From: Agrococcus sp. ProA11
Lineage (GTDB): Bacteria > Actinomycetota > Actinomycetes > Actinomycetales > Microbacteriaceae
Assembly (NCBI RefSeq): GCF_039880525.1
Contig: NZ_CP156989.1
Coordinates: 62,001-126,000 of the forward strand
Direction: 5' to 3'
Length of the DNA: 64,000 nucleotides
In this document: in pieces, positions 1 through 64,000 of the stretch
Position numbering within the stretch: the first letter of the stretch is position 1
How the letters are laid out: the number at the start of each line of letters is the position of its first letter
Position numbers and translations under genes: made by a program
Notes under the pieces: model-generated
Seen by the model: the letters and a program-made list of their open reading frames with translations, nothing else
Database searches by the model: none
What the model was told of the DNA's origin: nothing

Positions 1-114
1 GACATGATGCGCGAGCTGCGCGCCGTCGACGCCCGTCTCCACGTGCGCGAGGAGATCCCCTTCTACACCGGACGTCGCATCGACGTCGACGAGATCGAGG
101 AGGTGCTCGCGTGA
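1..114 (+). CDS. hemQ: Coproheme decarboxylase HemQ, C-terminal fragment
   Basis: Only the last 37 codons are inside the window; the frame ends at TGA 112-114 and contains MRELRAVDARLHVREEIPFY followed by TGRRI. This tail resembles the C-terminus of the chlorite-dismutase-like HemQ family, which oxidatively decarboxylates coproheme to heme b in the cytoplasm of Gram-positive bacteria. Position is the stronger support: the next gene is ferrochelatase, and its GTG start overlaps this stop by four bases, as in many actinobacterial coproporphyrin-pathway operons. The fragment is too short for a firm family call, and another heme enzyme is possible. Confidence 0.6.
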   Translation, partial: DMMRELRAVDARLHVREEIPFYTGRRIDVDEIEEVLA

Positions 115-1490
115 GCGAGACCATCGACAACGACCAGACCGCCAGCGAGCAGGGCGGCGGATGCTGCGGAGGAGGCTGCTGCGGCGGGGCACAGACCCAG
201 CCCGCGCAGGCCCAGCCCGAGCAGGCCCAGCCCGCGCAGCGGCAGACGCAGCAGCAGCAGGCGCAGGCCGCCGCCGAGCGTCGCGAGACCAAGCCGGATG
301 CCGCGACCGCGGTGCACATCGAGCCCGGTGCGGCGGTGCCGAGCGCGACCCCCGCCGCGCAGTCCGGCCCCGAGCACGTCGAGCAGCCGGTCGCCTACGA
401 CGGCATCCTGCTGTCGGGCTTCGGCGGCCCGGAGGGTCAGGATGACGTCATCCCGTTCCTGCGCAACGTCACGCGCGGCCGAGGCATCCCGGATGAGCGC
501 CTGGAGGAGGTCTCGACCCACTACCGGCACTTCGGCGGCGTCAGCCCCATCAACCAGCAGAACCGCGACCTGAAGGCTGCGCTCGAGGCTGCGCTCCAGG
601 CGGCCGGGATCGACCTGCCGGTCTACTGGGGCAACCGCAACTGGGCGCCCTACCTCGACGAGGCGCTGCAGCAGGCGTCCGATGCGGGCGCCACCTCGCT
701 GCTCGCCATCCCCACCTCCGCCTACTCCTCCTACTCGTCGTGCCGGCAGTACCGCGAGGACTGGGCGGATGCGCTCGAGGCGACCGGGCTGCAGGGCACC
801 ATGCAGATCGACAAGGTGCGGCAGTTCTTCAACCACCCGGGGTTCCTCGCGCCGTTCATCGATGGCGTGCGCGACACCGTGGCCGAGGCACGCGATGCCG
901 GGTTCGCGGATGCCGACATCGAGGTGCTCTTCGCGACCCACAGCATCCCCACCGCCGACGCGGAGCGATCCGGCGCGCCCGACCTGCACGAGTGGGGGCC
1001 GGGCGGCGGCTACGAGGGGCAGCACCTCGCCGCCGCCGAGCACGTGATGACGGAGGCCGCTCCCGGGCTCGCCTGGCAGCTGGTCTACCAGTCGCGCTCG
1101 GGCCCCGCGTCGCAGCCGTGGCTGGAGCCCGACATCAACGACGCGATCGAGGCGCTCGGCACGGATGGGGCGCCCGAGCGCAAGGCGGTCGTGATCGTGC
1201 CGCTCGGCTTCGTCAGCGACCACATGGAGGTCATGTGGGATCTCGACGAGGAGGCCATCGAGACGGCCACCGAGCGCGGCCTGTGGGTGCGGCGCGCACC
1301 GACGCCCGGTGTCGATCCGCAGTACGTCGGCGCACTCGTCGACCTCGTGCAGGAGCGGCTCGAGGGCCGTCCGGCCGCCGAGCGGAAGGCCGTGACGACG
1401 ATCCACGCCTGGTATGACACCTGCCGGCCGGGGTGCTGCGAGAACCCGCGACTGGGCTTCCGGCCCGCGATCGCGGGGCTGCAGCCGTGA
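111..1490 (+). CDS. hemH: Coproporphyrin ferrochelatase with Gly-Cys N-terminal extension
   Basis: Inserts Fe(II) into coproporphyrin III (the CpfC reaction in this pathway). The catalytic domain begins near residue 95 with YDGILLSGFGGPEG; the catalytic His is in ATHSIP (His277) and an acidic patch is in DHMEVMWDLDEE. Cys211 (SSCRQY) plus Cys438, Cys442 and Cys443 (TCRPGCCENP) match the pattern expected for the [2Fe-2S] cluster of actinobacterial ferrochelatases. Odd feature: residues 1-94 are extra, with GGGCCGGGCCGG at 15-26 followed by a Gln/Ala/Pro-rich stretch to about residue 60. GTG 111 overlaps the previous TGA, and GTG 1487 of hemC overlaps this stop, so translation is probably coupled. 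Confidence 0.95.
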   Translation: MSETIDNDQTASEQGGGCCGGGCCGGAQTQPAQAQPEQAQPAQRQTQQQQAQAAAERRETKPDAATAVHIEPGAAVPSATPAAQSGPEHVEQPVAYDGILLSGFGGPEGQDDVIPFLRNVTRGRGIPDERLEEVSTHYRHFGGVSPINQQNRDLKAALEAALQAAGIDLPVYWGNRNWAPYLDEALQQASDAGATSLLAIPTSAYSSYSSCRQYREDWADALEATGLQGTMQIDKVRQFFNHPGFLAPFIDGVRDTVAEARDAGFADADIEVLFATHSIPTADAERSGAPDLHEWGPGGGYEGQHLAAAEHVMTEAAPGLAWQLVYQSRSGPASQPWLEPDINDAIEALGTDGAPERKAVVIVPLGFVSDHMEVMWDLDEEAIETATERGLWVRRAPTPGVDPQYVGALVDLVQERLEGRPAAERKAVTTIHAWYDTCRPGCCENPRLGFRPAIAGLQP

Positions 1491-2425
1491 GCGCGCTGAA
1501 GGTCGGCACGCGCGGCTCCGCGCTCGCACTGGCGCAGACGCGCGCGCTCGCCGCGCGCTTCGACGTCGAGGTGGAGATCGTCGAGATCACCACGCAGGGC
1601 GACACCGACCGCTCGTCGCTGCAGCAGATCGGCGGCACCGGCGTGTTCGTGTCGGCGCTGCGCGACGCGCTGCTCGACGGGCGCGTCGACGTGGCCGTGC
1701 ACTCCATGAAGGATCTGCCGACGGCGGACGCACCGGGCATCGAGCTGGCGGCAGTCGTCAAGCGCGAGGATTCGCGGGATGCGCTCTGCGCGCGCGACGG
1801 ACTGACCTTCGCCGAACTGCCGGAAGGCGCGCAGGTCGGCACCGGTTCGCCGCGCCGTGCGGCGCAGCTGCGTGTTGCCCGCCCCGACCTCGAGGTCGTC
1901 GACATCCGCGGCAACGTGCCCACCCGGCTCGCCCGCGCGCAGGGCGACGCGGAGACCGGTGAGGGCGCCGACCTGGACGCGGTCGTGCTCGCGCTCGCGG
2001 GGCTCAAGCGACTCGGGCTCGAGGGCGCCGCGACCGACATCCTCGACCTGATCGACTTCCCCACCGCGCCCGCGCAGGGAGCGCTCGCCGTCGAGATCCG
2101 CGCCGACGACGCGGTCGCCCGCAAGGCCGTCGCGAAGACCGATCACGCCTCGACGCGCGCGGCGACCGCGGCCGAGCGCCGCGTGCTGTCGCGGCTCGAG
2201 GCCGGATGCGCCGCCCCGCTCGCCGCGCATGCCGAGGTGGTCGACGGGATGCTGTTCCTCACCGCCATCGCCTACGCGACCGACGGCTCGAGCAAGCTCA
2301 CGGCATCGCACGCCTACACGCTCGACTCGACCAGACCGGCAGAGCTGCAGGAGGCGGCGCTCGACGTCGCGGATCGAGCGGTGGCCGAGCTCATGGAGGC
2401 AGGCGCCGCCGAGCTCATCCACTGA
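1487..2425 (+). CDS. hemC: Hydroxymethylbilane synthase (porphobilinogen deaminase)
   Basis: Polymerises four porphobilinogens into hydroxymethylbilane. The 312-residue product starts MSALKVGTRGSALALAQT, a typical HemC N-terminus, when GTG 1487 is used; this start overlaps the hemH stop as GTGA, and the longer upstream reading frame has no family similarity. The catalytic Asp is in HSMKDLPT (Asp76), arginine-rich substrate contacts are in GTGSPRRAAQL, and the cysteine that carries the dipyrromethane cofactor is Cys241 in LEAGCAAPL. Length and motif order are normal, so the enzyme should be active. Confidence 0.96.
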   Translation: MSALKVGTRGSALALAQTRALAARFDVEVEIVEITTQGDTDRSSLQQIGGTGVFVSALRDALLDGRVDVAVHSMKDLPTADAPGIELAAVVKREDSRDALCARDGLTFAELPEGAQVGTGSPRRAAQLRVARPDLEVVDIRGNVPTRLARAQGDAETGEGADLDAVVLALAGLKRLGLEGAATDILDLIDFPTAPAQGALAVEIRADDAVARKAVAKTDHASTRAATAAERRVLSRLEAGCAAPLAAHAEVVDGMLFLTAIAYATDGSSKLTASHAYTLDSTRPAELQEAALDVADRAVAELMEAGAAELIH

Positions 2426-2528
2426 CGCCGGCCGCGACGCGCCATCTCAGCGCCACGCGCGAGCGCCGACGCGCGGCGTCCGCCGTCGGTGATTGGATGC
2501 GGAGCACGCGATCCATCGGAGGAGACCC

Positions 2529-3341
2529 ATGCGCGTCCTGATCCCCCGCGGCGGCAGCTGGGGCGACGATGTCGCCCAGCGCGTCACCGACGCTGGCTTC
2601 GAGCCGCTCATCCTGCCGCTCGTGCAGATCGAGCCGGCCGATGACCAGCAGCAGCTGCAGCTCATGCTGGATCACCTCGCCGAGGGCCGCTTCGACTGGC
2701 TGATCGTGACGAGCCAGTCGACCGTGCGGGTGCTGCCGCGCGTGCCGGCGAGCGTCTCGGTCGCTGCGGTCGGCTCGGTGACGGCAGCCGCGCTGCGCGA
2801 GCGCGGAGTGCCGGTGGCGTTCATCCCCACGAAGCAGTCGGCTGCGGGGCTGGTCGACGAGTGGCCGATCCGGGAGGGCCGCGTGCTGTGGCCGCACGCG
2901 CTGGATGCGAAGCCGACCATCGCCGCAGGCCTGCGTCAGCACGGCATGCAGGTGTCGGAGGTCGTCGCGTACAAGACGGTGCCGGCCTTCTCCTCCGGCG
3001 AGGCGCTGGTCGCCGCCGTGACCGACGTCATCCCGGTGCTCGACGCGGATGGGCTGCGGCACCAGCAGGAGCTGCAGGAGCAGGAGGAGGCGGGCCACGA
3101 CGGCACCGACGCGGTGCTGACCGCCGTCGAGCCGGCCGAGACCCCCATCGACGCGGTGCTCGTCACCTCGGGATCGGTCGCGAAGCAGGTCGCGCGGCTG
3201 GGCCTGCCGGCCGACACCCGCATCATCGCGATGGGGGAGCAGACGGCGGAGGACTGCCGCCGCGTCGGCCTGCGGGTGGCGAGCATCGCGAAGCACCCGA
3301 ACGCGGCGGGCCTCGTCGACGCGCTCACGGCCGCGGCCTGA
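2529..3341 (+). CDS. hemD: Uroporphyrinogen-III synthase
   Basis: Cyclises hydroxymethylbilane to uroporphyrinogen III. ATG 2529 is chosen because AGGAG lies about 5 nt upstream and the protein then opens with MRVLIPRGGSWGDD, the usual first strand of the HemD fold. Conserved landmarks are VTSQSTVRVL and, in the second half, VLVTSGSVAKQV and AGLVDAL near the C-terminus. HemD is poorly conserved, so the operon context (hemC before, hemB/hemL after) carries weight. An acidic, Gln/Glu-rich insertion of about 35 residues (LRHQQELQEQEEAGHDGTD) in the second half is unusual. It follows hemC after 103 bp in which no strong terminator is seen. Confidence 0.88.
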   Translation: MRVLIPRGGSWGDDVAQRVTDAGFEPLILPLVQIEPADDQQQLQLMLDHLAEGRFDWLIVTSQSTVRVLPRVPASVSVAAVGSVTAAALRERGVPVAFIPTKQSAAGLVDEWPIREGRVLWPHALDAKPTIAAGLRQHGMQVSEVVAYKTVPAFSSGEALVAAVTDVIPVLDADGLRHQQELQEQEEAGHDGTDAVLTAVEPAETPIDAVLVTSGSVAKQVARLGLPADTRIIAMGEQTAEDCRRVGLRVASIAKHPNAAGLVDALTAAA

Positions 3342-3468
3342 ACCCGCCGACCGTTCGGCCGGAAGCGAAGCATCGACCGCCCAGACGTGGGGGCCTGGCG
3401 GAGGCGGAGCGACGGGCGTAGCGTCAGGACCGCCAAGAGCAGGCAACGGATCGGCCTCGGAGGTCAGG

Positions 3469-4482
3469 ATGCGCGTCGACGTGGCGAGCCTCGACCGGGC
3501 GATCGCGAGGCGGCCCTTCACGGGCGTCATCGCGATCGACGTCGGCGACGACCGCACCCTCGAGCGCGCGGAGGGTTTCCTGCATCGCGCGCTCGATGTC
3601 CGGATGCGCGCCGATGCGCGGATCGCGATCGCCAGCGGCGGCAAGGCGTTCACGGCGCTCGCCGTCATGCGACTGGTCGAGCAGGGCGCGCTGCGGCTCG
3701 ACCAGCGCGCGCGAGCGCTGCTCGGCGACGACCTGCCACTCATCGACGACGCCGTCACGATCGAGCAGCTGCTCGATCACACGTCCGGCATCGGCGACTA
3801 CCTCGACGAAGCTGTCGAGCGGGAGGTCGACGAATTCGTGCTCCCGCTGCCAGTGCACGCGCTCACGACGGCCGAGGCGTTCGTGCCGATGCTCGATGGC
3901 TGGCCGCAGTCATCGGCGCCAGGGCAGCGCTTCGCCTATTGCAACGGGGCCTACCTGGTGCTCGCCGTGCTGCTCGAACGGGTCACGGGCCAGTCGTACC
4001 ACCGGGCGGTGCAGCGACTCGTCCTCGACCCAGCGGGTCTCGACCGCACCGGCTTCCTGCCCCTGAATGCGCTGCCGTCGGATGCGGCTCTGGGCTATGT
4101 CCACGACGCGGGCGACCTCGTCAACACGCTGCATCTGCCGGTGCTCGGCAACGGAGACGGGGGTGTCTTCACCACGGCCGACGACCTGCATCGCTTCTGG
4201 CGCGCGCTGCTCGGAGGCAGGATCGTCTCGAGCCCAACGCTCGACGCGATGATGCAGCCGCGCAATGACGTCCCCGACGAGCGCATGCGCGCAGGCATGG
4301 GGCTGTTCCTGCACGAAACGCTCCCGGTGCTCGTGCTCGAGGGCTACGACGCCGGCGCCTCGTTCTGCTCCTGGCACATCCCGGCCTCCGATACCTCGGT
4401 GAGCGTGCTCGGCAACAGCTCCGAGGGCGGCTGGCCCGTCATGCGGGTGCTGCGCGACGCGATCGAGGCGTCGCTCTCCTGA
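3469..4482 (+). CDS. Serine hydrolase of the beta-lactamase/DD-peptidase fold
   Basis: A 337-residue class C beta-lactamase-like (PF00144 type) protein. The nucleophile motif SxxK is Ser56-Gly-Gly-Lys59 and the YxN motif is Tyr157-Cys-Asn159; LLDHTSGIGDY around residue 101 is typical of this fold. There is no signal peptide or membrane segment, so it probably acts in the cytoplasm as an esterase or peptidase rather than on antibiotics. GGAGG at 3459-3463 supports ATG 3469, and a TAGCGT -10-like hexamer at 3419-3424 could drive it separately. It sits inside the heme gene series without an obvious link; the substrate is unknown. Confidence 0.82.
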   Translation: MRVDVASLDRAIARRPFTGVIAIDVGDDRTLERAEGFLHRALDVRMRADARIAIASGGKAFTALAVMRLVEQGALRLDQRARALLGDDLPLIDDAVTIEQLLDHTSGIGDYLDEAVEREVDEFVLPLPVHALTTAEAFVPMLDGWPQSSAPGQRFAYCNGAYLVLAVLLERVTGQSYHRAVQRLVLDPAGLDRTGFLPLNALPSDAALGYVHDAGDLVNTLHLPVLGNGDGGVFTTADDLHRFWRALLGGRIVSSPTLDAMMQPRNDVPDERMRAGMGLFLHETLPVLVLEGYDAGASFCSWHIPASDTSVSVLGNSSEGGWPVMRVLRDAIEASLS

Positions 4483-4516
4483 CCCTGCGATCGCCGTCCG
4501 ACGCTCCGCACGCTGC

Positions 4517-4553
4517 GCGCGGGTAGTCAATCCATCGGCGCGGGCAGTCAATC
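4517..4553. repeat. Direct repeat GCGCGGGYAGTCAATC, 21-bp phase
   Basis: Two 16-bp copies, 4517-4532 and 4538-4553, differ at one base and start exactly 21 bp apart, i.e. two helical turns. They lie 60-100 bp before the GTG start of the APC permease. This is the geometry of a tandem operator or activator site; no regulator is identified, and there are no further copies in this window that I could find. Confidence 0.5.
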
Positions 4554-4613
4554 GCGCTTGGGGCCATCGCGCGACCATGAGGGAGCAGAAGACCCTCGAT
4601 CCCTAGGAGTCCC

Positions 4614-6104
4614 GTGTCCGATCAAGCACAGCGTGGTGCCCTGAAGCCGAACCAGCTCGGCGTCCCGGCCATCGTCTTCCTCGTCCTCGCCGCCGTCGCG
4701 CCGCTCACCGTCGCGATCGTGGTGCTGCCGCTCGCGATCGGGTTCGGCAACGGCGGCGGCATCCCGGTCGCCGTCATCGTCGTCGCGATCGCGCTCCTCC
4801 TCTTCGCCATCGGCTACGCGCAGATGTCGAAGGAGCTCGTCAATGCCGGCGGCTTCTACGCCATCGCCGTCAAGGGACTCGGCCGCACGGCCGGCCTCGT
4901 GACCGGCCTCATCGCCACGCTCGGCTACAACTTCTTCGTCGCGGGAGCCCTCGGCACCATCGGCTTCTTCACCGGTGCCGTCGTCCTGCCGGCGCTGTTC
5001 GGCTTCGAGGTGCACTGGTTCCTTGCCGGCGTCGTGCTCTTCGGCATCGTCTTCCTGCTCGCGCGCTCCGGCATCCACATGAGCGCCGTCGTGCTCGGTG
5101 TCGCGCTCGTGCTCGAGACGGTCATCCTGGTCGCGTTCGCGATCTCCGTGCTGGTGCAGGTCGGGTTCAGCCTCGATGCCTTCACCTTGGCGCTCAGCCC
5201 CGAGATCCTCGTCGGCGGCTCGATCTGGATCGCGTTCCTGATGGTGGCGACGGCCTTCATCGGCTTCGAGGCCACGGCGCTGTTCAGCGAGGAGGCGCGC
5301 GAGCCCCGCAAGACGATTCCGCGCGCGACCTACACGGCGATCATCTCGATCGGCGTGCTGCACGCGTTCACCGGCTGGGCGATCGTCAGTGCCGTCGGCG
5401 TCGACGGCGCGCAGGCAGTCGCGCTCGACAGCCTTGCGGCGGGCGACATGACGCTCGTGCTCATCGACACCTTCCTCGGCCCGGTCATCGGCATGATCGC
5501 GCTCGTGCTGCTCGTCGTGAGCCTGTTCGCCGCGCAGCTGGCATTCCACAACGCCGCCGCCCGCTACCTCTACGCGCTCGGCAGGGCGCGCGTGCTGCCG
5601 GTCTGGCTCGCCAGGACCAACCGCAATGGCGCGCCGGAGCGGGCCCAGCTCGTCAACCTGCTGTTCGCGGTCGCCGTGGCGGGCATCTTCGCGCTCGCGG
5701 TGGAGACCGACCCCGACGGCAACCCGCTGCCGCCGGTGCTGACGCTCGTGCCGGTCGGCCTGGGCTTCGGCACCCTCGCGGTGCTGATCGTGCAGACGAT
5801 TGCGGCCCTGTCGGTCGTCGCCTACTTCCGCAAGCAGTCGGATCCCCGCCTCTGGAGCACGCTCATCGCGCCGGGGCTTGGCTTCCTGGCGCTGCTCGGG
5901 TTCAGCGGCGGCGCGATCTTCAACTTCACGCTCGTCGCGGGATCCGAGGCGCTCTACGTGCGGCTGATGCCGTGGCTGCTGGTGCTGGCACTGGTCGGTG
6001 GCATCGGCTACGCCTTCTACCTGCGCACCCGGCGGCCAGAGATCTACGAGCAGCTCGACACCGACATCGAGCGCATCGACGAGCTGGACGCCGCACGCGC
6101 GTGA
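4614..6104 (+). CDS. APC-family amino acid permease
   Basis: A 496-residue integral membrane transporter with about 12 hydrophobic segments. The first segment, GVPAIVFLVLAAVAPLTV, is followed by a glycine-rich unwound region and by AGGFYAIAVKGLGRTAG, typical of APC-superfamily amino acid/polyamine transporters; FIGFEATALFSEEAREPRKT in the middle matches the TM6-TM7 signature of the family. Substrate is not predictable. The start is GTG 4614 with AGGAG at 4605-4609. It follows a paired direct repeat and is followed by a strong hairpin, so it is probably its own transcription unit between hemD and hemB. Confidence 0.9.
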   Translation: MSDQAQRGALKPNQLGVPAIVFLVLAAVAPLTVAIVVLPLAIGFGNGGGIPVAVIVVAIALLLFAIGYAQMSKELVNAGGFYAIAVKGLGRTAGLVTGLIATLGYNFFVAGALGTIGFFTGAVVLPALFGFEVHWFLAGVVLFGIVFLLARSGIHMSAVVLGVALVLETVILVAFAISVLVQVGFSLDAFTLALSPEILVGGSIWIAFLMVATAFIGFEATALFSEEAREPRKTIPRATYTAIISIGVLHAFTGWAIVSAVGVDGAQAVALDSLAAGDMTLVLIDTFLGPVIGMIALVLLVVSLFAAQLAFHNAAARYLYALGRARVLPVWLARTNRNGAPERAQLVNLLFAVAVAGIFALAVETDPDGNPLPPVLTLVPVGLGFGTLAVLIVQTIAALSVVAYFRKQSDPRLWSTLIAPGLGFLALLGFSGGAIFNFTLVAGSEALYVRLMPWLLVLALVGGIGYAFYLRTRRPEIYEQLDTDIERIDELDAARA

Positions 6105-6109
6105 GGATG

Positions 6110-6149
6110 CCGCTCCACCGGCTGCCGTGACGGGTGGCCGGTGGAGCGG
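6110..6149 (+). terminator. Hairpin after the permease, perfect 13-bp stem
   Basis: CCGCTCCACCGGC (6110-6122) and GCCGGTGGAGCGG (6137-6149) form a perfect 13-bp stem with a 14-nt loop, starting 5 bp after the permease stop. No T-tract follows. It may terminate the permease transcript; the 3' arm is also the first unit of a tandem repeat, so the pairing could be alternative. Confidence 0.6.
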
Positions 6150-6176
6150 GTCGGTGGAGCGGTTCGGTGGAGCGGG
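6138..6176. repeat. Three tandem 13-bp repeats (YCGGTGGAGCGGK)
   Basis: Units at 6138-6150, 6151-6163 and 6164-6176 share CGGTGGAGCGG and follow each other without a gap. They lie 55-93 bp before the hemB start. Each copy can pair with the single upstream CCGCTCCACCG at 6110-6120, so the three units compete for one partner arm. Confidence 0.65.
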
Positions 6177-6217
6177 CCAGGGGGCGGGCCGACGGGGCGT
6201 GCCGGCGGCACCGCGAG

Positions 6218-6223
6218 TACCCT
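6218..6223 (+). promoter_or_regulatory. -10 element TACCCT of hemB
   Basis: TACCCT ends 7 nt before ATG 6231, the spacing seen at many starts in this window. A GGAGG at 6224-6228 lies too close to act well as a ribosome binding site if the transcript starts near the ATG, so leaderless or very short-leader translation is likely. Confidence 0.5.
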
Positions 6224-6230
6224 GGAGGCA

Positions 6231-7211
6231 ATGCCTCCCACCATCCGTCCCCGCCGGCTGCGGCAGAGCGCTCCCATGCGTCGCCTCGTGGCCGAGACCC
6301 GCATCCACCCCGCGCAGCTCGTGCTGCCGATGTTCATCGCCGAGGGACTCAGCGAGCCCCGCCCGATCAGCTCGATGCCGGGTCAGGTGCAGCACACGCT
6401 CGACTCCGCCGCCCGTGAGGTCGAGCGTGCGATCGTCGCAGGCGTCGGCGGCGTGATGCTCTTCGGCGTGCCGCAGGAGAAGGATGCGCAGGGCTCCGGC
6501 GCGACCGACCCCGACGGCATCCTCAACGCCGCGACCGCGTTCCTTGCCGAGCGCTTCGGCGACGCGACGGTCGTGCAGACCGATCTGTGCCTGGACGAGT
6601 TCACCGACCACGGCCACTGCGGCGTGCTCGCCGGCGACGGCTCGGTCGACAACGACGCCACGCTCGAGCGCTACGCCGACATGGCGATCGCGCAGGCGGA
6701 GGCGGGCAGCCGCATCCTCGGCCTCAGCGGCATGATGGACGGCCAGGTCGCTCGCGTGCGCGCCGCGCTCGACGAGCGCGGGCACGCCGACACGGCGATC
6801 CTCGCCTACAGCGCCAAGTACGCCTCCGCGCTCTACGGACCGTTCCGCGAGGCCGTCGACTCCAGCCTCACCGGCGATCGCAAGACCTACCAGCAGGATC
6901 CCGCCAACCGCCGCGAGGGTCTGCGCGAGGCGCTGCTCGACCTCGCCGAGGGCGCCGACATCGTGATCGTGAAGCCTGCCAGCCTCTATCTGGACGTGCT
7001 TGCCGACGTGGCCACCGCATCCGACGTGCCCGTCTGGGCCTACCAGGTCTCCGGCGAGTACGCGATGGTCGAAGCGGCCGCCGAGCGCGGCTGGATCGAC
7101 CGCGACCGCCTCATCACCGAGAGCATCACCTCGATCGTCCGAGCCGGCGCCGACACGGTGCTGACCTACTGGGCGATCGAGCAGGCCGAGTGGCTGGGAG
7201 TCCGTTCATGA
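6231..7211 (+). CDS. hemB: Delta-aminolevulinate dehydratase (porphobilinogen synthase)
   Basis: Condenses two 5-aminolevulinates to porphobilinogen. ATG 6231 gives a 326-residue protein. The Schiff-base lysines are Lys196 ([13 protein letters not shown]) and Lys248 ([10 protein letters not shown]). The metal-site segment reads [14 protein letters not shown]: Cys120 and Cys130 are kept, but the middle ligand of the classic zinc triad is Asp122, a mixed form. The stop overlaps hemL as ATGA (7208-7211), so hemB and hemL form one coupled unit. The upstream hairpin and tandem repeats suggest separate transcription from hemHCD. Confidence 0.96.
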
Positions 7212-8512
7212 GCACCAACGCAGAGCTCTTCGAGCGCGCCAAGCTGGCCATCCCGGGCGGCGTCTCGAGCCCCGTGCGCGCCTTCGGCTCGGTCGGCGGC
7301 ACGCCCTCGTTCCTCATCAGCGCCAAGGGCGCGTACGTCACGGATGCCGAGGGCCGCGAGCTGGTCGACCTGGTCGCCAGCTGGGGGCCCGCCATCCTCG
7401 GCCACGCGCACCCGGAGGTCGTGGAGGCGGTGCAGCATGCCGCAGGCCGCGGGCTGTCGTTCGGCGCGTCCACACCCGGCGAGGCGCTGCTCGCGGAGGA
7501 GGTCGAGCGACGCGTGGGCCCGGTGGAGCGGCTGCGGCTGGTCTCCACCGGCACCGAGGCGACCATGACGGCCATTCGACTCGCGCGCGGCGCCACCGGC
7601 CGCGACCTGCTGGTGAAGTTCGAGGGCCACTATCACGGCCACTCCGACGGCCTGCTCGTCGCGGCGGGCTCCGGCCTCGCGACGCTCGCGATGCCCGGCT
7701 CGGCCGGCATCCCCGCCGCGGTCGCCGCCACCACCCTGGTGGTGCCCTACAACGACCGCGATGCGATCGAGGCCGTGTTCGCCGAGCACGGCGACCGCAT
7801 CGCCGCCGTCATCGTCGAGGCGGCCGCCGCCAACATGGGCGTCGTCGAGCCCGACGGCGACTTCAACGGCTTCCTCGCCCGCACCGCGCACGCGCACGGC
7901 GCGCTGCTGATCAGCGACGAGGTGCTCACCGGATTCCGCGTCCATCGCGGCGGCATGTGGGGGATCGAGCAGTGGACCGGCGACGAGGCCCCCGACCTCG
8001 TGACCTTCGGCAAGGTGATCGGCGGCGGCATGCCGCTCGCCGCGCTCGGCGGTCGCGCGGACGTCATGGAGCAGCTCGCACCCACCGGCCCCGTCTACCA
8101 GGCGGGCACGCTCTCGGGGAATCCGGTCGCCGTGGCCGCCGGCCTCGCGACGCTGCGGCTGACGACCGACGGCGTCTACCAGCGGCTCGACCACGCTGCC
8201 GACGTCATCACCGATGCGCTCACGGATGCGCTGCGCGCCGAGGGCGTCGCGCACGCGATCACGCGGGTCGGCAGCCTGTTCTCGGTCGCATTCCGCGAGC
8301 AGGCGCCGACGAACTTCGACGAGGTGCGGACGCAGGATGCGTTCCGCTACCCGCCGTTCTTCCACGCGATGCTGGACGCGGGCGTGAGCCTGCCGCCGAG
8401 CGTGTTCGAGGCCTGGTTCGTCACGGCGGCGCACGGCGACGAGCCGCTCGCGCGCATCGTCGACGCGCTGCCGGCGGCCGCGCGCGCGGCGGCCGCGGCC
8501 GCCCCGCGCTGA
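7208..8512 (+). CDS. hemL: Glutamate-1-semialdehyde 2,1-aminomutase
   Basis: PLP enzyme of the C5 route that makes 5-aminolevulinate from glutamate semialdehyde, feeding HemB. The 434-residue protein begins with [20 protein letters not shown], typical of HemL; the PLP lysine is Lys269 in [18 protein letters not shown], and the cofactor phosphate site includes [10 protein letters not shown]. The C-terminus is alanine-rich. It overlaps hemB by four bases, and a strong hairpin follows after about 40 bp. No glutamyl-tRNA reductase (hemA) is in the window; it may lie upstream of the left edge. Confidence 0.97.
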
Positions 8513-8550
8513 CGCCGCTGCGCTGACGCCTGGTCCGCGAGCGCATTGCC

Positions 8551-8574
8551 GCGGCGGGCTGGCGAGCCCGCCGC
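8551..8574 (+). terminator. Terminator-like hairpin after hemL
   Basis: GCGGCGGGCT (8551-8560), loop GGCG, AGCCCGCCGC (8565-8574): a perfect 10-bp GC stem with a tetraloop 38 bp after the hemL stop. There is no T-tract, as is common in high-GC actinobacteria. Confidence 0.65.
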
Positions 8575-8607
8575 ATCCGGCCCCTAGTCGCAGACGCGGT
8601 CCGGGGC

Positions 8608-8613
8608 TACCGT
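8608..8613 (+). promoter_or_regulatory. -10 element TACCGT, leaderless start
   Basis: TACCGT ends 6 nt before ATG 8620, with no ribosome binding site between. It fits the leaderless-promoter pattern repeated through the window. Confidence 0.5.
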
Positions 8614-8619
8614 GGCGGC

Positions 8620-9474
8620 ATGACGACGCAGACGGCATGCCCGACGTGCGGCAACCTCATGCAGCAGATCGTCTGGGGCTACGGCACGATCGCCGACGTC
8701 GCCGATGCGGGCGACGTCGCGATCGGCGGCTGCGTCATCGACGTCGACGACGTCGGCAGGGTCGCCGCGCTGCAGTGCCCGGCGTGCGGCACGCGCGCGG
8801 ACGAGCACGGCGTGGCGCTCGAGCGGCCGCGGCCCGCGACCACCGAGCATCCGTTCGGCGTCGCCTTCAGCAGTTCGCAGCACCCGAGACAGGAGATGAC
8901 GATGCGTGAGCAGTCGGATGCCGACGGCGACGTCGGCGCTGCAGAGGAGGCGGACCCGTCGCGGTTCGTCGACGGTGACTTCGGGGGCATCGCGTCCGGA
9001 GGTGACTGGCGCGACCATGTCGAGCCCTATGCCTCCAGGGAGGATCCGGTGCCGACGTCGTCGGCGCCCTCGCCCGAGCGCGTCGAGCCCTACGCATCCC
9101 GCGAGGACGAGGTGCCGGAGCGGTCGGCGTCGGCGCCGGACCGCGTCGAGCCGTACGCCTCCCGCGACGATGAGGTGCCCGAGCGCGGGGGATCGGCGCG
9201 CGACCGCGTCGATCCGTACGCGTCGCGAGAGGACCCGGTGCCCGAGCGCGACGGGGAGTGGCGCGACCACATCGATCCCTTCGCGGCCGACCCCGGCTCG
9301 CAGGGCGTGCCGGGTGAGCCGCTGCCCGGCGAGGCGGTGTCGCCCGAGACCGCGATGGCCGAGGCGTCGGCGGGCGAAGCGGGGCCGGGCGTCTCGATCG
9401 ACGGCCGCGCCCTCGACACGAGCGACTTCACCGACGCCGAGGAGGAGGGCTGGCCCGCGCGCGGCCCCGAGTAG
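8620..9474 (+). CDS. Zinc-ribbon protein with 21-residue tandem repeats
   Basis: Residues 1-60 form a small Cys-rich domain: CPTCG (Cys7, Cys10), GDVAIGGCVIDVDD and CPACG (Cys53, Cys56), similar to an uncharacterised actinobacterial family with CPxCG...LGGCV...CPxCG; a structural zinc is likely. After an acidic linker, near-perfect 21-residue repeats start at residues 133, 154, 175 and 196, with a partial one at 217. The core is RVEPYASREDEVPER. The C-terminus is Asp/Glu/Gly-rich and has no hydrophobic segment. An internal ATG near 8902 could give the repeat part alone. Function unknown; the repeat region is acidic, low-complexity and probably disordered. Confidence 0.75.
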   Translation: MTTQTACPTCGNLMQQIVWGYGTIADVADAGDVAIGGCVIDVDDVGRVAALQCPACGTRADEHGVALERPRPATTEHPFGVAFSSSQHPRQEMTMREQSDADGDVGAAEEADPSRFVDGDFGGIASGGDWRDHVEPYASREDPVPTSSAPSPERVEPYASREDEVPERSASAPDRVEPYASRDDEVPERGGSARDRVDPYASREDPVPERDGEWRDHIDPFAADPGSQGVPGEPLPGEAVSPETAMAEASAGEAGPGVSIDGRALDTSDFTDAEEEGWPARGPE

Positions 9475-9640
9475 CGCCACCCTGAGTTGCGCCACCCCGA
9501 GCTGCGCGACGCCGAGCCCGCCACCCGAGCCCACACAGGTCGCCAGCGGAGGACGGAACGCCTGGTTGGTCCTTGAGGGAGGACGGATCGTCCTCTCTTG
9601 GGGATTCGTCCTCTCCTGGGGATTTGTCCTCTGCTCGGGA
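9474..9640. repeat. Two short tandem-repeat arrays in a convergent intergenic gap
   Basis: Array 1 (9474-9531): about four degenerate 15-bp units, GCGCCACCCTGAGTT, GCGCCACCCCGAGCT, GCGCGACGCCGAGCC and a shortened last unit, beginning at the last base of the preceding stop codon. Array 2 (9588-9640): three 18-bp units, TCGTCCTCTCTTGGGGAT, TCGTCCTCTCCTGGGGAT and a degenerate third. GGAGGACGGA copies at about 9548 and 9580 are partly complementary to the TCGTCCTC cores. The gap lies between the convergent 3' ends of the repeat protein and nucS. Confidence 0.6.
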
Positions 9641-9677
9641 CGCTGTGCGGCCCGCAGAGGCGCCGCCTCAGCGCCGC

Positions 9678-10373
9678 TCAGAAGAGCCGGGCGTGCGCCG
9701 AGTCGATGCCGCGCATCTCGTCGTAGTCGAGCACGACGCAGCGGATGCCGCGATCCTCGGCGAGCGTGCGCGCCTGCGGCTTGATCTCCTGCGCCGCGAA
9801 CACGCCCGTGACCGGTGCGATGCGCGGATCGCGGTTCAGCAGCTCCAGGTAGCGGGTGAGCTGCTCGACGCCGTCGATCTCACCGCGCCGCTTGATCTCC
9901 ACCGCCACGGTCGCGCCGACCGAGTCGCGAGCCAGGATGTCCACCGGCCCGATGGGCGTCATGTACTCCCGGCGCCACAGCTCGAAGCCATCGCCCAGCC
10001 GCTCGATCTGCTCGGCGAGCAGCACCTGCAGGTGCGCCTCCACGCCGTCCTTGACGAGTCCCGGGTCGATGCCCAGCTCATGCGAGGTGTCCGAGAGGAT
10101 CTCGTGCACCGAGACGATGAGCGAGTCGCCGGTCTTCTTGTGGGTGACCTTCCAGATCTCGGTGACGCCGGCATCCGCCTGATCGTCATCAGGCGCGGAT
10201 GCGCTGAAGATCGCGGGCGGGCTCATCCAGTTGAGCGGCTTGTAGGAGCCGCCGTCGGAGTGCACCAGGATCGAGCCGTCGGCCTTCAGCATGAGGACGC
10301 GCGGCGCGAGCGGCAGGTGCGCAGACAGGCGTCCGGCGTAGTCGACGGAGCAGTGGGCGATGACGATTCTCAC
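9678..10373 (-). CDS. nucS: Mismatch-specific endonuclease NucS/EndoMS
   Basis: Replaces MutSL in actinobacteria by cutting both strands at mismatches. GTG 10373 gives 231 residues beginning [16 protein letters not shown], the usual NucS start. The C-terminal RecB-like nuclease core shows Asp145 (PVDILARD), Glu159 and Lys161 ([20 protein letters not shown]), all catalytic positions. The C-terminus ends HARLF; this hydrophobic tail may bind the sliding clamp. Its start overlaps the stop of the MFS gene as GTGA, so the two are co-translated, although no functional connection is known. Confidence 0.96.
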
Positions 10374-11548
10374 GCGTTCTCCTTGATGGTCGTGCCGCGC
10401 TCGCGGGCGACGGGGCTGGTGAAGAAGGAGAGCAGGACGAAGGCGAGCACGACGAGCAGCGCCAGGCGCAGCCCGACGAGGTCGCCGAGCAGACCGAGCA
10501 GCGGCGGGCCGGCGAGGAACGCCAGGTAGCCGATCGCCGAGACGGTGCCGACGCGTGCCGCCGCCAACCGCGGGTCGTCGGCTGCCGCGCTCATGCCGAC
10601 CGGGAAGCCGAGGCTCGCGCCCACGCCCCACAGCACGACGCCGGTGATGACGAGCGGCGCGGGCTCGGCGACGATCACGAGCAGCAGCCCGGCCGCGGCC
10701 AGCGCGGCCGTCGCCCGCAGCACCGCAACGCGGCCGAAGCGCTCGAGCAGCGGCACACCGACCACTCGGCCGAGCGTCATGGCGGTGAGGAAGAGCGCGA
10801 GCACGAAGGCGCCGCCCTCGTTGGAGAAGCCGTGCCCATCGACCATGGTGAGCGCGAGCCAGTCGTTGGCGCTGCCCTCGGTGAGCGACATGCCGAGCAC
10901 CAGCAGGCCGAGCAGCAGCGTGCGCGGATCCTTCCAGACCGAGAGTCGCTCCCTGAGCGTGACGGGCTCGTGATTCTCCTCCAGCACCTCCTCGGGGATG
11001 GCGCGGGCGACGAACGCCGCGAGCGCCGCGATGCCGATGCCGATCCCGGTCGCCTGCCAGCCGATGCCGATTTCGAGCAGCTCGAAGAGCCCGCCGAGGC
11101 CCGCTCCCGCAACGGTGCCGAGCGAGAAGGAGGCGTGGAACAGCGACATGATCTGTCTGCCGGACGCGCGCTCGTAGGCCGCTCCCGTGAGGTTCATGCC
11201 GACGTCGGTGATGCCGATGACGCTGCCGCCCAGGATGAAGCCGGCCACCAGCAGCCACATGAGGCTCGCATCGGCGGCCCAGCCGGCGACCCCGAGCCCG
11301 AGGCCGACGATGACCATGCCCAGCGGGATCACCCGACGTGCCCCGAAGGCGTGGAGGATGTGGCTGGCGAGCAGCAGGCCGGACACCGAGCCGATCGAGA
11401 TGCCCAGCAGGATGAGCCCCATCTCGCCGGTCGTCACGTCGAGCTGGTCGCGCACGTGCGGCACGCGGGCGAGCCAGCTCGCGAGGCTGCAGCCCATCGC
11501 GAAGAAGGTGGCGAAGACGGCGTTCCGCCAGGCGGTCAGGGAGGGCAC
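10370..11548 (-). CDS. MFS transporter upstream of nucS
   Basis: A 392-residue, about 12-helix major facilitator protein if GTG 11548 is used ([19 protein letters not shown]). A longer frame to 11641 would add a Cys/Arg-rich stretch unlike a transporter, so the shorter start is preferred. A Pro-Gly break and [20 protein letters not shown] in the first half, and [20 protein letters not shown] in the second, are typical of MFS inter-helix loops. The substrate cannot be predicted. It is divergent from the MFS/ArsR pair and overlaps nucS by four bases. Confidence 0.82.
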
Positions 11549-11668
11549 CGAGCCATTCTGCCGTGCTTCGGGCTGTGATGCGTGCCCCGGTCCCGTGCGC
11601 GGCCGATGCGCACCGCACCCGTTGGTTACGCATTTGCGCAATCATGCAAGTCGCGCGATCATGGAGGC

Positions 11669-12901
11669 ATGCGCCGCGCACTCGCTCACCCCGCTTACCG
11701 GCGCCTGTTCCTCGCGCAGGTGGTCGCACTGGCGGGCACCGGCTTGGCGACCGTCGCGCTCGGGCTGCTCGCCTACCAGCTCGCACCGGCTGACGCAGCG
11801 GGCGTGCTGGGCACGGTGTTCGCCATCAAGATGATCGCGTACGTCGTCGTTGCTCCACTCGCTGCGGCGCTGCTCGCGCGGCTGCCGCGTCGCGCGGTGA
11901 TGGTGGGGGCGGATGTCGTGCGGCTGCTGATCGCCGCGAGCCTGCCGTTCGTGAGCGAGGTCTGGCAGATCTATCTGCTCATCTTCGTGCTGCAGGCGGC
12001 CTCCGCCACTTTCACGCCCACCTTCCAGTCGGTCATCCCCGACGTGCTGGAGGACGAGGAGGACTACACCGCGGCGCTGTCGCTCTCGCGCTTGGCCTAC
12101 GACCTCGAGGCGGTGCTCTCGCCCGTGCTCGCCGCGGTGCTCCTGCTGCTCGTGCCGGCGAGCGCCCTCTTCTTCGGCACCGCCGCAGGCTTCGCCGCCT
12201 CGGCGCTGCTGGTGCTGGCGGCCGCCGTGCCGCGTCGCCGCGCGGAGCCGGATGCCCCGGCGATGCCCTTCGGTGACCGCGTCCGGCACGGCATGCGGCT
12301 GTTCGTGCGCACACCGTCGCTGCGGCCGATTCTCGCGCTCAACCTCGTGGTCGCCGCAGCCGGCGCCTTCGTGCTGGTGCAGACGGTCGTGATCGCGAAG
12401 AGCTCGCTCGGCCTGGGCGACGAGGCGGTGGCGCTGCTGCTGGCGGCCAACGGCGCCGGCTCGATGGCGGCGGCGTTCGCGCTGCCGGTCGTGCTTCGGC
12501 GCGCGCCGGAGCGCCCGGTGATGCTCGGCGGTGCCGCGCTGCTGGTGATCGCGACCGCTGCGGCAGCCGCCGCCGTCATGGTGCCGGCGCTGCCGGGAGC
12601 GCTCGTGATCGCGGGGCTGTGGTTCGTCGTCGGGCTGGGCTGGGGTGCGGTGGAGACCCCGGTGGGCAGGCTCATCCGCCGCGGGGTCAAGGCCGCCGAT
12701 CTGACGCCGGCCTTCGCGGCGCAGTTCGCGCTCTCGCACGCGTGCTGGCTGCTGACCTATCCGCTGGCGGGCTGGCTCGGCGTCATCGGGCTGCCGGGAA
12801 CCGCGCTCGTGCTCGCCGGAGTGGCGCTGCTGGCGACGATCGCCGCGTGGCGGCTCTGGCCGGCTCCGGCGCGCTCGGCGTCTGGCACGATGCAGGCATG
12901 A
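11669..12901 (+). CDS. MFS efflux transporter paired with ArsR
   Basis: A 410-residue, about 12-helix MFS protein starting [25 protein letters not shown], typical of the EntS/bacilysin-exporter-like group. It has the [17 protein letters not shown] loop and a second half starting near residue 205. Its last four bases overlap the ATG of an ArsR repressor with a complete alpha-5 metal-binding site, which suggests metal-controlled efflux (Ni, Co or Zn) by inference. GGAGG at 11663-11667 is only one base from ATG 11669, so initiation may be leaderless. Confidence 0.82.
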
Positions 12902-13242
12902 GTCACCCAGAGCGGCCGTCGCGCCCGCCGAGCTCCGACGAGGTGCGCGTCGCCGTCGAGGTGCTCAAGCTGCTCGCCGACCCGACGAGGCTCGCGATCC
13001 TCGCCATGCTCGAGAGCGCCGAGCTGCCGGTCGGTGCGATCGCCGAGGCGCTCGGCCGCCCCGTGCCGGCGGTCTCGCAGCATCTCGCGAAGCTGCGTGC
13101 GAGGAGTCTCGTCGTCGCGCGCCGCGATGGCAGCTCGGTGCGCTACAGCCAGCCCGATGAGCACGTCGCACGCCTGGTGCAGAACACCCTGCAGCACGCC
13201 GAGCACAGGCTGCACGACCAGCCCCCGCACCACCTGCCCTGA
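12898..13242 (+). CDS. ArsR/SmtB-family metal-sensing repressor (NmtR/CzrA-like)
   Basis: A 114-residue winged-helix repressor: LADPTRLAILAMLESAELPV, then the recognition helix in VPAVSQHLAKLR. It lacks the ELCVCDL As/Cd box, but helix alpha-5 holds Asp87-x-His89-x10-His100-x2-His103, the exact spacing of the CzrA and NmtR alpha-5 sites. His3 at the N-terminus and His106, His111 and His112 in the tail recall the extra ligands of the Ni/Co sensor NmtR. It is translationally coupled (ATGA) to the MFS gene and probably represses that operon when metal is low. The metal specificity is inferred. Confidence 0.88.
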   Translation: MSHPERPSRPPSSDEVRVAVEVLKLLADPTRLAILAMLESAELPVGAIAEALGRPVPAVSQHLAKLRARSLVVARRDGSSVRYSQPDEHVARLVQNTLQHAEHRLHDQPPHHLP

Positions 13243-13332
13243 GGCAGCCCGCCCGGCCCCGCCCCACCGCGGTCGCGGCTGCGCCGCTGCGCTCGAGCAT
13301 CCGACGTGCGTTGTGTCGGGGCGCCGGGGGAG

Positions 13333-13338
13333 TAGCGT
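13333..13338 (+). promoter_or_regulatory. -10 element TAGCGT, leaderless start
   Basis: TAGCGT ends 7 nt before ATG 13346 of the ABC ATPase gene; no ribosome binding site is seen between. Confidence 0.5.
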
Positions 13339-13345
13339 CGGCTCC

Positions 13346-14395
13346 ATGGCAGCGCCGGTAATCGAGACCCGGGCGCTCGACAAGCGATTCGGGCGCGTTC
13401 GGGCGCTCGATCAGCTCGATCTCGTCGTTGAGCGCGGAGATGTGCACGGCTTCCTCGGGCCCAACGGCGCGGGCAAGTCCACCGCCATCCGGGTGCTGCT
13501 CGGCATGCTGCGTGCGACCGGCGGGGAGGCAAGCGTCTTCGGCATGGATCCCTGGCGCGACGCGGTCGAGATCCACCGACGCGTCGCCACGGTGCCGGGC
13601 GACGTCACCCTCTGGCCGAGCCTCACGGGCGGTGAGGCGATTGACACCATCACGCGGCTGCGCGGCCACCGCGCCCCCGCATCCGACCGGCAACGACTCA
13701 TCGAGGCATTCGACTTCGATCCGCGACGCAAGGCGAAGACCTACTCGAAGGGCAACCGGCAGAAGGTGGCGCTCATCGCGGCGTTCGCGAGCGAGGCAGA
13801 GCTGTACATCCTCGACGAGCCGACCAGCGGGCTCGACCCGCTCATGGAGAGCGTCTTCCAGGCAGAGATCCGTCGCGTCGCCGACCGCGGCGCGACCGTG
13901 CTGCTCTCGAGCCACATCCTCAGTGAAGTCGAGCAGCTGTGCTCGCGCGTCTCGATCATCCGCGACGGGCGCATCGTGGAAGCCGGCACGCTCGACCAGC
14001 TGCGGCACCTGCAGCACACCGTGGTCGCCTACCGCGGCCCGGCGCCGCTCGGGCTGCCGCTCACCGACGTGCAGGTCGACGGCGAGCACGTGCGCGGCTC
14101 GGCAGCAGGGGTGGATGTGCCCGCCGTGCTGCGCTGGCTGGGTGAGCGCGAGGCGCAGGCAGTCACGCTCACGCCGCCGAGCCTGGAGGAGCTGTTCCTG
14201 CGCCACTACGGCGACGAGGCGCGGGTCGAGGCCGCGCGCGGTGAGCGTGCGATCGGGCTGTCGCACGCGACCGGAGAGCCGACCGATGCGACGGCTGCGC
14301 CCGCGCCGGCCGGGCCATCCTCGAACCCGCATGCGGATGTCGAGGCGGGCGCGGGCAGGCCGGATCGCCCGCCGCATGGCCGCCATGCGCGGTGA
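13346..14395 (+). CDS. ABC exporter ATP-binding subunit
   Basis: A 349-residue ATPase. Walker A is GPNGAGKST (38-46); the signature is replaced by a YSKGNRQKVAL variant, and Walker B is ELYILDEPTSGLDP. After the ATPase core (about 1-225) a C-terminal domain of about 120 residues includes SLEELFLRHYGDEA, typical of ABC-2 type drug exporters of the DrrA/polyketide-exporter class, and ends in a Pro/Ala/Arg-rich tail. The permease gene follows after 15 bp, so the two form one exporter. Substrate unknown. Confidence 0.92.
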   Translation: MAAPVIETRALDKRFGRVRALDQLDLVVERGDVHGFLGPNGAGKSTAIRVLLGMLRATGGEASVFGMDPWRDAVEIHRRVATVPGDVTLWPSLTGGEAIDTITRLRGHRAPASDRQRLIEAFDFDPRRKAKTYSKGNRQKVALIAAFASEAELYILDEPTSGLDPLMESVFQAEIRRVADRGATVLLSSHILSEVEQLCSRVSIIRDGRIVEAGTLDQLRHLQHTVVAYRGPAPLGLPLTDVQVDGEHVRGSAAGVDVPAVLRWLGEREAQAVTLTPPSLEELFLRHYGDEARVEAARGERAIGLSHATGEPTDATAAPAPAGPSSNPHADVEAGAGRPDRPPHGRHAR

Positions 14396-14410
14396 TCGGG
14401 CAGTGACGCC

Positions 14411-16051
14411 ATGCTGACCGGGACCGGGCTGCTCCTGCGTGCGGCGCTGCGCCGCGATCGCCTCCTGGTGCTGCTGTGGGTGCTCGGCATCGTGGGGCTC
14501 TGGGCAGCGGTGCTCGGCGGGCTGGGCGCCGCCTTCGATGAGCAGGCGCGCCGCGGACTGGTGGCGCTGCTGTCGGCGCAGCCGGGGCTCCTGCTGCTGC
14601 GCGGGGCACCCGCCGGCACGAGCCTCGGCGCCGTCATGTTCGTCTCCGTCTATGCCTACCTCGCCGTGATGGTGGGCTTCATGATGACGTTCTTCGCCGT
14701 GCGGCACTCCCGCGGTGACGAGGATGCCGGGAGGGCCGAGCTGGTGCGCGGCACGGCGGTCGGTCGCTGGGCGCCGCTGCTGGCGACCCTGCTCGCGGGA
14801 TTCGTGGAGCTCGTGATCGTGTGCGGCGCGATGCTCGCCGTGTCGCTGGCGATGGGCCTCGAGGCGACCGGGTCGTGGCTGCTCGCCGGGGCGCTCGCCG
14901 GTGTCGGCCTGCTGGCGATGCTCACGGGGCTGCTGGCGGGGCAGGTGTTCCCGACCTCGCGCTCGGCCAACGGCGCCGCCGCGATGGTGATCGGGCTCTG
15001 GTTCCTGGTGCGCGGCGTCGGGGATGCCCTGGGCGAGCCGAGCGCCGACCTCAGCCGGGTGACGTCGGCCTGGCTCGCGTGGCTGTCGCCGATCGGCTGG
15101 GGCGCGCAGACGCATCCGTTCGTCGACGAGCCATGGGCGCCCGACGGCACGCCGCTGCTGCTGTTCGTGCCCGCGGTGCTCGCGCTGCTGGCGATGGTGC
15201 TCGCGCTCGAGGCGCGCCGCGAGCTCGGTCGCTCGCTGCTGCCCGATCGCTTGGGGAGCGCGACCGGCAGCGCGCTGCTCGGCTGGCATCCGGCGGGCGC
15301 ACCCACCGGGCTCGCGCTCCGGCTGCAGCGCGGAGCGATGCTCTCGTGGGCGATCGTCGCCGCGGTGCTGGGGCTGGTGACCGGTCGCCTGGTACCCGTC
15401 ATCGCGGAGGCGCTGGACGACATCCCGCAGATGCGCGCCATCATCGCGCAGCTCGGCGGCGAGACGGGCGGCGACAGCGAGACGCTGTTCCTCGTCGCTC
15501 TGGCTGCGATCGTCGGTGTGGTCGCCAGCGCAGCCGCGATGCAGGGCGTGCTGCGGCTGCGGCACGAGGCGCTCGTGCGCGGCGAGCTGGTGCTGGCCAC
15601 GACCGTGCCCCGCACCGGCTGGCTCGCGAGCCACCTTGCCATCGGCGCACTCACCGGAGCGCTCGTGCTGGCCGTCTTCACGGTGGTCGCCGGCGCGTCG
15701 ATCGCGCTCGACGGGGAGGAACGCTGGGCCGTGCTGCGAGACATCGCGCTCACGCATGTGCCGCTCGTGCTCGTCTACCTGGCGGTGGGCGCGGCGCTCG
15801 TCGCGTTCCTGCCCTCGACGGTGGCGTGGCTCGGGTGGGTGCTGCTCATCGGTCTGCTGCTGGTCGGCGACTTCGCGCCGCTGCTGGGTGATGCATGGCA
15901 GTGGCTCGAGAACCTCAGTCCCTTCCACTGGGTGGCGAACCCGCTGGAGGCGGATCCCGACTGGACCGGCAGCTGGTGGCTGCTCGGCATCGCGGCGGTG
16001 CTGCTGGTCGCGGCGGTATGGCGCTTCCGGCGGCGCGACGCGCTCGTCTGA
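14411..16051 (+). CDS. ABC exporter permease (polyketide-antibiotic exporter type)
   Basis: A 546-residue membrane protein with about 12 helices arranged as two ABC-2-like halves; similar blocks recur, for example ARRDRLLVLLWVLGIVG-type charged starts near residue 10 and a second set near residue 305. This fused double permease matches the family annotated as exporters of polyketide antibiotics. Conserved pieces are HSRGDEDAGRAELVRGTAVG and, in the second half, RLRHEALVRGELVLATTV. It works with the preceding ATPase. Export of an antibiotic is a family label, not evidence here. Confidence 0.88.
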   Translation: MLTGTGLLLRAALRRDRLLVLLWVLGIVGLWAAVLGGLGAAFDEQARRGLVALLSAQPGLLLLRGAPAGTSLGAVMFVSVYAYLAVMVGFMMTFFAVRHSRGDEDAGRAELVRGTAVGRWAPLLATLLAGFVELVIVCGAMLAVSLAMGLEATGSWLLAGALAGVGLLAMLTGLLAGQVFPTSRSANGAAAMVIGLWFLVRGVGDALGEPSADLSRVTSAWLAWLSPIGWGAQTHPFVDEPWAPDGTPLLLFVPAVLALLAMVLALEARRELGRSLLPDRLGSATGSALLGWHPAGAPTGLALRLQRGAMLSWAIVAAVLGLVTGRLVPVIAEALDDIPQMRAIIAQLGGETGGDSETLFLVALAAIVGVVASAAAMQGVLRLRHEALVRGELVLATTVPRTGWLASHLAIGALTGALVLAVFTVVAGASIALDGEERWAVLRDIALTHVPLVLVYLAVGAALVAFLPSTVAWLGWVLLIGLLLVGDFAPLLGDAWQWLENLSPFHWVANPLEADPDWTGSWWLLGIAAVLLVAAVWRFRRRDALV

Positions 16052-16073
16052 TTCGCCGCTTCGGCTCGATCGA

Positions 16074-17390
16074 TCAGTGGCGCCCGAGGCGCATCCACGC
16101 GTCGGAGCGCGCTCGCAGACCGAGCGTGGTGGCCCGGGCGCCGAGGTAGCCGAAGGAGAACGCGCCCCAGATGACCGCGAGTGCGTTCCAGCCCGGCAGG
16201 AGCGCGAGCAGCAGCAGCGGCAGGTAGACGAGCAGGTTCAGCACGCCCGTCCAGGCCAGGTAGCGCACGTCGCCGGCGCCGATCAGCACGCCGTCGAGCA
16301 CGAAGACGTACCCGGCGATGGGCTGCGCGAGCGCGAGCAGCACGAGCGCGATGGGCAGCGCCTCGAGCACCGCCGCATCGCTCGTGAAGGCGCCGCCGAG
16401 CACCCACGCGACGGCGAGCAGCAGGGCTCCCACGACGCAGCCGAAGCCGAGGCCCCAGGCCTGCAGCCTTCGGGTCACGGCGCGTGCCGCGCCCGCATCG
16501 CCCGACCCCAGCGCCTGGCCCAGCATCGCCTGGCCGGCGATCGCGAGCGCGTCGAGCGCGAACGCGAGCGTCGAGAACAGCGCGAAGGCGATCTGCGTCG
16601 AGGCGAGCGTCGTGGTGCCGGCCTGCGTCGCCACCGCGGTCGTCGCCAGCAGCGCGGCGCGCAGCGACAGCGTGCGCAGGAACAGCCAGCCGCCCGTCGA
16701 GGCGGTGCGACCCAGATCGCTCCAGTGGATGGCGAGCGACACCCCTTCGCGGCGGGCCTCGCGCACCGCGAACCACAGGAAGAACGCCGCCATGCCCCAC
16801 TGCGCGATGACCGTGCCCAGCGCGCTGCCGGCGACGCCCAGCCCGAGGCCGTAGATCAGCACCACGTTGAGCACCGCGTTGGCGGTGAAGCCGATGGTCG
16901 CGACCACGAGCGGCGTCTTGGTGTCGAGCAGCCCGCGCATCAGGCCGGTCGCGGCGAGCACGATGAGCATCGCGGGCAGCCCGAGGATCGAGATGCCGAG
17001 ATAGACGGCGGCATGCTCGGTGACGGCGGGCGCGGCGCCGAAGACGGCGACGAAAGGGCCTGCGAGCGGGGCGGTCAGCAGCAGCAGGCCGCCGGCGACG
17101 ATCGCGAGCCAGATGCCGTCGAGGCCCGCGCGGATCGCCGCTGGCCGATCGCCGGCGCCCAACAGCCGCGCGACAGCTGGCGTGGTGCCGTAGGCGAGGA
17201 AGATCAGCAGGCCGACCGCGGTCGAGAGCACCGCGACGCCGATGCCCACGCCAGCGAGCTGCTCTGCGCCCAGGTGACCGACCAGGGCGGTGTCGACCAG
17301 CAGGAAGGCCGGCTCAGCGATGAGCGCGCCGAGCGCGGGGATCGCGAGGTGCAGGATCTGCCGATCCAGCGCATCCGGCTTCAGTCGCAC
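16074..17390 (-). CDS. MATE-family multidrug efflux transporter (DinF-like)
   Basis: A 438-residue, 12-helix MATE protein. It begins VRLKPDALDRQILHLAIPAL and continues FLLVDTALVGHLGAEQLAG, the DinF-type N-terminus; a matching second half begins near residue 230 (TLSLRAALLATTAVATQAG). Such pumps exchange Na+ or H+ for cationic drugs or oxidised metabolites. The start is GTG 17390. The gene runs toward the ABC permease and diverges from the M13 peptidase; the shared upstream region holds a long imperfect inverted repeat. Confidence 0.9.
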   Translation of the reverse strand: MRLKPDALDRQILHLAIPALGALIAEPAFLLVDTALVGHLGAEQLAGVGIGVAVLSTAVGLLIFLAYGTTPAVARLLGAGDRPAAIRAGLDGIWLAIVAGGLLLLTAPLAGPFVAVFGAAPAVTEHAAVYLGISILGLPAMLIVLAATGLMRGLLDTKTPLVVATIGFTANAVLNVVLIYGLGLGVAGSALGTVIAQWGMAAFFLWFAVREARREGVSLAIHWSDLGRTASTGGWLFLRTLSLRAALLATTAVATQAGTTTLASTQIAFALFSTLAFALDALAIAGQAMLGQALGSGDAGAARAVTRRLQAWGLGFGCVVGALLLAVAWVLGGAFTSDAAVLEALPIALVLLALAQPIAGYVFVLDGVLIGAGDVRYLAWTGVLNLLVYLPLLLLALLPGWNALAVIWGAFSFGYLGARATTLGLRARSDAWMRLGRH

Positions 17391-17420
17391 CGCTCCACGC
17401 TACCGACCCCGCGCCCCACC

Positions 17421-17495
17421 CCGTCCGTCAACCGGCCTCCTGGTCTGGCAAGCCAAGAGCGCGGCTCCCAGACCAGGGGCCCGGTCGACGGACGG
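17421..17495. repeat. Long nested inverted repeat between divergent genes
   Basis: Outer arms CCGTCCGTCAACCGG (17421-17435) and CCGGTCGACGGACGG (17481-17495) pair with one mismatch; middle arms CCTGGTCTGG (17439-17448) and CCAGACCAGG (17468-17477) pair perfectly; inner AGCC (17451-17454) and GGCT (17463-17466) add a short stem. The whole 75-bp element could form a cruciform or RNA hairpin. It lies between divergent promoters (MATE and M13 peptidase), where a terminator is not expected. Confidence 0.7.
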
Positions 17496-17530
17496 CGGTG
17501 GCGCGACGGAGGGCGCCCAGGCGTGCCGCG

Positions 17531-17536
17531 TACGCT
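17531..17536 (+). promoter_or_regulatory. -10 element TACGCT, leaderless start
   Basis: TACGCT ends 7 nt before ATG 17544 of the M13 peptidase; there is no ribosome binding site between. Confidence 0.5.
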
Positions 17537-17543
17537 GGATCGC

Positions 17544-19484
17544 ATGACGCTTCTGCCCTCCGGCCTGCCCGTCGACGACTTCAACGCCGACATCCGCCCC
17601 CAGGACGACCTCTTCCAGCACGTGCACTCGCAGTGGCTCGCACGCAGCGAGATCCCCGCCGACAAGGCCCGCTGGGGCTCGTTCGCGGTGCTCGCCGAGG
17701 CTGCCGAGGCGGCGGTGCGCGAGATCGTCATCGAGATGCAGGACGCCGAGCCGGGCACCGATGCCCGCAAGGTCGGCGACCTGTACGCCTCGTTCCTCGA
17801 CGAGGATGCGGCCAACGCGAAGGGCATCGACCCGATCCGGCCGCTGCTCGAGCGCGTCGAGCAGGTGAGCGACATCGACGGTATGCTCGCGCTCCTCGGC
17901 GACCTCGAGTCGATCGGCGGCCCCACGTTCGCCGCCCAGTGGGTCGACACCGACCCGGGCGACCCCACGCGCTACCTCGTGCACCTGAACCAGGGCGGCA
18001 TCGGCCTGCCCGACGAGTCGTACTACCGGGAGGATGCGTTCGCCGAGATCCGCACCGCCTACCTGGCGCACCTGCAGACGATGTTCGAGCACCTCGGCGC
18101 CGAGAACGCCGAGGCCGAGGCCGCCGTCGTGTTCGCGCTCGAGACCGAGCTCGCGAGCCACCACTGGGATCGCGTCGACAGCCGCGACGACGAGAAGACC
18201 TACAACCTGCAGCGCGTCACCGACGAGCACCCGCGGCTGCGGGCGTGGCTGCAGGCGATCCACGCGCCGGCCGGCACCTACGACGAGGCCGTCGTGCGCC
18301 AGCCGAGCTTCTTCGCCGGGCTCGCCTCGCTGCTCGTGGACGAGCGCATCGAGGAGTGGAAGTCGTGGCTGCGCATGGGCATCCTGCGCTCCTTCGCGAG
18401 CTACCTCAGCACGCAGATCTCGCGCGACCAGTTCGCGTTCTACGGCACCGCGCTCACCGGCACGACCGAGCAGCGGGAGCGCTGGAAGCGCGGCATCTCG
18501 CTGGTCGAGGGCATGCTGGGCGACGCGATCGGCAAGATCTACGTCGAGCGGCACTTCCCGCCGGAGGCGAAGTCGGCCATGGATGTGCTCATCGAGCACC
18601 TCGTGGTGGCCTACCGCTCGTCGATCCAGGAGCTCCCGTGGATGAGCGAGGAGACGCGCGAGCGCGCCTTCGAGAAGCTCGGCAAGTTCACGCCGAAGAT
18701 CGGCTTCCCGGTGCGATGGAAGGACTACGCCGCGCTCGAGATCGGCGACGACCTGGTCGCCAACGTGCAGGCCGCGACGCGCTTCGAGCACGATCGCGAG
18801 CTCGCCAAGATCGGCAAGCCGATCGATCGCGACGAGTGGTTTATGAACCCGCAGACCGTCAACGCCTACTACAACCCGGGCTTCAACGAGATCGTCTTCC
18901 CGGCCGCCATCCTGCAGCCGCCGTTCTTCGACGCGCACCGGGATGCGGCGGCGAACTACGGCGCGATCGGTGCCGTCATCGGGCACGAGATCGGGCACGG
19001 CTTCGACGACCAGGGCTCGAAGTACGACGGCGACGGCCGGTTGATCGACTGGTGGACGGATGCCGATCGCGCGGCCTTCGAGGAGCGCACCAGCTCGCTG
19101 ATCGCGCAGTATGACGCGCTCGAGCCGGACGCGGCGCCCGGCCACAAGGTGAACGGCGCGCTGACCATCGGTGAGAACATCGGCGACCTCGGCGGCCTCG
19201 GCATCGCGTGGAAGGCATACCTGCACTCGCTCGCGGGTGAGGAGCCGCCGGTCATCGACGGCCTCACCGGCGCGCAGCGCTTCTTCCTGTCGTGGGCCTA
19301 CGCCTGGCAGATGAAGATACGGCCGGAGGAGGCCGTGCGCCTCGTCTCCGTCGACCCGCACTCGCCCAACGAGCACCGCACGAACCAGGTGGTCAAGAAC
19401 ATCGACGCATTCGTCGAGGCGTTCGGGGTGCAGCCGGGCGACGGCCTATGGCTCGACCCGGAGGCGCGCGTCACGATCTGGTGA
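17544..19484 (+). CDS. M13-family zinc metallopeptidase (PepO/neprilysin-like)
   Basis: A 646-residue oligopeptidase. The zinc motif is HEIGH (481-485) in IGHEIGHGFDDQGSKYDGDG, and the third ligand is Glu544 in GENIGDLGG. NAYYNPGFNEIVFPAAIL upstream is the substrate-strand motif NAYY of the family. The N-terminal cap begins DDFNADIRPQDDLFQHV. There is no signal peptide or membrane anchor, so it should cleave peptides in the cytoplasm, like bacterial PepO. Its last 14 bases overlap the end of the convergent CPBP gene. Confidence 0.95.
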   Translation: MTLLPSGLPVDDFNADIRPQDDLFQHVHSQWLARSEIPADKARWGSFAVLAEAAEAAVREIVIEMQDAEPGTDARKVGDLYASFLDEDAANAKGIDPIRPLLERVEQVSDIDGMLALLGDLESIGGPTFAAQWVDTDPGDPTRYLVHLNQGGIGLPDESYYREDAFAEIRTAYLAHLQTMFEHLGAENAEAEAAVVFALETELASHHWDRVDSRDDEKTYNLQRVTDEHPRLRAWLQAIHAPAGTYDEAVVRQPSFFAGLASLLVDERIEEWKSWLRMGILRSFASYLSTQISRDQFAFYGTALTGTTEQRERWKRGISLVEGMLGDAIGKIYVERHFPPEAKSAMDVLIEHLVVAYRSSIQELPWMSEETRERAFEKLGKFTPKIGFPVRWKDYAALEIGDDLVANVQAATRFEHDRELAKIGKPIDRDEWFMNPQTVNAYYNPGFNEIVFPAAILQPPFFDAHRDAAANYGAIGAVIGHEIGHGFDDQGSKYDGDGRLIDWWTDADRAAFEERTSSLIAQYDALEPDAAPGHKVNGALTIGENIGDLGGLGIAWKAYLHSLAGEEPPVIDGLTGAQRFFLSWAYAWQMKIRPEEAVRLVSVDPHSPNEHRTNQVVKNIDAFVEAFGVQPGDGLWLDPEARVTIW

Positions 19485-20409
19485 TCGTCGGATCTGTCGA
19501 CCGCTCAGGCGCGGGGATCAGCGCGCCCAGGCGTCGCGCGGTGAACAGGCCGAACGACGCCATGACGGCGATGACCGCGCCCAGCACGATCCATCCCGGC
19601 ACGCCGAGCACGGTCGTCCAGAGCACATCGGCACCCGACGGCAGGAACAGCAGCGTGGTGCCGGTCACGGTGTTGATCGCGCCGTGCGCGACGGCCGCGA
19701 CCCAGACGTTGCGGCAGATCGCGCGCAGCCAGTGCAGCAGGGTGCCGACGAGCACGCAGAAGACGATCATGCTCAGCAGGCCAATGAGATCGGGCCGGGC
19801 GAAGTTGTAGCCGAGCAGGATGACCGGCGCATGCCACACGCCCCACAGCACGCCTGACAGCAGGCTCATGCGCCAGAACCCGAGCGGGCTGAGCGCGGAC
19901 TGCAGGAACCCGCGCCAGCCCAGCTCCTCGCCGAACGCGGGCACGGCGCTCACGAGCGTGTTGAGCGGCAGTGCGAGCACCGTGATGAGCAGCAGGGCGG
20001 ATGGGTCGAGGTCGTCCGGCAGCGTGGCCGCGACCGCGCTCATGCTCCAGTCGAGCTGCACCCAGCCGAGCGCCTGGGCCAGCAGCAGCGCGCCCATGGC
20101 GAGCAGGAGCCAGACGACCGGCGCCAGCAGGATCACGAGGATCGATCGGCGCACGGGCCGGAACGGGATCAGGCCGAGGAAGCGGGCCCGGTGCGACGGC
20201 CGCAGCACGAAGAACGTGACCACGAGCGCGGCGATCGCGGGCGTGGCCATCATCACGGTGGTGAGCGGCAGGAACAGCGGGGACTCGAGGCCGCCGGTCA
20301 GCCAGGTGGGAATCTGCACCAGCCACGCGAGCGTGCAGGCCAGCGCGGCGAACAGCGCCACTGCGCGCCAGGGCACGCGCTGCGGGTCGAGGGCGGTCGG
20401 CGTCGTCAT
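19471..20409 (-). CDS. CPBP-family intramembrane metalloprotease
   Basis: A 312-residue membrane protein with about 8 helices, starting MTTPTALDPQRVPWRAV at ATG 20409 (a GGAG-type site precedes it). The three CPBP/Abi motifs are present: EELGWRGFLQSAL (Glu-Glu and Arg), SGVLWGVWHAPVIL (His), and AVAHGAINT (His and Asn). Members process prenylated or other membrane substrates; the bacterial role is often unknown and sometimes linked to bacteriocin self-immunity. No peptide gene is seen nearby. It converges on, and overlaps, the M13 peptidase gene end. Confidence 0.9.
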   Translation of the reverse strand: MTTPTALDPQRVPWRAVALFAALACTLAWLVQIPTWLTGGLESPLFLPLTTVMMATPAIAALVVTFFVLRPSHRARFLGLIPFRPVRRSILVILLAPVVWLLLAMGALLLAQALGWVQLDWSMSAVAATLPDDLDPSALLLITVLALPLNTLVSAVPAFGEELGWRGFLQSALSPLGFWRMSLLSGVLWGVWHAPVILLGYNFARPDLIGLLSMIVFCVLVGTLLHWLRAICRNVWVAAVAHGAINTVTGTTLLFLPSGADVLWTTVLGVPGWIVLGAVIAVMASFGLFTARRLGALIPAPERSTDPTITRS

Positions 20410-20622
20410 GGCTCCATCCTCGTCGGCGGCGAGCGCCTGCGCATCCGGCCCGCGTCGGAGTGCCGGCTCCGCCGAGCGGGGGAGCGCTCTGGCACCGACA
20501 AGGGCGGAACGAGGCGAACCGCGTGCGGATGCGCAGCAACCTGAGAGCGCACCCAAGCGCTCCGTCGGTATCGTGGTGTCGACCGGCCAGCGTTCGCTGG
20601 CAAACCAACGGCAGGAGCGAAC

Positions 20623-20940
20623 ATGCGCGGCAAGATCCTCTTCGTGGTCGGACTCGGCACGGGCTACGTGCTCGGAGCCAAGGCTGGCCGTCAGCGCTAC
20701 GAGCAGATCGCGGGAGCGGCCGACAAGGTCTGGAACTCCCCTTCGGTCACGAAGCAGCGGCACGAGGTGCAGCACTTCGTCGAGACGCAGGCCCCGAAGC
20801 TCATGGAGTCGGCCTCTGACGTCGCCACCGGCGCGATCGACAAGGTCTCCAAGCGCAAGGGCTCGTCCAAGGGTTCGTCGAAGCGATCGTCCAAGGGCGG
20901 CGCAGGCGGCACCGGGAGCACAGGATCGAGTGGTGCCTGA
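20623..20940 (+). CDS. Small YtxH-like envelope protein
   Basis: A 105-residue protein with an N-terminal hydrophobic stretch (MRGKILFVVGLGTGYVLGAKAG) followed by a charged amphipathic helix and a Ser/Lys/Gly-rich tail (SSKGSSKRSSKGG). The N-terminal GxxxGYxxGxxxGRxRY pattern recalls YtxH-type stress proteins. AGGAG about 8 nt upstream supports ATG 20623. It is the first of three overlapped genes (TGATG junction at 20938-20942). A short palindrome, CCAGCGTTCGCTGG, lies just upstream at about 20585. Function unknown. Confidence 0.75.
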   Translation: MRGKILFVVGLGTGYVLGAKAGRQRYEQIAGAADKVWNSPSVTKQRHEVQHFVETQAPKLMESASDVATGAIDKVSKRKGSSKGSSKRSSKGGAGGTGSTGSSGA

Positions 20941-21455
20941 TGGCGCCGCGGAAGCCGTTGGGCGACCTCGTCGCTGAGATCCCCAAGCTCATGATCGACC
21001 TCGTCAAGGCCGAGATCGACAACCTCAAGGCCGAGGTGGCGGGGAAGGCCAAGGGCATCGGCATCGGCGGAGCGCTGCTCGCCGTCGCGGGGCTGCTCGG
21101 GATCTTCCTGCTCAGCTGGCTGCTGTACGCCGCCTTCGAGGGTCTCAACGTGGTCTTCGCACCGTGGCTCTCGGCGCTGCTGGTCTCGGCGTTCCTGCTG
21201 GTGCTCATCGTCATCCTTGCGCTCGTCGGCATCTCGTCGATCAAGAAGAACAAGGACTTCAGCAACCTCGAGGCCGTCGACAGCATCAAAGACGACGTCA
21301 ACATGGTGCGCGGCCTCGGCCACGCGGCAGACGGCAGCGACCCGCTGGACGACCTCGACACGACCGGGGTGCACCGGACCGGCGGCGACACCACCCGTGC
21401 CGCCACGACCGGCGGCGACACGACCGGTGCCGACACGAATGGAGCACGGCGATGA
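20940..21455 (+). CDS. Holin-superfamily (PF07332-type) membrane protein
   Basis: A 171-residue protein with an amphipathic N-terminal helix (LVAEIPKLMIDLVKAEIDNL), two transmembrane helices (about 42-66 and 76-102) and a basic SIKKNKDF segment. This is the actinobacterial phage-holin-superfamily 6 layout, which is a chromosomal envelope family and not evidence of a prophage. The C-terminus is a Thr/Gly/Asp-rich repeat tail (TGGDTTRAATTGGDTTGA). The ATG shares its A with the previous stop, and the stop overlaps the next ATG, so the three proteins are made together. Confidence 0.82.
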   Translation: MAPRKPLGDLVAEIPKLMIDLVKAEIDNLKAEVAGKAKGIGIGGALLAVAGLLGIFLLSWLLYAAFEGLNVVFAPWLSALLVSAFLLVLIVILALVGISSIKKNKDFSNLEAVDSIKDDVNMVRGLGHAADGSDPLDDLDTTGVHRTGGDTTRAATTGGDTTGADTNGARR

Positions 21456-21670
21456 CCGAGCAGCGCGAAGTGGACCGCAAGCGCGAGGAGCTGCGTCAGC
21501 ACCTCAACGAGCTCGAGGATCGCGTCAACCCGAAGAAGGTCGCAGACCGCGCGGTGGGCAAGGCACAGGACTCCTACAACGAGGACCCGACGCCGTGGAT
21601 CGCTGCGGCGGCCGGCATCGCGGTGGTCATCATCGGCGGGATCGCGCTGGCCGTCTTCGGGCGGCGCTAG
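21452..21670 (+). CDS. DUF3618-type small membrane protein
   Basis: A 72-residue protein: a charged helix (EVDRKREELRQHLNELEDRV), then NPKKVADRAVGKAQDSY and one C-terminal transmembrane helix (PWIAAAAGIAVVIIGGIAL) ending GRR. This matches DUF3618 proteins, usually next to a holin-superfamily gene in actinobacteria. It overlaps the previous gene as ATGA. Likely a partner of the two preceding membrane proteins in envelope maintenance or stress, by context only. Its last four bases overlap the end of the convergent kinase gene. Confidence 0.8.
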   Translation: MTEQREVDRKREELRQHLNELEDRVNPKKVADRAVGKAQDSYNEDPTPWIAAAAGIAVVIIGGIALAVFGRR

Positions 21671-22920
21671 GCCTCGGCGACCAGCTGCGGCAGCTGCCGC
21701 AGATTTCGGGCGACCATGCCGCCCAGCTCCCACGCGGACTGCGGCTCGGTGGCGTTCATGATCGCGTCGTAGGTGACGGTCTGGAAGACCAGATCGGCCA
21801 GCGCAGCGAGCGCTAGCGCGCGGTCGATGTCGGCGTCAGGGAAGCGCGCGCGCCACGGATCCGCGTAGGCGGCGAGCGCGCGAGCAGCGCTATCGTCATC
21901 GGCCCAGCGACCGAGATGGCTCGCGTCGAGGAACGGGTGGCTCACGCAGCCGTCCGTCCAGTCGAAGATCCGCAGCGTCGCGCCATCCCACGCGACGTTG
22001 CCCAGGTGCAGGTCGCCGTGCGCGAGCGTGTCGGGGATGCCGGTGCCCCAGAACGCTCGCACGAGCTCCATCGCGGGCGCCGCCGCCGTGCTGAGGGCGA
22101 GCCGCTCCGCGTCGCTGAGCAGCGCGAGTTCTGCGCTCCCCTCGAGCACGCGCTCGAACGCGGTGATCGTGCTCTCGAGGCCGCGATCCGGAAAGCCGGC
22201 CGCCAGCAGCTCCGGCACGCGCCCGATCGTCGCAAGCTGCGCCGCGGCCCAGCGGCGAGCGGTCTCCAGCGCAGCGCCCTGCGCCTGCTCGTCCTCCTCG
22301 GCGCCCGCGAACGGCTCCATGAGCACCCATCCCTCGGTCGCCTCGATCGCGACGAGCTCCGGCACGAGCGCAGGCAGCATGTCGGACACCGCGGCATGGA
22401 TGCGCGGCTCGGCGCGGAAGTGCGCGCACGGCGCCTTGCACCACAGCGTGCCGTGCTCGGTCGGCACGCGCACGACCGCCGAGATGCTCCAGACCTTGTA
22501 GGGCTCCACTGGGCCCGTGCGACGCCGCCCGCGCGGCTCGAGCACGGAGTCGAGCCACGCCTCGAGCACGTCGAACCACCCTGCTCGGAACCAGTCGGGC
22601 CGTCCGGCGGGCGTCCGCGCGGGATCGAGCTCGTCGACCGCACGTGCGACGACGATGGCGAGCGCGGCATCGGGCAGGGCCTCGGGCACGATGAAGGAGC
22701 CGACCGCGCGCGCGTCGGCTCGCGTGCCGACGAAGTGCACGAGGCGCCCATCGGCGAGCTTCGCGGTCGGAGCGATGGGGATGTCGGCGTCGACGAGCGC
22801 GAGCACCTCGGCCAGCGTGTGCCCGTCCTCGACCCCCGGCAGCGTCGGCAGCGAGCCGTTCGCGTCGACGAGCACGCCGCCGTGCACGAGGAGCGCGACG
22901 TGCTCGACGGCAGCTGTCAT
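21667..22920 (-). CDS. Phosphotransferase-family (APH-like) kinase
   Basis: A 417-residue protein starting at ATG 22920. The C-terminal half is an aminoglycoside-phosphotransferase-like kinase fold: catalytic loop LAHGDLHLGNVAWDG and metal site IFDWTDG. The first 130 residues are an extra domain of unknown type (LADGRLVHFVGTRADARAVG). These kinases act on small molecules such as sugars, homoserine, choline or antibiotics; the substrate is not deducible. It follows the glutamine amidotransferase after only 4 bp on the same strand, so the two probably form an operon. Confidence 0.82.
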   Translation of the reverse strand: MTAAVEHVALLVHGGVLVDANGSLPTLPGVEDGHTLAEVLALVDADIPIAPTAKLADGRLVHFVGTRADARAVGSFIVPEALPDAALAIVVARAVDELDPARTPAGRPDWFRAGWFDVLEAWLDSVLEPRGRRRTGPVEPYKVWSISAVVRVPTEHGTLWCKAPCAHFRAEPRIHAAVSDMLPALVPELVAIEATEGWVLMEPFAGAEEDEQAQGAALETARRWAAAQLATIGRVPELLAAGFPDRGLESTITAFERVLEGSAELALLSDAERLALSTAAAPAMELVRAFWGTGIPDTLAHGDLHLGNVAWDGATLRIFDWTDGCVSHPFLDASHLGRWADDDSAARALAAYADPWRARFPDADIDRALALAALADLVFQTVTYDAIMNATEPQSAWELGGMVARNLRQLPQLVAEA

Positions 22921-22924
22921 CGCG

Positions 22925-23737
22925 CTAGGCGACAGGCTGCGCTGCGTGCTCGTGCAGATCGCGGCGCGACACCTCGAGCGTGGCGAGATCGACACGCACC
23001 GCGGTCTCGGGAGCCATGCGCTGCCAGCCCTCGCCGGTGAGGCCGCTCGAGGTCACGGCGATGGCGCCGTCCTCCGCTCGCCGCCACGACAGCTGGTAGT
23101 AGTGGTCGATGTGATCGGCCGGCAGGTCGTCGCCGAGGCCCGACTCCTCGAACAGGTCGTGCGGCACGGGCGCACCCGCATTCGCGTGCGTGGCGATGAG
23201 CTCATCAGGTGAGAGCACCAGCAGGTTGAGCGCCGCTGCCGGGAACTCGCGGCGGATCTCCGCGACGGTCGAGGTCACGGCGTCGAAGAGCGGCTCGCCC
23301 GCCTCGTGTCGACGCAGGATGAGCGCGAAGACCATGGCGGTGTCGGTCTCGCCGCCGACGCGGGCAAGCTCGGCATCCGTCACCTTCTCGCGCAGGCGCG
23401 AGATCGGCGTGATCGAGCCGTTCTGCGCCAGCACGATCTCGCCCACCCGGAACGGATGCGTGTTCGCCACCCGGGTCGCGAGGCCCTCGGTGGCCAGGCG
23501 CAGATGCGTCAGCCGAGCGCGCGTCGGGGTGTCGATGAGGGCGTCGGTGAGATCGGCGTTGTCGAGGCCGCGGGCGGCGTCTCGGTAGCGGCGCACCTGG
23601 TCGCCATCGAGCCACGCGGTGCCCCAGCCGTCGGTGTGCAGGCGGCCCAGCCGCTGCCACTCCTGGCAGGAGGCATCGCCGATGACATCCCGGGTCGTGG
23701 CAGGGGTCGGGGAGACGTGCGCGAGCAACCGACACAT
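22925..23737 (-). CDS. Class II glutamine amidotransferase (EgtC/YafJ-like)
   Basis: A 270-residue Ntn-hydrolase. ATG 23737 is chosen over upstream ATGs because it puts the catalytic cysteine at residue 2 (MCRLLAH), as required after Met removal, and GGAGG precedes it. Further marks are DGWGTAW, THLRLATEG, NTHPFRVGEIVLAQNGSI and GGETDTAMVFAL. Such enzymes hydrolyse glutamine or gamma-glutamyl substrates; EgtC removes glutamate in ergothioneine synthesis, but no egt genes are here. The kinase downstream is its only partner in the window. Confidence 0.9.
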   Translation of the reverse strand: MCRLLAHVSPTPATTRDVIGDASCQEWQRLGRLHTDGWGTAWLDGDQVRRYRDAARGLDNADLTDALIDTPTRARLTHLRLATEGLATRVANTHPFRVGEIVLAQNGSITPISRLREKVTDAELARVGGETDTAMVFALILRRHEAGEPLFDAVTSTVAEIRREFPAAALNLLVLSPDELIATHANAGAPVPHDLFEESGLGDDLPADHIDHYYQLSWRRAEDGAIAVTSSGLTGEGWQRMAPETAVRVDLATLEVSRRDLHEHAAQPVA

Positions 23738-23893
23738 ATGCATCCCCTCCGTTTCCTCCTCCATTCTCTCGCATGCGTCAAGCGGGCACCGCGCGAGCCG
23801 TCACAGTCGGTCACATTCGGGCCTGCGCCGCAGGGCCGGGGCGATTGCTACGCCACGTGACGGCGTCGGCGTGCGCACGGCGCCCAGGGTTCG

Positions 23894-23899
23894 TAGCGT
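23894..23899 (+). promoter_or_regulatory. -10 element TAGCGT, leaderless start
   Basis: TAGCGT ends 7 nt before ATG 23907, the first gene of the SsuABC-like importer; no ribosome binding site is seen between. Confidence 0.5.
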
Positions 23900-23906
23900 C
23901 AGCGGC

Positions 23907-24743
23907 ATGACCACGAGAGCCCTCCCCGTCGAACTCGACAGCATCGGCCGTGCCTTCGCGCAGGGCCGCACGTCGCGCACCGTGCTCTCCGATGTCGATC
24001 TGCGGGTCGGCGCGGGAGAGATCGTCGCGATCCTCGGGCCCTCCGGCTGCGGCAAGTCGACGCTGCTGCGCCTGATCGCAGGCATGGACGCCGCCGATGC
24101 GGGCGCCGTGCGCATCGCCGGCGTGCCCGCGCTCCCCGCTGATCAGCGCGTCGCGGTGGCATTCCAAGAGCCACGACTGCTGCCGTGGCGGACGATCACG
24201 CGCAACGTGGCACTCGGCCTGGCCGATCACGGCCGATCGCGCGCAGGCCTGGCGCGGGTCGACGAGCTGCTCGACCTGGTCGGGCTCTCGGATGCCGCGG
24301 GCCTGCGACCGCGGCAGGTCTCCGGCGGCATGGCGCAGCGGGCCTCGCTCGCCCGCGCACTCGCCCGTGAGCCGGGCGTGCTCGTGCTCGACGAGCCGTT
24401 CGGTGCGCTCGACGCACTGACGCGGCTGGCGATGCAGGAGCTGCTGCTCGATGTGCACGCGGCCGAGCCGCGCACGATCGTGCTCGTCACCCACGACGTC
24501 GATGAGGCGCTCCGCCTAGCCGACCGGATCGTGCTGCTGGGCCCAGCGTTGACCACCGAGGGCTCGACCGTCGTGTCGCTCGTCGACGTGCCGGGCGAGC
24601 GGCCGCGCGATCGCGGCACCGCGGCGCTCGGCGAGCTTCGCGCCCAGCTGCTCGAGCGGCTCGGCGTGCCGCGCAGGTCCACGCCGAACGCACTCGTCCC
24701 CGACCACGTACCGAACACCGTCGACCAGGAGGTCCTCGCATGA
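23907..24743 (+). CDS. ABC importer ATPase, nitrate/sulfonate/taurine type
   Basis: A 278-residue ATPase of the SsuB/TauB group. Walker A is GPSGCGKST, the Q-loop is VAFQEPRLLPWRT (the LLPW variant is typical of SsuB/TauB), the signature is VSGGMAQRASLARAL, and Walker B is VLVLDEPFGALDALTR. The gene is the first of three overlapped cistrons (ATGA with the lipoprotein, GTGA with the permease). It energises uptake of a small organic anion or cation; no sulfonate monooxygenase lies nearby, so the substrate is open. Confidence 0.92.
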   Translation: MTTRALPVELDSIGRAFAQGRTSRTVLSDVDLRVGAGEIVAILGPSGCGKSTLLRLIAGMDAADAGAVRIAGVPALPADQRVAVAFQEPRLLPWRTITRNVALGLADHGRSRAGLARVDELLDLVGLSDAAGLRPRQVSGGMAQRASLARALAREPGVLVLDEPFGALDALTRLAMQELLLDVHAAEPRTIVLVTHDVDEALRLADRIVLLGPALTTEGSTVVSLVDVPGERPRDRGTAALGELRAQLLERLGVPRRSTPNALVPDHVPNTVDQEVLA

Positions 24744-25777
24744 TTCCCACACGAACCACAGCCATCGGCGCCAGCCTCGTCGCGGCGGCGATGCTCGTCG
24801 GCTGTGCGGGCGAGGGCTCGAGCGTCGCCCCGCAGCAGAGCTCGACCGGCGACCCCGAGGCCGGCTGGAGCGCCGACACGCTCGACATCGACTTCGCAAC
24901 CTACAACCCGCTGAGCCTCATCATCAAGGAGCAGGGATGGCTCGAGGATGCGACGGCAGGCGAGGTCGCGGTCAACTGGGTGCAGTCGACCGGCTCGAAC
25001 AAGGCCAACGAGCTGCTGCGCGCTGGCGCCGCCGACGTCGCCTCGACCGCCGGCTCCGCCGCGCTCCTCGCTCGCGCGAACGGCCTGCCCATCCGCACGA
25101 TCGATGTCTACTCCCAGCCCAACTGGTCGGCGATCCTGGTGCCCGCCGCATCCGAGGTGACCGAGGTCTCGCAGCTGCAGGGCGCCTCCATCGCGGCGAC
25201 GAAGGGCACCGACCCCTACTTCTTCCTGCTGCAGTCGCTGGCGGCGGGCGGGCTGACGGCAGCCGACGTGCGGGTGCAGAACCTGCAGCACGCCGACGGG
25301 CTCACGGCGCTGCAGTCGGGCGCCGTGGAGGCGTGGTCGGGGCTCGACCCGATGCTCTCGTCGTCGCTCGCCGACGGCAGCGCGCGGGTCGTCTACGACA
25401 ACATCGACTTCAACTCCTACGGATTCCTCAACGCCACCGAGGAGTTCCTCGAGGCTTCGCCAGATCTGGCGCAGCTCGTCGTGGACGCCTACGAGCGGGC
25501 GCGCGAGTTCGCGATCGCCGAGCCCGAGGAGACCGCCAGCATCCTCGCGGAGGTCGCCGGCATCGATCCGGAGGTCGCGACCGCCGTCATCCGCGATCGC
25601 ACGAACTTCGAGCTGGATCCGGCGCCCGGCGACGCCCAGCGGCAGGTGCTCGAGTTCATCGGGCCGATCTTCGTCGAGTCGGGCGACGTCACCAGTCAGG
25701 ACGCCGTCGATGCGGCGCTGGACTCGCTCTTCGAGCCGCGGTTCGCCGACGCGGCCGACCCGGGCTCGTTCTCGTGA
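24740..25777 (+). CDS. ABC importer substrate-binding lipoprotein (SsuA-like)
   Basis: A 345-residue lipoprotein. The signal peptide ends in AAMLVGCAG, with the lipidated Cys at 22. The mature part has the SsuA/THI5-type fold: NPLSLIIKEQGWLED, AGAADVASTAGSAALLARAN, LQGASIAATKGTDPYFFLLQ and VEAWSGLDPM. The ligand may be a sulfonate, nitrile or pyrimidine-type compound. It overlaps both neighbours by four bases. The rest of the system is complete (ATPase before, permease after). Confidence 0.9.
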   Translation: MIPTRTTAIGASLVAAAMLVGCAGEGSSVAPQQSSTGDPEAGWSADTLDIDFATYNPLSLIIKEQGWLEDATAGEVAVNWVQSTGSNKANELLRAGAADVASTAGSAALLARANGLPIRTIDVYSQPNWSAILVPAASEVTEVSQLQGASIAATKGTDPYFFLLQSLAAGGLTAADVRVQNLQHADGLTALQSGAVEAWSGLDPMLSSSLADGSARVVYDNIDFNSYGFLNATEEFLEASPDLAQLVVDAYERAREFAIAEPEETASILAEVAGIDPEVATAVIRDRTNFELDPAPGDAQRQVLEFIGPIFVESGDVTSQDAVDAALDSLFEPRFADAADPGSFS

Positions 25778-26577
25778 CCGCCGTGCTGGAGTCGCCCTCC
25801 ACCAGCCGCGTCGGTGCCCGGCGCGCAGTCCCGACGTCTGCGGTGCTGGCCGGCGCGATCGTGCCGGTGGCGCTGCTGGCGCTGTGGTGGGCGACGACGG
25901 CACTCGGGCTCGTGCCGCCGCATCGGCTGCCGCCGCCCGCGGCGGTGCTGGACGCCGGGCTCCAGCTCGCCGACGACGGCGCGCTGTGGCGGCACATCGG
26001 CATCTCGGCGCAGCGCGTGGTGCTCGGGTTCGCGATCGGGGCGACCGCCGGGCTGGCGCTCGGGGCGCTCGTGGGCCTCTCGCGCGGGGCCAACAGGCTG
26101 CTCGGGCCCACGGTGGGCGCGTTCCGCGCCGTGCCGTCGCTCGCCTGGGTGCCGCTGCTCGTGCTCTCGCTCGGCATCAACGAGGATTCCAAGGTGGCGC
26201 TGATCGCCATCGGCTCGCTCTTCCCGGTCTTCACGACCGTTGCCGGGGCGCTCCGGCATGTGGATCCGCACCTGGTGGAGGCGGGCAGGGCCTTCGGGCT
26301 GCACGGCGTGCGGCTGCTCGCCGCCGTGCAGCTGCCCGCAGTCGTGCCCTCGGTCGTGTCGGGCCTCCGCCTCGCGCTCGCGCAGGCATGGCTCTTCCTC
26401 GTCGCAGCCGAGCTCATCGCCTCATCGATGGGGCTCGGGTTCCTGCTGATCGACTCGCAGAACAACGGGCGGGTCGACCGCATCCTGCTCGCGATCGTGC
26501 TGCTCGCCCTGCTCGGCAAGGCGACCGACGCGCTCATCGGCGTCGCGGAGCGCTGGCTGCTGCGTCGCTGGCTGTGA
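25774..26577 (+). CDS. ABC importer permease (SsuC-like)
   Basis: A 267-residue inner-membrane permease with about six helices starting at GTG 25774, which overlaps the lipoprotein stop. The cytoplasmic EAA loop reads VEAGRAFGLHGVRLLAAVQL followed by PAVVPSVVSGLR, the form seen in SsuC/TauC permeases. It completes a three-gene importer. The helicase gene 42 bp downstream has its own -10 element. Confidence 0.9.
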   Translation: MTAVLESPSTSRVGARRAVPTSAVLAGAIVPVALLALWWATTALGLVPPHRLPPPAAVLDAGLQLADDGALWRHIGISAQRVVLGFAIGATAGLALGALVGLSRGANRLLGPTVGAFRAVPSLAWVPLLVLSLGINEDSKVALIAIGSLFPVFTTVAGALRHVDPHLVEAGRAFGLHGVRLLAAVQLPAVVPSVVSGLRLALAQAWLFLVAAELIASSMGLGFLLIDSQNNGRVDRILLAIVLLALLGKATDALIGVAERWLLRRWL

Positions 26578-26607
26578 GTCGTCGCGACCGGATCGCACCC
26601 GCGTGAC

Positions 26608-26613
26608 TACCCT
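26608..26613 (+). promoter_or_regulatory. -10 element TACCCT, leaderless GTG start
   Basis: TACCCT ends 6 nt before GTG 26620 of the helicase gene; no ribosome binding site is seen between. Confidence 0.5.
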
Positions 26614-26619
26614 GGGCTG

Positions 26620-28092
26620 GTGCCTGACGACCCGACGATCGCGCTGACCGAGGAGCAGCTGGCGATCGCTGAGCGGATCGAGCAGGGCAACGATCACCTG
26701 TTCATCACCGGCCGCGCCGGCACCGGCAAGTCGACGCTGCTGCGGCACCTCACCGACACCTCGAAGAAGCAGATCATCGTCTGCGCGCCGACCGGGGTCG
26801 CCGCGCTCAACGTCGGCGGCCAGACGATCCACTCGCTGCTGAAGCTGCCGCTGGGCGTCATCGCCGAGGCACCGCTGCGGCAGAGCGCCGAGCTCAAGCG
26901 CATGCTCGGCAAGCTCGATCTGCTCGTGATCGACGAGATCTCGATGGTGAATGCCGACCTGATGGATGCGATCGATCGATCGCTGCGCCAGGCGCGGGGC
27001 GTGCGCTCGGTGGCGTTCGGCGGCGTGCAGGTAGTGATGTTCGGCGACCCGTACCAGCTGGCCCCCGTGCCCGGCGATGCCGAGGAGCGCGCCTACTTCG
27101 CCGACCACTACGACTCGATGTGGTTCTTCGACGCCCGCGTGTGGCGCGAGGAGCGGCTCGAGGTGGTCGAGCTCGTGCACATCCACCGCCAGACCGACCT
27201 GGAGTTCAAGCAGGCACTCAATGCGGTGCGGCACGGCACGGTGACCGCCGAGATCGCCCAGTTGCTCAACGATGCGGGCGCTCGGACGCCTCCCGGCGAC
27301 GACGTGCTGACGCTCGCCACGCGCAACGACACCGTGTCGCGCATCAACTCGCGGGAGCTCGCCCGTCTCTCCGGCAGGTCGAAGACCGCGGTCGCCGAGG
27401 TCTCCGGCGACTTCAGCGGTCGGCAGTACCCGGCGGATGCCGAGCTGCAGCTCAAGATCGGCGCGCAGGTGATGTTCCTGCGCAACGACTCGGCCGGCCG
27501 CTGGGTGAACGGGTCGCTCGGCAAGGTCGTCGACATCGGGGGCACCGTCTGGGTGGAGGTCGATGGCGAGCAGCACGAGGTGGAGCCGGCCGTGTGGGAG
27601 CAGTTCCGCTACTCCTACTCGCCGACGACGAAGGAGATCAAGCGGGATGTGGTCGCCGAGTTCACGCAGTTCCCGCTGCGGCTCGCGTGGGCCGTGACCA
27701 TCCACAAGTCGCAGGGCAAGACCTTCGACCGCGCCGTCGTCGACCTCGGCTCGCGCGCGTTCGCGCCCGGGCAGACCTATGTCGCGCTCTCCCGCCTCAC
27801 GTCGCTCGCCGGCCTCTACCTCACGCGCCCGCTGCAGCCGCGCGACATCATCGTCGACCAGCGCGTGCGCCGCTTCATCCACGAGGTGCGCGAACGCGAT
27901 GCCGCACGCGCCGCTCGAGACGACCTGCGCGACGCCCCGGCACCAGGCGCCTCGAGCGCCTCGGCGACGGGGCCGGCTGCGCAGAGTCCGTCTACGCAGA
28001 GCCCCGCCGCGCCGGCGGAGACCGCCGCCGAGGAGGACACGCGCGATCGCATCGATGCCGGATTCGCGCCGGGCGGGCCCACGCCGTTCTAG
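26620..28092 (+). CDS. PIF1/RecD-like superfamily 1B DNA helicase
   Basis: A 490-residue ATP-dependent helicase. Walker A is GRAGTGKST (31-39), motif Ia APTGVAALNVGGQTIHSLL, Walker B LLVIDEISMVN, motif III MFGDPYQLAPV, and the C-terminal motifs include LAWAVTIHKSQGKTFDRAVV and YVALSRLTSLAGLYL. This order is that of bacterial PIF1-like helicases, which act 5' to 3' on G-quadruplexes and stalled forks. The last 60 residues are a disordered Ala/Ser/Pro-rich tail. It stands alone between an ABC importer and the carotenoid regulator. Confidence 0.92.
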   Translation: MPDDPTIALTEEQLAIAERIEQGNDHLFITGRAGTGKSTLLRHLTDTSKKQIIVCAPTGVAALNVGGQTIHSLLKLPLGVIAEAPLRQSAELKRMLGKLDLLVIDEISMVNADLMDAIDRSLRQARGVRSVAFGGVQVVMFGDPYQLAPVPGDAEERAYFADHYDSMWFFDARVWREERLEVVELVHIHRQTDLEFKQALNAVRHGTVTAEIAQLLNDAGARTPPGDDVLTLATRNDTVSRINSRELARLSGRSKTAVAEVSGDFSGRQYPADAELQLKIGAQVMFLRNDSAGRWVNGSLGKVVDIGGTVWVEVDGEQHEVEPAVWEQFRYSYSPTTKEIKRDVVAEFTQFPLRLAWAVTIHKSQGKTFDRAVVDLGSRAFAPGQTYVALSRLTSLAGLYLTRPLQPRDIIVDQRVRRFIHEVRERDAARAARDDLRDAPAPGASSASATGPAAQSPSTQSPAAPAETAAEEDTRDRIDAGFAPGGPTPF

Positions 28093-28130
28093 CAGGCCGG
28101 GCGCGGCGACATCCGGCGACTGCCGGGCTG

Positions 28131-28700
28131 TCAGGCCGTCTGCGACTCGGCGGCGTGATCGATGACCGGCAGCGCGGCGAGCGCGCGCAGGAACCGCGTC
28201 GCGGCACGACGATCCTCGCTGGTCATTGCCGCCGCCACCGCGAAGCGCCGCGCGTGGTCGCGCCCCACGGTCGCCGTCGCCGCGGCGCGCGTGTGCTCCG
28301 TGACGACGAGCGAGAGCGCCCGGCGGTCGGTCGGGTGCTGCGACCGACGGATGTGGCCGGCGCGCTCGAGCCGGTCCAGCAGCTTCGTCACCGACGGCCC
28401 CGTGATCCCCAGGTGCGCGGCGAGCATGGTCGATGTGACGACGCTGCCGTCGCGCGTCACGGCCATGATGAAGCGGATCGCCCGCATGTCGTTCTCGCCC
28501 AGCTGCATGAAGCGGCGGCCCGCAGCGCTGTGCTCCTCGGCGACCTCGTGCCAGCTGCGCAGCGAGTGGAAGAGATCGACGATCTCCTCCACGTCGTCGT
28601 CGCCGAGACCCAGCTCGGTCACGAGCTGCGAGGTGGCGTCCATCCGGCGCGGATCGAGCATCGCGCGCTCGCGTGCGTGCTGCGGCGGCGTGCGGGTCAT
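28131..28700 (-). CDS. crtR: MarR-family regulator of the carotenoid operon (CrtR-like)
   Basis: A 189-residue MarR protein: a dimerisation helix (DDDVEEIVDLFHSLRSWHEV), the winged helix-turn-helix (LAAHLGITGPSVTKLLDRLE) and the wing (GHIRRSQHPTDRRALSLVVT). It is transcribed away from idi/crtE with only 60 bp between. In Corynebacterium glutamicum a MarR-type CrtR in the same position represses the crt operon and is released by geranylgeranyl-PP; equivalence here is inferred from position and family. Its own start has TAGGAT six bases upstream, so it may be leaderless and self-controlled. Confidence 0.85.
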   Translation of the reverse strand: MTRTPPQHARERAMLDPRRMDATSQLVTELGLGDDDVEEIVDLFHSLRSWHEVAEEHSAAGRRFMQLGENDMRAIRFIMAVTRDGSVVTSTMLAAHLGITGPSVTKLLDRLERAGHIRRSQHPTDRRALSLVVTEHTRAAATATVGRDHARRFAVAAAMTSEDRRAATRFLRALAALPVIDHAAESQTA

Positions 28701-28706
28701 GCCCTC

Positions 28707-28712
28707 ATCCTA
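28707..28712 (-). promoter_or_regulatory. -10 element TAGGAT of the MarR gene
   Basis: On the minus strand TAGGAT is followed by 6 nt and then ATG 28700. The facing idi gene has TAGGCT at the same distance, so the two genes have near-mirror leaderless promoters. Confidence 0.5.
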
Positions 28713-28748
28713 GGCGCGTGACTCATTATTGCCTTGGCTAAGTATTGC
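28713..28748. promoter_or_regulatory. Shared control region of crtR and the crt operon
   Basis: This AT-richer stretch between the two -10 hexamers holds CTTGGCTAAG (28733-28742), an imperfect palindrome of a kind MarR proteins bind, and TTGCCT (28729-28734), a possible -35 for idi although its spacing to TAGGCT is short (14 bp). The 60-bp gap leaves little room, so one bound MarR dimer could block both promoters. Confidence 0.4.
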
Positions 28749-28754
28749 TAGGCT
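28749..28754 (+). promoter_or_regulatory. -10 element TAGGCT of the crt operon
   Basis: TAGGCT ends 6 nt before ATG 28761 (idi). This is the only promoter-like element found before the ten-gene run ending at 37161. Confidence 0.55.
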
Positions 28755-28760
28755 GTCTAC

Positions 28761-29309
28761 ATGTCGCCCGCGCCCATCGCCGCACCCGAGCTCGTGATCC
28801 TGCTCGACGACGACGGCCAGCCGATCGGCACCGCCGACAAGGCCACGGTCCACAGCACCACGACGCCCTACCATCAGGCCTTCTCCTGCCATGTGCTCGA
28901 TGCGGATGGGCGGATGCTCGTGACGCGTCGCGCGCTCGGCAAGGTCGCGTGGCCCGGGGTGTGGACGAACGCGTGCTGCGGGCATCCGGCGCCCGACGAG
29001 CCCTTGGAGGCCGCGGTGCGCCGCCGACTCGAGCAGGAGCTCGGCGCGGTCGCCGACGAGCTGGAGCTCGTGCTGCCCGACTTCAGCTACCGCGCGGTCG
29101 ATCCGAGCGGGATCGTCGAGCACGAGCAGTGCCCGGTGTTCTTCGCCCGGGTGACCGGGTCGCTGCAGCCGCACCCGGATGAGGTCGTGGAGTTCGAGTG
29201 GGTGGAGCCTGAGCGGCTCGGCGTGGCCATCCGCGCGACGCCCTGGGCGTTCAGCCCGTGGCTGGTGCTGCAGGCCGAGCAGCTGCCGGCGCTCGCGGGG
29301 GCATCGTGA
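28761..29309 (+). CDS. idi: Isopentenyl-diphosphate delta-isomerase, type I
   Basis: Interconverts IPP and DMAPP, supplying the allylic primer for CrtE. The 182-residue NUDIX-fold protein has the catalytic cysteine in WTNACCGHP (Cys72/73 region), metal and catalytic glutamates in AVRRRLEQELG and VEHEQCPVFFARV, and the YHQAFSCHVLD strand. First gene of the carotenoid operon; its TGA overlaps the crtE GTG (29306-29309). Confidence 0.95.
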   Translation: MSPAPIAAPELVILLDDDGQPIGTADKATVHSTTTPYHQAFSCHVLDADGRMLVTRRALGKVAWPGVWTNACCGHPAPDEPLEAAVRRRLEQELGAVADELELVLPDFSYRAVDPSGIVEHEQCPVFFARVTGSLQPHPDEVVEFEWVEPERLGVAIRATPWAFSPWLVLQAEQLPALAGAS

Positions 29310-30325
29310 TCCCGGTCGAGGAGCCGACGCTGCTCGCCGAGGTCGAGGAGTGCATTCGGCAGCTCGCGACCCCGACCGCCTCGCACCCCGTGCAGCTGGC
29401 GGCCTCCCACGCGGTGCACGGCGGCAAGCTGCTGCGACCGCGCCTCGTGATCGCGGCAGCCGGAGAGCGCGGCGATCGCGAAGCCGTGGTGCTCACGGCG
29501 GCGGCGATCGAGCTGCTGCATGCTGCGCTGCTGGTGCACGACGATGTGATCGACGACGACGACGATCGCCGGGGCGTGGCGTCGGTCGCGCGCGCCTCCC
29601 GCGAGGCGGCCGCCGCCTCGGGCATCACCGCGCGCGTCGCGGCACGGCTCGGCCTCACCACCGCGATCGTGGCGGGCGACGCGCTGCTCGTCCGCGCGCT
29701 CGCGGCGATCGCGCGCCTCGACGTCCCGCTCGAGGTGCGCGTGCAGCTGGTCGACATCATCGAGCGCGCAATGCTCCGCGCCGCCGAGAGCGAGCACGAT
29801 GACGTGCTGCTGGCGGGGCGCGAAGCCGATGAGGGCGTGATCCAGCGGGTGCTGGAGGGCAAGACGGCCGACTACTCCTTCCGCGCGCCGCTCGAGCTCG
29901 GTGCCGTGCTCGGAGGTCGCAGCCCGGCCGCGATCGCAGCACTCGGCGAGATCGGCCTGCGCTTGGGCGTGCTCTACCAGCTGCGCGACGACGTGCTGGG
30001 CGTCTTCGGCGACGAGCAGCACACCGGCAAGAGCGTGCTCAGCGACATCCGCGCCGGCACCCCGACGCTGCTCTCGGCCCTCGCGCGTCGCGACCCGTCG
30101 TGGGAGCGCATCGCGAGCGACTACGGCGATCCCGCCGCCGACGCCGACGCCGCCGAGCGCGTGCGGCGGGTACTGCGCGAGAGCGGCGCGCTCGCGTCGA
30201 TCGAGCAGCGCATCGGCGAGGGCAGCGCGACGCTGCGGAGCCTGATCGACGTGGCCCCGGTCGACGAGGCGCTGCGGGCCGAGCTGCGGCAGATCCTCGA
30301 GCGCTGCGTGGAGCGCACCCGATGA
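29306..30325 (+). CDS. crtE: Geranylgeranyl diphosphate synthase
   Basis: A 339-residue prenyltransferase making the C20 precursor of phytoene. The first aspartate-rich motif is DDVIDDDDDRRG (79-90) and the second is LRDDVLGVFGDE; GGKLLRPRL near residue 39 binds diphosphate. GTG 29306 is used because it overlaps the idi stop, and the longer frame upstream encodes idi in another frame. The ADEGVIQRVLEGKTADYSF stretch is a typical inter-helix segment. It ends in an ATGA overlap with crtB. Confidence 0.94.
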   Translation: MIPVEEPTLLAEVEECIRQLATPTASHPVQLAASHAVHGGKLLRPRLVIAAAGERGDREAVVLTAAAIELLHAALLVHDDVIDDDDDRRGVASVARASREAAAASGITARVAARLGLTTAIVAGDALLVRALAAIARLDVPLEVRVQLVDIIERAMLRAAESEHDDVLLAGREADEGVIQRVLEGKTADYSFRAPLELGAVLGGRSPAAIAALGEIGLRLGVLYQLRDDVLGVFGDEQHTGKSVLSDIRAGTPTLLSALARRDPSWERIASDYGDPAADADAAERVRRVLRESGALASIEQRIGEGSATLRSLIDVAPVDEALRAELRQILERCVERTR

Positions 30326-31230
30326 CCGGGCTCGAGCTCTACTCCGCCACCGCCCGGCGCGCGAGCGGGGCCGTCATCAGCGCATACTCCAGCTCCTTCG
30401 GGCTCGCGAGCCGGCTGCTGCCGCCGGGCATGCGCGGCGACATCGAGACGGTCTACGCGCTGGTGCGGGTCGCCGACGAGATCGTCGATGGCCCGGGCGC
30501 CGAGGCGGGACTCGACACCGCGGCGTGCGGCGAGGTGCTTGACGCCTTCGAGCGCGAGGTCATGCGCGCCATGCGCACGGGCTTCAGCGCCGATCTGGTC
30601 GTGCACGCCTTCGCGGAGACGGCTCGCCGGGTCGGCATCGACGAGGGCCAGACGGCGCCGTTCTTCGCCGCCATGCGCCGCGATCTCGAGCCGGTCACGT
30701 TCCAGGACGAGCGCGAGCTGCGCAGGTATGTCTATGGGTCGGCCGAGGTCGTCGGGCTCATGTGCGTGCGGTGCTTCCTCGGCGGTCGCACGCTGCCGGA
30801 CGCGCAGGCCCGCACGGTCGCTCGCGGCGCCCGCGCGCTCGGCCGCGCGTTCCAGGTCGTCAACTTCCTGCGCGACCTCGGTGCGGACGCCGACACGCTC
30901 GGCCGCGCCTACCTTCCTGGCGTGGATCCCGTCCATCCCACCGATGCCGCGATCGGTCGCGTGCTCGATGGCCTGGACGGCGATCTGCGCATCGCTCGGG
31001 CAACCATCGAGCTGCTGCCGCGCGAGGCGCGGCCCGCCGTGATCGCCGCGCACGACATCTTCGCGGCGCTCGCCCGACGGATCCGCGCGACGCCCGCCGC
31101 CCAGCTGCCGCATCGCCGTATCAGCGTGCCGAAGCTCGAGAAGGCGGGCATCGTCTCGCGTGCGGCGCTCGGCGCCGGCATCGCTCGAGCCTCCGCATCC
31201 CGCCCGATGCCGACGGCGGCCTCACGATGA
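30322..31230 (+). CDS. crtB: Phytoene synthase
   Basis: Condenses two geranylgeranyl-PP to 15-cis-phytoene. In the 302-residue protein the first metal motif is DEIVD (52-56) in YALVRVADEIVDG, and the second is NFLRDLGAD (181-189); YSSSFGLASRLLP near the N-terminus is the usual squalene/phytoene-synthase start. Normal length. Coupled to crtE and crtI through four-base overlaps. Confidence 0.95.
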   Translation: MTGLELYSATARRASGAVISAYSSSFGLASRLLPPGMRGDIETVYALVRVADEIVDGPGAEAGLDTAACGEVLDAFEREVMRAMRTGFSADLVVHAFAETARRVGIDEGQTAPFFAAMRRDLEPVTFQDERELRRYVYGSAEVVGLMCVRCFLGGRTLPDAQARTVARGARALGRAFQVVNFLRDLGADADTLGRAYLPGVDPVHPTDAAIGRVLDGLDGDLRIARATIELLPREARPAVIAAHDIFAALARRIRATPAAQLPHRRISVPKLEKAGIVSRAALGAGIARASASRPMPTAASR

Positions 31231-32798
31231 GTCGCATCGTCGTCATCGGCGGCGGCGTCGCCGGCATCACCTCGGCCGGGCTGCTCGCGCGCGACGGGCA
31301 CGACGTGACGCTGCTCGAGCGCCGGCCCGAGCTCGGCGGCCGCGCCGGCGCCTGGCGCTCGCGGGGCTTCACCTTCGACACCGGGCCGTCCTGGATGCTC
31401 ATGCGCGAGCCGTACGAGCATGCGTTCCGCATGCTCGGGTCGACGCTCGAGCGCGAGCTCGAGATCGGGCGCCTGGATCCCGCCTACCGCGTGCTGTTCG
31501 AGGGCGAGTGCGAGCCCTTCGAGGTCTCCGGCGACGTCGAGACCACCATCGAGCGCTTCGAGGCCATCGAGCCCGGTGCTGGCGACCGGCTGCGACGCTA
31601 CCTTCGCTCCGCGACCGAGACGGCGACGCTCGCGACCGGTGGACTGCTCTCCAACCGCTTCGACTCGGTCGGCTCGTTCCTGGGCCTCGGGCTGACGCGG
31701 CGGGTGCCGACGCTCACGCGCCTGCTGCTGCAGTCGCTCGAATCGCGCGTGGCGCGGGTCGTGCGCGATCCGCGCCTGCGACAGGTGCTCGGCTACCCCG
31801 CGGTGTTCCTCGGCACGGAGCCCCGGTCGGCGCCCTCGATGTACCACCTGATGAGCCACTTCGACCTCGTCGAGGGCGTCTGGTACCCGATGGGCGGCTT
31901 CACGAAGATCGTGGATGCGCTCGCGCGGCTTGCCGCGGAGGCGGGAGCCACGCTCCGCACCGGCGTCGGCGTGCGCCGCATCCTCGTCGAGGACGGCACG
32001 GCGCGCGGCGTCGAGCTCGACGACGGCGAGCGGATCGACGCCGACATCGTGGTCTCGGCCGTCGACGGCCATGCGACTGACACGCGACTGCTGGCGCAGG
32101 TGCCGAGCGTCGCGCGCCGGGGCCCACGCCGCTGGGCCGCCAGGGTCGCCGGGCCATCCGCCGTGCTCGTGATGCTCGGCGTCGACGGGCCGCTGCCGCA
32201 GCTGAGCCACCACACGCTGCTGTTCGCGAAGGACTGGCAGAGCGGCTTCGACCGGATCTTCGGCGCGGAGCCCGAGCGCGCGATCGACGGGGTCACCGAT
32301 CCCGCCTCGCTGTACGTCAGCCGCACCTCCGCCACCGACCCCTCGGTCGCACCCGCGGGGCAGGAGGCGCTGTTCGTGCTGGTGCCCGTGCGCCCCGACA
32401 TCCGGCTCGGGGCCGGCGGCATCGACGGCGCCGGCGACCCCGATGTCGAGCTGGTCGCCGATCGGGCGATCGCGCAGATCGCCGAGTGGACGGGCATCGA
32501 CGACCTCGCGAGCCGCATCGTCACGCGGCGCACCATCGGCCCCGCCGACTTCGCGAGCGACTTCGACTCCTGGCGCGGCACGGCGCTCGGGCCGGCGCAC
32601 ACCCTGCGGCAGAGCGCCATGTTGCGCGGCTCGACCAAGCACTCGGAGGTGCGCGGCCTGCTGCTCGCCGGCGCGACGACCGTGCCGGGCATCGGGGTGC
32701 CGATGTGCCTGCTGTCGGCAGAGCTGGTGGTCAAGCACGTCCGCGGCGATCGATCGACGGGCCCGCTGCAGCCGCTCGACCCCGCGGTGCCGTCGTGA
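31227..32798 (+). CDS. crtI: Phytoene desaturase (lycopene-forming)
   Basis: A 523-residue FAD-dependent desaturase. The dinucleotide-binding N-terminus is VVIGGGVAGITSAGLLARDG followed by LLERRPELGGRAGAW; the C-terminal FAD motif is LLLAGATTVPGIGVPMCLLS. FDTGPSWMLM and PSMYHLMSHFDLVEGVWYPM are CrtI-family segments. It should convert phytoene to lycopene, the substrate for the elongase encoded next. The stop TGA overlaps the crtYe ATG as TGATG. Confidence 0.95.
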   Translation: MSRIVVIGGGVAGITSAGLLARDGHDVTLLERRPELGGRAGAWRSRGFTFDTGPSWMLMREPYEHAFRMLGSTLERELEIGRLDPAYRVLFEGECEPFEVSGDVETTIERFEAIEPGAGDRLRRYLRSATETATLATGGLLSNRFDSVGSFLGLGLTRRVPTLTRLLLQSLESRVARVVRDPRLRQVLGYPAVFLGTEPRSAPSMYHLMSHFDLVEGVWYPMGGFTKIVDALARLAAEAGATLRTGVGVRRILVEDGTARGVELDDGERIDADIVVSAVDGHATDTRLLAQVPSVARRGPRRWAARVAGPSAVLVMLGVDGPLPQLSHHTLLFAKDWQSGFDRIFGAEPERAIDGVTDPASLYVSRTSATDPSVAPAGQEALFVLVPVRPDIRLGAGGIDGAGDPDVELVADRAIAQIAEWTGIDDLASRIVTRRTIGPADFASDFDSWRGTALGPAHTLRQSAMLRGSTKHSEVRGLLLAGATTVPGIGVPMCLLSAELVVKHVRGDRSTGPLQPLDPAVPS

Positions 32799-33124
32799 TG
32801 CTCGCCTACCTCGGCGCCCTGCTGCTCGCGGCGCTCGGCACCGGCGCGATCGACGCGCGTTGGCGGCTGGCGATGTTCCGCGACACCGGCCGGGCGCTTG
32901 CGGCGGTCGGGGCCACGGCCCTGCTGCTGCTGCTGATCGACCTCGCGGGCATCGCCACCGGCAACTTCCGGCTCGGCGCCTCCCCGTGGATGACCGGCAT
33001 CGAGGTGCTGCCGCACCTGCCCATCGAGGAGCTCGTCTTCATCGTCTTCCTCGCCTACGTCTCGCTCGTGGCCTTCGCCGGAGCCGAGCGCCTGCTGGCG
33101 GCCAGGCAGGAGCGCCGCGCATGA
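32798..33124 (+). CDS. crtYe: Heterodimeric C50 carotenoid cyclase subunit, CrtYe type
   Basis: A 108-residue membrane protein with three helices; HLPIEELVFIVFLAYVSLV carries the PxE(E/D) motif of the split lycopene-cyclase family. With CrtYf it should cyclise the ends of the C50 product of CrtEb. ATG 32798 is chosen; GTG 32795 is one codon earlier and equally close to the crtI stop. The ring type (epsilon as in decaprenoxanthin, gamma as in sarcinaxanthin, or beta) cannot be read from sequence by eye. Confidence 0.88.
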   Translation: MLAYLGALLLAALGTGAIDARWRLAMFRDTGRALAAVGATALLLLLIDLAGIATGNFRLGASPWMTGIEVLPHLPIEELVFIVFLAYVSLVAFAGAERLLAARQERRA

Positions 33125-33453
33125 GCTACGCCCTGCTGCTCGCCGCACCGCTGCTGGCCACGGCGATCCTGGCCGTCAGCACCCTGCGCAGCGACCGCCG
33201 CGGCTGGGCCGCGCTCGCGCTGGCGGCCGCCGCGGTGCTCACGCTCACGGTCGCCTTCGACTCCCTCATGATCGCGATCGACCTGTTCCGCTTCGACGAC
33301 GCGTTGCTGCTCGGGCTGCGGCTGGGGCTGGCGCCGGTCGAGGACCTCGGCTACGCGCTCATCGCGCTCTTCTCCGTCGCCGCTATCTGGCGGCTGCTCG
33401 GCCGGGCGCGAGCGCTCGATGCGGGAACGCGACGGGCGGATGCCGATGCCTGA
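33121..33453 (+). CDS. crtYf: Heterodimeric C50 carotenoid cyclase subunit, CrtYf type
   Basis: A 110-residue partner of CrtYe with three helices; the signature LRLGLAPVEDLGYALIAL has the PxEDxGY motif of this half-cyclase. FDSLMIAIDLFRFDD is the usual second-helix loop. ATG 33121 overlaps the crtYe stop as ATGA; the 3' end overlaps the start of crtEb. Both halves are needed for activity in known systems. Confidence 0.88.
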   Translation: MSYALLLAAPLLATAILAVSTLRSDRRGWAALALAAAAVLTLTVAFDSLMIAIDLFRFDDALLLGLRLGLAPVEDLGYALIALFSVAAIWRLLGRARALDAGTRRADADA

Positions 33454-34360
33454 GCGTCCGCAGCGCACCGCCGGCACCGGCAGCATCCGCCCGGATTCGC
33501 TCGCACGCCGAATGCTGCTCGCGTCGCGACCGGTGAGCTGGATCAACACCGCGTTCCCCTTCGCGGCGGCCATGCTGCTGACGACCGGCGCCATCGACGC
33601 GCGCCTGGTCATCGGCACGCTGTTCTTCCTGGTGCCGTACAACCTCGCGATGTACGGCATCAACGACGTCTTCGACTACGCCTCCGATGCCCAGAACCCG
33701 CGCAAGGGCGGCATCGAGGGTGCGCTGCTGCCGCCCGAGACGCACCGCGCGACGCTCGCGTGGTCGGCGGGCCTGGCGCTGCCGTTCGTCGTCGCGCTCG
33801 TCGTGCTCGGCTCCCCGGCTTCCTGGGCGGTGCTGGCCGTGAGCCTGTTCGCTGTCGTCGCGTACTCGGCCAAGGGGCTGCGCTTCAAGGAGGTGCCGGT
33901 GCTCGACTCGGTCACCTCGAGCACCCACTTCGTCAGCCCTGCCGTCTACGGGCTCGTGCTCGCGGGCGCCGAGTGGACGCCGCAGCTGGTCGCCCTGCTG
34001 GCTGCGTTCTTCTGCTGGGGGATGGCGAGCCACGCGTTCGGCGCGGTGCAGGATGTGCAGCCGGATCGCCAGGCCGGCATCCACTCGATCGCGACCGCGC
34101 TCGGTGCTCGCGGCACGGTGCGGCTCGCCATCGCCCTGTGGGCGGCGGCCGGCGTGCTGATGCTGCTGACGCCCTGGCCGGCCTCGATTGCCGCGGTCAT
34201 CGCCGTGCCCTACCTCGTGCTGGCGGCGCCCTTCTGGAGCGTGCGTGACGACGAGAGCGCGACCGCGAATCGCGGCTGGCGGCGGTTCCTGTGGGTGAAC
34301 TACGTGAGCGGCTTCGTCGTCACGATGGTGAGCATTGCGTGGGCGATGGGAGTGCGATGA
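33440..34360 (+). CDS. crtEb: Lycopene elongase (UbiA-type prenyltransferase)
   Basis: Adds two C5 units to lycopene, giving the C50 backbone. About 306 residues with eight to nine helices. The two Asp motifs of UbiA enzymes are NDVFDYASDAQNPRKGG (from residue 75) and AVQDVQPDRQAGIHSIA. Starts at 33419, 33440 or 33446 are all in frame; 33440 is used, and all overlap crtYf. The ATGA junction with the next gene (34357-34360) keeps the operon coupled. Confidence 0.92.
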   Translation: MPMPERPQRTAGTGSIRPDSLARRMLLASRPVSWINTAFPFAAAMLLTTGAIDARLVIGTLFFLVPYNLAMYGINDVFDYASDAQNPRKGGIEGALLPPETHRATLAWSAGLALPFVVALVVLGSPASWAVLAVSLFAVVAYSAKGLRFKEVPVLDSVTSSTHFVSPAVYGLVLAGAEWTPQLVALLAAFFCWGMASHAFGAVQDVQPDRQAGIHSIATALGARGTVRLAIALWAAAGVLMLLTPWPASIAAVIAVPYLVLAAPFWSVRDDESATANRGWRRFLWVNYVSGFVVTMVSIAWAMGVR

Positions 34361-35841
34361 ACGGCAGACGGATCCTGGTGACCGGTGCGACCGGCTACGT
34401 CGGAGGTCGGCTCGCGCCGCGACTCGTCGATGCGGGCCACGAGGTGCGGGTGCTCGCCCGCGACCCAGGCCGCCTGCGTGGCGCCTCGTGGGCGGACTCG
34501 GTGGAGATCGTGCAGGGCGACCTCGAGGTGCAGGGCGACGTCGCTCGCGCGGTCGACGGGGTCGACGTGGTCTTCCACCTCGTGCACGCGATGGCGGCCG
34601 GCGGGGACTTCGCGAGCGCCGAGCTCGAGCAGGCACGGCACGTCGCGACGGCGGCCAAGGCTGCCGGGGTGAGCAGGATCGTCTACCTCTCGGGCCTGCA
34701 CCCCGAGGGCGAGCAGCTCTCGAAGCACCTGGCGTCCCGCGTCGCCGTGGGGGATGCGCTGCTCGCCTCCGGCGTGCCGACGCTGGTGCTCGAGGCGGGC
34801 ATCGTGATCGGCTCGGGCTCGGCATCCTTCGAGATGATCCGACACCTCACCGAGGTGCTGCCCTACATGCCCGCGCCCCGGTGGGTGCGCAACTTCGTGC
34901 AGCCGATCGCCGTGCGCGATGTGCTGCACTACCTGGTCGCGGCCGCGACGGTGCCCGACGACGTGCATGGCGCGTTCGACATCGGTGGGCCGGATGTGCT
35001 GCGCTACGGGCAGGTGATGAACGGCTACGCGCTCGAGGCGGGACTGCCGCAGCGACCGATCGCCCCGCTGCCGGTGCTGACGCCGTGGCTCGCCTCGCAG
35101 TGGGTGAACCTCGTGACGCCGGTGCCGCGAGCGATCGCGATGCCGCTGATCGGCTCGCTGCTGCACGACTGCGTGGTCGAGGAGCGCCGGATCGACGCCG
35201 TCATCCCGCCGCCGGAGGAAGGGCTGATGGGCTATCGCGAGGCCGTGCGGCTCGCGCTCGCGCGCGAGCGGGCCGGCGACATCGAGTCGAGCTGGCGATC
35301 GGCGTCGGCCGCCGGCGCACCGTCCGATCCGCTGCCGAGCGACCCGGCGTGGTCGGGCTCGACGGTCTACGAGGACGCGCGGGAGCGCACGACGAGCGCC
35401 CCGCCCGAGGCGGTGTGGGAGGTGGTCGAGGCCATCGGCGGCGAGCACGGCTGGTACTCGGTGCCGCTGCTATGGAGCCTGCGCGGCATCGCCGACCGAC
35501 TGGTCGGCGGCGTGGGCCTGCGTCGCGGCCGCCGCGACCCGGCGCGGCTGCGCGAGGGCGACACGGTCGACTGGTGGCGCGTCGAGCGCATCGAGCGCGG
35601 CAGCCTGCTGCGCCTGCGCGCCGAGATGAAGGTGCCGGGGCGCGCGTGGATCGAGTTCCGGGTGGAGCCGATCGACAATGGCGGCTCCGAGCGCACGCGC
35701 TACAGCCAGCGCGCGATCTTCCTGCCCAGCGGGCTCACCGGGCGGCTCTACTGGTGGTCGCTGGTGCCCGCGCATCACGTGATCTTCGAGGCGATGGCGG
35801 CGCGCATCGTGGCGGCCGCGGAGGCGAGGGCCGCGGGATGA
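34357..35841 (+). CDS. SDR-type NAD(P)-binding protein fused to SRPBCC/DUF2867 domain
   Basis: A 494-residue fusion. Residues 1-300 are an atypical short-chain dehydrogenase: GATGYVGGRLAPRLVDAG nucleotide-binding loop, GDLEVQGDVARAVDGVDVVF, and IVYLSGLHPEG, without a clear YxxxK. From about residue 345 a DUF2867 domain follows (PPEAVWEVVEAIGGEHGWYS, LREGDTVDWWRVERI), a lipid/pigment-binding-type fold. It lies inside the carotenoid operon with four-base overlaps on both sides, suggesting a role in carotenoid or quinone modification or binding, but the reaction is unknown. Confidence 0.82.
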   Translation: MNGRRILVTGATGYVGGRLAPRLVDAGHEVRVLARDPGRLRGASWADSVEIVQGDLEVQGDVARAVDGVDVVFHLVHAMAAGGDFASAELEQARHVATAAKAAGVSRIVYLSGLHPEGEQLSKHLASRVAVGDALLASGVPTLVLEAGIVIGSGSASFEMIRHLTEVLPYMPAPRWVRNFVQPIAVRDVLHYLVAAATVPDDVHGAFDIGGPDVLRYGQVMNGYALEAGLPQRPIAPLPVLTPWLASQWVNLVTPVPRAIAMPLIGSLLHDCVVEERRIDAVIPPPEEGLMGYREAVRLALARERAGDIESSWRSASAAGAPSDPLPSDPAWSGSTVYEDARERTTSAPPEAVWEVVEAIGGEHGWYSVPLLWSLRGIADRLVGGVGLRRGRRDPARLREGDTVDWWRVERIERGSLLRLRAEMKVPGRAWIEFRVEPIDNGGSERTRYSQRAIFLPSGLTGRLYWWSLVPAHHVIFEAMAARIVAAAEARAAG

Positions 35842-36308
35842 GGCTCTGGTCGCTGCATCCCGCCGCGCTGGATCGGCAGGGGCTCACCGCCTGCTGGCGC
35901 GAGGGCCTGCTCGCCCAAGCTGTGCTCGCGGGCCGCACGCGCGGCTACACCCGGCACCCGCAGCTGCTGCGCTTCCAGCAGCAGCCGGAGCCGCTCGAGA
36001 GCATCGGCGCATACCTGGCCGAGGTGGCGGCCGAGGCGGATGCGCGCGGCTACCGCTTCGACCGGGCGCGCATCGACCGCGTGCCGACCGACGGCAGGCC
36101 GGCGCCGCGCATCCCGGTGAGCGAGGGCCAGCTGGCCTTCGAGCTCGCGCACCTGCGGCGCAAGCTCACCGTGCGCAGCCCGAAGATGCCGCTGCCTGCC
36201 GTGCCGCTGCCGCATCCGCTCTTCACCGTCGAACCGGGGCCCATCGCCGAGTGGGAGCGCCCCGACCCGATCGTTCTTCCCGATGACCGCACACCGGCAG
36301 AGAGGTAG
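35838..36308 (+). CDS. Pyrimidine-dimer DNA glycosylase-like protein (T4 endonuclease V family)
   Basis: A 156-residue protein beginning MRLWSLHPAALDRQGLTACW followed by REGLLAQAVLAG, the pattern of the bacterial PF03013 (pyrimidine dimer glycosylase/AP lyase) family. T4 endonuclease V uses the amine of Thr2, with Arg3 and Glu23; here Met1, Arg2 and Glu22 fall at the same places shifted by one, so the N-terminal amine of Met1 may be the nucleophile. This is inference; the activity is unproven for this group. It overlaps the SDR gene as ATGA and would repair UV damage in a photoprotection operon. Confidence 0.75.
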   Translation: MRLWSLHPAALDRQGLTACWREGLLAQAVLAGRTRGYTRHPQLLRFQQQPEPLESIGAYLAEVAAEADARGYRFDRARIDRVPTDGRPAPRIPVSEGQLAFELAHLRRKLTVRSPKMPLPAVPLPHPLFTVEPGPIAEWERPDPIVLPDDRTPAER

Positions 36309-36315
36309 CACCGCC

Positions 36316-37161
36316 ATGACCGCTTCCCACATGACCACCCCATCCACGGCCGAGCGCATCCGCCCGTGGGTCGTGCTCATCGCCCTGCCGGTGACGCTCG
36401 CGGCCGCGGCGCTCGGCTCCGGCGCCTTCGGCGGGCAGGAGGTGCAGGCCTCCTCCAGCGGCGCGCTCTCCGCCGACGCCACGCCGCTCGCTCCGGCCTC
36501 GCCCGCGTTCTCGATCTGGAGCGTGATCTACCTCGGTCTCGCCGCCTACGCGATCTGGCAGGTGCTGCCGAAGCAGCGCCACGATGCCAGGCAGCGCTCC
36601 ATCAGCTGGCTGGCGACCGCGTCGCTGGTGCTGAACGCGACCTGGATCCTGTGCGCGCAGGCGGGCCTGCTGCCGCTCACGGTCGTCGTGATCGTGCTGC
36701 TGCTGGGTGTGCTTGCCGCCATCTTCGCGCTGCTGCGCCGCAGCGAGCCGCAGTCGATGGTGGAGGAGGTGCTGGTCGACGGCACGTTCGGTCTGTATCT
36801 CGGCTGGGTCTCGGTGGCGACGGTGGCGAACATCGCTGCGGCGCTCACGGCAGCAGGCTGGCGGCCCGAGCCCTTCGAGCCGCTGGCGATCGTGGTGCTC
36901 GCGGCGGTGGCGGTGGTCGGTGTCGCCATCACCCTGCGGGGTCGTGGCACCATCGCGCCGACGCTCGCCATCCTCTGGGGTCTGTCGTGGATCGGCATCG
37001 GCCGTCTCTACGATCAGCCCGCCTCCGTCACGGTCGCGGTCACCGCGGCCGTCGTGTGCGTCGTGATCGGTGCCGCCACGGTGATCGCGCGGCTGCGACG
37101 CGTCCCGACGCAGGACGCTCCGGTCACGGACGAGCCTCGTAGGCCAGCGCCCACGTCGTGA
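36316..37161 (+). CDS. TspO/MBR-related membrane protein
   Basis: A 281-residue protein with about eight helices; LAPASPAFSIWSVIYLGLAA followed by YAIWQVLP and the Trp-rich LVLNATWILCAQAGLLPLT are marks of TspO/MBR-related (tryptophan-rich sensory) proteins, often found with carotenoid genes. Members bind porphyrins and affect pigment regulation. ATG 36316 has AGAGG upstream and follows the glycosylase after 7 bp, so it is the last gene of the operon. Its 3' end overlaps the convergent marR gene by 38 bp. Confidence 0.8.
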   Translation: MTASHMTTPSTAERIRPWVVLIALPVTLAAAALGSGAFGGQEVQASSSGALSADATPLAPASPAFSIWSVIYLGLAAYAIWQVLPKQRHDARQRSISWLATASLVLNATWILCAQAGLLPLTVVVIVLLLGVLAAIFALLRRSEPQSMVEEVLVDGTFGLYLGWVSVATVANIAAALTAAGWRPEPFEPLAIVVLAAVAVVGVAITLRGRGTIAPTLAILWGLSWIGIGRLYDQPASVTVAVTAAVVCVVIGAATVIARLRRVPTQDAPVTDEPRRPAPTS

Positions 37162-37621
37162 GGATGCGCTCGAGCGCGTCGCGGTCACGTGCCGGCAGCA
37201 TCTCGAGCATCTGATGCTCCTGCGCCAGGTGCGCGGCGACCGCGTCGTCGATCCGTGAGCGACCGGTATCCGTCAAGCGCACGACGCGACCGCGCCCGTC
37301 GTGATCCGCGGCTTCGCGCGTGACGAGCCCCTTGCTCGCGAGGGCGTCGAGGCGCTTGGAGACCGCGCCCTTCGTCACCATCGTCTGCTCGGCGAGGGCG
37401 GTGGGCGCGAGCGCGAAGGGTGCGCCCGTGCGGCGCAGCGTGGCGAGGATGTCGAACTCGCCCTCGTTGAGGTCGAAGCGCCGATAGAGCCCGACGATCT
37501 CCTCAGTCGCCCGCTGCGTCACGCGGCTGAGCCGCCCGAAGATCCCGATGGGGGACGGGTCGAGGTCAGGCCGCTCGGTGCGCCACTGCTCGATGATGAT
37601 TGCCACATGGTCGCGATCCAT
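37124..37621 (-). CDS. MarR-family regulator divergent from a DMT transporter
   Basis: A 165-residue winged-helix protein: LNEGEFDILATLRRTGAPF, recognition helix QTMVTKGAVSKRLDALASKG, wing DHDGRGRVVRLTDTG. It probably represses both itself and the EamA-type transporter next door through the 19-bp palindrome at 37642-37660. The likely inducer is a small molecule exported by that transporter. Its start (ATG 37621) has TAGAGT six bases upstream. Confidence 0.9.
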   Translation of the reverse strand: MDRDHVAIIIEQWRTERPDLDPSPIGIFGRLSRVTQRATEEIVGLYRRFDLNEGEFDILATLRRTGAPFALAPTALAEQTMVTKGAVSKRLDALASKGLVTREAADHDGRGRVVRLTDTGRSRIDDAVAAHLAQEHQMLEMLPARDRDALERILTTWALAYEARP

Positions 37622-37627
37622 CCTTGC

Positions 37628-37633
37628 ACTCTA
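37628..37633 (-). promoter_or_regulatory. -10 element TAGAGT of the marR gene
   Basis: On the minus strand TAGAGT is followed by GCAAGG and ATG 37621, the same 6-nt leaderless spacing as elsewhere in the window. Confidence 0.5.
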
Positions 37634-37641
37634 GTTGACCA

Positions 37642-37660
37642 AGAAACTAGAATAGTTTCT
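37642..37660. promoter_or_regulatory. MarR operator palindrome
   Basis: AGAAACTA-GAA-TAGTTTCT: perfect 8-bp arms around 3 bp, ending at the base before ATG 37661 and centred between the divergent promoters. It covers the TAGAAT hexamer (37648-37653) of the transporter gene. Size, symmetry and AT content stand out sharply from the GC-rich surroundings and fit a MarR dimer site. Confidence 0.8.
37648..37653 (+). promoter_or_regulatory. -10 element TAGAAT inside the MarR operator
   Basis: TAGAAT ends 7 nt before ATG 37661, so the transporter mRNA is probably leaderless and repression would be by blocking the polymerase site directly. Confidence 0.5.
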
Positions 37661-38587
37661 ATGGAAACAAGATTCGCGTCGGGAGTGACTTCGGGGGCTG
37701 CCTCGGGCTCGCTCCGATGGATCCTGTTCGGCGCGCTGGCGCCCATCTCGTGGGGGTCGGTCTACTTCGTCATGCTGCACTGGATCCCGGCGGGGGAGCC
37801 GCTCACCGCTGCGGTGCTGCGCGCGCTGCCCGCCGGGTTGCTGCTGCTCGCACTGCGGCGTGCGCTGCCGCGCGGCAGTTGGTGGTGGAAGGCGCTCGTG
37901 CTGGGCGCGCTCAACTGCGGCCTCTTCTTCATGCTCGTCTACCTCGCGGCGAAGCTGCTGCCGACGTCGGTCGCGGCGATGCTCATGAGCCTGTCTCCCG
38001 TCGCGATGATGCTCCTAGCCTGGGGGCTCGTGGCCGAGCGGCCGACCGTCCGGCGTCTGCTCGGCGCGGGGATGGGTGTCATCGGCGTCGTGCTGCTGAT
38101 GGCAGCATCCGTCGGCACCATCGACGGCTGGGGCGTTGCCGCTTCCGTGACGGCGATGGCGATGTATGCGCTGGGCTCGGTGCTCGCCAAGCGATGGAGC
38201 GGCGAGGTCGACGCCGTGGCCTCCTCGTCGTGGCAGCTGACCGCCGGCGGCCTGCTGCTGCCCTTCGCGCTCGCGCTCGAAGGTGTGCCGTCGGGGCTCG
38301 ATCCCGCTGCGGTGCTCGGCTACGCGTATCTCTCGCTCATCGCGACGGCCTTGGCGTTCGTGTGCTGGTTCGGCGCGCTGCGGCATCTGACCGCTGGGCA
38401 GGTCGGCCTGCTCGGCCTGCTGAACCCGGTCACGGGCGTGCTGCTCGGGGTGCTGCTCGGAGGCGAGCTGCTCACAGCCGGGCAGTGGATCGGCATCGCC
38501 GTGGTGCTCGCGGGCGTCACGATCGGGCAGACGGTGGCGCGGGCGCGCGGGCGGCAGCAGCGCACGCCAAGCCTCGTCGCGACGTAG
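37661..38587 (+). CDS. EamA/DMT-superfamily transporter
   Basis: A 308-residue, ten-helix exporter of the drug/metabolite transporter superfamily, made of two EamA repeats (the second begins near residue 160, GWGVAASVTAMAMYALGSVL). GALAPISWGSVYFVMLHWIP is a typical N-terminal helix pair and LAFVCWFGALRHLTAGQVGL a typical repeat-2 motif. Substrates in this family include amino acids and drugs. Control by the divergent MarR is likely because the operator touches the start codon. Confidence 0.9.
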   Translation: METRFASGVTSGAASGSLRWILFGALAPISWGSVYFVMLHWIPAGEPLTAAVLRALPAGLLLLALRRALPRGSWWWKALVLGALNCGLFFMLVYLAAKLLPTSVAAMLMSLSPVAMMLLAWGLVAERPTVRRLLGAGMGVIGVVLLMAASVGTIDGWGVAASVTAMAMYALGSVLAKRWSGEVDAVASSSWQLTAGGLLLPFALALEGVPSGLDPAAVLGYAYLSLIATALAFVCWFGALRHLTAGQVGLLGLLNPVTGVLLGVLLGGELLTAGQWIGIAVVLAGVTIGQTVARARGRQQRTPSLVAT

Positions 38588-38603
38588 CGCGAGCGCTGCT
38601 GCG

Positions 38604-39281
38604 TCAGCGGTGCTCGAACCGCCAGGGCAGCGCACCGACATGCAGCCGGTGGCGCGGGCCCTCTTCGGTCTCGGGCGCGCCGTCGTAGCGCTCGTCGCCG
38701 TGCCAGATGGCCAACCCGCGCTGGGTGTCCTGCTTCGTCTCGTACACCCGCAGCTCGTGCTCGCGCACCGCGCGCAGCGCGGCCTCGGTGGTGGAGAACG
38801 CCATCAGGGTGTCGAGCGTGATCCACGTCGGCGGGAACAGCCGCAGCTCGCCGGCGCCGTGACGCTTGAGCGCATCCGCCGGGCGGATCCACTCGTGCGC
38901 CTCGACCTCGCTCGGCTGCGGCACGATCTCGCCATCCGGTGCTTCGGCGAGGAAGAACCAGGTGAGGAACTTGGTGTCGAGCTGGGCTGGCGGCGACCAG
39001 TGCGACAGGGGCACGAGCGCGTCGGGTGCGACGATCAGGCCGGTCTCCTCGGCGGTCTCCCGCACGGCGGCGTTGCGCGCGGACGCCTCGGTGGCGGCGG
39101 CGCCCTGATCGGCCGGAACGGCGTCGTCGGGCGCGGTGTCGACGGGCTCCACCTTGCCGCCCGGGAAGACCCAGCCGCCGGCGAAGGCGCCGCGGTCGGG
39201 GCGCTGCAGCAGCAGCACTTCGATGGCGCCGGGGCCGTCGCGCAGGAGCACGAGCGTCGCGGCGGTGCGAATGTCGGTCAC
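38604..39281 (-). CDS. NUDIX hydrolase (NUDT7/NUDT19-like)
   Basis: A 225-residue protein. The NUDIX box starts GGWVFPGGKVEP and ends AVRETAEETGL, interrupted by an acidic insertion of about 25 residues (APDDAVPADQGAA), as in the CoA/NADH-diphosphatase-like NUDT19 group. FLTWFFLAEAPDGE and HEWIRPADAL are matching later segments. Substrate probably a CoA or nucleotide sugar derivative (inference). GTG 39281 lies 4 bp after the rmuC stop and has its own TAGCGT element. Confidence 0.85.
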   Translation of the reverse strand: MTDIRTAATLVLLRDGPGAIEVLLLQRPDRGAFAGGWVFPGGKVEPVDTAPDDAVPADQGAAATEASARNAAVRETAEETGLIVAPDALVPLSHWSPPAQLDTKFLTWFFLAEAPDGEIVPQPSEVEAHEWIRPADALKRHGAGELRLFPPTWITLDTLMAFSTTEAALRAVREHELRVYETKQDTQRGLAIWHGDERYDGAPETEEGPRHRLHVGALPWRFEHR

Positions 39282-39285
39282 ACGT

Positions 39286-40755
39286 TCACGCTATCGCCGC
39301 GTCGCGCAGGTCTTCGGATGCCTCGCCCGCCGTGGCGCGGATCGTGGCATCGCTCGGCGCCTCATGCTCGCGGTCGACGGTGTGCAGGTCGGGCTTCTGC
39401 GCCGGCACCGCGAGCACTTCGAGCGCCGGCGCGTGCTCGAGCGATGGATCCAGGCCCTGCAGGCTCGAGAAGCGCCGCGCCTGCGTGACGACGTTGCGGT
39501 CGAGTGAGGCGTTGAAGGCGTTGTAGGCCTCGACCGTCTTGTTCAGGCGGGTGCCGAGGGTCGTCAGATGCGTGCCCATGGTGCCGAGCCGCTTGTGCAG
39601 CTCGCGGCCCACCTCCAGCACGCGCATCGCCTCACCGGCGAGCTGCTCCTGCCGCCAGGTGTAGCCGACCGTGCGCAGCAGTGCGACGAGCGTGGCAGGG
39701 GTCGCCAGCACCACGTTGCGCTCGAAGGCGCGCTCGAAGAGCGTCGGGTCGCGCTCGAGCGCCGCGTTGAGGAACGGCTCCGCCGGTACGAACATGACGA
39801 CGAACTCCGGCGTGCCGGGCACCGCCTCCCAGTACGACTTGCCGCCCAGCTGGTCGATGTGGTCGCGCAGGTGCCGCGCGTGGGCGTCGAGCCGCTTGTC
39901 GCGGGTGGCGTCGTCGCGCGCCTCCATCGCCTCCAGGTAGCCGTTGAACGCCACCTTCGCGTCGACGACGATCTGCTTGTCGCCGGCCAGGTGCACGAGC
40001 ATGTCGGGTCGCAGCGCGCCGTCGTCGGTGGCGAGATGCGCCTGCTCCGTGAAGTCCACGTGCTCGAGCATGCCGGCGGCCTCGACCACGCGCCGCAGCT
40101 GCAGCTCGCCCCAGCGACCGCGCACCTGCGGTGCGCGCAGGGCGTTGACGAGCTGCCGGGTCTCGAGCGAGAGCTGCTCGGAGGAGGAGCGCATCGCGTG
40201 CAGCTGCTCGGCGAGTGCCGCAGTGGCCTCTGCTCGTGCCTTCTCGGCGGCCGACACCTCACCGCGCACCGACTCGAGCGACTTCGACAGCGGCTCCACG
40301 AGCTGCTGCACGGCGGCCTCGCGCTTCGCGAGCTCTGCGGCGCCCTCGGTGGACGAGCGACGCAGCCGCTCTTCGGCCTGCTCGAGGAACACCGCCGAGT
40401 TGCGCTCAAGCGCCGCGCTCGAGAGCTTGGCGAACTCGTCCGCCCGGCGCTGCGCGTCGGCCTGCAGCTCGGCGATCGCCGCACGACCGCGCTCGCGCTC
40501 GTCCGCGAGGCGGCGCTGCGCCTCGGCGCGCAGCTCCTCGAGCTGCGCCGCGTGCCGTCGCTCGGCTGAGTCGCGCTCTCGCTCGGCCGCGTCGCGCTCT
40601 CGCTCGCGCTCCTGCTCGACGGCGTCGAGCCGGCCGCGCACGGCATGCAGCTCGGCGCCGGCGCGCGCGGCACCGATCCGGGTGCCGAACCACGCGCCGA
40701 GGCCGAGCGCGAGCAGCACGGCGACGAGAGCGACGACAAGGGTCAGCGGGTCCAT
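39286..40755 (-). CDS. rmuC: RmuC-family DNA recombination protein
   Basis: A 489-residue protein: an N-terminal transmembrane helix (MDPLTLVVALVAVLLALGLG), a long Glu/Arg-rich coiled coil (about 45-190), and the RmuC nuclease-like domain with APQVRGRWGELQLRRVVEAA, VVDAKVAFNGYLEA and FVPAEPFLNAALERDP. RmuC limits inversions and may act on DNA during recombination; its mechanism is poorly known. ATG 40755 puts the membrane helix right at the N-terminus. The C-terminal 60 residues are extra and acidic. Confidence 0.93.
   Translation of the reverse strand: MDPLTLVVALVAVLLALGLGAWFGTRIGAARAGAELHAVRGRLDAVEQERERERDAAERERDSAERRHAAQLEELRAEAQRRLADERERGRAAIAELQADAQRRADEFAKLSSAALERNSAVFLEQAEERLRRSSTEGAAELAKREAAVQQLVEPLSKSLESVRGEVSAAEKARAEATAALAEQLHAMRSSSEQLSLETRQLVNALRAPQVRGRWGELQLRRVVEAAGMLEHVDFTEQAHLATDDGALRPDMLVHLAGDKQIVVDAKVAFNGYLEAMEARDDATRDKRLDAHARHLRDHIDQLGGKSYWEAVPGTPEFVVMFVPAEPFLNAALERDPTLFERAFERNVVLATPATLVALLRTVGYTWRQEQLAGEAMRVLEVGRELHKRLGTMGTHLTTLGTRLNKTVEAYNAFNASLDRNVVTQARRFSSLQGLDPSLEHAPALEVLAVPAQKPDLHTVDREHEAPSDATIRATAGEASEDLRDAAIA
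39288..39293 (-). promoter_or_regulatory. -10 element TAGCGT of the NUDIX gene
   Basis: Within the last codons of rmuC, TAGCGT is followed by GAACGT and GTG 39281; a leaderless internal promoter is likely. Confidence 0.45.
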
Positions 40756-40844
40756 GCAGCCACCACACCACGAGCCACCCACGCGCGTGCGGACCCCACG
40801 CGCGCCGCCCCGAGGTCGGGCGAGCGGCAGCGACGCGCGGCGCG

Positions 40845-40850
40845 TAGGGT
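40845..40850 (+). promoter_or_regulatory. -10 element TAGGGT, leaderless start
   Basis: TAGGGT ends 6 nt before ATG 40857 of the MBL-fold gene; no ribosome binding site is seen between. Confidence 0.5.
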
Positions 40851-40856
40851 CGGGAC

Positions 40857-41588
40857 ATGGTCGAGATCCGGCGCATCCTCGCGCCCAACCCAGGCCTCAT
40901 GACGCTTGACGGCACGAACACCTATGTGATCGGCGGCCAGGTGGTCGTCGATCCGGGTCCGGCGGACCCGGAGCACATCGAGCGACTCGTGGCGCTCCGG
41001 CCGCGGCTGGTGCTGGTGACGCACCGGCACGGGGACCACACCGAGGGCGCCGCGGAGCTCGCGCGCTCCGTGGGCGCCGAGCTGCGCGGACTTGACCCGG
41101 ATCAGTGCCTGGGGGGCGAGCCGCTCGTCGACGGCGAGTGGATCCCGGTCGACGACATCGAGCTCCAGGTGCTGGCGACCCCCGGCCACACCTCCGATTC
41201 CGTCTGCTTCGTGGTCCCAGAGCAGGCGGTGCTCACGGGCGACACCGTGCTGGGTCGCGGATCGACCGTGATCATGCATCCCGACGGTGCGGTCGGCGCG
41301 TTCCTGGCCAGCCTCGACAAGCTCGAGGCGCTCGGCGACCTCGAGGTGCTGCCGGGGCATGGCGCACCGCGGCCGTCGATCGCCGAAGCGGCACGTGAGT
41401 ACCGGGCCCACCGGCGCGAGCGGCTTGCCGAGGTGCGCGAGGCGCTCCGCGCGCTTGGGACCGACGCGGGGGATGCGGATGTCGCCGCGGTCACCGACCG
41501 CGTCTACCCCGACGTGGACGAGCAGATCCGCTTCGCCGCGGAGGCGTCGATGGCGGCGCAGCTCGCGTATCTGAGCTCGACGGACTGA
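40857..41588 (+). CDS. MBL-fold metallohydrolase (LACTB2/glyoxalase-II-like)
   Basis: A 243-residue metallo-beta-lactamase-fold hydrolase. The metal motif is THRHGDHTEGA (His56, His58, Asp60, His61); further ligands are in ATPGHTSDSVCF (His), LTGDTVL (Asp) and VLPGHGAPRPS (His). NPGLMTLDGTNTYVIG at the N-terminus is typical of the LACTB2-like group, some of which are RNases or thioesterases. The C-terminal helical part (REYRAHRRERLAEVREALR) also fits that group. Stands alone. Confidence 0.9.
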   Translation: MVEIRRILAPNPGLMTLDGTNTYVIGGQVVVDPGPADPEHIERLVALRPRLVLVTHRHGDHTEGAAELARSVGAELRGLDPDQCLGGEPLVDGEWIPVDDIELQVLATPGHTSDSVCFVVPEQAVLTGDTVLGRGSTVIMHPDGAVGAFLASLDKLEALGDLEVLPGHGAPRPSIAEAAREYRAHRRERLAEVREALRALGTDAGDADVAAVTDRVYPDVDEQIRFAAEASMAAQLAYLSSTD

Positions 41589-41672
41589 GCGCGACCGGCG
41601 CGCCCGCGCTGCCGGGGCCGGCAGGGTGGTGCAGCCATGCTGCGAACCCGGTGGCCGTGCGAACCGGGATGC

Positions 41673-41702
41673 GTGCAGAGTGCAGAGTGCACAGATCTGC
41701 AC
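41673..41702. promoter_or_regulatory. Tandem GTGCAGA repeats with inverted copy
   Basis: Three adjoining 7-bp units GTGCAGA, GTGCAGA, GTGCACA (41673-41693) are followed by the inverted form TCTGCAC (41696-41702); a further GTGCACA occurs at 41717-41723. The array lies 88-117 bp before the NCS1 permease start in the 200-bp upstream gap. It is a candidate binding site for the PucR protein encoded at the end of the same gene series. Confidence 0.6.
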
Positions 41703-41789
41703 CAAGAAGCAGCGGAGTGCACATGGCGGCCCCGAGGCTGGCTCAATACGTTGGCCGCATCTGCAGCACGCTCCGGGAAAGGGCCCCGC

Positions 41790-43151
41790 ATGGCTACCAC
41801 GGCACACGATGACTACTCACTCCAGCGCGTTCCGAAGGCGGCGCGCAGCCACTGGTTTCCGATCGCGGTGCAGCGGTTCGGGCAGGTGTCAGCGCTCTCG
41901 CAGTTTCTGCTGGGTGCGACGCTCGGCTACGCGCTGAGCTTCTGGGATGCGGCGCTCGCCTTCCTGATCGGCTCGATCATCCTCGAGATCGTGATCACGA
42001 TCGTCGGCATCATCGGGCAGAAGGAGGGCATGCAGACCTCCCTGCTGACCCGTTGGACCGGCTTCGGTGAGATCGGCTCCGCACTCGTCGGCCTCGCGAT
42101 CGCGATGAGCCTGATCGGCTGGTTCGGGATTCAGAGCGCGATCTCGGCAGAGTCCCTCGATTCGCTGATGCCCGACCTCATGCCCATCCCGGTCTGGTCG
42201 ATCCTCTTCGGGCTGCTCGTCACGGCTGTGGTCGCATTCGGCTTCAAGGGGATGCAGTGGCTCGCGAACGTCACGGTGCCGCTCTTCCTCGTGCTCGTCG
42301 GCTGGTCGGTCGTCAGTGAGCTGAGCCAGCACTCCATCGCCGACTTGATGTCGCGCGCCCCTGCTGGTGAGCCGATGTCGGTGTTCGCCGGGGCTGGCGT
42401 CGTGGCCGGCGGCTTCATCGTCGGAGCGATCATCACCAGCGACATGACGCGGTTCAACCGCACCCCTGGCGATGTGGTCAAGGTCACCGTCGTCGGGATC
42501 ACCCTCGGAGAGTTCGTCATCGGCATGGCCGGCGTGCTGCTCGCGCATGCGGCGCAGTCGGGCAACATCGTGGCCATCGTGACGTCGGCGGTCGGTTGGA
42601 TCGGGTTGCTCATCATCGTCACGGGGACGCTGAAGATCAATGACTGGAACCTGTACTCCTCCGTGCTGGGACTGGTGAACTTCGTCTCCACCAGTTTCAA
42701 CAGGGCACTCCCGCATCTGGCGACGACCCTGGTCGTCGGACTGGCCGGGACGCTGCTCGCGGCCTTCGGCATCCTCCAGGGCTTCATCCCATTCCTGACG
42801 ATCCTCGCCGCAGCATTCCCGCCGATCGCGGGCATCATGGTCGCCGAGTACTTCGTTGTGCGGAAGTTCCGACCGCAGCTCGATGAGACTCGCGACGCCG
42901 AGACGATGCCGAGGACGGCACCGCGCGTCGTGCCCGCGACGATCGCGATCTGGCTCATCGCGAGCCTGGTCGGCTACTTCTTCACGTGGGGCATCCCGTC
43001 GATCACCGCGCTGCTCGTCTCCTTCGTGCTCTACGTGGCTGCGGGCAAGCTTGGCCTCGTGCGCGGAGTCGGTGAGGTCGAGACAGAGACGATCGCATCG
43101 GACGCGCGTGCTGGCGGAACCCCCGTGGAAGCTGCGCCGCAGGAGCGCTGA
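41790..43151 (+). CDS. NCS1-type nucleobase/hydantoin permease (CodB-like)
   Basis: A 453-residue, 12-helix transporter close to cytosine/purine permeases: SQFLLGATLGYALSFWDAAL, GIIGQKEGMQTSLLTRWTGFG and IITSDMTRFNRTPGDVVKV are family motifs. NCS1 members take up cytosine, allantoin, uracil or hydantoins. ATG 41790 is preferred because upstream in-frame codons encode a Cys-rich stretch unlike this family; a weak GGGAAAGGG precedes it. It opens the hydantoinase-like/DUF917 series, so it probably imports that pathway's substrate. Confidence 0.88.
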   Translation: MATTAHDDYSLQRVPKAARSHWFPIAVQRFGQVSALSQFLLGATLGYALSFWDAALAFLIGSIILEIVITIVGIIGQKEGMQTSLLTRWTGFGEIGSALVGLAIAMSLIGWFGIQSAISAESLDSLMPDLMPIPVWSILFGLLVTAVVAFGFKGMQWLANVTVPLFLVLVGWSVVSELSQHSIADLMSRAPAGEPMSVFAGAGVVAGGFIVGAIITSDMTRFNRTPGDVVKVTVVGITLGEFVIGMAGVLLAHAAQSGNIVAIVTSAVGWIGLLIIVTGTLKINDWNLYSSVLGLVNFVSTSFNRALPHLATTLVVGLAGTLLAAFGILQGFIPFLTILAAAFPPIAGIMVAEYFVVRKFRPQLDETRDAETMPRTAPRVVPATIAIWLIASLVGYFFTWGIPSITALLVSFVLYVAAGKLGLVRGVGEVETETIASDARAGGTPVEAAPQER

Positions 43152-43155
43152 CAGG

Positions 43156-43215
43156 CGAGGGCTCGGTGGCGCCGCGCCATCGAGCCCTCGTTGGCGCTGG
43201 GGCGCGCCCCAGCGC
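43156..43215 (+). terminator. Two strong hairpins between permease and hydrolase genes
   Basis: Hairpin 1: CGAGGGCTCGGTGGC (43156-43170) pairs with GCCATCGAGCCCTCG (43176-43190), 15 bp with one G-U pair and a 5-nt loop. Hairpin 2: GCGCTGGGGCG / CGCCCCAGCGC (43194-43215), a perfect 22-bp palindrome. They start 4 bp after the permease stop and lie inside what otherwise looks like one operon, so they may act as an attenuator or mRNA-stability element rather than a plain terminator. Confidence 0.65.
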
Positions 43216-43249
43216 TCCGGCACAGACTTGGAAGAGGAAGAGGGATCGG

Positions 43250-44797
43250 ATGCATATCGGAATCGACGTCGGAGGCACGAACACCGACGCAGTGCTCATG
43301 GAGGGCACCACGGTGCTCGCGAGCGTCAAGCGCTCGACGAGCGCGGACGTCACGAGCGGCATCGTCGCTGCGATCGAGTCGCTACGCACCGATCGGCCAT
43401 TCGAGGGCTCGGACGTGACGGCGGTGATGATCGGCACGACGCACTTCATCAATGCGCTGGTGCAGGCCCGCAACCTGGCCCCGACGGCCGCGCTCCGACT
43501 CGGACTGCCCGCAACCCGCGCACTGCCTCCCCTGGTCGACTGGCCGGAGGAGCTGCGGCAGGCGATCAAGGCGCGCACCTACCTCGCGCATGGCGGCTAC
43601 GAGTTTGACGGACGGCCGATCTCGCCGCTTGACCCCGACGAGCTGCGCCGCCACGCCGCGGACATGGCTGCCCACGGCATCCGCTCGCTCGCGATCTCCA
43701 GCGTGTTCAGCCCGGTCAACCACGATCTGGAGGTGCAGGCCGCGGAGATCGTGCGCAGTGAGTTGGGTGATGGTGTCGCCATCTCGCTGAGCCACGAGAT
43801 CGGACGGATCGGCCTGCTCGAGCGCGAGAACGCCACGGTCATTAACGCGGCGCTGCGCGAGCTCGCGGTCGAGATCGTCGACGGGCTCAGCGCGGCAGTG
43901 CGGGCCCAGGGCATCACGGCGCCGATCTTCCTGAGCCAGAACGACGGCACGCTGATGGACGAGGACTTCGTGCGGCACTACCCGGTGGCGACATTCGCAT
44001 CCGGTCCGACGAACTCGATGCGCGGTGCAGCCATCACCAGTGGACTGACCGACTGCGCGGTGGTCGACGTCGGTGGTACGACGGCCGACATCGGGCTGCT
44101 CGTCAACGGCTTCCCGCGGGAGACGTCGACGGAGGTGACCGTGGCCGGGATCCGCACCAACTTCAGGATGCCCGACGTGCTCTCGCTCGGCATCGGCGGC
44201 GGCAGCCATGTGCACGAGCAGAGCCGTGAGGTCGGCCCGACCTCTGTCGGGTACCGCTTGACGACGGATGCGCTCGTCTTCGGCGGGGCGACGCTCACGG
44301 CGACGGACATCGCCGTGGCCGCGGGTCGGGCAGACATCGGCGACGCCGACCGCGTCCGACACATCGACAAGGGCTTCGCCACCGCGGTGATCGAGCGGAT
44401 CGCGGAGCGGGTCTCCGAGGCCGTCGATCGCATGCGCACGTCGTCCGCGCCGATCCCGGTCGTCGCCGTCGGCGGCGGTTCGATCCTGCTACCGGACGAG
44501 CTGCCGATCTTCGGCGCGGTGCAGCGCCCCGACAACTATGCGGTCGCCAACGCCATCGGCGCCTCCATCGCGCAGGTGGGCGGCGAGATCGACAAGGTCG
44601 TCGCCGTCGACCCCGGTCGCCGCGACACAATCCTGGACGCAGTGCGGCAGGAGGCCGTGGATAAGGCCATCGCGGCCGGCGCCGCCCCGCGCACCGTGCA
44701 GATCGTCGACTTCGACGAGGTGCCGCTCCCGTACCTTCCCGGCAACGCGACGCGCGTGCGCGCGAAGGCCGTCGGCGATCTCGACATGGGCCGATGA
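43250..44797 (+). CDS. Hydantoinase/oxoprolinase-family protein, HyuA-like (short form)
   Basis: A 515-residue ASKHA-fold protein. The N-terminal phosphate loop is GIDVGGTNTDAVLM, the second nucleotide loop is VVDVGGTTADIGLLVNGFPR, and LSLGIGGGSHVHE and VVAVGGGSILLPDEL follow. It matches the HyuA subunit of ATP-dependent hydantoinases and oxoprolinases but is shorter than full HyuA (about 690 residues), and no HyuB partner is present. Instead three DUF917 genes follow, the first overlapping by four bases. ATP-driven ring opening of a hydantoin-like substrate is the working idea (inference). Confidence 0.85.
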   Translation: MHIGIDVGGTNTDAVLMEGTTVLASVKRSTSADVTSGIVAAIESLRTDRPFEGSDVTAVMIGTTHFINALVQARNLAPTAALRLGLPATRALPPLVDWPEELRQAIKARTYLAHGGYEFDGRPISPLDPDELRRHAADMAAHGIRSLAISSVFSPVNHDLEVQAAEIVRSELGDGVAISLSHEIGRIGLLERENATVINAALRELAVEIVDGLSAAVRAQGITAPIFLSQNDGTLMDEDFVRHYPVATFASGPTNSMRGAAITSGLTDCAVVDVGGTTADIGLLVNGFPRETSTEVTVAGIRTNFRMPDVLSLGIGGGSHVHEQSREVGPTSVGYRLTTDALVFGGATLTATDIAVAAGRADIGDADRVRHIDKGFATAVIERIAERVSEAVDRMRTSSAPIPVVAVGGGSILLPDELPIFGAVQRPDNYAVANAIGASIAQVGGEIDKVVAVDPGRRDTILDAVRQEAVDKAIAAGAAPRTVQIVDFDEVPLPYLPGNATRVRAKAVGDLDMGR

Positions 44798-45876
44798 TGA
44801 GCTGGCACATCACCGCCGACAGCATTCGCGGCCTGGCGCGGGGAGCCGCCGTCCTCGGCACCGGCGGCGGGGGAGATCCGTACGTCGGCGCGCTGCTCGC
44901 CCGCCAAGCGCTCGGGGACGGGTCGGTCGAGGTCGTCCCGCTCCGCGAGCTGCGCGACGACGCACTCGTGATCACGGCCGCGATGATGGGCGCTCCGACG
45001 GTCATGGTCGAGAAGCTGCCGAGCATCGACGAGGTGCTGGCGCCGATCGAGGCGCTCGCGGCGAGCCTCGGTCGCGACGTGACGCACATCGCCTGCGCGG
45101 AGATCGGCGGCGTCAACTCCACCATCCCCGTGGCGGCGGCAGCCGCACTCGGACTGCCGCTGCTCGACGCCGACGGCATGGGACGGGCGTTCCCTGAGCT
45201 GCAGATGGTGCTTCCGACGATGTACGGCATCACCGCGTCGCCGCTCGGTCTGGCCGACGAGAAGGGGAACGTCGCCGTGCTCCAGACCGCCGACAACCAC
45301 TGGACGGAGCGCATCGCTCGGGTCGCGGCGGTCGAGATGGGCTGCTCGGTGATGATCTCGGGCTTCGCGATGAGCGGTGCGCAGGCGCGAGAGTCGCTCG
45401 TCGACGGTTCGCTCTCGCTGTGCGTCGAGCTCGGCGATCGCATCGCCGACGCGCGCGCTGCCAACGACGATCCGGTGGCGGCCGTCGTGCACCGCCTCGG
45501 TGGCCGCGAGCTCTTCGCAGGCAAGGTCATCGATGTCGCACGCGCGACGACCGCAGGCTTCGCCCGCGGCAGCGCGCACCTCAGAGGCTCTGAGGGCGAG
45601 CTCGAGCTCTCCTTCCAGAACGAGCACCTCATAGCCGAGCTCGACGGCGAGGTGCTCGTCACGACGCCCGACCTCATCATCGTCCTCGAGCACGACACGG
45701 GCGAACCGATCACGACGGAAGCGCTGCGCTACGGCCAGCGGGTGCGGGTGATCGCGGCACCCGCAGACGAGCGGTGGCACTCAGATGAGGGTCTGGCGCT
45801 GGCGGGCCCCGGCTACTTCGGGTACGACCATGCACCCACGCGATTCGACGGCACGGTGAGGAAGGCTGCGGCATGA
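44794..45876 (+). CDS. DUF917 / S-methyl-thiohydantoin desulfurase-family protein, paralogue 1
   Basis: A 360-residue member of the family once named DUF917 (PF06032). The N-terminal glycine loop is LGTGGGGDPYVG; other marks are AAMMGAPTVMVEKL, AEIGGVNSTIP, DADGMGRAFPELQM, and the C-terminal LSFQNEHLIAELDGEVLVTT and PDLIIVLEHDTGEPI. Biochemically little is known; Pfam links the domain to S-methyl thiohydantoin. ATG 44794 or 44797 may start translation, both touching the HyuA-like stop. It is followed by a second, similar gene (ATGA overlap at 45873). Confidence 0.85.
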   Translation: MMSWHITADSIRGLARGAAVLGTGGGGDPYVGALLARQALGDGSVEVVPLRELRDDALVITAAMMGAPTVMVEKLPSIDEVLAPIEALAASLGRDVTHIACAEIGGVNSTIPVAAAAALGLPLLDADGMGRAFPELQMVLPTMYGITASPLGLADEKGNVAVLQTADNHWTERIARVAAVEMGCSVMISGFAMSGAQARESLVDGSLSLCVELGDRIADARAANDDPVAAVVHRLGGRELFAGKVIDVARATTAGFARGSAHLRGSEGELELSFQNEHLIAELDGEVLVTTPDLIIVLEHDTGEPITTEALRYGQRVRVIAAPADERWHSDEGLALAGPGYFGYDHAPTRFDGTVRKAAA

Positions 45877-46982
45877 GCTTCGAGCTTCGCGCGAGCGATC
45901 TGAGCGACCTTGCGAGAGGCGCGACGCTGCTGGGGACCGGTGGCGGGGGCGATCCCTACATCGGCCGCCGGCTCGTCGAGCGCGTGCTCGGCGACGGTGC
46001 GATCACGATCCTCGACCCCGACGAGATCGCTGACGACTTATTCGTCATCCCCACCGCGCAGATGGGTGCGCCCACCGTGATGATCGAGAAGATCCCGGCA
46101 GGCACGGAGCCGAGCCTCTCGCTGCGCATCCTCGAGGAGCACCTTGGCCGGAGGGCGGATGCGACGATGCCGATCGAGTGCGGTGGCATCAACTCGATGA
46201 TCCCCCTCGTCGTGGCAGCGGAGACGGGGCTGCCGGTCGTCGATGCCGATGGAATGGGGCGGGCGTTCCCCGAGCTGTCGATGGAGACCTTCGCCGTCTA
46301 CGGCGTGCACGGGTCTCCGCTCGCGCTCGCCGGCGAGCGCGGCGAGCGCATCATCATCGACACCGGCGACGACGACCGGCAGATGGAGTGGCTCGCGCGC
46401 GCAATCACGATCCGGCTGGGCGGCGTGGGGCACATCGCCGAATACGCGATGTCGGGCGCAGATGTGCGACGCACGGCAATCCCACGCACGCTCTCGATGG
46501 CGCTCTCGCTCGGTCGCGCGATCCGAGAGGCGCGAGAGGACAATCGGTCGCCGTTCGACGCCATCGCAGACGCGCTCGCGAGCACGCTCTACAGCCACGT
46601 CCGAGAGCTGTTCCACGGCAAGGTGGCTGACGTCGAGCGCAGGACGACCGACGGCTTCGCGAAGGGTCGAGCTCGCATCGCCGGCCTCGGAGGCGAGGGC
46701 GACGATCTCGAGATCCGATTCCAGAACGAGAACCTGATCGCCACGCGCGGCGGGGAGACCGTCGCGATCGTGCCCGACCTGATCTGCGTGCTGGACGCGG
46801 ACACGGCGGAGCCGATCACCACCGAGGGGCTGCGCTACGGGCAGCGAGTGCGCGTGCTGGGCATCTCGACACCCGAGATGATGCGCACGCCGGAAGCGCT
46901 CGCGGCGTTCGGGCCGTCCGCGTTCGGGCTCGCGGAGCGCTTTGTGCCGGTCGAGACGAGGGCAGGAGCGGTGCAGATCTAG
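45873..46982 (+). CDS. DUF917-family protein, paralogue 2
   Basis: A 369-residue paralogue of the preceding protein with the same motif series: LGTGGGGDPYIG, AQMGAPTVMIEKIP, ECGGINSMIP, DADGMGRAFPELSM and IRFQNENLIATRGGETVAIV. All conserved Gly/Asp positions are kept, so it is probably active, perhaps as a heteromer with paralogue 1. It ends with TAG 46980-46982, which also forms part of the TAGGCT hexamer before paralogue 3. Confidence 0.85.
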   Translation: MSFELRASDLSDLARGATLLGTGGGGDPYIGRRLVERVLGDGAITILDPDEIADDLFVIPTAQMGAPTVMIEKIPAGTEPSLSLRILEEHLGRRADATMPIECGGINSMIPLVVAAETGLPVVDADGMGRAFPELSMETFAVYGVHGSPLALAGERGERIIIDTGDDDRQMEWLARAITIRLGGVGHIAEYAMSGADVRRTAIPRTLSMALSLGRAIREAREDNRSPFDAIADALASTLYSHVRELFHGKVADVERRTTDGFAKGRARIAGLGGEGDDLEIRFQNENLIATRGGETVAIVPDLICVLDADTAEPITTEGLRYGQRVRVLGISTPEMMRTPEALAAFGPSAFGLAERFVPVETRAGAVQI

Positions 46983-46985
46983 GCT
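46980..46985 (+). promoter_or_regulatory. -10 element TAGGCT before the third DUF917 gene
   Basis: TAGGCT uses the stop codon TAG of paralogue 2 and ends 6 nt before ATG 46992. It fits the leaderless promoter pattern, so paralogue 3 and the PucR gene may be transcribed separately. Confidence 0.4.
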
Positions 46986-46991
46986 GAACCC

Positions 46992-48029
46992 ATGCCCTGG
47001 ACTCTCGAGCGTGCCGATCTGGCCGCGCTGGGTCGCGGCGCATCACTGCTTGGCGGCGGCGGCGGTGGGAATCCGCGGCTGATGGCCCTGAGCGCGGGCG
47101 AGTCCGCCGACTGGCCCGTACAGGTGCACCAGGTCGCCGAGCTCGACCCGGCGACGCCCTGCGTCGCGGTCGGCCTGGGCGGCTCCACGACCGTCTTCGG
47201 CGAACGCCTGCCACACCCGGATCTCTTCGCGGAGGCGATCGCGACCATCGACCGTTGGACAGGGGCGCCTGCCGAAGCGGTGTGCATGACGGAGATCGGT
47301 GGAATGAACGCGCTCTCGGCCCTGCCCCTCGCGCATGAGCTGCGACTGGTCGACGCGGATCTTATGGGCACAGCGCTGCCCGAGCTCGACCAGTTCACGC
47401 TGCTCGCCGACGACGTGCCGGATCTCGTCGTGGCGATCTCGGCGTGGACGCGTGGCACGGTGTTGATGACCGACGCGCGCCCGAAGGATGTCGAGCAAGT
47501 CCTGCGCGCCGCGTTCCAGGCTGCGGGAGGGTGGGCCGGCACCGTGATCGGCGGCTTCCGCGTCGGTGATCTGGCGCAGCACGCGATCGCCGGCGGGCTC
47601 GCACGCGCCCTCGAGCTCGGAGGCGCTTGGGGCGCCGCCCCGATGTCGATCGGCTCACGGATTGCGGCGATCGGCGCGGAGCGGCTGGGGGTCGGGCGCG
47701 TGACCGCGATCGAGCACGATCGGTCCGATGTGCGCATCCGCACCGTCGACATCGCCGGCAGTGATGGCGCGCTCGTTCGCGTCATCACCCGGGACGACGC
47801 GCTTGCCTGCATGGTCGACGGTCGCGTCGCCGCGCGCGCACCGCAGATCATCGATGTCGTCGACCCGCAGTCGGGCGCGGTGCTGCAGGTCGAAGACATC
47901 GCCGTGGGCAAGAGCGTCGCTGTGCTCGTTCTCGACGCGCCGGCGTGGTGGACGGCGAGCCCGGAGCGGCTCGCGATGGTGCTGCCGTCCCGTTATGGCC
48001 TCGAGGGGCTCGACCAGGTCGACCGATGA
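46992..48029 (+). CDS. DUF917-family protein, divergent paralogue 3
   Basis: A 345-residue, clearly related but diverged third copy. The glycine loop is LGGGGGGNPR instead of LGTGGGGDPY, and DADGMGRAFPEL has become DADLMGTALPEL, losing the Gly and Arg that both other copies share. MTEIGGMNALSALPLA and QIIDVVDPQSGAVLQ remain recognisable. It may be a regulatory or structural subunit, or have a different substrate. It overlaps the PucR gene by four bases (48026-48029). Confidence 0.8.
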   Translation: MPWTLERADLAALGRGASLLGGGGGGNPRLMALSAGESADWPVQVHQVAELDPATPCVAVGLGGSTTVFGERLPHPDLFAEAIATIDRWTGAPAEAVCMTEIGGMNALSALPLAHELRLVDADLMGTALPELDQFTLLADDVPDLVVAISAWTRGTVLMTDARPKDVEQVLRAAFQAAGGWAGTVIGGFRVGDLAQHAIAGGLARALELGGAWGAAPMSIGSRIAAIGAERLGVGRVTAIEHDRSDVRIRTVDIAGSDGALVRVITRDDALACMVDGRVAARAPQIIDVVDPQSGAVLQVEDIAVGKSVAVLVLDAPAWWTASPERLAMVLPSRYGLEGLDQVDR

Positions 48030-49534
48030 GCGGACTCAGCCTCGACGAGCTTCTGGAGCAGCCGACGCGCGCGACGATCGAGGTCGTCGTGCGCGCGAGC
48101 GATTCGTGGGATCGCGTCGAGGTCGAACCCGACGAGGCGTCGCTCGGGCGCGTTGCATCGCCCTCGCTCGCCGTCCTCGTCACCAATCGCACCACCACCG
48201 CGTGGCAATTGGATGCGATGCTGCGCAGAGTCCGCGATCTCGGATACACCGGCATCGCGCTCCCGGATCATGTGATGCTCTCCGTCGGAACGGCGGCGCT
48301 CGCGCGCCGCATCGGTCTCACTGTGCTGCAGACGGATCGCCCGGTCGTCCTGGCCCGAACGTGCTGGGAGCTCGCGACGAGCAGCGAGGCGCTCAAGCTC
48401 ACACTCGTGCGCAAGGTCGCGCAGACCATCCAGTACTCCGCGCGCGATCTGCCTGATCAGCTGCGCCACCTCGCATCCGGCATCGGCCACGGGGTGGCGC
48501 TCGTCGGCCCGCACGGCGTGCTCCAGCAGGCTGGGCCGGCGCTCGATCCCGAGCTGCTCGAGCGCATCGCGTTCGACTCCTGGGTCGACCGCCTCCAGGA
48601 TCGACGAGGCAGCGTCGCCTCGGTGCGGGTCGACAGCAAGGGTGCCGATCGATTGCGCCTTGTGTTCCATGGCACCTCGCTCAGCCTCGCTCAGCTCTCT
48701 GCGCTCGCCGCCGCCGCCGAGATCGCGATGCCAGCGGTCGCGGCACGCATGCTGATCGATGAAGTCGCCGAGATGAACGACGCGTCGCGCTCGTCGTCGT
48801 TGCTGAGTGAGCTACTCGACCCCTTCACCGCGCACGACTCGGAGCTCGACCGCAGGGTTGCTGAACGCGGGTGGCGTCCCGAGGGATGGCACGTCGGCTT
48901 CAGCGCGCAACCTCGGGGCAGGGTCGAGCCGCTCGAGTTGCTGCGCCTGCTCCAACCAGCCCTCAGCACGCTGCCGGTCGCCGCGTACTTGACGATCCGC
49001 GGCCCAGGGGTAGCCGGATGGATCAGCTTCCCCCACGCCCCGACGCGCCCTGAGCTCGAGCGCGCCGTCGCCGCCCTGCAGCAGCTCCACGAGTCGGCGC
49101 TCCGTCAACTACCGATCGCGACCGGCGTCGGCACCCTGCAGCGGGGCGTGCAGGGGTTCGCGCAGACCATCCAAGAGTCCATCGACGCTGCCCGACTCGC
49201 TGCGGACCGGTCAGCTGCGCGATGGTTCCTGCACGTCGATCGGCTGGGCGTCGAGCAACTGCTGCTGGCATGGACTGGCAGCGACGCGTTCCTGCCCGCG
49301 GCTCGCGACCTGCTCGAGCCGTTGCGCGACGTTGATCGGGAGACGCTCGCGGCGTACCTGGACCACGAGTCCTCGCTTGCAGCGACGGCGGGTGCGCTCG
49401 GCATCCACCGCAATACGGTCGCGCAGCGCGTCGCGCGCGCCGAGTCGCTGCTCGGCATGGACCTCGGCGACGTGGAGGCCAGGCTGGCCCTGCGGCTTGC
49501 GATCAGAGCGACCGGGGCCGCTCGGGAGGCCTAG
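48026..49534 (+). CDS. PucR-family transcriptional regulator
   Basis: A 502-residue regulator. The N-terminal PucR-type domain (about 1-115) includes LAVLVTNRTTTAWQLDAMLR and GYTGIALPDHVML; the C-terminal helix-turn-helix is LAAYLDHESSLAATAGALGI followed by HRNTVAQRVARAESLLG, the PucR/CdaR (HTH_30) signature. PucR of Bacillus controls purine and allantoin use; the same kind of control over this operon is inferred from the ATGA overlap with the last DUF917 gene. Its site may be the GTGCAGA array at 41673-41702. Confidence 0.88.
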   Translation: MSGLSLDELLEQPTRATIEVVVRASDSWDRVEVEPDEASLGRVASPSLAVLVTNRTTTAWQLDAMLRRVRDLGYTGIALPDHVMLSVGTAALARRIGLTVLQTDRPVVLARTCWELATSSEALKLTLVRKVAQTIQYSARDLPDQLRHLASGIGHGVALVGPHGVLQQAGPALDPELLERIAFDSWVDRLQDRRGSVASVRVDSKGADRLRLVFHGTSLSLAQLSALAAAAEIAMPAVAARMLIDEVAEMNDASRSSSLLSELLDPFTAHDSELDRRVAERGWRPEGWHVGFSAQPRGRVEPLELLRLLQPALSTLPVAAYLTIRGPGVAGWISFPHAPTRPELERAVAALQQLHESALRQLPIATGVGTLQRGVQGFAQTIQESIDAARLAADRSAARWFLHVDRLGVEQLLLAWTGSDAFLPAARDLLEPLRDVDRETLAAYLDHESSLAATAGALGIHRNTVAQRVARAESLLGMDLGDVEARLALRLAIRATGAAREA

Positions 49535-49752
49535 CCGCTCTTGCGGCGGTGCACGCGCTTCTGCACGGCGGGCCCGCTGTGGGCGCCCTGCACGCTGCTG
49601 CTGGGGCTCATGCCCTGACCGTGGTGACCGAGCTTCTTCTTCTCCAGCGCCTCGCGGAACTTGCGGCGCTGCGCGTCCTCCTGCGTCTCGCTGCCCTCAG
49701 GGGTGTCCGGAGGGGTCTCGACCTCGTCCGGCTCGGCATCGTGACTCGTCAT
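49531..49752 (-). CDS. DUF5302-type small protein
   Basis: A 73-residue hydrophilic protein: an acidic Thr/Pro-rich N-terminus (DEVETPPDTPEGSET), a basic helix AQRRKFREALEKKK, then a His/Gly/Ser segment ending QKRVHRRKSG. The size and the KFREALxKK core match DUF5302, common in actinobacteria and of unknown role, possibly nucleic-acid binding because of its basic tail (inference). It converges on the PucR gene with a four-base overlap of stops. Confidence 0.75.
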   Translation of the reverse strand: MTSHDAEPDEVETPPDTPEGSETQEDAQRRKFREALEKKKLGHHGQGMSPSSSVQGAHSGPAVQKRVHRRKSG

Positions 49753-49843
49753 GCCTCAACCTTGCCGCCTTCACCCGCGGATGTCGACCCCGACCCGCCC
49801 TGCGGCCGAACCGCATCCGCCGATCGGGTCGCGGCGCGCGCCT

Positions 49844-50905
49844 TCAGGCGCGGCGCAGGCTCGATCGGCTCGAGACGAGCGTGGCCTGCGGGGCGCCTGC
49901 AGCGACGGTGCGCACGAGCGTGGTGAGCCACACGAAGATGACGCCGACCACGATGACCTCGAGCCCCGCGATGCTGATGAGCGCGAACGGGCGCCACAGC
50001 AGCAGCGCCAGCACCACGCCGACGCCGGCGCCCGCGGTCGTCAGCCGCATCGCGCGGGGAGGCCCCGGCATGACGATCATCACCGCGACGGCACTGGCGG
50101 CGAACACCCCGAGCGTGCCGAAGGCCGCGATGCTGTGCAGGAGCGGCGCATCGCTGACGGGGAAGAGCCCGACCGCGGCGAGCGCGGCACCCGCGAGTGC
50201 GAACAGCACCACCACCGCGGCGATGCGGCGCAGCGCGGCGTCGCCGAGCCACCGGTGCAGGTCACGGCCCAGATAGGCACCGATCGTCGCCACCAGCAGG
50301 CCCGCGACGACGAGGGTGCCGTTGAAGGCCCATGCGCCGTCGCCCGTGCCGAGCTCGGAGAAGTGCCGCTCCCACCAGCGGGGATCCGCCGCGGTGATCA
50401 TCGCGAACAGCGTGCCGATCGTCAGGTAGCTGAACAGCAGCGTCGCCAGGTCGTGCGTGCTGAGCTCGACGCCCGCCTGGAAGGCGAGCCAGCCGCTGGC
50501 GGCGCTCGCGACGCCGGTGAGGAGCGCGCCGCCGATGACGGGAGCCTCCAGGCCCTGCAGACCCAGCGCCAGGATCTCGCCACCGGTGATGACGCCCATG
50601 TAGGCGACCGCGGCGAACGCGATGGTGAGCGCAACGGCCGAGACGCGCGCCACGGTGCGCTGCCAAGGCGGCATCGGGGCGGTCTCGCCGCGGCGATGCA
50701 GCAGCGTGCTGGCCACGAACGCTGCAGCCGCCACGAGCGCCGCGATGCCGGCGGCAGGCTGCGCGACCGACCCCGCGCCCGCGATCGGCCGCGGCTCGCC
50801 CGCCAGCGCGACCAGGCCGAAGAGCACGCCGACGCCGAACGAGGTCCAGGCGGCGACGATCGCCTGCGACTCCCTGCGGGTCGCGTGCCCGTCACCGTCG
50901 CGCAT
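49844..50905 (-). CDS. Multi-pass membrane protein (DUF998-like)
   Basis: A 353-residue protein with about nine hydrophobic helices and the HFSELGTGDGAWAFNGTLVV and APLLHSIAAFGTLGVFAAS segments typical of DUF998-like membrane proteins. ATG 50905 has GGAGG about 6 nt upstream. Short polar loops, no catalytic motifs. It shares strand and fold type with the next gene (50971-51654), so the two may be relatives or partners. Function unknown. Confidence 0.75.
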   Translation of the reverse strand: MRDGDGHATRRESQAIVAAWTSFGVGVLFGLVALAGEPRPIAGAGSVAQPAAGIAALVAAAAFVASTLLHRRGETAPMPPWQRTVARVSAVALTIAFAAVAYMGVITGGEILALGLQGLEAPVIGGALLTGVASAASGWLAFQAGVELSTHDLATLLFSYLTIGTLFAMITAADPRWWERHFSELGTGDGAWAFNGTLVVAGLLVATIGAYLGRDLHRWLGDAALRRIAAVVVLFALAGAALAAVGLFPVSDAPLLHSIAAFGTLGVFAASAVAVMIVMPGPPRAMRLTTAGAGVGVVLALLLWRPFALISIAGLEVIVVGVIFVWLTTLVRTVAAGAPQATLVSSRSSLRRA

Positions 50906-50970
50906 CGTCGCCTCCACGCACCCGATGCAACCACGTCTCGCGAGTCGAGCACAGCGAGGCCGGTCCAGAA

Positions 50971-51654
50971 TCAGGATCCGGACGGGCTGCTGGGGGATCG
51001 ATACGCACGCCGTGCTCCGTGGAGTGCCGCGACGCCCAGCGTGACGAAGGCGAGCGTGGTGGGCCAGACGGCCAGGCGCTCGGTGGCTCCGATGGTGGCT
51101 TCGTGGCCGATGGTGAAGAGCACGACACCGATCCCGTCGAGGAGGGCCAGCGCGCCGATGGCGGCGCTCAACCTTCGCTGGCCGGCGTGCAGCAACGCTC
51201 CGGCCACGGCGCCCACCAGCAGCATCCCGCCGCCGATCGCCAGTGTTGCTCCGATGACGTGCAGGGCGTTGCGTGCGCTCTCGCTCCCGACCCCAGCATC
51301 GACAGAGCCCGGCAACAGGCCCACCATGATGACGCCGACGGCGAAGACGTGCCCGAGGATCCCGACGGGCCAGCGCCAGCCCCGGCGCAGCTCGCCCATG
51401 AGCAACCAGGTTGCGGACGCCACGAGCACGCCCTGCAGCACGAACCCGGTGTTCATGACGGCGTGGGCGGGCGAGCAGATCACCGGGTCGACCGACGTCA
51501 GGCACTCGGGGATTCCGAGGTCGGAGACGTAGTGACGCACGAAGCTGTAGGGCGCGCGCACCCACGCTGCCGCGGTGACGACCTCGGCGACGAAGTATTG
51601 CGCCGTGGCGACCAGCAGGACGCCCCCCGCGATGCGCCGTGCTCTCAAGTGCAT
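50971..51654 (-). CDS. DUF998 membrane protein
   Basis: A 227-residue protein with six hydrophobic helices. RAPYSFVRHYVSDLGIPEC, ICSPAHAVMNTGFVLQG and RNALHVIGATLAIGGG are DUF998 landmarks. The loop CLTSVDPVICSP carries two cysteines outside the membrane, possibly paired. GACGAT six bases before ATG 51654 resembles a weak -10. Function unknown. Confidence 0.82.
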   Translation of the reverse strand: MHLRARRIAGGVLLVATAQYFVAEVVTAAAWVRAPYSFVRHYVSDLGIPECLTSVDPVICSPAHAVMNTGFVLQGVLVASATWLLMGELRRGWRWPVGILGHVFAVGVIMVGLLPGSVDAGVGSESARNALHVIGATLAIGGGMLLVGAVAGALLHAGQRRLSAAIGALALLDGIGVVLFTIGHEATIGATERLAVWPTTLAFVTLGVAALHGARRAYRSPSSPSGS

Positions 51655-51732
51655 GCACCCATCGTCCCAGCCTCGGCCGACATGCAGGACCCGGACGTGC
51701 TCGACGACTGAGCCGGTCGGCCCGGTCCGGAA

Positions 51733-52671
51733 TCAGAGCAGGGTCTCCTCGGCCACCACGAACGGCACGGAGGCGTCGAGCTCGATGCGGCTGTATCCGA
51801 TCGGGCCGCCGCCGCCGACCTTGCCGCCGTCGACCTCCAGCCAGGCGTAGACGTAGATCGCATAGCGGCGGCCCGGCACCGCCACGAAGTCGGTCGTGAC
51901 GCCGGTGCCGACGCCGGCGGTGCCGCTCGTGCCGCTGTCGAGCAGGTGGCCCTCGGCGCTCGAGCGCCGCACCACATCGACCCAGTGGTCGCGCTCCTGG
52001 AAGAAGCTGTCGGCGACCCCGGGCTTCCAGCTTTAGACCAGGATGCCGAGCGAGCAGCGCACCGAGGCACCGATCGTGTAGCGGTTGAACGAGGTGAGCG
52101 CGAGCCAGGGGATGTGCGGTCGCACGGACACGCGGGCAGGGCCGTGCTCGGCGACGAAGAGCATGCCGGCACCCCCGACCGAGAACGCCCACTGGCCCCA
52201 GTAGACGCCGCATGCGCCACCCAGCCGACCGGAGCGGATGATGGCGGGGCCGGCGGTGGTGAACGGGCTGCCGTACTGGCTGTGGTCGAGCCACGCGAAG
52301 CGATAGAAGCGCCGCTCGCCGGTGCCTTCGCGGTCCGGCCCGTAGACGTGCAGCAGGTCGCGCGCCTCCGGGGGCGGCTTCGGCCGCAGCCATCCGCCGA
52401 TCGTGAGGTCGAGCCCGTCCACGACCGAGTGCACGATGACGGCGTGCAGGTCGAGGCGAAGGGCCGGATTCACACGGTCGCGGAAGCGGTCCAGGTGCTC
52501 GGCGACGTGCAGCGGCACGGTGCGCCCGTCGTGCAGCTGCTCGTCGACCGGCGGCCCCGCTGCCGATCGGATGCCCGCACGCCGCGGCATGGCGGTGCGA
52601 TCCATCGACGCGAGCAGCTGCTCGAGTTCGTCGTCGTCGATGCGGGGGGATGCCGGGTCGCTCGTGCTCAT
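51733..52671 (-). pseudogene. Unknown protein gene split by a single in-frame TAA
   Basis: ATG 52671 (AGGAG 8 nt upstream) opens a 212-codon frame ending VRCSLGILV then TAA at 52035-52033. The same frame continues without a further stop for 100 codons (SWKPGVADSFFQERDHWVDV ... IGYSRIELDASVPFVVAEET) to 51733, with unbroken coding character. One base change (for example TAC to TAA) would explain it. The joined product of about 312 residues would be beta-rich with many aromatic residues (VYWGQWAFSVGGAGMLFVAE, FYRFAWLDHSQYGSPFTTAG); I do not recognise the family. It could be a recent pseudogene, a sequencing error or readthrough. Confidence 0.75.
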
Positions 52672-52817
52672 CGCGACCACTCCTGTCGGAGGTCGGTGCC
52701 CCGATCCGCGCGGGTCCCCGTGGGCTCGTGCGTCGGGACGGTTCGAGCATGGCACTGCTGCCCGCGTCACGACAGACCGCATCTTGAGGCGTCGCGCCGC
52801 GCTCGCGCATCGCGCCC

Positions 52818-54305
52818 TTACCCAGGCACGTGGGAGAGCGTGGGCCGATCGCGCACATGCGGGACAGGCGCGGCCCGCGCGTCGCCGTAGGCGACGGCGA
52901 GCCTGAAGCTGGCCCACAGCACACCGGTGACGGCCGCAGCGATCATCGCCGCGCCGACGTCGGGCTGGAATCGCAGCAGGACGCTGATCGGTGCGCCGAA
53001 GAGTGTCGGCACGAGCTGCAGCATCACCCAGGCCGCTGCCACCGTGGTCGCGAGCGGGAACCAGAGGCTGAAGAGACCGAACGCTCGCGCGCCGGCGCCT
53101 GGCGCGGCCTGCCGCTTGGCGCGCAGCGCGGCGCGGTGGCGCCAAGCCCAGATCGCGCTCGCGGCGTAGGCGATCGGCAGCGCGACCAGCCCGACGAAGA
53201 GCAACTGCTGCGACCACCGCGACCCGCTGCCGGGCGGCTCGACGCCGAGCGCGGCAGCGATGATGCCCTCGCGCAATCGCGCGGTCTCCCCGAACCCCAT
53301 GCCGCTGCCCCCGTTGACCAGCACCACGGCGCCCGTCCGCTGGGCGGGCACCATCGTCGCGAGCGTCTCGACACCGGGCGTTGATCCGGAGTGCGAGACG
53401 GTGCCGTTCGCCGCGTCGATGAACCAGCCCAGGCCGTAGAACGACGATGCTCCGCCGGAGGGGCGCATCAGCAGCGTCTTCCCCTCGGCGCTGAGGATGT
53501 CGTCCTCCCCGTTCATCAGCAGATTCAGGTAGCGGGCAAGATCGGAGGCACTCGCGACGATCCCGCCTTGCGGTGCTGTTGCGGGCGACGTCGACCGATC
53601 CCGCACGGGCAGCTTCGCCCAGAACCACGGCGTGTGCCCGACGGCCATCTCCTTGTGGACGGCGCCGTCGGAGACGAAGCTGTGCTCCATGCCGATCGGT
53701 CGCAGGATGTGCTCCTCGATGTAGGACCCGTACGACTGCCCGCTCGCTTCTTCGATCAGGTGACCGAGGATCTCGTAGTTCGTGTTCGAGTACTCCCATC
53801 GCTCTCCAGGCGGATAGGCTGGACTTCGATCCGCGTCCCACTGCACGCGGCGTGCGAGCGCGTCCGCGCCGACGCCGGGGGCGCGCGATGGGTTGCCCTG
53901 CAGCGTGGAGTAGCCGCTCGTGTGGTCGAGCAGTTGGCGGATGGTGACGGTGGCGGCGGGGCTTCCCTCGAAGACGTCGAGGTGAGCGGAGATCTCGTCC
54001 TCCAGGCCGAGCGCTTCGGCTTCGACGAGCTGCATGACGGCGAGCGCCGTGAAGCTCTTCGAGATCGAGCCGATGACGAACGGCGTGTCTGGCGTGACGG
54101 CGACCTCGGTTCCTGCCTCGACGACGCCACGCGCGCCGACGGACCGCACCGCTCCGTCGTCGACGATCGCGTAGGCGAGACCGGGTACGCCGGACGCCGC
54201 CATCTCCTGATCGATGACCCGTTCCACGGTCGCCTCTGCCTCGGCGAGCGGCGATGTGACGACGCCGAGCAGCAGCCCGGCGATGAGCAGTGGGCGCATG
54301 AGCAT
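52818..54305 (-). CDS. Exported serine hydrolase (beta-lactamase fold) with membrane tail
   Basis: A 495-residue protein with a signal peptide (MLMRPLLIAGLLLGVVTSPL), a class C beta-lactamase-like domain and a C-terminal part with about four helices (from residue 345). The active-site motifs are Ser80-Ile-Ser-Lys83 (GSISKSFTAL), Tyr172-Ser-Asn174 (WEYSNTNYEILG) and HSG in VSHSGSTPG. It should act outside the membrane on peptidoglycan peptides or esters. It starts 9 bp after the oxidoreductase gene on the same strand, so both fall under the TetR operators upstream. Confidence 0.87.
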   Translation of the reverse strand: MLMRPLLIAGLLLGVVTSPLAEAEATVERVIDQEMAASGVPGLAYAIVDDGAVRSVGARGVVEAGTEVAVTPDTPFVIGSISKSFTALAVMQLVEAEALGLEDEISAHLDVFEGSPAATVTIRQLLDHTSGYSTLQGNPSRAPGVGADALARRVQWDADRSPAYPPGERWEYSNTNYEILGHLIEEASGQSYGSYIEEHILRPIGMEHSFVSDGAVHKEMAVGHTPWFWAKLPVRDRSTSPATAPQGGIVASASDLARYLNLLMNGEDDILSAEGKTLLMRPSGGASSFYGLGWFIDAANGTVSHSGSTPGVETLATMVPAQRTGAVVLVNGGSGMGFGETARLREGIIAAALGVEPPGSGSRWSQQLLFVGLVALPIAYAASAIWAWRHRAALRAKRQAAPGAGARAFGLFSLWFPLATTVAAAWVMLQLVPTLFGAPISVLLRFQPDVGAAMIAAAVTGVLWASFRLAVAYGDARAAPVPHVRDRPTLSHVPG

Positions 54306-54314
54306 GTCCCTGCC

Positions 54315-55346
54315 TCAGTCGGCGACGCGGAAGACGGCCTTGCCGCGAATGCGGCCGGCGGTGAGGTCGTCGATGGTCTCCCGCACGGCGGTCAGCGGCC
54401 TGACGGTCGACGCCGTGGACCGCAGCGCGCCCGTCTCCACGAGCCGGCTCAGCTCGAGGAGCCCTGCGCCCGACACCGATGCGATGAAGAAGCCGAGTCG
54501 GCGGCGGCTGAACACCGAGCGCAGCCGGGCGCCGAACTGTCGTTGCAGCCCGCCGGTCCATCGCCCGCCGCCCTCGCCGCCGACGATGACGAGTGCGCCG
54601 GTTGGCGTCAGGATGCGCATCAGTCTGCCGACGGGGAGTCGACCGTTCACGTCGATGATGACGTCGTAGCGCTCGGGCAGCGTCGTGACGTCGGTAGTTG
54701 CATAGTCGATCACTCGGTCGGCCCCGAGCGAGCGAACAAGGTCGGCCTTGGCGCCGCTCGACACACCGACCACCGCTGCTCCAGCCGCTGCTGCGAGCTG
54801 CACGGCGTACCCGCCGACGCCGCCCGAGGCACCGGTGACCAGCACGCGATGGCCCGATTGCACCTTGCCGTGCGTGTGCACCGCCTCGAGCGCCGTCAGC
54901 CCCGAGACCGGGATCGCGGCCGCGTCGTTGAAGCTCACGCCCGCTGGGATGCGCGTGACCGTGCTGGCGTCGGCAACCGCGTACTCCGCGAAGCTTCCGG
55001 CCGCGGTGCCGAACACGCGCTCGCCCACGGCAAACCCGGTCGTCTCCGTACCGAGAGCGACGACGGTGCCTGCGACATCCGACCCCGGGATCGGCTGTCG
55101 AGGCGCGCGCATGCCGAACATCGGGCGAACCAGGTAGGGCAAGCCCGCCATGATGTGCCAGACCCCTCGATCGAGGCCCGCGGCGGCCACGCGGATCAGC
55201 ACTTGCTTTGGAGTCGGCTGCGGCACCGGCACGTCTTCCAGTCGGAGCACCTCCGCACCCCCGTAGCCCCGCTGCATCACCGCAGTCATGGTGCGCGGGA
55301 CGGCGTGTGCGGCTGACGCGGCGCCGGTGTCGATCTTCTGGGTCAT
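54315..55346 (-). CDS. NAD(P)H-dependent zinc-free MDR oxidoreductase (quinone-reductase-like)
   Basis: A 343-residue medium-chain dehydrogenase/reductase: catalytic-domain pieces VLIRVAAAGLDRGVWHIMAG and IPGSDVAGTVVALG, nucleotide loop VLVTGASGGVGGYAVQLAAA, and VIDYATTDV. No structural or catalytic zinc cysteines are present, so it fits quinone or enone reductases. ATG 55346 has GAGGAG 8 nt upstream; GTG 55349 is possible. It is divergent from a TetR gene and its upstream region holds two TetR-type palindromes. Confidence 0.9.
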   Translation of the reverse strand: MTQKIDTGAASAAHAVPRTMTAVMQRGYGGAEVLRLEDVPVPQPTPKQVLIRVAAAGLDRGVWHIMAGLPYLVRPMFGMRAPRQPIPGSDVAGTVVALGTETTGFAVGERVFGTAAGSFAEYAVADASTVTRIPAGVSFNDAAAIPVSGLTALEAVHTHGKVQSGHRVLVTGASGGVGGYAVQLAAAAGAAVVGVSSGAKADLVRSLGADRVIDYATTDVTTLPERYDVIIDVNGRLPVGRLMRILTPTGALVIVGGEGGGRWTGGLQRQFGARLRSVFSRRRLGFFIASVSGAGLLELSRLVETGALRSTASTVRPLTAVRETIDDLTAGRIRGKAVFRVAD

Positions 55347-55364
55347 CACTCTGCTCCTCGAGTC

Positions 55365-55413
55365 ATCGTACTAAGTACGGGATTAGGGGAACTGTAGTAG
55401 TACTTAGTACGAT
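55365..55413. promoter_or_regulatory. Twin TetR operators
   Basis: ATCGTACTAAGTAC (55365-55378) and GTACTTAGTACGAT (55400-55413) are perfect 14-bp inverted copies; each also contains its own 11-bp palindrome GTACTWAGTAC. The two palindrome centres are 32 bp apart, about three helical turns. They fill the gap between the divergent oxidoreductase and TetR genes and are much more AT-rich than their surroundings. Confidence 0.85.
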
Positions 55414-55441
55414 GGTCAAGACCCAGGAAGGCGGTAGGTGC

Positions 55442-56119
55442 ATGGCAGAGACGCAGGCCCGCGCGCGAGCATCGCTCGATCGCAACAGCATCATCGTCGG
55501 CGCCGTCGAGCTCGCGGACGAGATCGGTCTTGAGCCGCTCACCATCCGACGCCTGGCGGAGCATCTGGGTGCGCGACCGATGACGCTGTACCACTACGTG
55601 AGCGGCAAGGACGACATCGTCACGGGGATGGTCGGCCGCGTCTTCGACGAGGTCGAGCGCCCGCTCCCGGGCGCCCCGTGGAAGGAAGCGATCCGCGCGC
55701 GCGCACTGTCGCTCCGGGCAGCGCTGCGACGCCACCCGTGGGCGATCCCCATCATGGAGTCGCGGCGCACCCCGGGCCCCGACATCCTCGACCATCACGA
55801 GGCATTGCTGACGACCTGGCTCAGCACGGGCTTCCCGCTGCCGCAGATCGCGCACGGACTGGCGATCGTGGACGCGTTCGTCTACGGATTCGTCCTGCAG
55901 GAGGCGGCGCTCCCGTTCGGCGATCGCGACGGCGACCTCAGCGAGGCGAGCGACGGGATCGTCGCGCCTCTGTCAGCGGAGCGATATCCGGCGCTCGTGC
56001 GCTTCACCACCGAGCACGTCATGCAACCCGGATACAGCTTCGGAGACTCGTTCGAGGTCGGGCTTGACCTCGTCCTCGACGGCATCGAGCGGCGCGGAAC
56101 CAGCGCCGCCGTCGGCTAG
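55442..56119 (+). CDS. TetR-family repressor
   Basis: A 225-residue repressor. The DNA-binding part includes AVELADEIGLEPLTIRRLAE, HLGARPMTLYHYVSGKDDIV, and a TetR-class C-terminal domain follows (HPWAIPIMESRRTPGPDIL, GLAIVDAFVYGFVLQE). ATG 55442 is preferred; ATG 55412 is in frame but sits inside the right-hand operator. It is expected to repress itself and the oxidoreductase/serine-hydrolase pair; the inducer is unknown. Confidence 0.9.
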   Translation: MAETQARARASLDRNSIIVGAVELADEIGLEPLTIRRLAEHLGARPMTLYHYVSGKDDIVTGMVGRVFDEVERPLPGAPWKEAIRARALSLRAALRRHPWAIPIMESRRTPGPDILDHHEALLTTWLSTGFPLPQIAHGLAIVDAFVYGFVLQEAALPFGDRDGDLSEASDGIVAPLSAERYPALVRFTTEHVMQPGYSFGDSFEVGLDLVLDGIERRGTSAAVG

Positions 56120-56135
56120 CAACGACGCACGGCAA

Positions 56136-56173
56136 GAGCCCCGAGCCTGCAGCTGGCTGCAGATTCGGGGCTC
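56136..56173. terminator. Bidirectional hairpin after tetR and the nrdF-like remnant
   Basis: GAGCCCCGA (56136-56144) pairs with TCGGGGCTC (56165-56173), with an inner CTGCAG/CTGCAG stem and CTGG loop. It follows the tetR stop by 16 bp on the plus strand and the decayed nrdF tail on the minus strand; its design parallels the hairpin after the true nrdF (57338-57379). Confidence 0.65.
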
Positions 56174-56207
56174 GCTTCGCGTTGGCCCGGTTGCGTGCTC
56201 TGGGTCG

Positions 56208-56289
56208 AGAAGTCCCAGTCATCGTCCTCGGCGGCCTCGGCCTTGCCGATGACGCAGGAGGAGCCGGAGCCCGAGGAGCAGTCGTGGTT
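56208..56289 (-). pseudogene. Decayed copy of the nrdF 3' end
   Basis: These 82 bases match the last coding bases of nrdF (57417-57498) with five substitutions and no gap. Translated, the remnant reads SSCVIGKAEAAEDDDWDF against [18 protein letters not shown] in NrdF: the radical-transfer tyrosine is Cys here, and the stop codon after DF is lost (TCG). Upstream similarity ends at NHD. It lies 1.1 kb from the real nrdF end, with the DoxX and HxlR genes between, and points to a duplication or insertion event at the nrdF end. Confidence 0.85.
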
Positions 56290-56345
56290 GAACGACTCCC
56301 GCAGTTGCTCGCGTTCGTCGTCGTCGATGTTTCCGACGTCAATTG

Positions 56346-56711
56346 TCAGAGCACGACGAGAAACCCGAGCACTGCGCTCGCAGCGGCGAGTGCGCCGAGA
56401 ACGATCGACGGTGTTGCACTCTCCTTGCGGCGGGCGTGCACCGCGATCGCGCCGATCATGACGATGGCCAGTGCGACGGCAGCGATCGGTGTCAGAACCG
56501 GTGCGATGTTCGTGAGCAGGGGCAGGATCAGGCCGAGGCCGCCGACCAGTTCGGCGGCGCCGATGAGCTTGACCGTCGAGTCGCGGTAGTCGTCCGCCCA
56601 CGCCAGGCCATTCGCGACCAGCGCCGGCTTGGGCCGCAGGAGCTTCATCGCTCCGGCGGCGATGAAAGCCAGGGCGAGCAGGGCGTTGAGGATCCACAGG
56701 GCGATGATCAT
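56346..56711 (-). CDS. DoxX-family membrane protein
   Basis: A 121-residue, four-helix protein of the DoxX-like group: IALWILNALLALAFIAAGAM followed by KLLRP, then IGAAELVGGLGLILPLL and a last helix SIVLGALAAASAVLGFLVVL. Members are linked to redox and electron transport or detoxification, often next to HxlR or MarR regulators. It diverges from the HxlR gene, and the pair looks like one cassette. It lies between the two copies of the nrdF tail. Confidence 0.85.
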   Translation of the reverse strand: MIIALWILNALLALAFIAAGAMKLLRPKPALVANGLAWADDYRDSTVKLIGAAELVGGLGLILPLLTNIAPVLTPIAAVALAIVMIGAIAVHARRKESATPSIVLGALAAASAVLGFLVVL

Positions 56712-56740
56712 GACACTCCAGGGTGAAGAGGTGCGGTCTG

Positions 56741-56753
56741 TTACTGTTCGTAA
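56741..56753. promoter_or_regulatory. Possible HxlR operator
   Basis: TTAC-TGTTC-GTAA is a short inverted repeat between the divergent doxX and hxlR genes, in an AT-richer stretch. HxlR proteins usually bind such palindromes; the arms here are only 4 bp, so support is moderate. Confidence 0.45.
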
Positions 56754-56821
56754 GCAACCTCATCATGGGTGATGGTGATCGAGCGTGCAAAAGGCACATG
56801 GATGTAAGCAGGTGACACGGG

Positions 56822-57250
56822 ATGGCGCGCATGCTCTCCAGCGATCCGGCCCCACCGGCCCCCACCGGCTATGAACGGTCCTGCGAGGGTGGCCCAGGCG
56901 GCACTGAGCACGGACGCGCGATCCGCGAGGTCCTCGATCGCATCGGCGACAAGTGGTCCCTCCTGGTCATCGCCACGTTGCGACAGGAGCGACACCGGTT
57001 CACCGCGCTGCAGCGCCATATTCCGGGGATCTCCCAGCGCATGCTCACCCTCACCCTCCGTCAGCTCGAACGAGACGGGCTGGTCACCCGGACCGTGTAC
57101 GCCGAAGTGCCTCCCCGCGTCGAGTACGAGCTCACCGAGCTTGGCGGCACGCTCATCACCCTCGCGATGGCGCTCGCCGATTGGGCGATCGACAATCACC
57201 CGCGCATCGAGATCGCTCGGAAGGCATACGACGACACTCACCCGCGCTGA
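56822..57250 (+). CDS. HxlR-family regulator
   Basis: A 142-residue winged-helix protein: AIREVLDRIGDKWSLLVIAT, FTALQRHIPGISQRMLTLTL and VPPRVEYELTELGGTL, the HxlR signature series. Cys21 in ERSCEGG lies where many HxlR proteins carry a redox-sensing cysteine. It probably controls the divergent doxX gene in response to electrophiles or oxidants (inference). ATG 56831 is a second possible start. Confidence 0.9.
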   Translation: MARMLSSDPAPPAPTGYERSCEGGPGGTEHGRAIREVLDRIGDKWSLLVIATLRQERHRFTALQRHIPGISQRMLTLTLRQLERDGLVTRTVYAEVPPRVEYELTELGGTLITLAMALADWAIDNHPRIEIARKAYDDTHPR

Positions 57251-57337
57251 GGTGGCACTCGAACCGACACCGGGAATCCTCATCCGGGGCGCGTTGGCGC
57301 TCACGAGTGCTCGTCTGTCAGTCGAGAGCACGCGCAA

Positions 57338-57379
57338 GAGAGGCCCCAATCCGCAGCATCCTGCGAATCAGGGCCTCTC
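57338..57379 (-). terminator. Hairpin after nrdF
   Basis: GAGAGGCCC (57338-57346) pairs with GGGCCTCTC (57371-57379), with an inner CGCAG/CTGCG stem and a CATC loop. It lies 36 bp past the nrdF stop and 87 bp past the hxlR stop, so it can end both transcripts. Confidence 0.75.
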
Positions 57380-57414
57380 GCCAGCCGTTTCCGGCCGGAG
57401 TCAGGATCGGGCGG

Positions 57415-60696
<3,282 letters not shown>

Positions 60697-60709
<13 letters not shown>

Positions 60710-61122
60710 AGTGCTTCCAATCCTTCATTGACGACGCGCACGTCGTCTGCAGTTCCGAACAGTTCGAATCGATAGAGGTGCGGCACCCCGCACTTGCGGG
60801 CGATGATGTCGCCCGCGAGCCCGTAGCCCGCACCGAAGTTGGTGTTGCCGGCCGCGATCACCCCGCGCAGATGCTTGCGGTTCTCCTCGTCGTTGAGGAA
60901 CCGGATGACCTGCTTCGGCACGGCGCCCTCGCCGTTGCCGCTGCCGTAGGTCGGCACGATGAGCACGTAGGGCTCCCGCTGCTTGAGCGGCGGATCCTTC
61001 GGGTAGAGCGGGATCCGCGCTGCCGGCCGGTCGAGCTTCTCGACGAATCGGGCAGTGTTGCCCGAGACGCTCGAGAAGTAGACCAGGTCGACCACGGGGG
61101 CCTCCAGCGCCACCGAGGGCAT
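60697..61122 (-). CDS. nrdI: Flavodoxin-like RNR cofactor protein NrdI
   Basis: A 141-residue FMN protein that supplies oxidant for assembly of the Mn2-tyrosyl cofactor of NrdF. FMN-binding loops are [38 protein letters not shown] and [17 protein letters not shown] 61122 lies 5 bp after the nrdH stop; the longer frame upstream is a shadow of nrdH. Length is normal. Confidence 0.95.
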
Positions 61123-61127
61123 GCCGG

Positions 61128-61355
61128 TCAGGCCGCGATGATCGCCTTGATGCGATCCGGCTGGAAGCCCGACCAGTGGTCCTCGTCGGCGATCACGACG
61201 GGGGCCTGCATGTAGCCGAGGTCCCGAACCGTCTGCAGTGCCTTGTCGTCGGCGGTGACGTCGAAGATCTCGTAGTCGATGCCCTGCGCGTCGAGCGCGC
61301 GGGTGGTCATCGTGCACTGGACGCATGCGGGCTTGGAGTAGACGGTGACGGTCAT
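61128..61355 (-). CDS. nrdH: Glutaredoxin-like electron donor NrdH
   Basis: A 75-residue redoxin, first gene of nrdHIEF. The active site is CVQC in [20 protein letters not shown], and the C-terminal [12 protein letters not shown] is the NrdH signature that fits thioredoxin reductase. It reduces the C-terminal cysteines of NrdE. The promoter upstream contains NrdR-type boxes. Confidence 0.97.
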
Positions 61356-61419
61356 GTCGACCTGCTTTCGTGAACGGGTCTTGCTGTGCTGGAGATGGTG
61401 TGTGGCCTGGGCCGGGCTC

Positions 61420-61467
61420 CCACTATATGTGGTGTCTTGCCGCGATCAAGGGCACTAGATGGTGTGT
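61420..61467 (-). promoter_or_regulatory. nrdHIEF promoter with two NrdR-type boxes
   Basis: Box 1, CCACTATATGTGGTGT (61420-61435), and box 2, GCACTAGATGGTGTGT (61452-61467), resemble the NrdR consensus ACACWATATAKTGTGT and start 32 bp apart, three helical turns. On the minus strand TTGATC (61449-61444) and TATAGT (61427-61422) with a 16-bp spacer form a good sigma-70-type promoter, so box 1 covers the -10. NrdR would block transcription when dATP/ATP is high. Confidence 0.75.
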
Positions 61468-61544
61468 TTCTCCACACCTGTTTCAACAAACAGTCCACAG
61501 GTGTCATTCCCGCCGCGGCATGACGCGAGAAAGCCTGTGGAGAG
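61468..61544. promoter_or_regulatory. DnaA-box-like cluster upstream of nrd
   Basis: TTCTCCACA (61468-61476) differs from the DnaA box TTATCCACA at one base; CAGTCCACA (61491-61499) and, inverted, CTCTCCACA (61544-61536) differ at two or three. A palindrome CTGTTT-CAAC-AAACAG lies at 61478-61493. DnaA control of nrd genes is known in E. coli; here it is a suggestion from sequence alone. Confidence 0.4.
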
Positions 61545-61603
61545 CGAGTGCGCCCACCTGTGCAGAACGCGCAGAACCGAGCTCGCGACACGCGGGGCGA
61601 GAG

Positions 61604-61622
61604 TCACACCGATGTGATTCAC
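61604..61622. promoter_or_regulatory. Overlapping palindromes TCACA-N4-TGTGA and GTGATTCAC
   Basis: TCACACCGATGTGA (61604-61617) and GTGATTCAC (61614-61622) overlap. They resemble CRP/FNR- or GntR-type sites but with non-standard spacing. They lie 260 bp before the Liv lipoprotein gene. Confidence 0.35.
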
Positions 61623-61811
61623 CTGGGTGCATGCCTGCCTCCTCGCGATCGGATCGGCCCCGATCCTGGCCGGCTCAGGGCCTCGATGAGGCAACGCTAC
61701 GACCGGCCACTGACACGCTCGCGGGCCGTCGATCCGGACCCAAAGGTCACGAAACGATCACGGAGCCCGAACCGTGTCCGCAGGAGCACGGATCATGCGG
61801 CATGATTAAAC
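61623..61811. other. Gene-free remainder of the nrdH/liv intergenic region
   Basis: The 524-bp gap between nrdH (ends upstream at 61355) and the Liv lipoprotein gene (61880) holds the control sites listed separately. In the stretch between those sites I see no convincing ORF, tRNA, hairpin or repeat; frames that cross it lack coding character. Confidence 0.5.
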
Positions 61812-61827
61812 GACCGAACGTTCAGTC
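61812..61827. promoter_or_regulatory. TetR-type palindrome before the liv genes
   Basis: GACCGAAC-GTTCAGTC is a 16-bp palindrome with one mismatched pair and a perfect GAACGTTC core, in an AT-rich stretch (ATTAAACG before, GTTAATCG after) about 53 bp before ATG 61880. It looks like an operator over the liv promoter; no TetR gene of its own is next to it. Confidence 0.6.
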
Positions 61828-61879
61828 AGTTAATCGTTCGATGCTGTGCAAGCGCCCCCAGAGCTCAAGGGAGAGTTCC

Positions 61880-63094
61880 ATGATCCGACGTCGCAGTCGT
61901 CTGCTGACCATCACCGCCCTCTCGGCCGGCGCCCTCGTGGCGCTCACCGGCTGCGGAGGCTCGAACTTCGGCGGCAGCGCCGACCCTGGCACCTCCGGCG
62001 AGGCTGACCCGGGCGCCGAGCAGGGCCCGATCGTGATCGGCGCCGTGCTCGACATCACCGGCGTCGGCGCGAACCTCGGCGTGCCCGAGCAGAACACGCT
62101 CAACATGCTCGCCGACCAGCTCAACGAGGATGGCGGCATCGACGGCCGCGAGGTCGAGCTCATCGTGCTCGACAACCAGTCGACCGAGGACGGCGCCGCA
62201 CGTGCGACCACCGAGCTGATCGAGAACGAGGGCGCGCACCTCATCATCGGCGCGAGCCGCACGGGCCCCAGCCTGGCGATGCGCCCGATCGTGGAGCAGG
62301 CGCAGATCCCGACCATCTCCATCGCCGCGAACGCCGCGATCGTCGAGGGCTCCGAGTGGATCTTCAAGACCGCGCAGAATGACGTCGTCGTGATCGAGAA
62401 CATCCTCGACGACATGGAGTCGAAGGGCTACGAGACCGTCGCCCTCGCCCGCGACGCGACCGGCTTCGGTGAGGGCATCTCCGAGATGATCACCGAGCTC
62501 GGCGCCGAGCGCGGCATCGAGCTCGTCGCCACCGAGGCGTTCGAGCCGAGCGCGACCGACTACACCGCGCAGTTCACGAACATCCGCAACGCTGGCGCCG
62601 ACGCCAACATCATCTGGGGCATCACGCCGTCGGCCGGCCTCGCGCAAGCCGCCTACACCCAGCTCGGCATCGAGGCGCCCGTCTACCAGTCGCACGGTGT
62701 CGCGAACTCGGCGTTCTTCGAGGCGGCCGGCGACTCCGCCGAGGGCGTGCTCGCCCCCATGGGCCGCCTGCTCGTCTCCGACCAGCTGCCCTCGGACGAC
62801 CCGCAGCTCGAGGTCATCGACGCGTTCATCGCCGACTACACCGAGGCGTACGGCGAGGCCCCGTCGTCCTTCGCCGGGCACGCGTACGACGCCTGGATGA
62901 TCGGCGTCGCGGCGCTTGAGGAGGCCGGCACGGATCCCGCCGCGCTGCGCGACGCGATCGAGGGCACCTCCGAGTTCGTCGGCATCTCGGGCATCTTCAC
63001 GATGACCCCCGAGAACCACTCGGGTCTTGAGGCTGACGCGCTGATCCTCGCTGAGGCGCGCGACGGTCGCTGGAACCTCGCAGACGGCCAGTAG
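61880..63094 (+). CDS. ABC importer substrate-binding lipoprotein, branched-chain amino acid type
   Basis: A 404-residue lipoprotein: signal peptide with lipobox LVALTGC (Cys about 27), a Gly/Ser-rich linker, then the LivK-type periplasmic-binding fold (IVIGAVLDITGVGANLGVPE, EVELIVLDNQSTEDGAARAT, HLIIGASRTGPSLAMRPIVE). It captures amino acids, amides or aromatic acids; which one is unclear. AAGGGAGAG lies 7 nt before ATG 61880. The LivH permease follows after 12 bp. Confidence 0.92.
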   Translation: MIRRRSRLLTITALSAGALVALTGCGGSNFGGSADPGTSGEADPGAEQGPIVIGAVLDITGVGANLGVPEQNTLNMLADQLNEDGGIDGREVELIVLDNQSTEDGAARATTELIENEGAHLIIGASRTGPSLAMRPIVEQAQIPTISIAANAAIVEGSEWIFKTAQNDVVVIENILDDMESKGYETVALARDATGFGEGISEMITELGAERGIELVATEAFEPSATDYTAQFTNIRNAGADANIIWGITPSAGLAQAAYTQLGIEAPVYQSHGVANSAFFEAAGDSAEGVLAPMGRLLVSDQLPSDDPQLEVIDAFIADYTEAYGEAPSSFAGHAYDAWMIGVAALEEAGTDPAALRDAIEGTSEFVGISGIFTMTPENHSGLEADALILAEARDGRWNLADGQ

Positions 63095-63106
63095 GAGAGG
63101 CGCTCG

Positions 63107-63979
63107 GTGCTCACCGATTTCCTGCAGCTGACCGTCGCCGGTCTCTCACAGGGCAGCGTCTACGCGCTGCTCGCCGTGGGGCTCATCGCGACGTACACCG
63201 TGCGACACGTCATCAACATCGCGCAGGGAGACTTCGCAACGCTCGCGGGGCTCAGCGCGATCTCGATGGTGGCGGCGGGAGTCCCACTGCTCCTGGCGGT
63301 GGTGCTGGCGCTCGCGACGGTCACGCTCGCATCGGTGCTCATCGAGCGACTCATCATCGCGAGGGTCAAGAATCTGACGACCCTCGTCTCGATGATCCTC
63401 ACCCTCGGCGTCTCCACGCTGCTGCAGGCATGCATGCTGCTCGCGTGGGGCGCCGAGGGGCGTCGACTCACGCCGTTCCCCGGCTCGGACATCACGCTCG
63501 GCGGTGTCAGCATCCGCTCGCAGGAGCTGTGGATGCTCGCCGCGCTCGTCGTCGTCGGCGGCGGCATCCTGCTCTTCTATGAGAAGACCCGGTTCGGCAA
63601 GGCGCTCCGCGCCGTCGCCGAGCAGCCGGTGGCCGCCCGCATCGTCGGCATCTCGCCGGCGGTCGCCTCGATGGTCGCCTTCGGCATCGCCGGGCTGGCG
63701 GGCGCGAGCGCCGGCCTGGCCTCCTCACCGCTGCACCTGTCGCTCTGGTCCGCTGGCCTGCTGCTGGGCCTCAAGGGCTTCGTCGCGGCAGTGCTCGGCG
63801 GTCTCGTCTCCTTCCGTGCGGCAATCATCGGCGGCCTGCTGCTCGGCATGCTCGAGTCGTACGTCGCCGGTTACCTCGACTCGGGGCTCCGCGACGGCGT
63901 CGCCTTCCTCGTGCTCATCCTGGTGCTCATCATCCGCCCGGCCGGCCTCGTGCTGCGCCCAGTCCACTCGAGGGTGTGA
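63107..63979 (+). CDS. Branched-chain amino acid-type ABC permease (LivH-like)
   Basis: A 290-residue permease with about eight helices, starting at GTG 63107 (AGGAGAGG upstream). LTVAGLSQGSVYALLAVGLI, THE HxINIAQGDFATLAG-type segment HVINIAQGDFATLAG and the loop FGKALRAVAEQPVAARIVGI are LivH signatures. It pairs with the following LivM-type permease, which begins 2 bp after its stop. Confidence 0.92.
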   Translation: MLTDFLQLTVAGLSQGSVYALLAVGLIATYTVRHVINIAQGDFATLAGLSAISMVAAGVPLLLAVVLALATVTLASVLIERLIIARVKNLTTLVSMILTLGVSTLLQACMLLAWGAEGRRLTPFPGSDITLGGVSIRSQELWMLAALVVVGGGILLFYEKTRFGKALRAVAEQPVAARIVGISPAVASMVAFGIAGLAGASAGLASSPLHLSLWSAGLLLGLKGFVAAVLGGLVSFRAAIIGGLLLGMLESYVAGYLDSGLRDGVAFLVLILVLIIRPAGLVLRPVHSRV

Positions 63980-63981
63980 CC

Positions 63982-64000
63982 ATGACCGCTCCTCTCACCC
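63982..64000 (+). CDS. Start of a LivM-like permease (cut by window edge)
   Basis: ATG 63982 follows the LivH stop by 2 bp; only six codons (MTAPLT) are visible. By operon order in Liv systems it should be the second permease, but the sequence alone cannot show this. Confidence 0.5.

Follow-up and report, generated by a model that had tools for sequence, protein, structure and literature searches.

ATP-dependent hydantoinases, 5-oxoprolinases and caprolactamases open cyclic amides with a HyuA and a HyuB component, and in 5-oxoprolinase phosphorylation is carried out by subunit A and hydrolysis requires subunit B (PMC6061476). Proteins of the DUF917 type have been met in other settings. S-methyl thiohydantoin desulfurase (NF058532) and thiohydantoin desulfurase (NF058529) belong to the same superfamily, and the same fold is found in CV_3147, a hypothetical protein (PDB 2o3i). 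DUF917 genes are also described, together with racemase, AroM and transporter genes, from cyclodipeptide-oxidase clusters (PMC11055893), and in Clostridioides difficile a permease, a DUF917 protein and a hydantoinase carry the consecutive locus tags CDR20291_1615-1617, with one DUF917 gene as listed in PMC12915319 compared with three at the locus described here.

The window, a stretch of 64,000 nucleotides from the genome of Agrococcus sp. ProA11 (one contig, 99.99% complete), carries on its forward strand an NCS1-family permease, a short HyuA-like protein, three DUF917 paralogues (D1, D2 and D3) and a PucR-type regulator, and profile matches confirmed all six as one block, as an earlier note on this DNA had described. 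That note began the block at position 41673, which is no gene boundary, as the permease (453 aa, 41790-43151) starts with an ATG at 41790 or, in the longest frame, at 41637. The genes had also been described as coupled by four-base overlaps; this was found at three of the five junctions (HyuA to D1, D1 to D2 and D3 to PucR), while the permease and HyuA genes are separated by 98 bases and D2 and D3 by 9 bases. The first of these gaps contains two strong hairpins at 43156-43215 (arms of 17 nt and 11 nt, fold z-score -5.0, no strand assigned). A pattern search for promoters and terminators gave no matches, a result which is uninformative for a GC-rich actinobacterium. Across four pairs the dN/dS values of the six genes were 0.07-0.43.

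The short HyuA-like protein (515 aa, 43250-44797) matched PF05378 with 128 bits and PF01968 with 102.5 bits, and it aligned with N-methylhydantoinase and 5-oxoprolinase chains in PDB structures. At least 95% of the 105 short HyuA sequences compared, which are 507-534 residues long, keep each of the columns DVGGTNTD, DxGGT and GGG, which we take to be the ATP-site motifs of the HyuA fold. The ATPase half with its conserved motifs is thus shared with the HyuA and HyuB systems, in which HyuA has a length of about 690-760 aa, as judged from long open frames. The short form is without the C-terminal part of the long protein, as PF01968 was matched only up to position 208 of the 291 profile positions and the PDB alignments stopped near residue 395. 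From these comparisons the short HyuA is a probable ATP-dependent activating subunit, and the ATP-driven opening of a cyclic amide is a probable common feature with the known systems.

A profile search of the genome found no HyuB (PF02538), and no other PF01968 gene was found in a search of the same scope; the earlier note had named a hyuB gene elsewhere with the same regulation as a finding that would refute its reading. HyuB did occur in 21 of 33 DUF917 genomes and, where it adjoined a HyuA, that HyuA was long when read by eye. The short HyuA of G037, G097, G146, G164 and G133 had such a pair of long HyuA and HyuB some 8-10 kb away. A class sample of 246 genomes, with six first-look candidates scored in each, gave a short HyuA of at least 500 bits in 24 genomes, all within the 28 that contain DUF917, and in none of the other 218. 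Nor do the DUF917 genes occur mostly apart from HyuA, the second finding that the note had named as refuting, since 30 of the 32 class-sample loci had a HyuA on the same strand no more than 200 bases away; in G114 and G228, DUF917 was seen without a visible adjacent HyuA. The regular pairing of short HyuA with DUF917, and of HyuB with the longer HyuA, supports the proposal that DUF917 proteins stand here in place of HyuB. The earlier note overlooked that a short HyuA is as a rule paired in this way, without HyuB, as annotated genomes already show, so that the window is no special case. No fusion of HyuA with DUF917 was seen among the open reading frames of the 119 stretches that were classified. 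No functional study of the pair turned up among the open-access papers searched, which does not prove that none exists.

All three DUF917 paralogues, D1 (360 aa, 44794-45876), D2 (369 aa, 45873-46982) and D3 (345 aa, 46992-48029), matched PF06032 and PF20906 above the cut-offs, and a profile search revealed no further PF06032 gene in the genome. D1 is 47% identical to D2 and 27% identical to D3. Each of the three clusters with its counterpart from other genomes, and for this reason a recent tandem duplication was rejected as the origin of the three copies. D1 and D2 are old paralogues by their sequences, as they form separate tree groups which both reach archaea (support 93/94 and 100/98, the value for D1 falling just short of the usual mark) and also span Bacillota and Chloroflexota, although gene transfer rather than age could be the cause of this broad spread. 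Nearly all family-conserved residues are retained in D1 sequences, and D2 has the slowest evolution of the three as judged from distances. Among the positions conserved in D1 and D2 are D124, D126, R130, E172, R176 and E286 (D2 numbering). Their genes overlap by four bases in 48 of 51 stretches, and together with the old separation of the paralogues this makes a hetero-oligomer of DUF917 proteins, which the earlier note had suggested, plausible.

D3 is different in kind from D1 and D2, a point missed by the earlier note. It is fast-evolving and has kept the fold and the core of the N-domain, whereas family residues of the C-domain have been lost (for example G261, G265, Q284, R325 and G347 in D2 numbering). 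Since D3 formed no single clean group in the larger tree, where deep forks were weak and branches long, any root for it is tentative. Decay of D3 into a pseudogene was rejected for the sequences taken together, in view of dN/dS values of 0.17-0.43 in the four pairs computed and a well-modelled fold (pLDDT 94.5, compared with 94.8 for the D2 model). Two loci, L077 (Kribbella antiqua) and L097, have D3 in fragments, and there HyuA and D1 are fragmented too.

The 2o3i structure was matched by the D1 and D3 sequences and by the D2 and D3 models, and for the two models it was the only significant PDB match (by Foldseek for D2). The fold is the same (TM of 0.79-0.81 for D2 and 0.81 for D3, on query length) although identity is low, at 26% and 21% respectively. 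No HyuB-bearing chain was present among the 50 structure matches listed for the D2 model. Because 2o3i, the sole significant relative in the PDB, has no assigned function, catalysis by DUF917 is deduced only from the name of its distant relatives, S-methyl thiohydantoin desulfurase, and DUF917 could have another function.

We consider it reasonably probable that the block serves for the uptake and opening of a cyclic amide and encodes an ATP-dependent hydrolase for it, with HyuA as the phosphorylating component and D1/D2 as the hydrolysing one. In the division of labour that we infer, the permease would bring in the ring compound and the short HyuA would phosphorylate the carbonyl oxygen of the ring, in its lactim form, at the expense of ATP, in the manner of 5-oxoprolinase subunit A. 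A D1/D2 heteromer would then direct water onto the activated carbon with release of phosphate and opening of the ring, the task performed by HyuB in ordinary ATP-dependent hydantoinases. D3, an altered DUF917 protein, may join them as a third subunit that is structural or regulatory, and the operon would be controlled by PucR. The permease is the likely substrate importer; it exceeded the cut-off of PF02133 (78.8 bits against 23.5, 4.8e-22), and against the nearest NCBIfam model, cytosine permease NF008241, it scored 179 bits where 326 are required. The regulator (502 aa, 48026-49534) carries a C-terminal HTH_30 domain (PF13556, 72.2 bits) and PF17853, and its N-terminal region gave no match at E 0.001 to PF07905, the N-terminal domain of the PucR family.

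The position of D3 beside PucR could be read differently, with HyuA, D1 and D2 as the enzyme and D3 as a retired DUF917 enzyme which binds substrate and signals to PucR, the two forming a sensor pair. In 55 of 59 D3 stretches a PucR gene follows D3 at a distance of no more than 700 bases; of the remaining four, two stop at a contig edge, one (L102) has PucR 795 bases away and one (L131) has none visible. A four-base overlap joins D3 to PucR in 36 of 49 cassettes, compared with an overlap of D2 and D3 in only 3 of 51, and D3 lies near PucR even where it is on the strand opposite to HyuA and D1/D2 (L046, L048 and L102). The loss of C-domain residues from D3 also fits a retired enzyme. However, in pairwise distances across 46 loci the partial correlation of D3 was -0.11 with PucR and 0.32 with both HyuA and D1, the regulator itself already contains a large N-terminal region, and the adjacency may be no more than an operon order inherited by descent. 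A sensor pair is on this evidence rather unlikely.

The permease, HyuA, D1, D2 and D3 occurred together in 51 stretches, representing 50 distinct loci (L070 repeats L026), and 48 of these stretches (47 distinct loci) showed the exact order NCS1-HyuA-D1-D2-D3-PucR. Conservation of the cassette is more than chance. The count of 50 is not a frequency, because the 80 named loci were chosen by their likeness to D2, and among the 28 DUF917 genomes of the evenly drawn class sample just three had D1, D2 and D3. Many actinobacteria share the gene order, and Leifsonia and Microbacterium are among the genera with the cassette.

Judged from the neighbours of related loci, the substrate is most likely a cyclic dipeptide or a hydantoin, which are favoured by the cyclodipeptide-oxidase-type genes found at such loci, one full cassette included. 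In the 119 stretches of related loci we observed dipeptide-type ABC importers at 17 loci, the Asp/Glu/hydantoin racemase family at 15 and the nitroreductase family at six, five of which had a PF19585 domain beside or fused to the nitroreductase-family gene; PF19585 is the cyclodipeptide-oxidase subunit B family as used in PMC11055893. The two are adjacent genes in L127 and L129 and one protein in L098 and L103. The full cassette is L032 (HyuA-D1-D2-D3-PucR), where racemase-family, nitroreductase-family, PF19585 and NCS1 permease genes are divergent, a likeness to the clusters of PMC11055893, in which DUF917 is enriched when they are of the non-CDPS type. The block in the window differs from the clusters as described there in having three DUF917 genes, an NCS1 importer and PucR, and in being without the oxidase pair, as a profile search of its six genes found no PF19585 domain.

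If the ring is that of a cyclic dipeptide (2,5-diketopiperazine), a quite possible though tentative assignment, the product would be a dipeptide and no further dedicated enzyme would be needed. This would agree with the flanking and inserted proteins of cassette loci, among which no conserved downstream enzyme naming the substrate was seen; the commonest family was SDR (8 of 119 proteins), and no other was found in more than four. The ABC importers point the same way, as do a membrane dipeptidase two genes past HyuA in Paenarthrobacter and, in L038, an OPT transporter with AroM. Diketopiperazine cleavage is described for Leifsonia and Microbacterium isolates (PMC3852281), a link at the level of the genus. 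Against this, the oxidase-type pair is known from a single cassette locus, L032, the one related cassette locus that the profile search covered, and most oxidase clusters of this kind are without an assigned substrate in PMC11055893.

Its authors suggest hydantoin- or allantoin-like substrates for the non-CDPS clusters, and a hydantoin or dihydropyrimidine pathway, which we regard as somewhat unlikely, would yield an N-carbamoyl amino acid to be cut by a carbamoylase encoded elsewhere in the genome. The racemase-family genes near 15 related loci and two PF01177 genes in this genome are consistent with such a pathway. Hydantoin importers occur among NCS1 permeases. One gene outside the window matched the hydantoinase/carbamoylase family TIGR01879 (268.7 bits, cut-off 204) and two more matched below the cut-off, but TIGR01879 covers allantoate enzymes too. 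Carbamoylase families were absent from the 25 commonest of the 158 families among the 119 flanking or inserted proteins of cassette loci.

The earlier note had proposed a hydantoin- or thiohydantoin-like substrate, and the hydantoin-like ring is still possible while the thiohydantoin part was not supported. S-methyl thiohydantoin and thiohydantoin desulfurase are the nearest named families of D1, D2 and D3, but the scores (NF058532, cut-off 450: 136.5, 93.9 and 39.5 bits; NF058529, cut-off 440: 94.3, 76.3 and 36.5 bits) reach at most about 30% of the cut-offs. The block differs from the named enzymes in having three DUF917 copies beside a HyuA, and thiohydantoin desulfurases are not known to need a HyuA. 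The single urocanase-family gene of the genome is far from the block, and an ordinary histidine-pathway gene would look alike. An ergothioneine or thiohydantoin desulfurase pathway is very improbable.

In the widest form of the proposal, the short HyuA with a D1/D2 heteromer would form a distinct architecture of ATP-dependent cyclic-amide hydrolase, found across archaea and bacteria, whose hydrolytic half-reaction has passed from HyuB to a fold unrelated to it, with a catalytically retired D3 added in Actinomycetota that ties the enzyme to PucR, and with cyclic dipeptides or their oxidised forms as substrates; taken as a whole we think this improbable. In size the cassette is modest, and it makes up a self-contained operon. 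If the proposal is true, the common pair of 'hydantoinase/oxoprolinase family protein' and 'DUF917' in bacteria and archaea would gain a defined chemistry, DUF917 would provide a second means, besides HyuB, of carrying out the hydrolytic half of ring opening driven by ATP, and the cassette would help to explain the breakdown of diketopiperazines and hydantoins.

The block lies in a single-contig genome of 2.67 Mb and comprises an NCS1 permease gene (41790-43151), a short HyuA-like gene (43250-44797), three DUF917 paralogues termed D1 (44794-45876), D2 (45873-46982) and D3 (46992-48029), and a PucR-type regulator gene (48026-49534). The four-base overlaps which the earlier note had described along the whole series were found at HyuA/D1, D1/D2 and D3/PucR, but not at D2/D3 (9-base gap) or permease/HyuA (98-base gap). 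This latter gap, the length of which varies among other cassettes, is largely filled by two adjacent strong hairpins (43156-43215, arms of 17 and 11 nt) with an RNA fold z-score of -5.0. Whole-genome searches revealed no PF06032 (DUF917) gene besides D1-D3, no second PF01968 gene besides the short HyuA and no HyuB, extending the absence of HyuB noted for the block to the entire genome. PF06032 was present in 6 of 24 genomes of the genus; four of the six, counting the window's own, carried D1, D2, D3 and HyuA (divided between two contigs in genome G017), a single DUF917 gene with HyuA was found in two, and G022 also contained a single-copy pair.

In a class sample of 246 evenly drawn genomes PF06032 was found in 28 genomes at 41 places. 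A short-HyuA profile, with which six first-look candidates per genome were scored, exceeded 500 bits at 28 places in 24 genomes, all with DUF917, and at none of the candidates from the 218 genomes without DUF917. Five weaker matches (175-192 bits, at E 1e-50) were either on contigs carrying DUF917 (G035, G054 and a fragment in G067) or were long HyuA proteins (G142, G198). That DUF917 is mostly paired with HyuA was borne out in 32 class stretches (the window and 31 that take in the sites of DUF917 in the 27 remaining genomes), 30 of which had HyuA on the same strand within 198 bases, the exceptions being in G114 and G228. HyuB was seen in one of these 32 stretches, 8.8 kb away, and in 21 of 33 DUF917 genomes when whole-genome tables were used. 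As read by eye from the tables, PF01968 scores were about 207-380 bits for HyuA near HyuB (two fragments lower) and about 80-117 bits near DUF917 (approximately 23 in G035 and G054); in five genomes (G037, G097, G146, G164, G133) a long-HyuA/HyuB pair was located about 8-10 kb from the short HyuA. Based on the class-sample pairing and the difference in PF01968 score, two types of HyuA exist, a long form with HyuB and a short form with DUF917, and the HyuB-less arrangement is not unusual.

Profile sorting covered the window, 38 other stretches and the best 80 loci by likeness to D2 from a genome scan, counts from which are not frequencies because of this choice. NCS1, HyuA, D1, D2 and D3 occurred together in 51 stretches, representing 50 distinct loci (L070 repeats L026). 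The order NCS1-HyuA-D1-D2-D3-PucR on one strand was observed in 48 of the 51; two lacked PucR, both being cut at a contig edge, and in L032 the permease was on the opposite strand. Judged from the titles of their records, the named carriers are Actinomycetota, among them Microbacterium, Leifsonia, Curtobacterium, Kribbella, Amycolatopsis, Saccharopolyspora, Planotetraspora, Brevibacterium, Enemella and Microlunatus. Four-base overlaps were present at D1/D2 in 48/51 stretches, HyuA/D1 in 33/51, D3/PucR in 36/49 and D2/D3 in 3/51. Other layouts were HyuA-D2, HyuA-D2-D3, HyuA-D2-D2' in alphaproteobacteria and D1-HyuA-D2-D2 in Haloferax; D1, D2 and D3 occurred together in 3 of the 28 DUF917 genomes of the even class sample. 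A gene of one SDR-type family sits between D2 and D3 in L076, L079, L081 and L122 and at the corresponding position in L085, L095 and L116. At least two HyuA-type genes, accompanied by DUF917 genes and by a permease of the NCS1 or cytosine type, were present in stretches from Aneurinibacillus (L124) and a Parageobacillus plasmid (L143).

The three window paralogues fell into separate groups when a tree was built from 53 DUF917 proteins (supports 99/96, 97/92 and 95/90 for D1, D2 and D3). With 103 proteins the D2 group contained 57 rows (100/98) and the D1 group 20 rows (93/94, slightly below the usual mark), both including archaeal, Bacillota and Chloroflexota rows, a wide spread that either an old duplication or gene transfer could explain. 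The D3 rows have long branches and split off at deep forks, some of them poorly supported, so that any origin assigned to D3 would be tentative. Family columns were defined by conservation of 92% or more across 139 sequences (D2 and other) and are given in D2 numbering; nearly all of them were kept in 51 D1 sequences, columns 88 and 191 being the main exceptions. Among 58 D3 sequences the GGGG stretch, E72, D124, D126, E172 and R176 were mostly kept, E286 was kept in 57 (D in the window's D3), M137 was replaced by Q in 57, and G261, G265, Q284, N285, T317, R325 and G347 were variable. R130 was found in 57 of the 58 and in every D1, D2 and other DUF917 examined; residue 127 of the window's D3 (47370-47372), where it is expected, is T. 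D3 is fast-evolving yet under purifying selection, with dN/dS of 0.27, 0.24, 0.17 and 0.43 for four pairs. In L077 (Kribbella antiqua) D3 is in two pieces and may be broken or mis-sequenced. Predicted structures of D2 and D3 were confident (pLDDT 94.8 and 94.5), and each model gave a single significant match in the PDB, 2o3i, a protein without assigned function.

In 55 of 59 D3 stretches a PucR gene followed D3 at a distance of no more than 700 bases; of the remainder, two ended at a contig edge, PucR was 795 bases off in L102 and none was visible in L131. This, and the retention of D3 with PucR on the strand opposite to HyuA and D1 or D2 in L046, L048 and L102, suggests that the two form a sensor pair. 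However, in partial correlations of distances across 46 loci the D3-PucR value was -0.11, while D3 gave 0.32 with HyuA, 0.32 with D1 and 0.21 with D2, the highest value overall being HyuA-D1 (0.48). Since these correlations leave some shared ancestry in, both readings are kept, and we lean towards D3 as a putative third subunit.

Residues 1-395 of the short HyuA aligned with N-methylhydantoinase and 5-oxoprolinase. Across 105 short HyuA proteins of 507-534 residues, selected for their score, conservation extended to the columns DVGGTNTD, DxGGT and GGG, which we take to be ATP-site motifs, and to QNDGT and TNFRMPD. In 5-oxoprolinase, phosphorylation is carried out by subunit A, and hydrolysis requires subunit B (PMC6061476). 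DUF917, because it occupies the place of HyuB, would perform the hydrolytic half-reaction. Distant DUF917 relatives carry the name S-methyl thiohydantoin desulfurase, and, by chemical analogy, attack of water at a ring carbon bearing a leaving group would resemble the step proposed here, in which phosphate would leave. The HyuA-DUF917 pair is already visible in public genome annotation and, according to PMC12915319, occurs in C. difficile; a search of the open-access literature found no functional study of it. We think that the cassette works like an ATP-dependent hydantoinase, but it falls outside the HyuA/HyuB system by two tested features.

No recurrent substrate-naming enzyme was evident among the 25 commonest of 158 families in the cassette flanks (119 proteins, 31 stretches). 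Among all 119 classified stretches, dipeptide-type ABC importers adjoined 17 and the Asp/Glu/hydantoin racemase family 15, these family labels resting on a few members each, and the nitroreductase family adjoined six, all six proteins being PF00881. PF19585 was looked for at five of these six (all but L120). Beside HyuA/DUF917, PF00881 and PF19585 genes occurred together in L032 (11412-14386), adjoined one another in L127 (7060-7961) and L129 (7112-7914), and were fused in a single protein in the Chloroflexi stretches L098 (2230-3006) and L103 (9088-9990). L032 has a complete HyuA-D1-D2-D3-PucR series, and its opposite-strand genes are racemase-family, PF00881, PF19585 and NCS1 permease. In PMC11055893, cyclodipeptide oxidases are defined by these two families, with fused forms reported, and DUF917 is described as enriched in non-CDPS cyclodipeptide-oxidase clusters and as not experimentally characterised, hydantoin- or allantoin-like substrates being suggested. 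In Paenarthrobacter sp. YJN-5 four consecutive genes encode DUF917, HyuA, an NTF2-like protein and a membrane dipeptidase. Cleavage of diketopiperazines by Leifsonia and Microbacterium isolates is described in PMC3852281. The window's genome also contains a hydantoinase/carbamoylase-family gene away from the block. On these observations, cyclic dipeptides would be the leading candidate substrates of the cassette, with hydantoins close behind.
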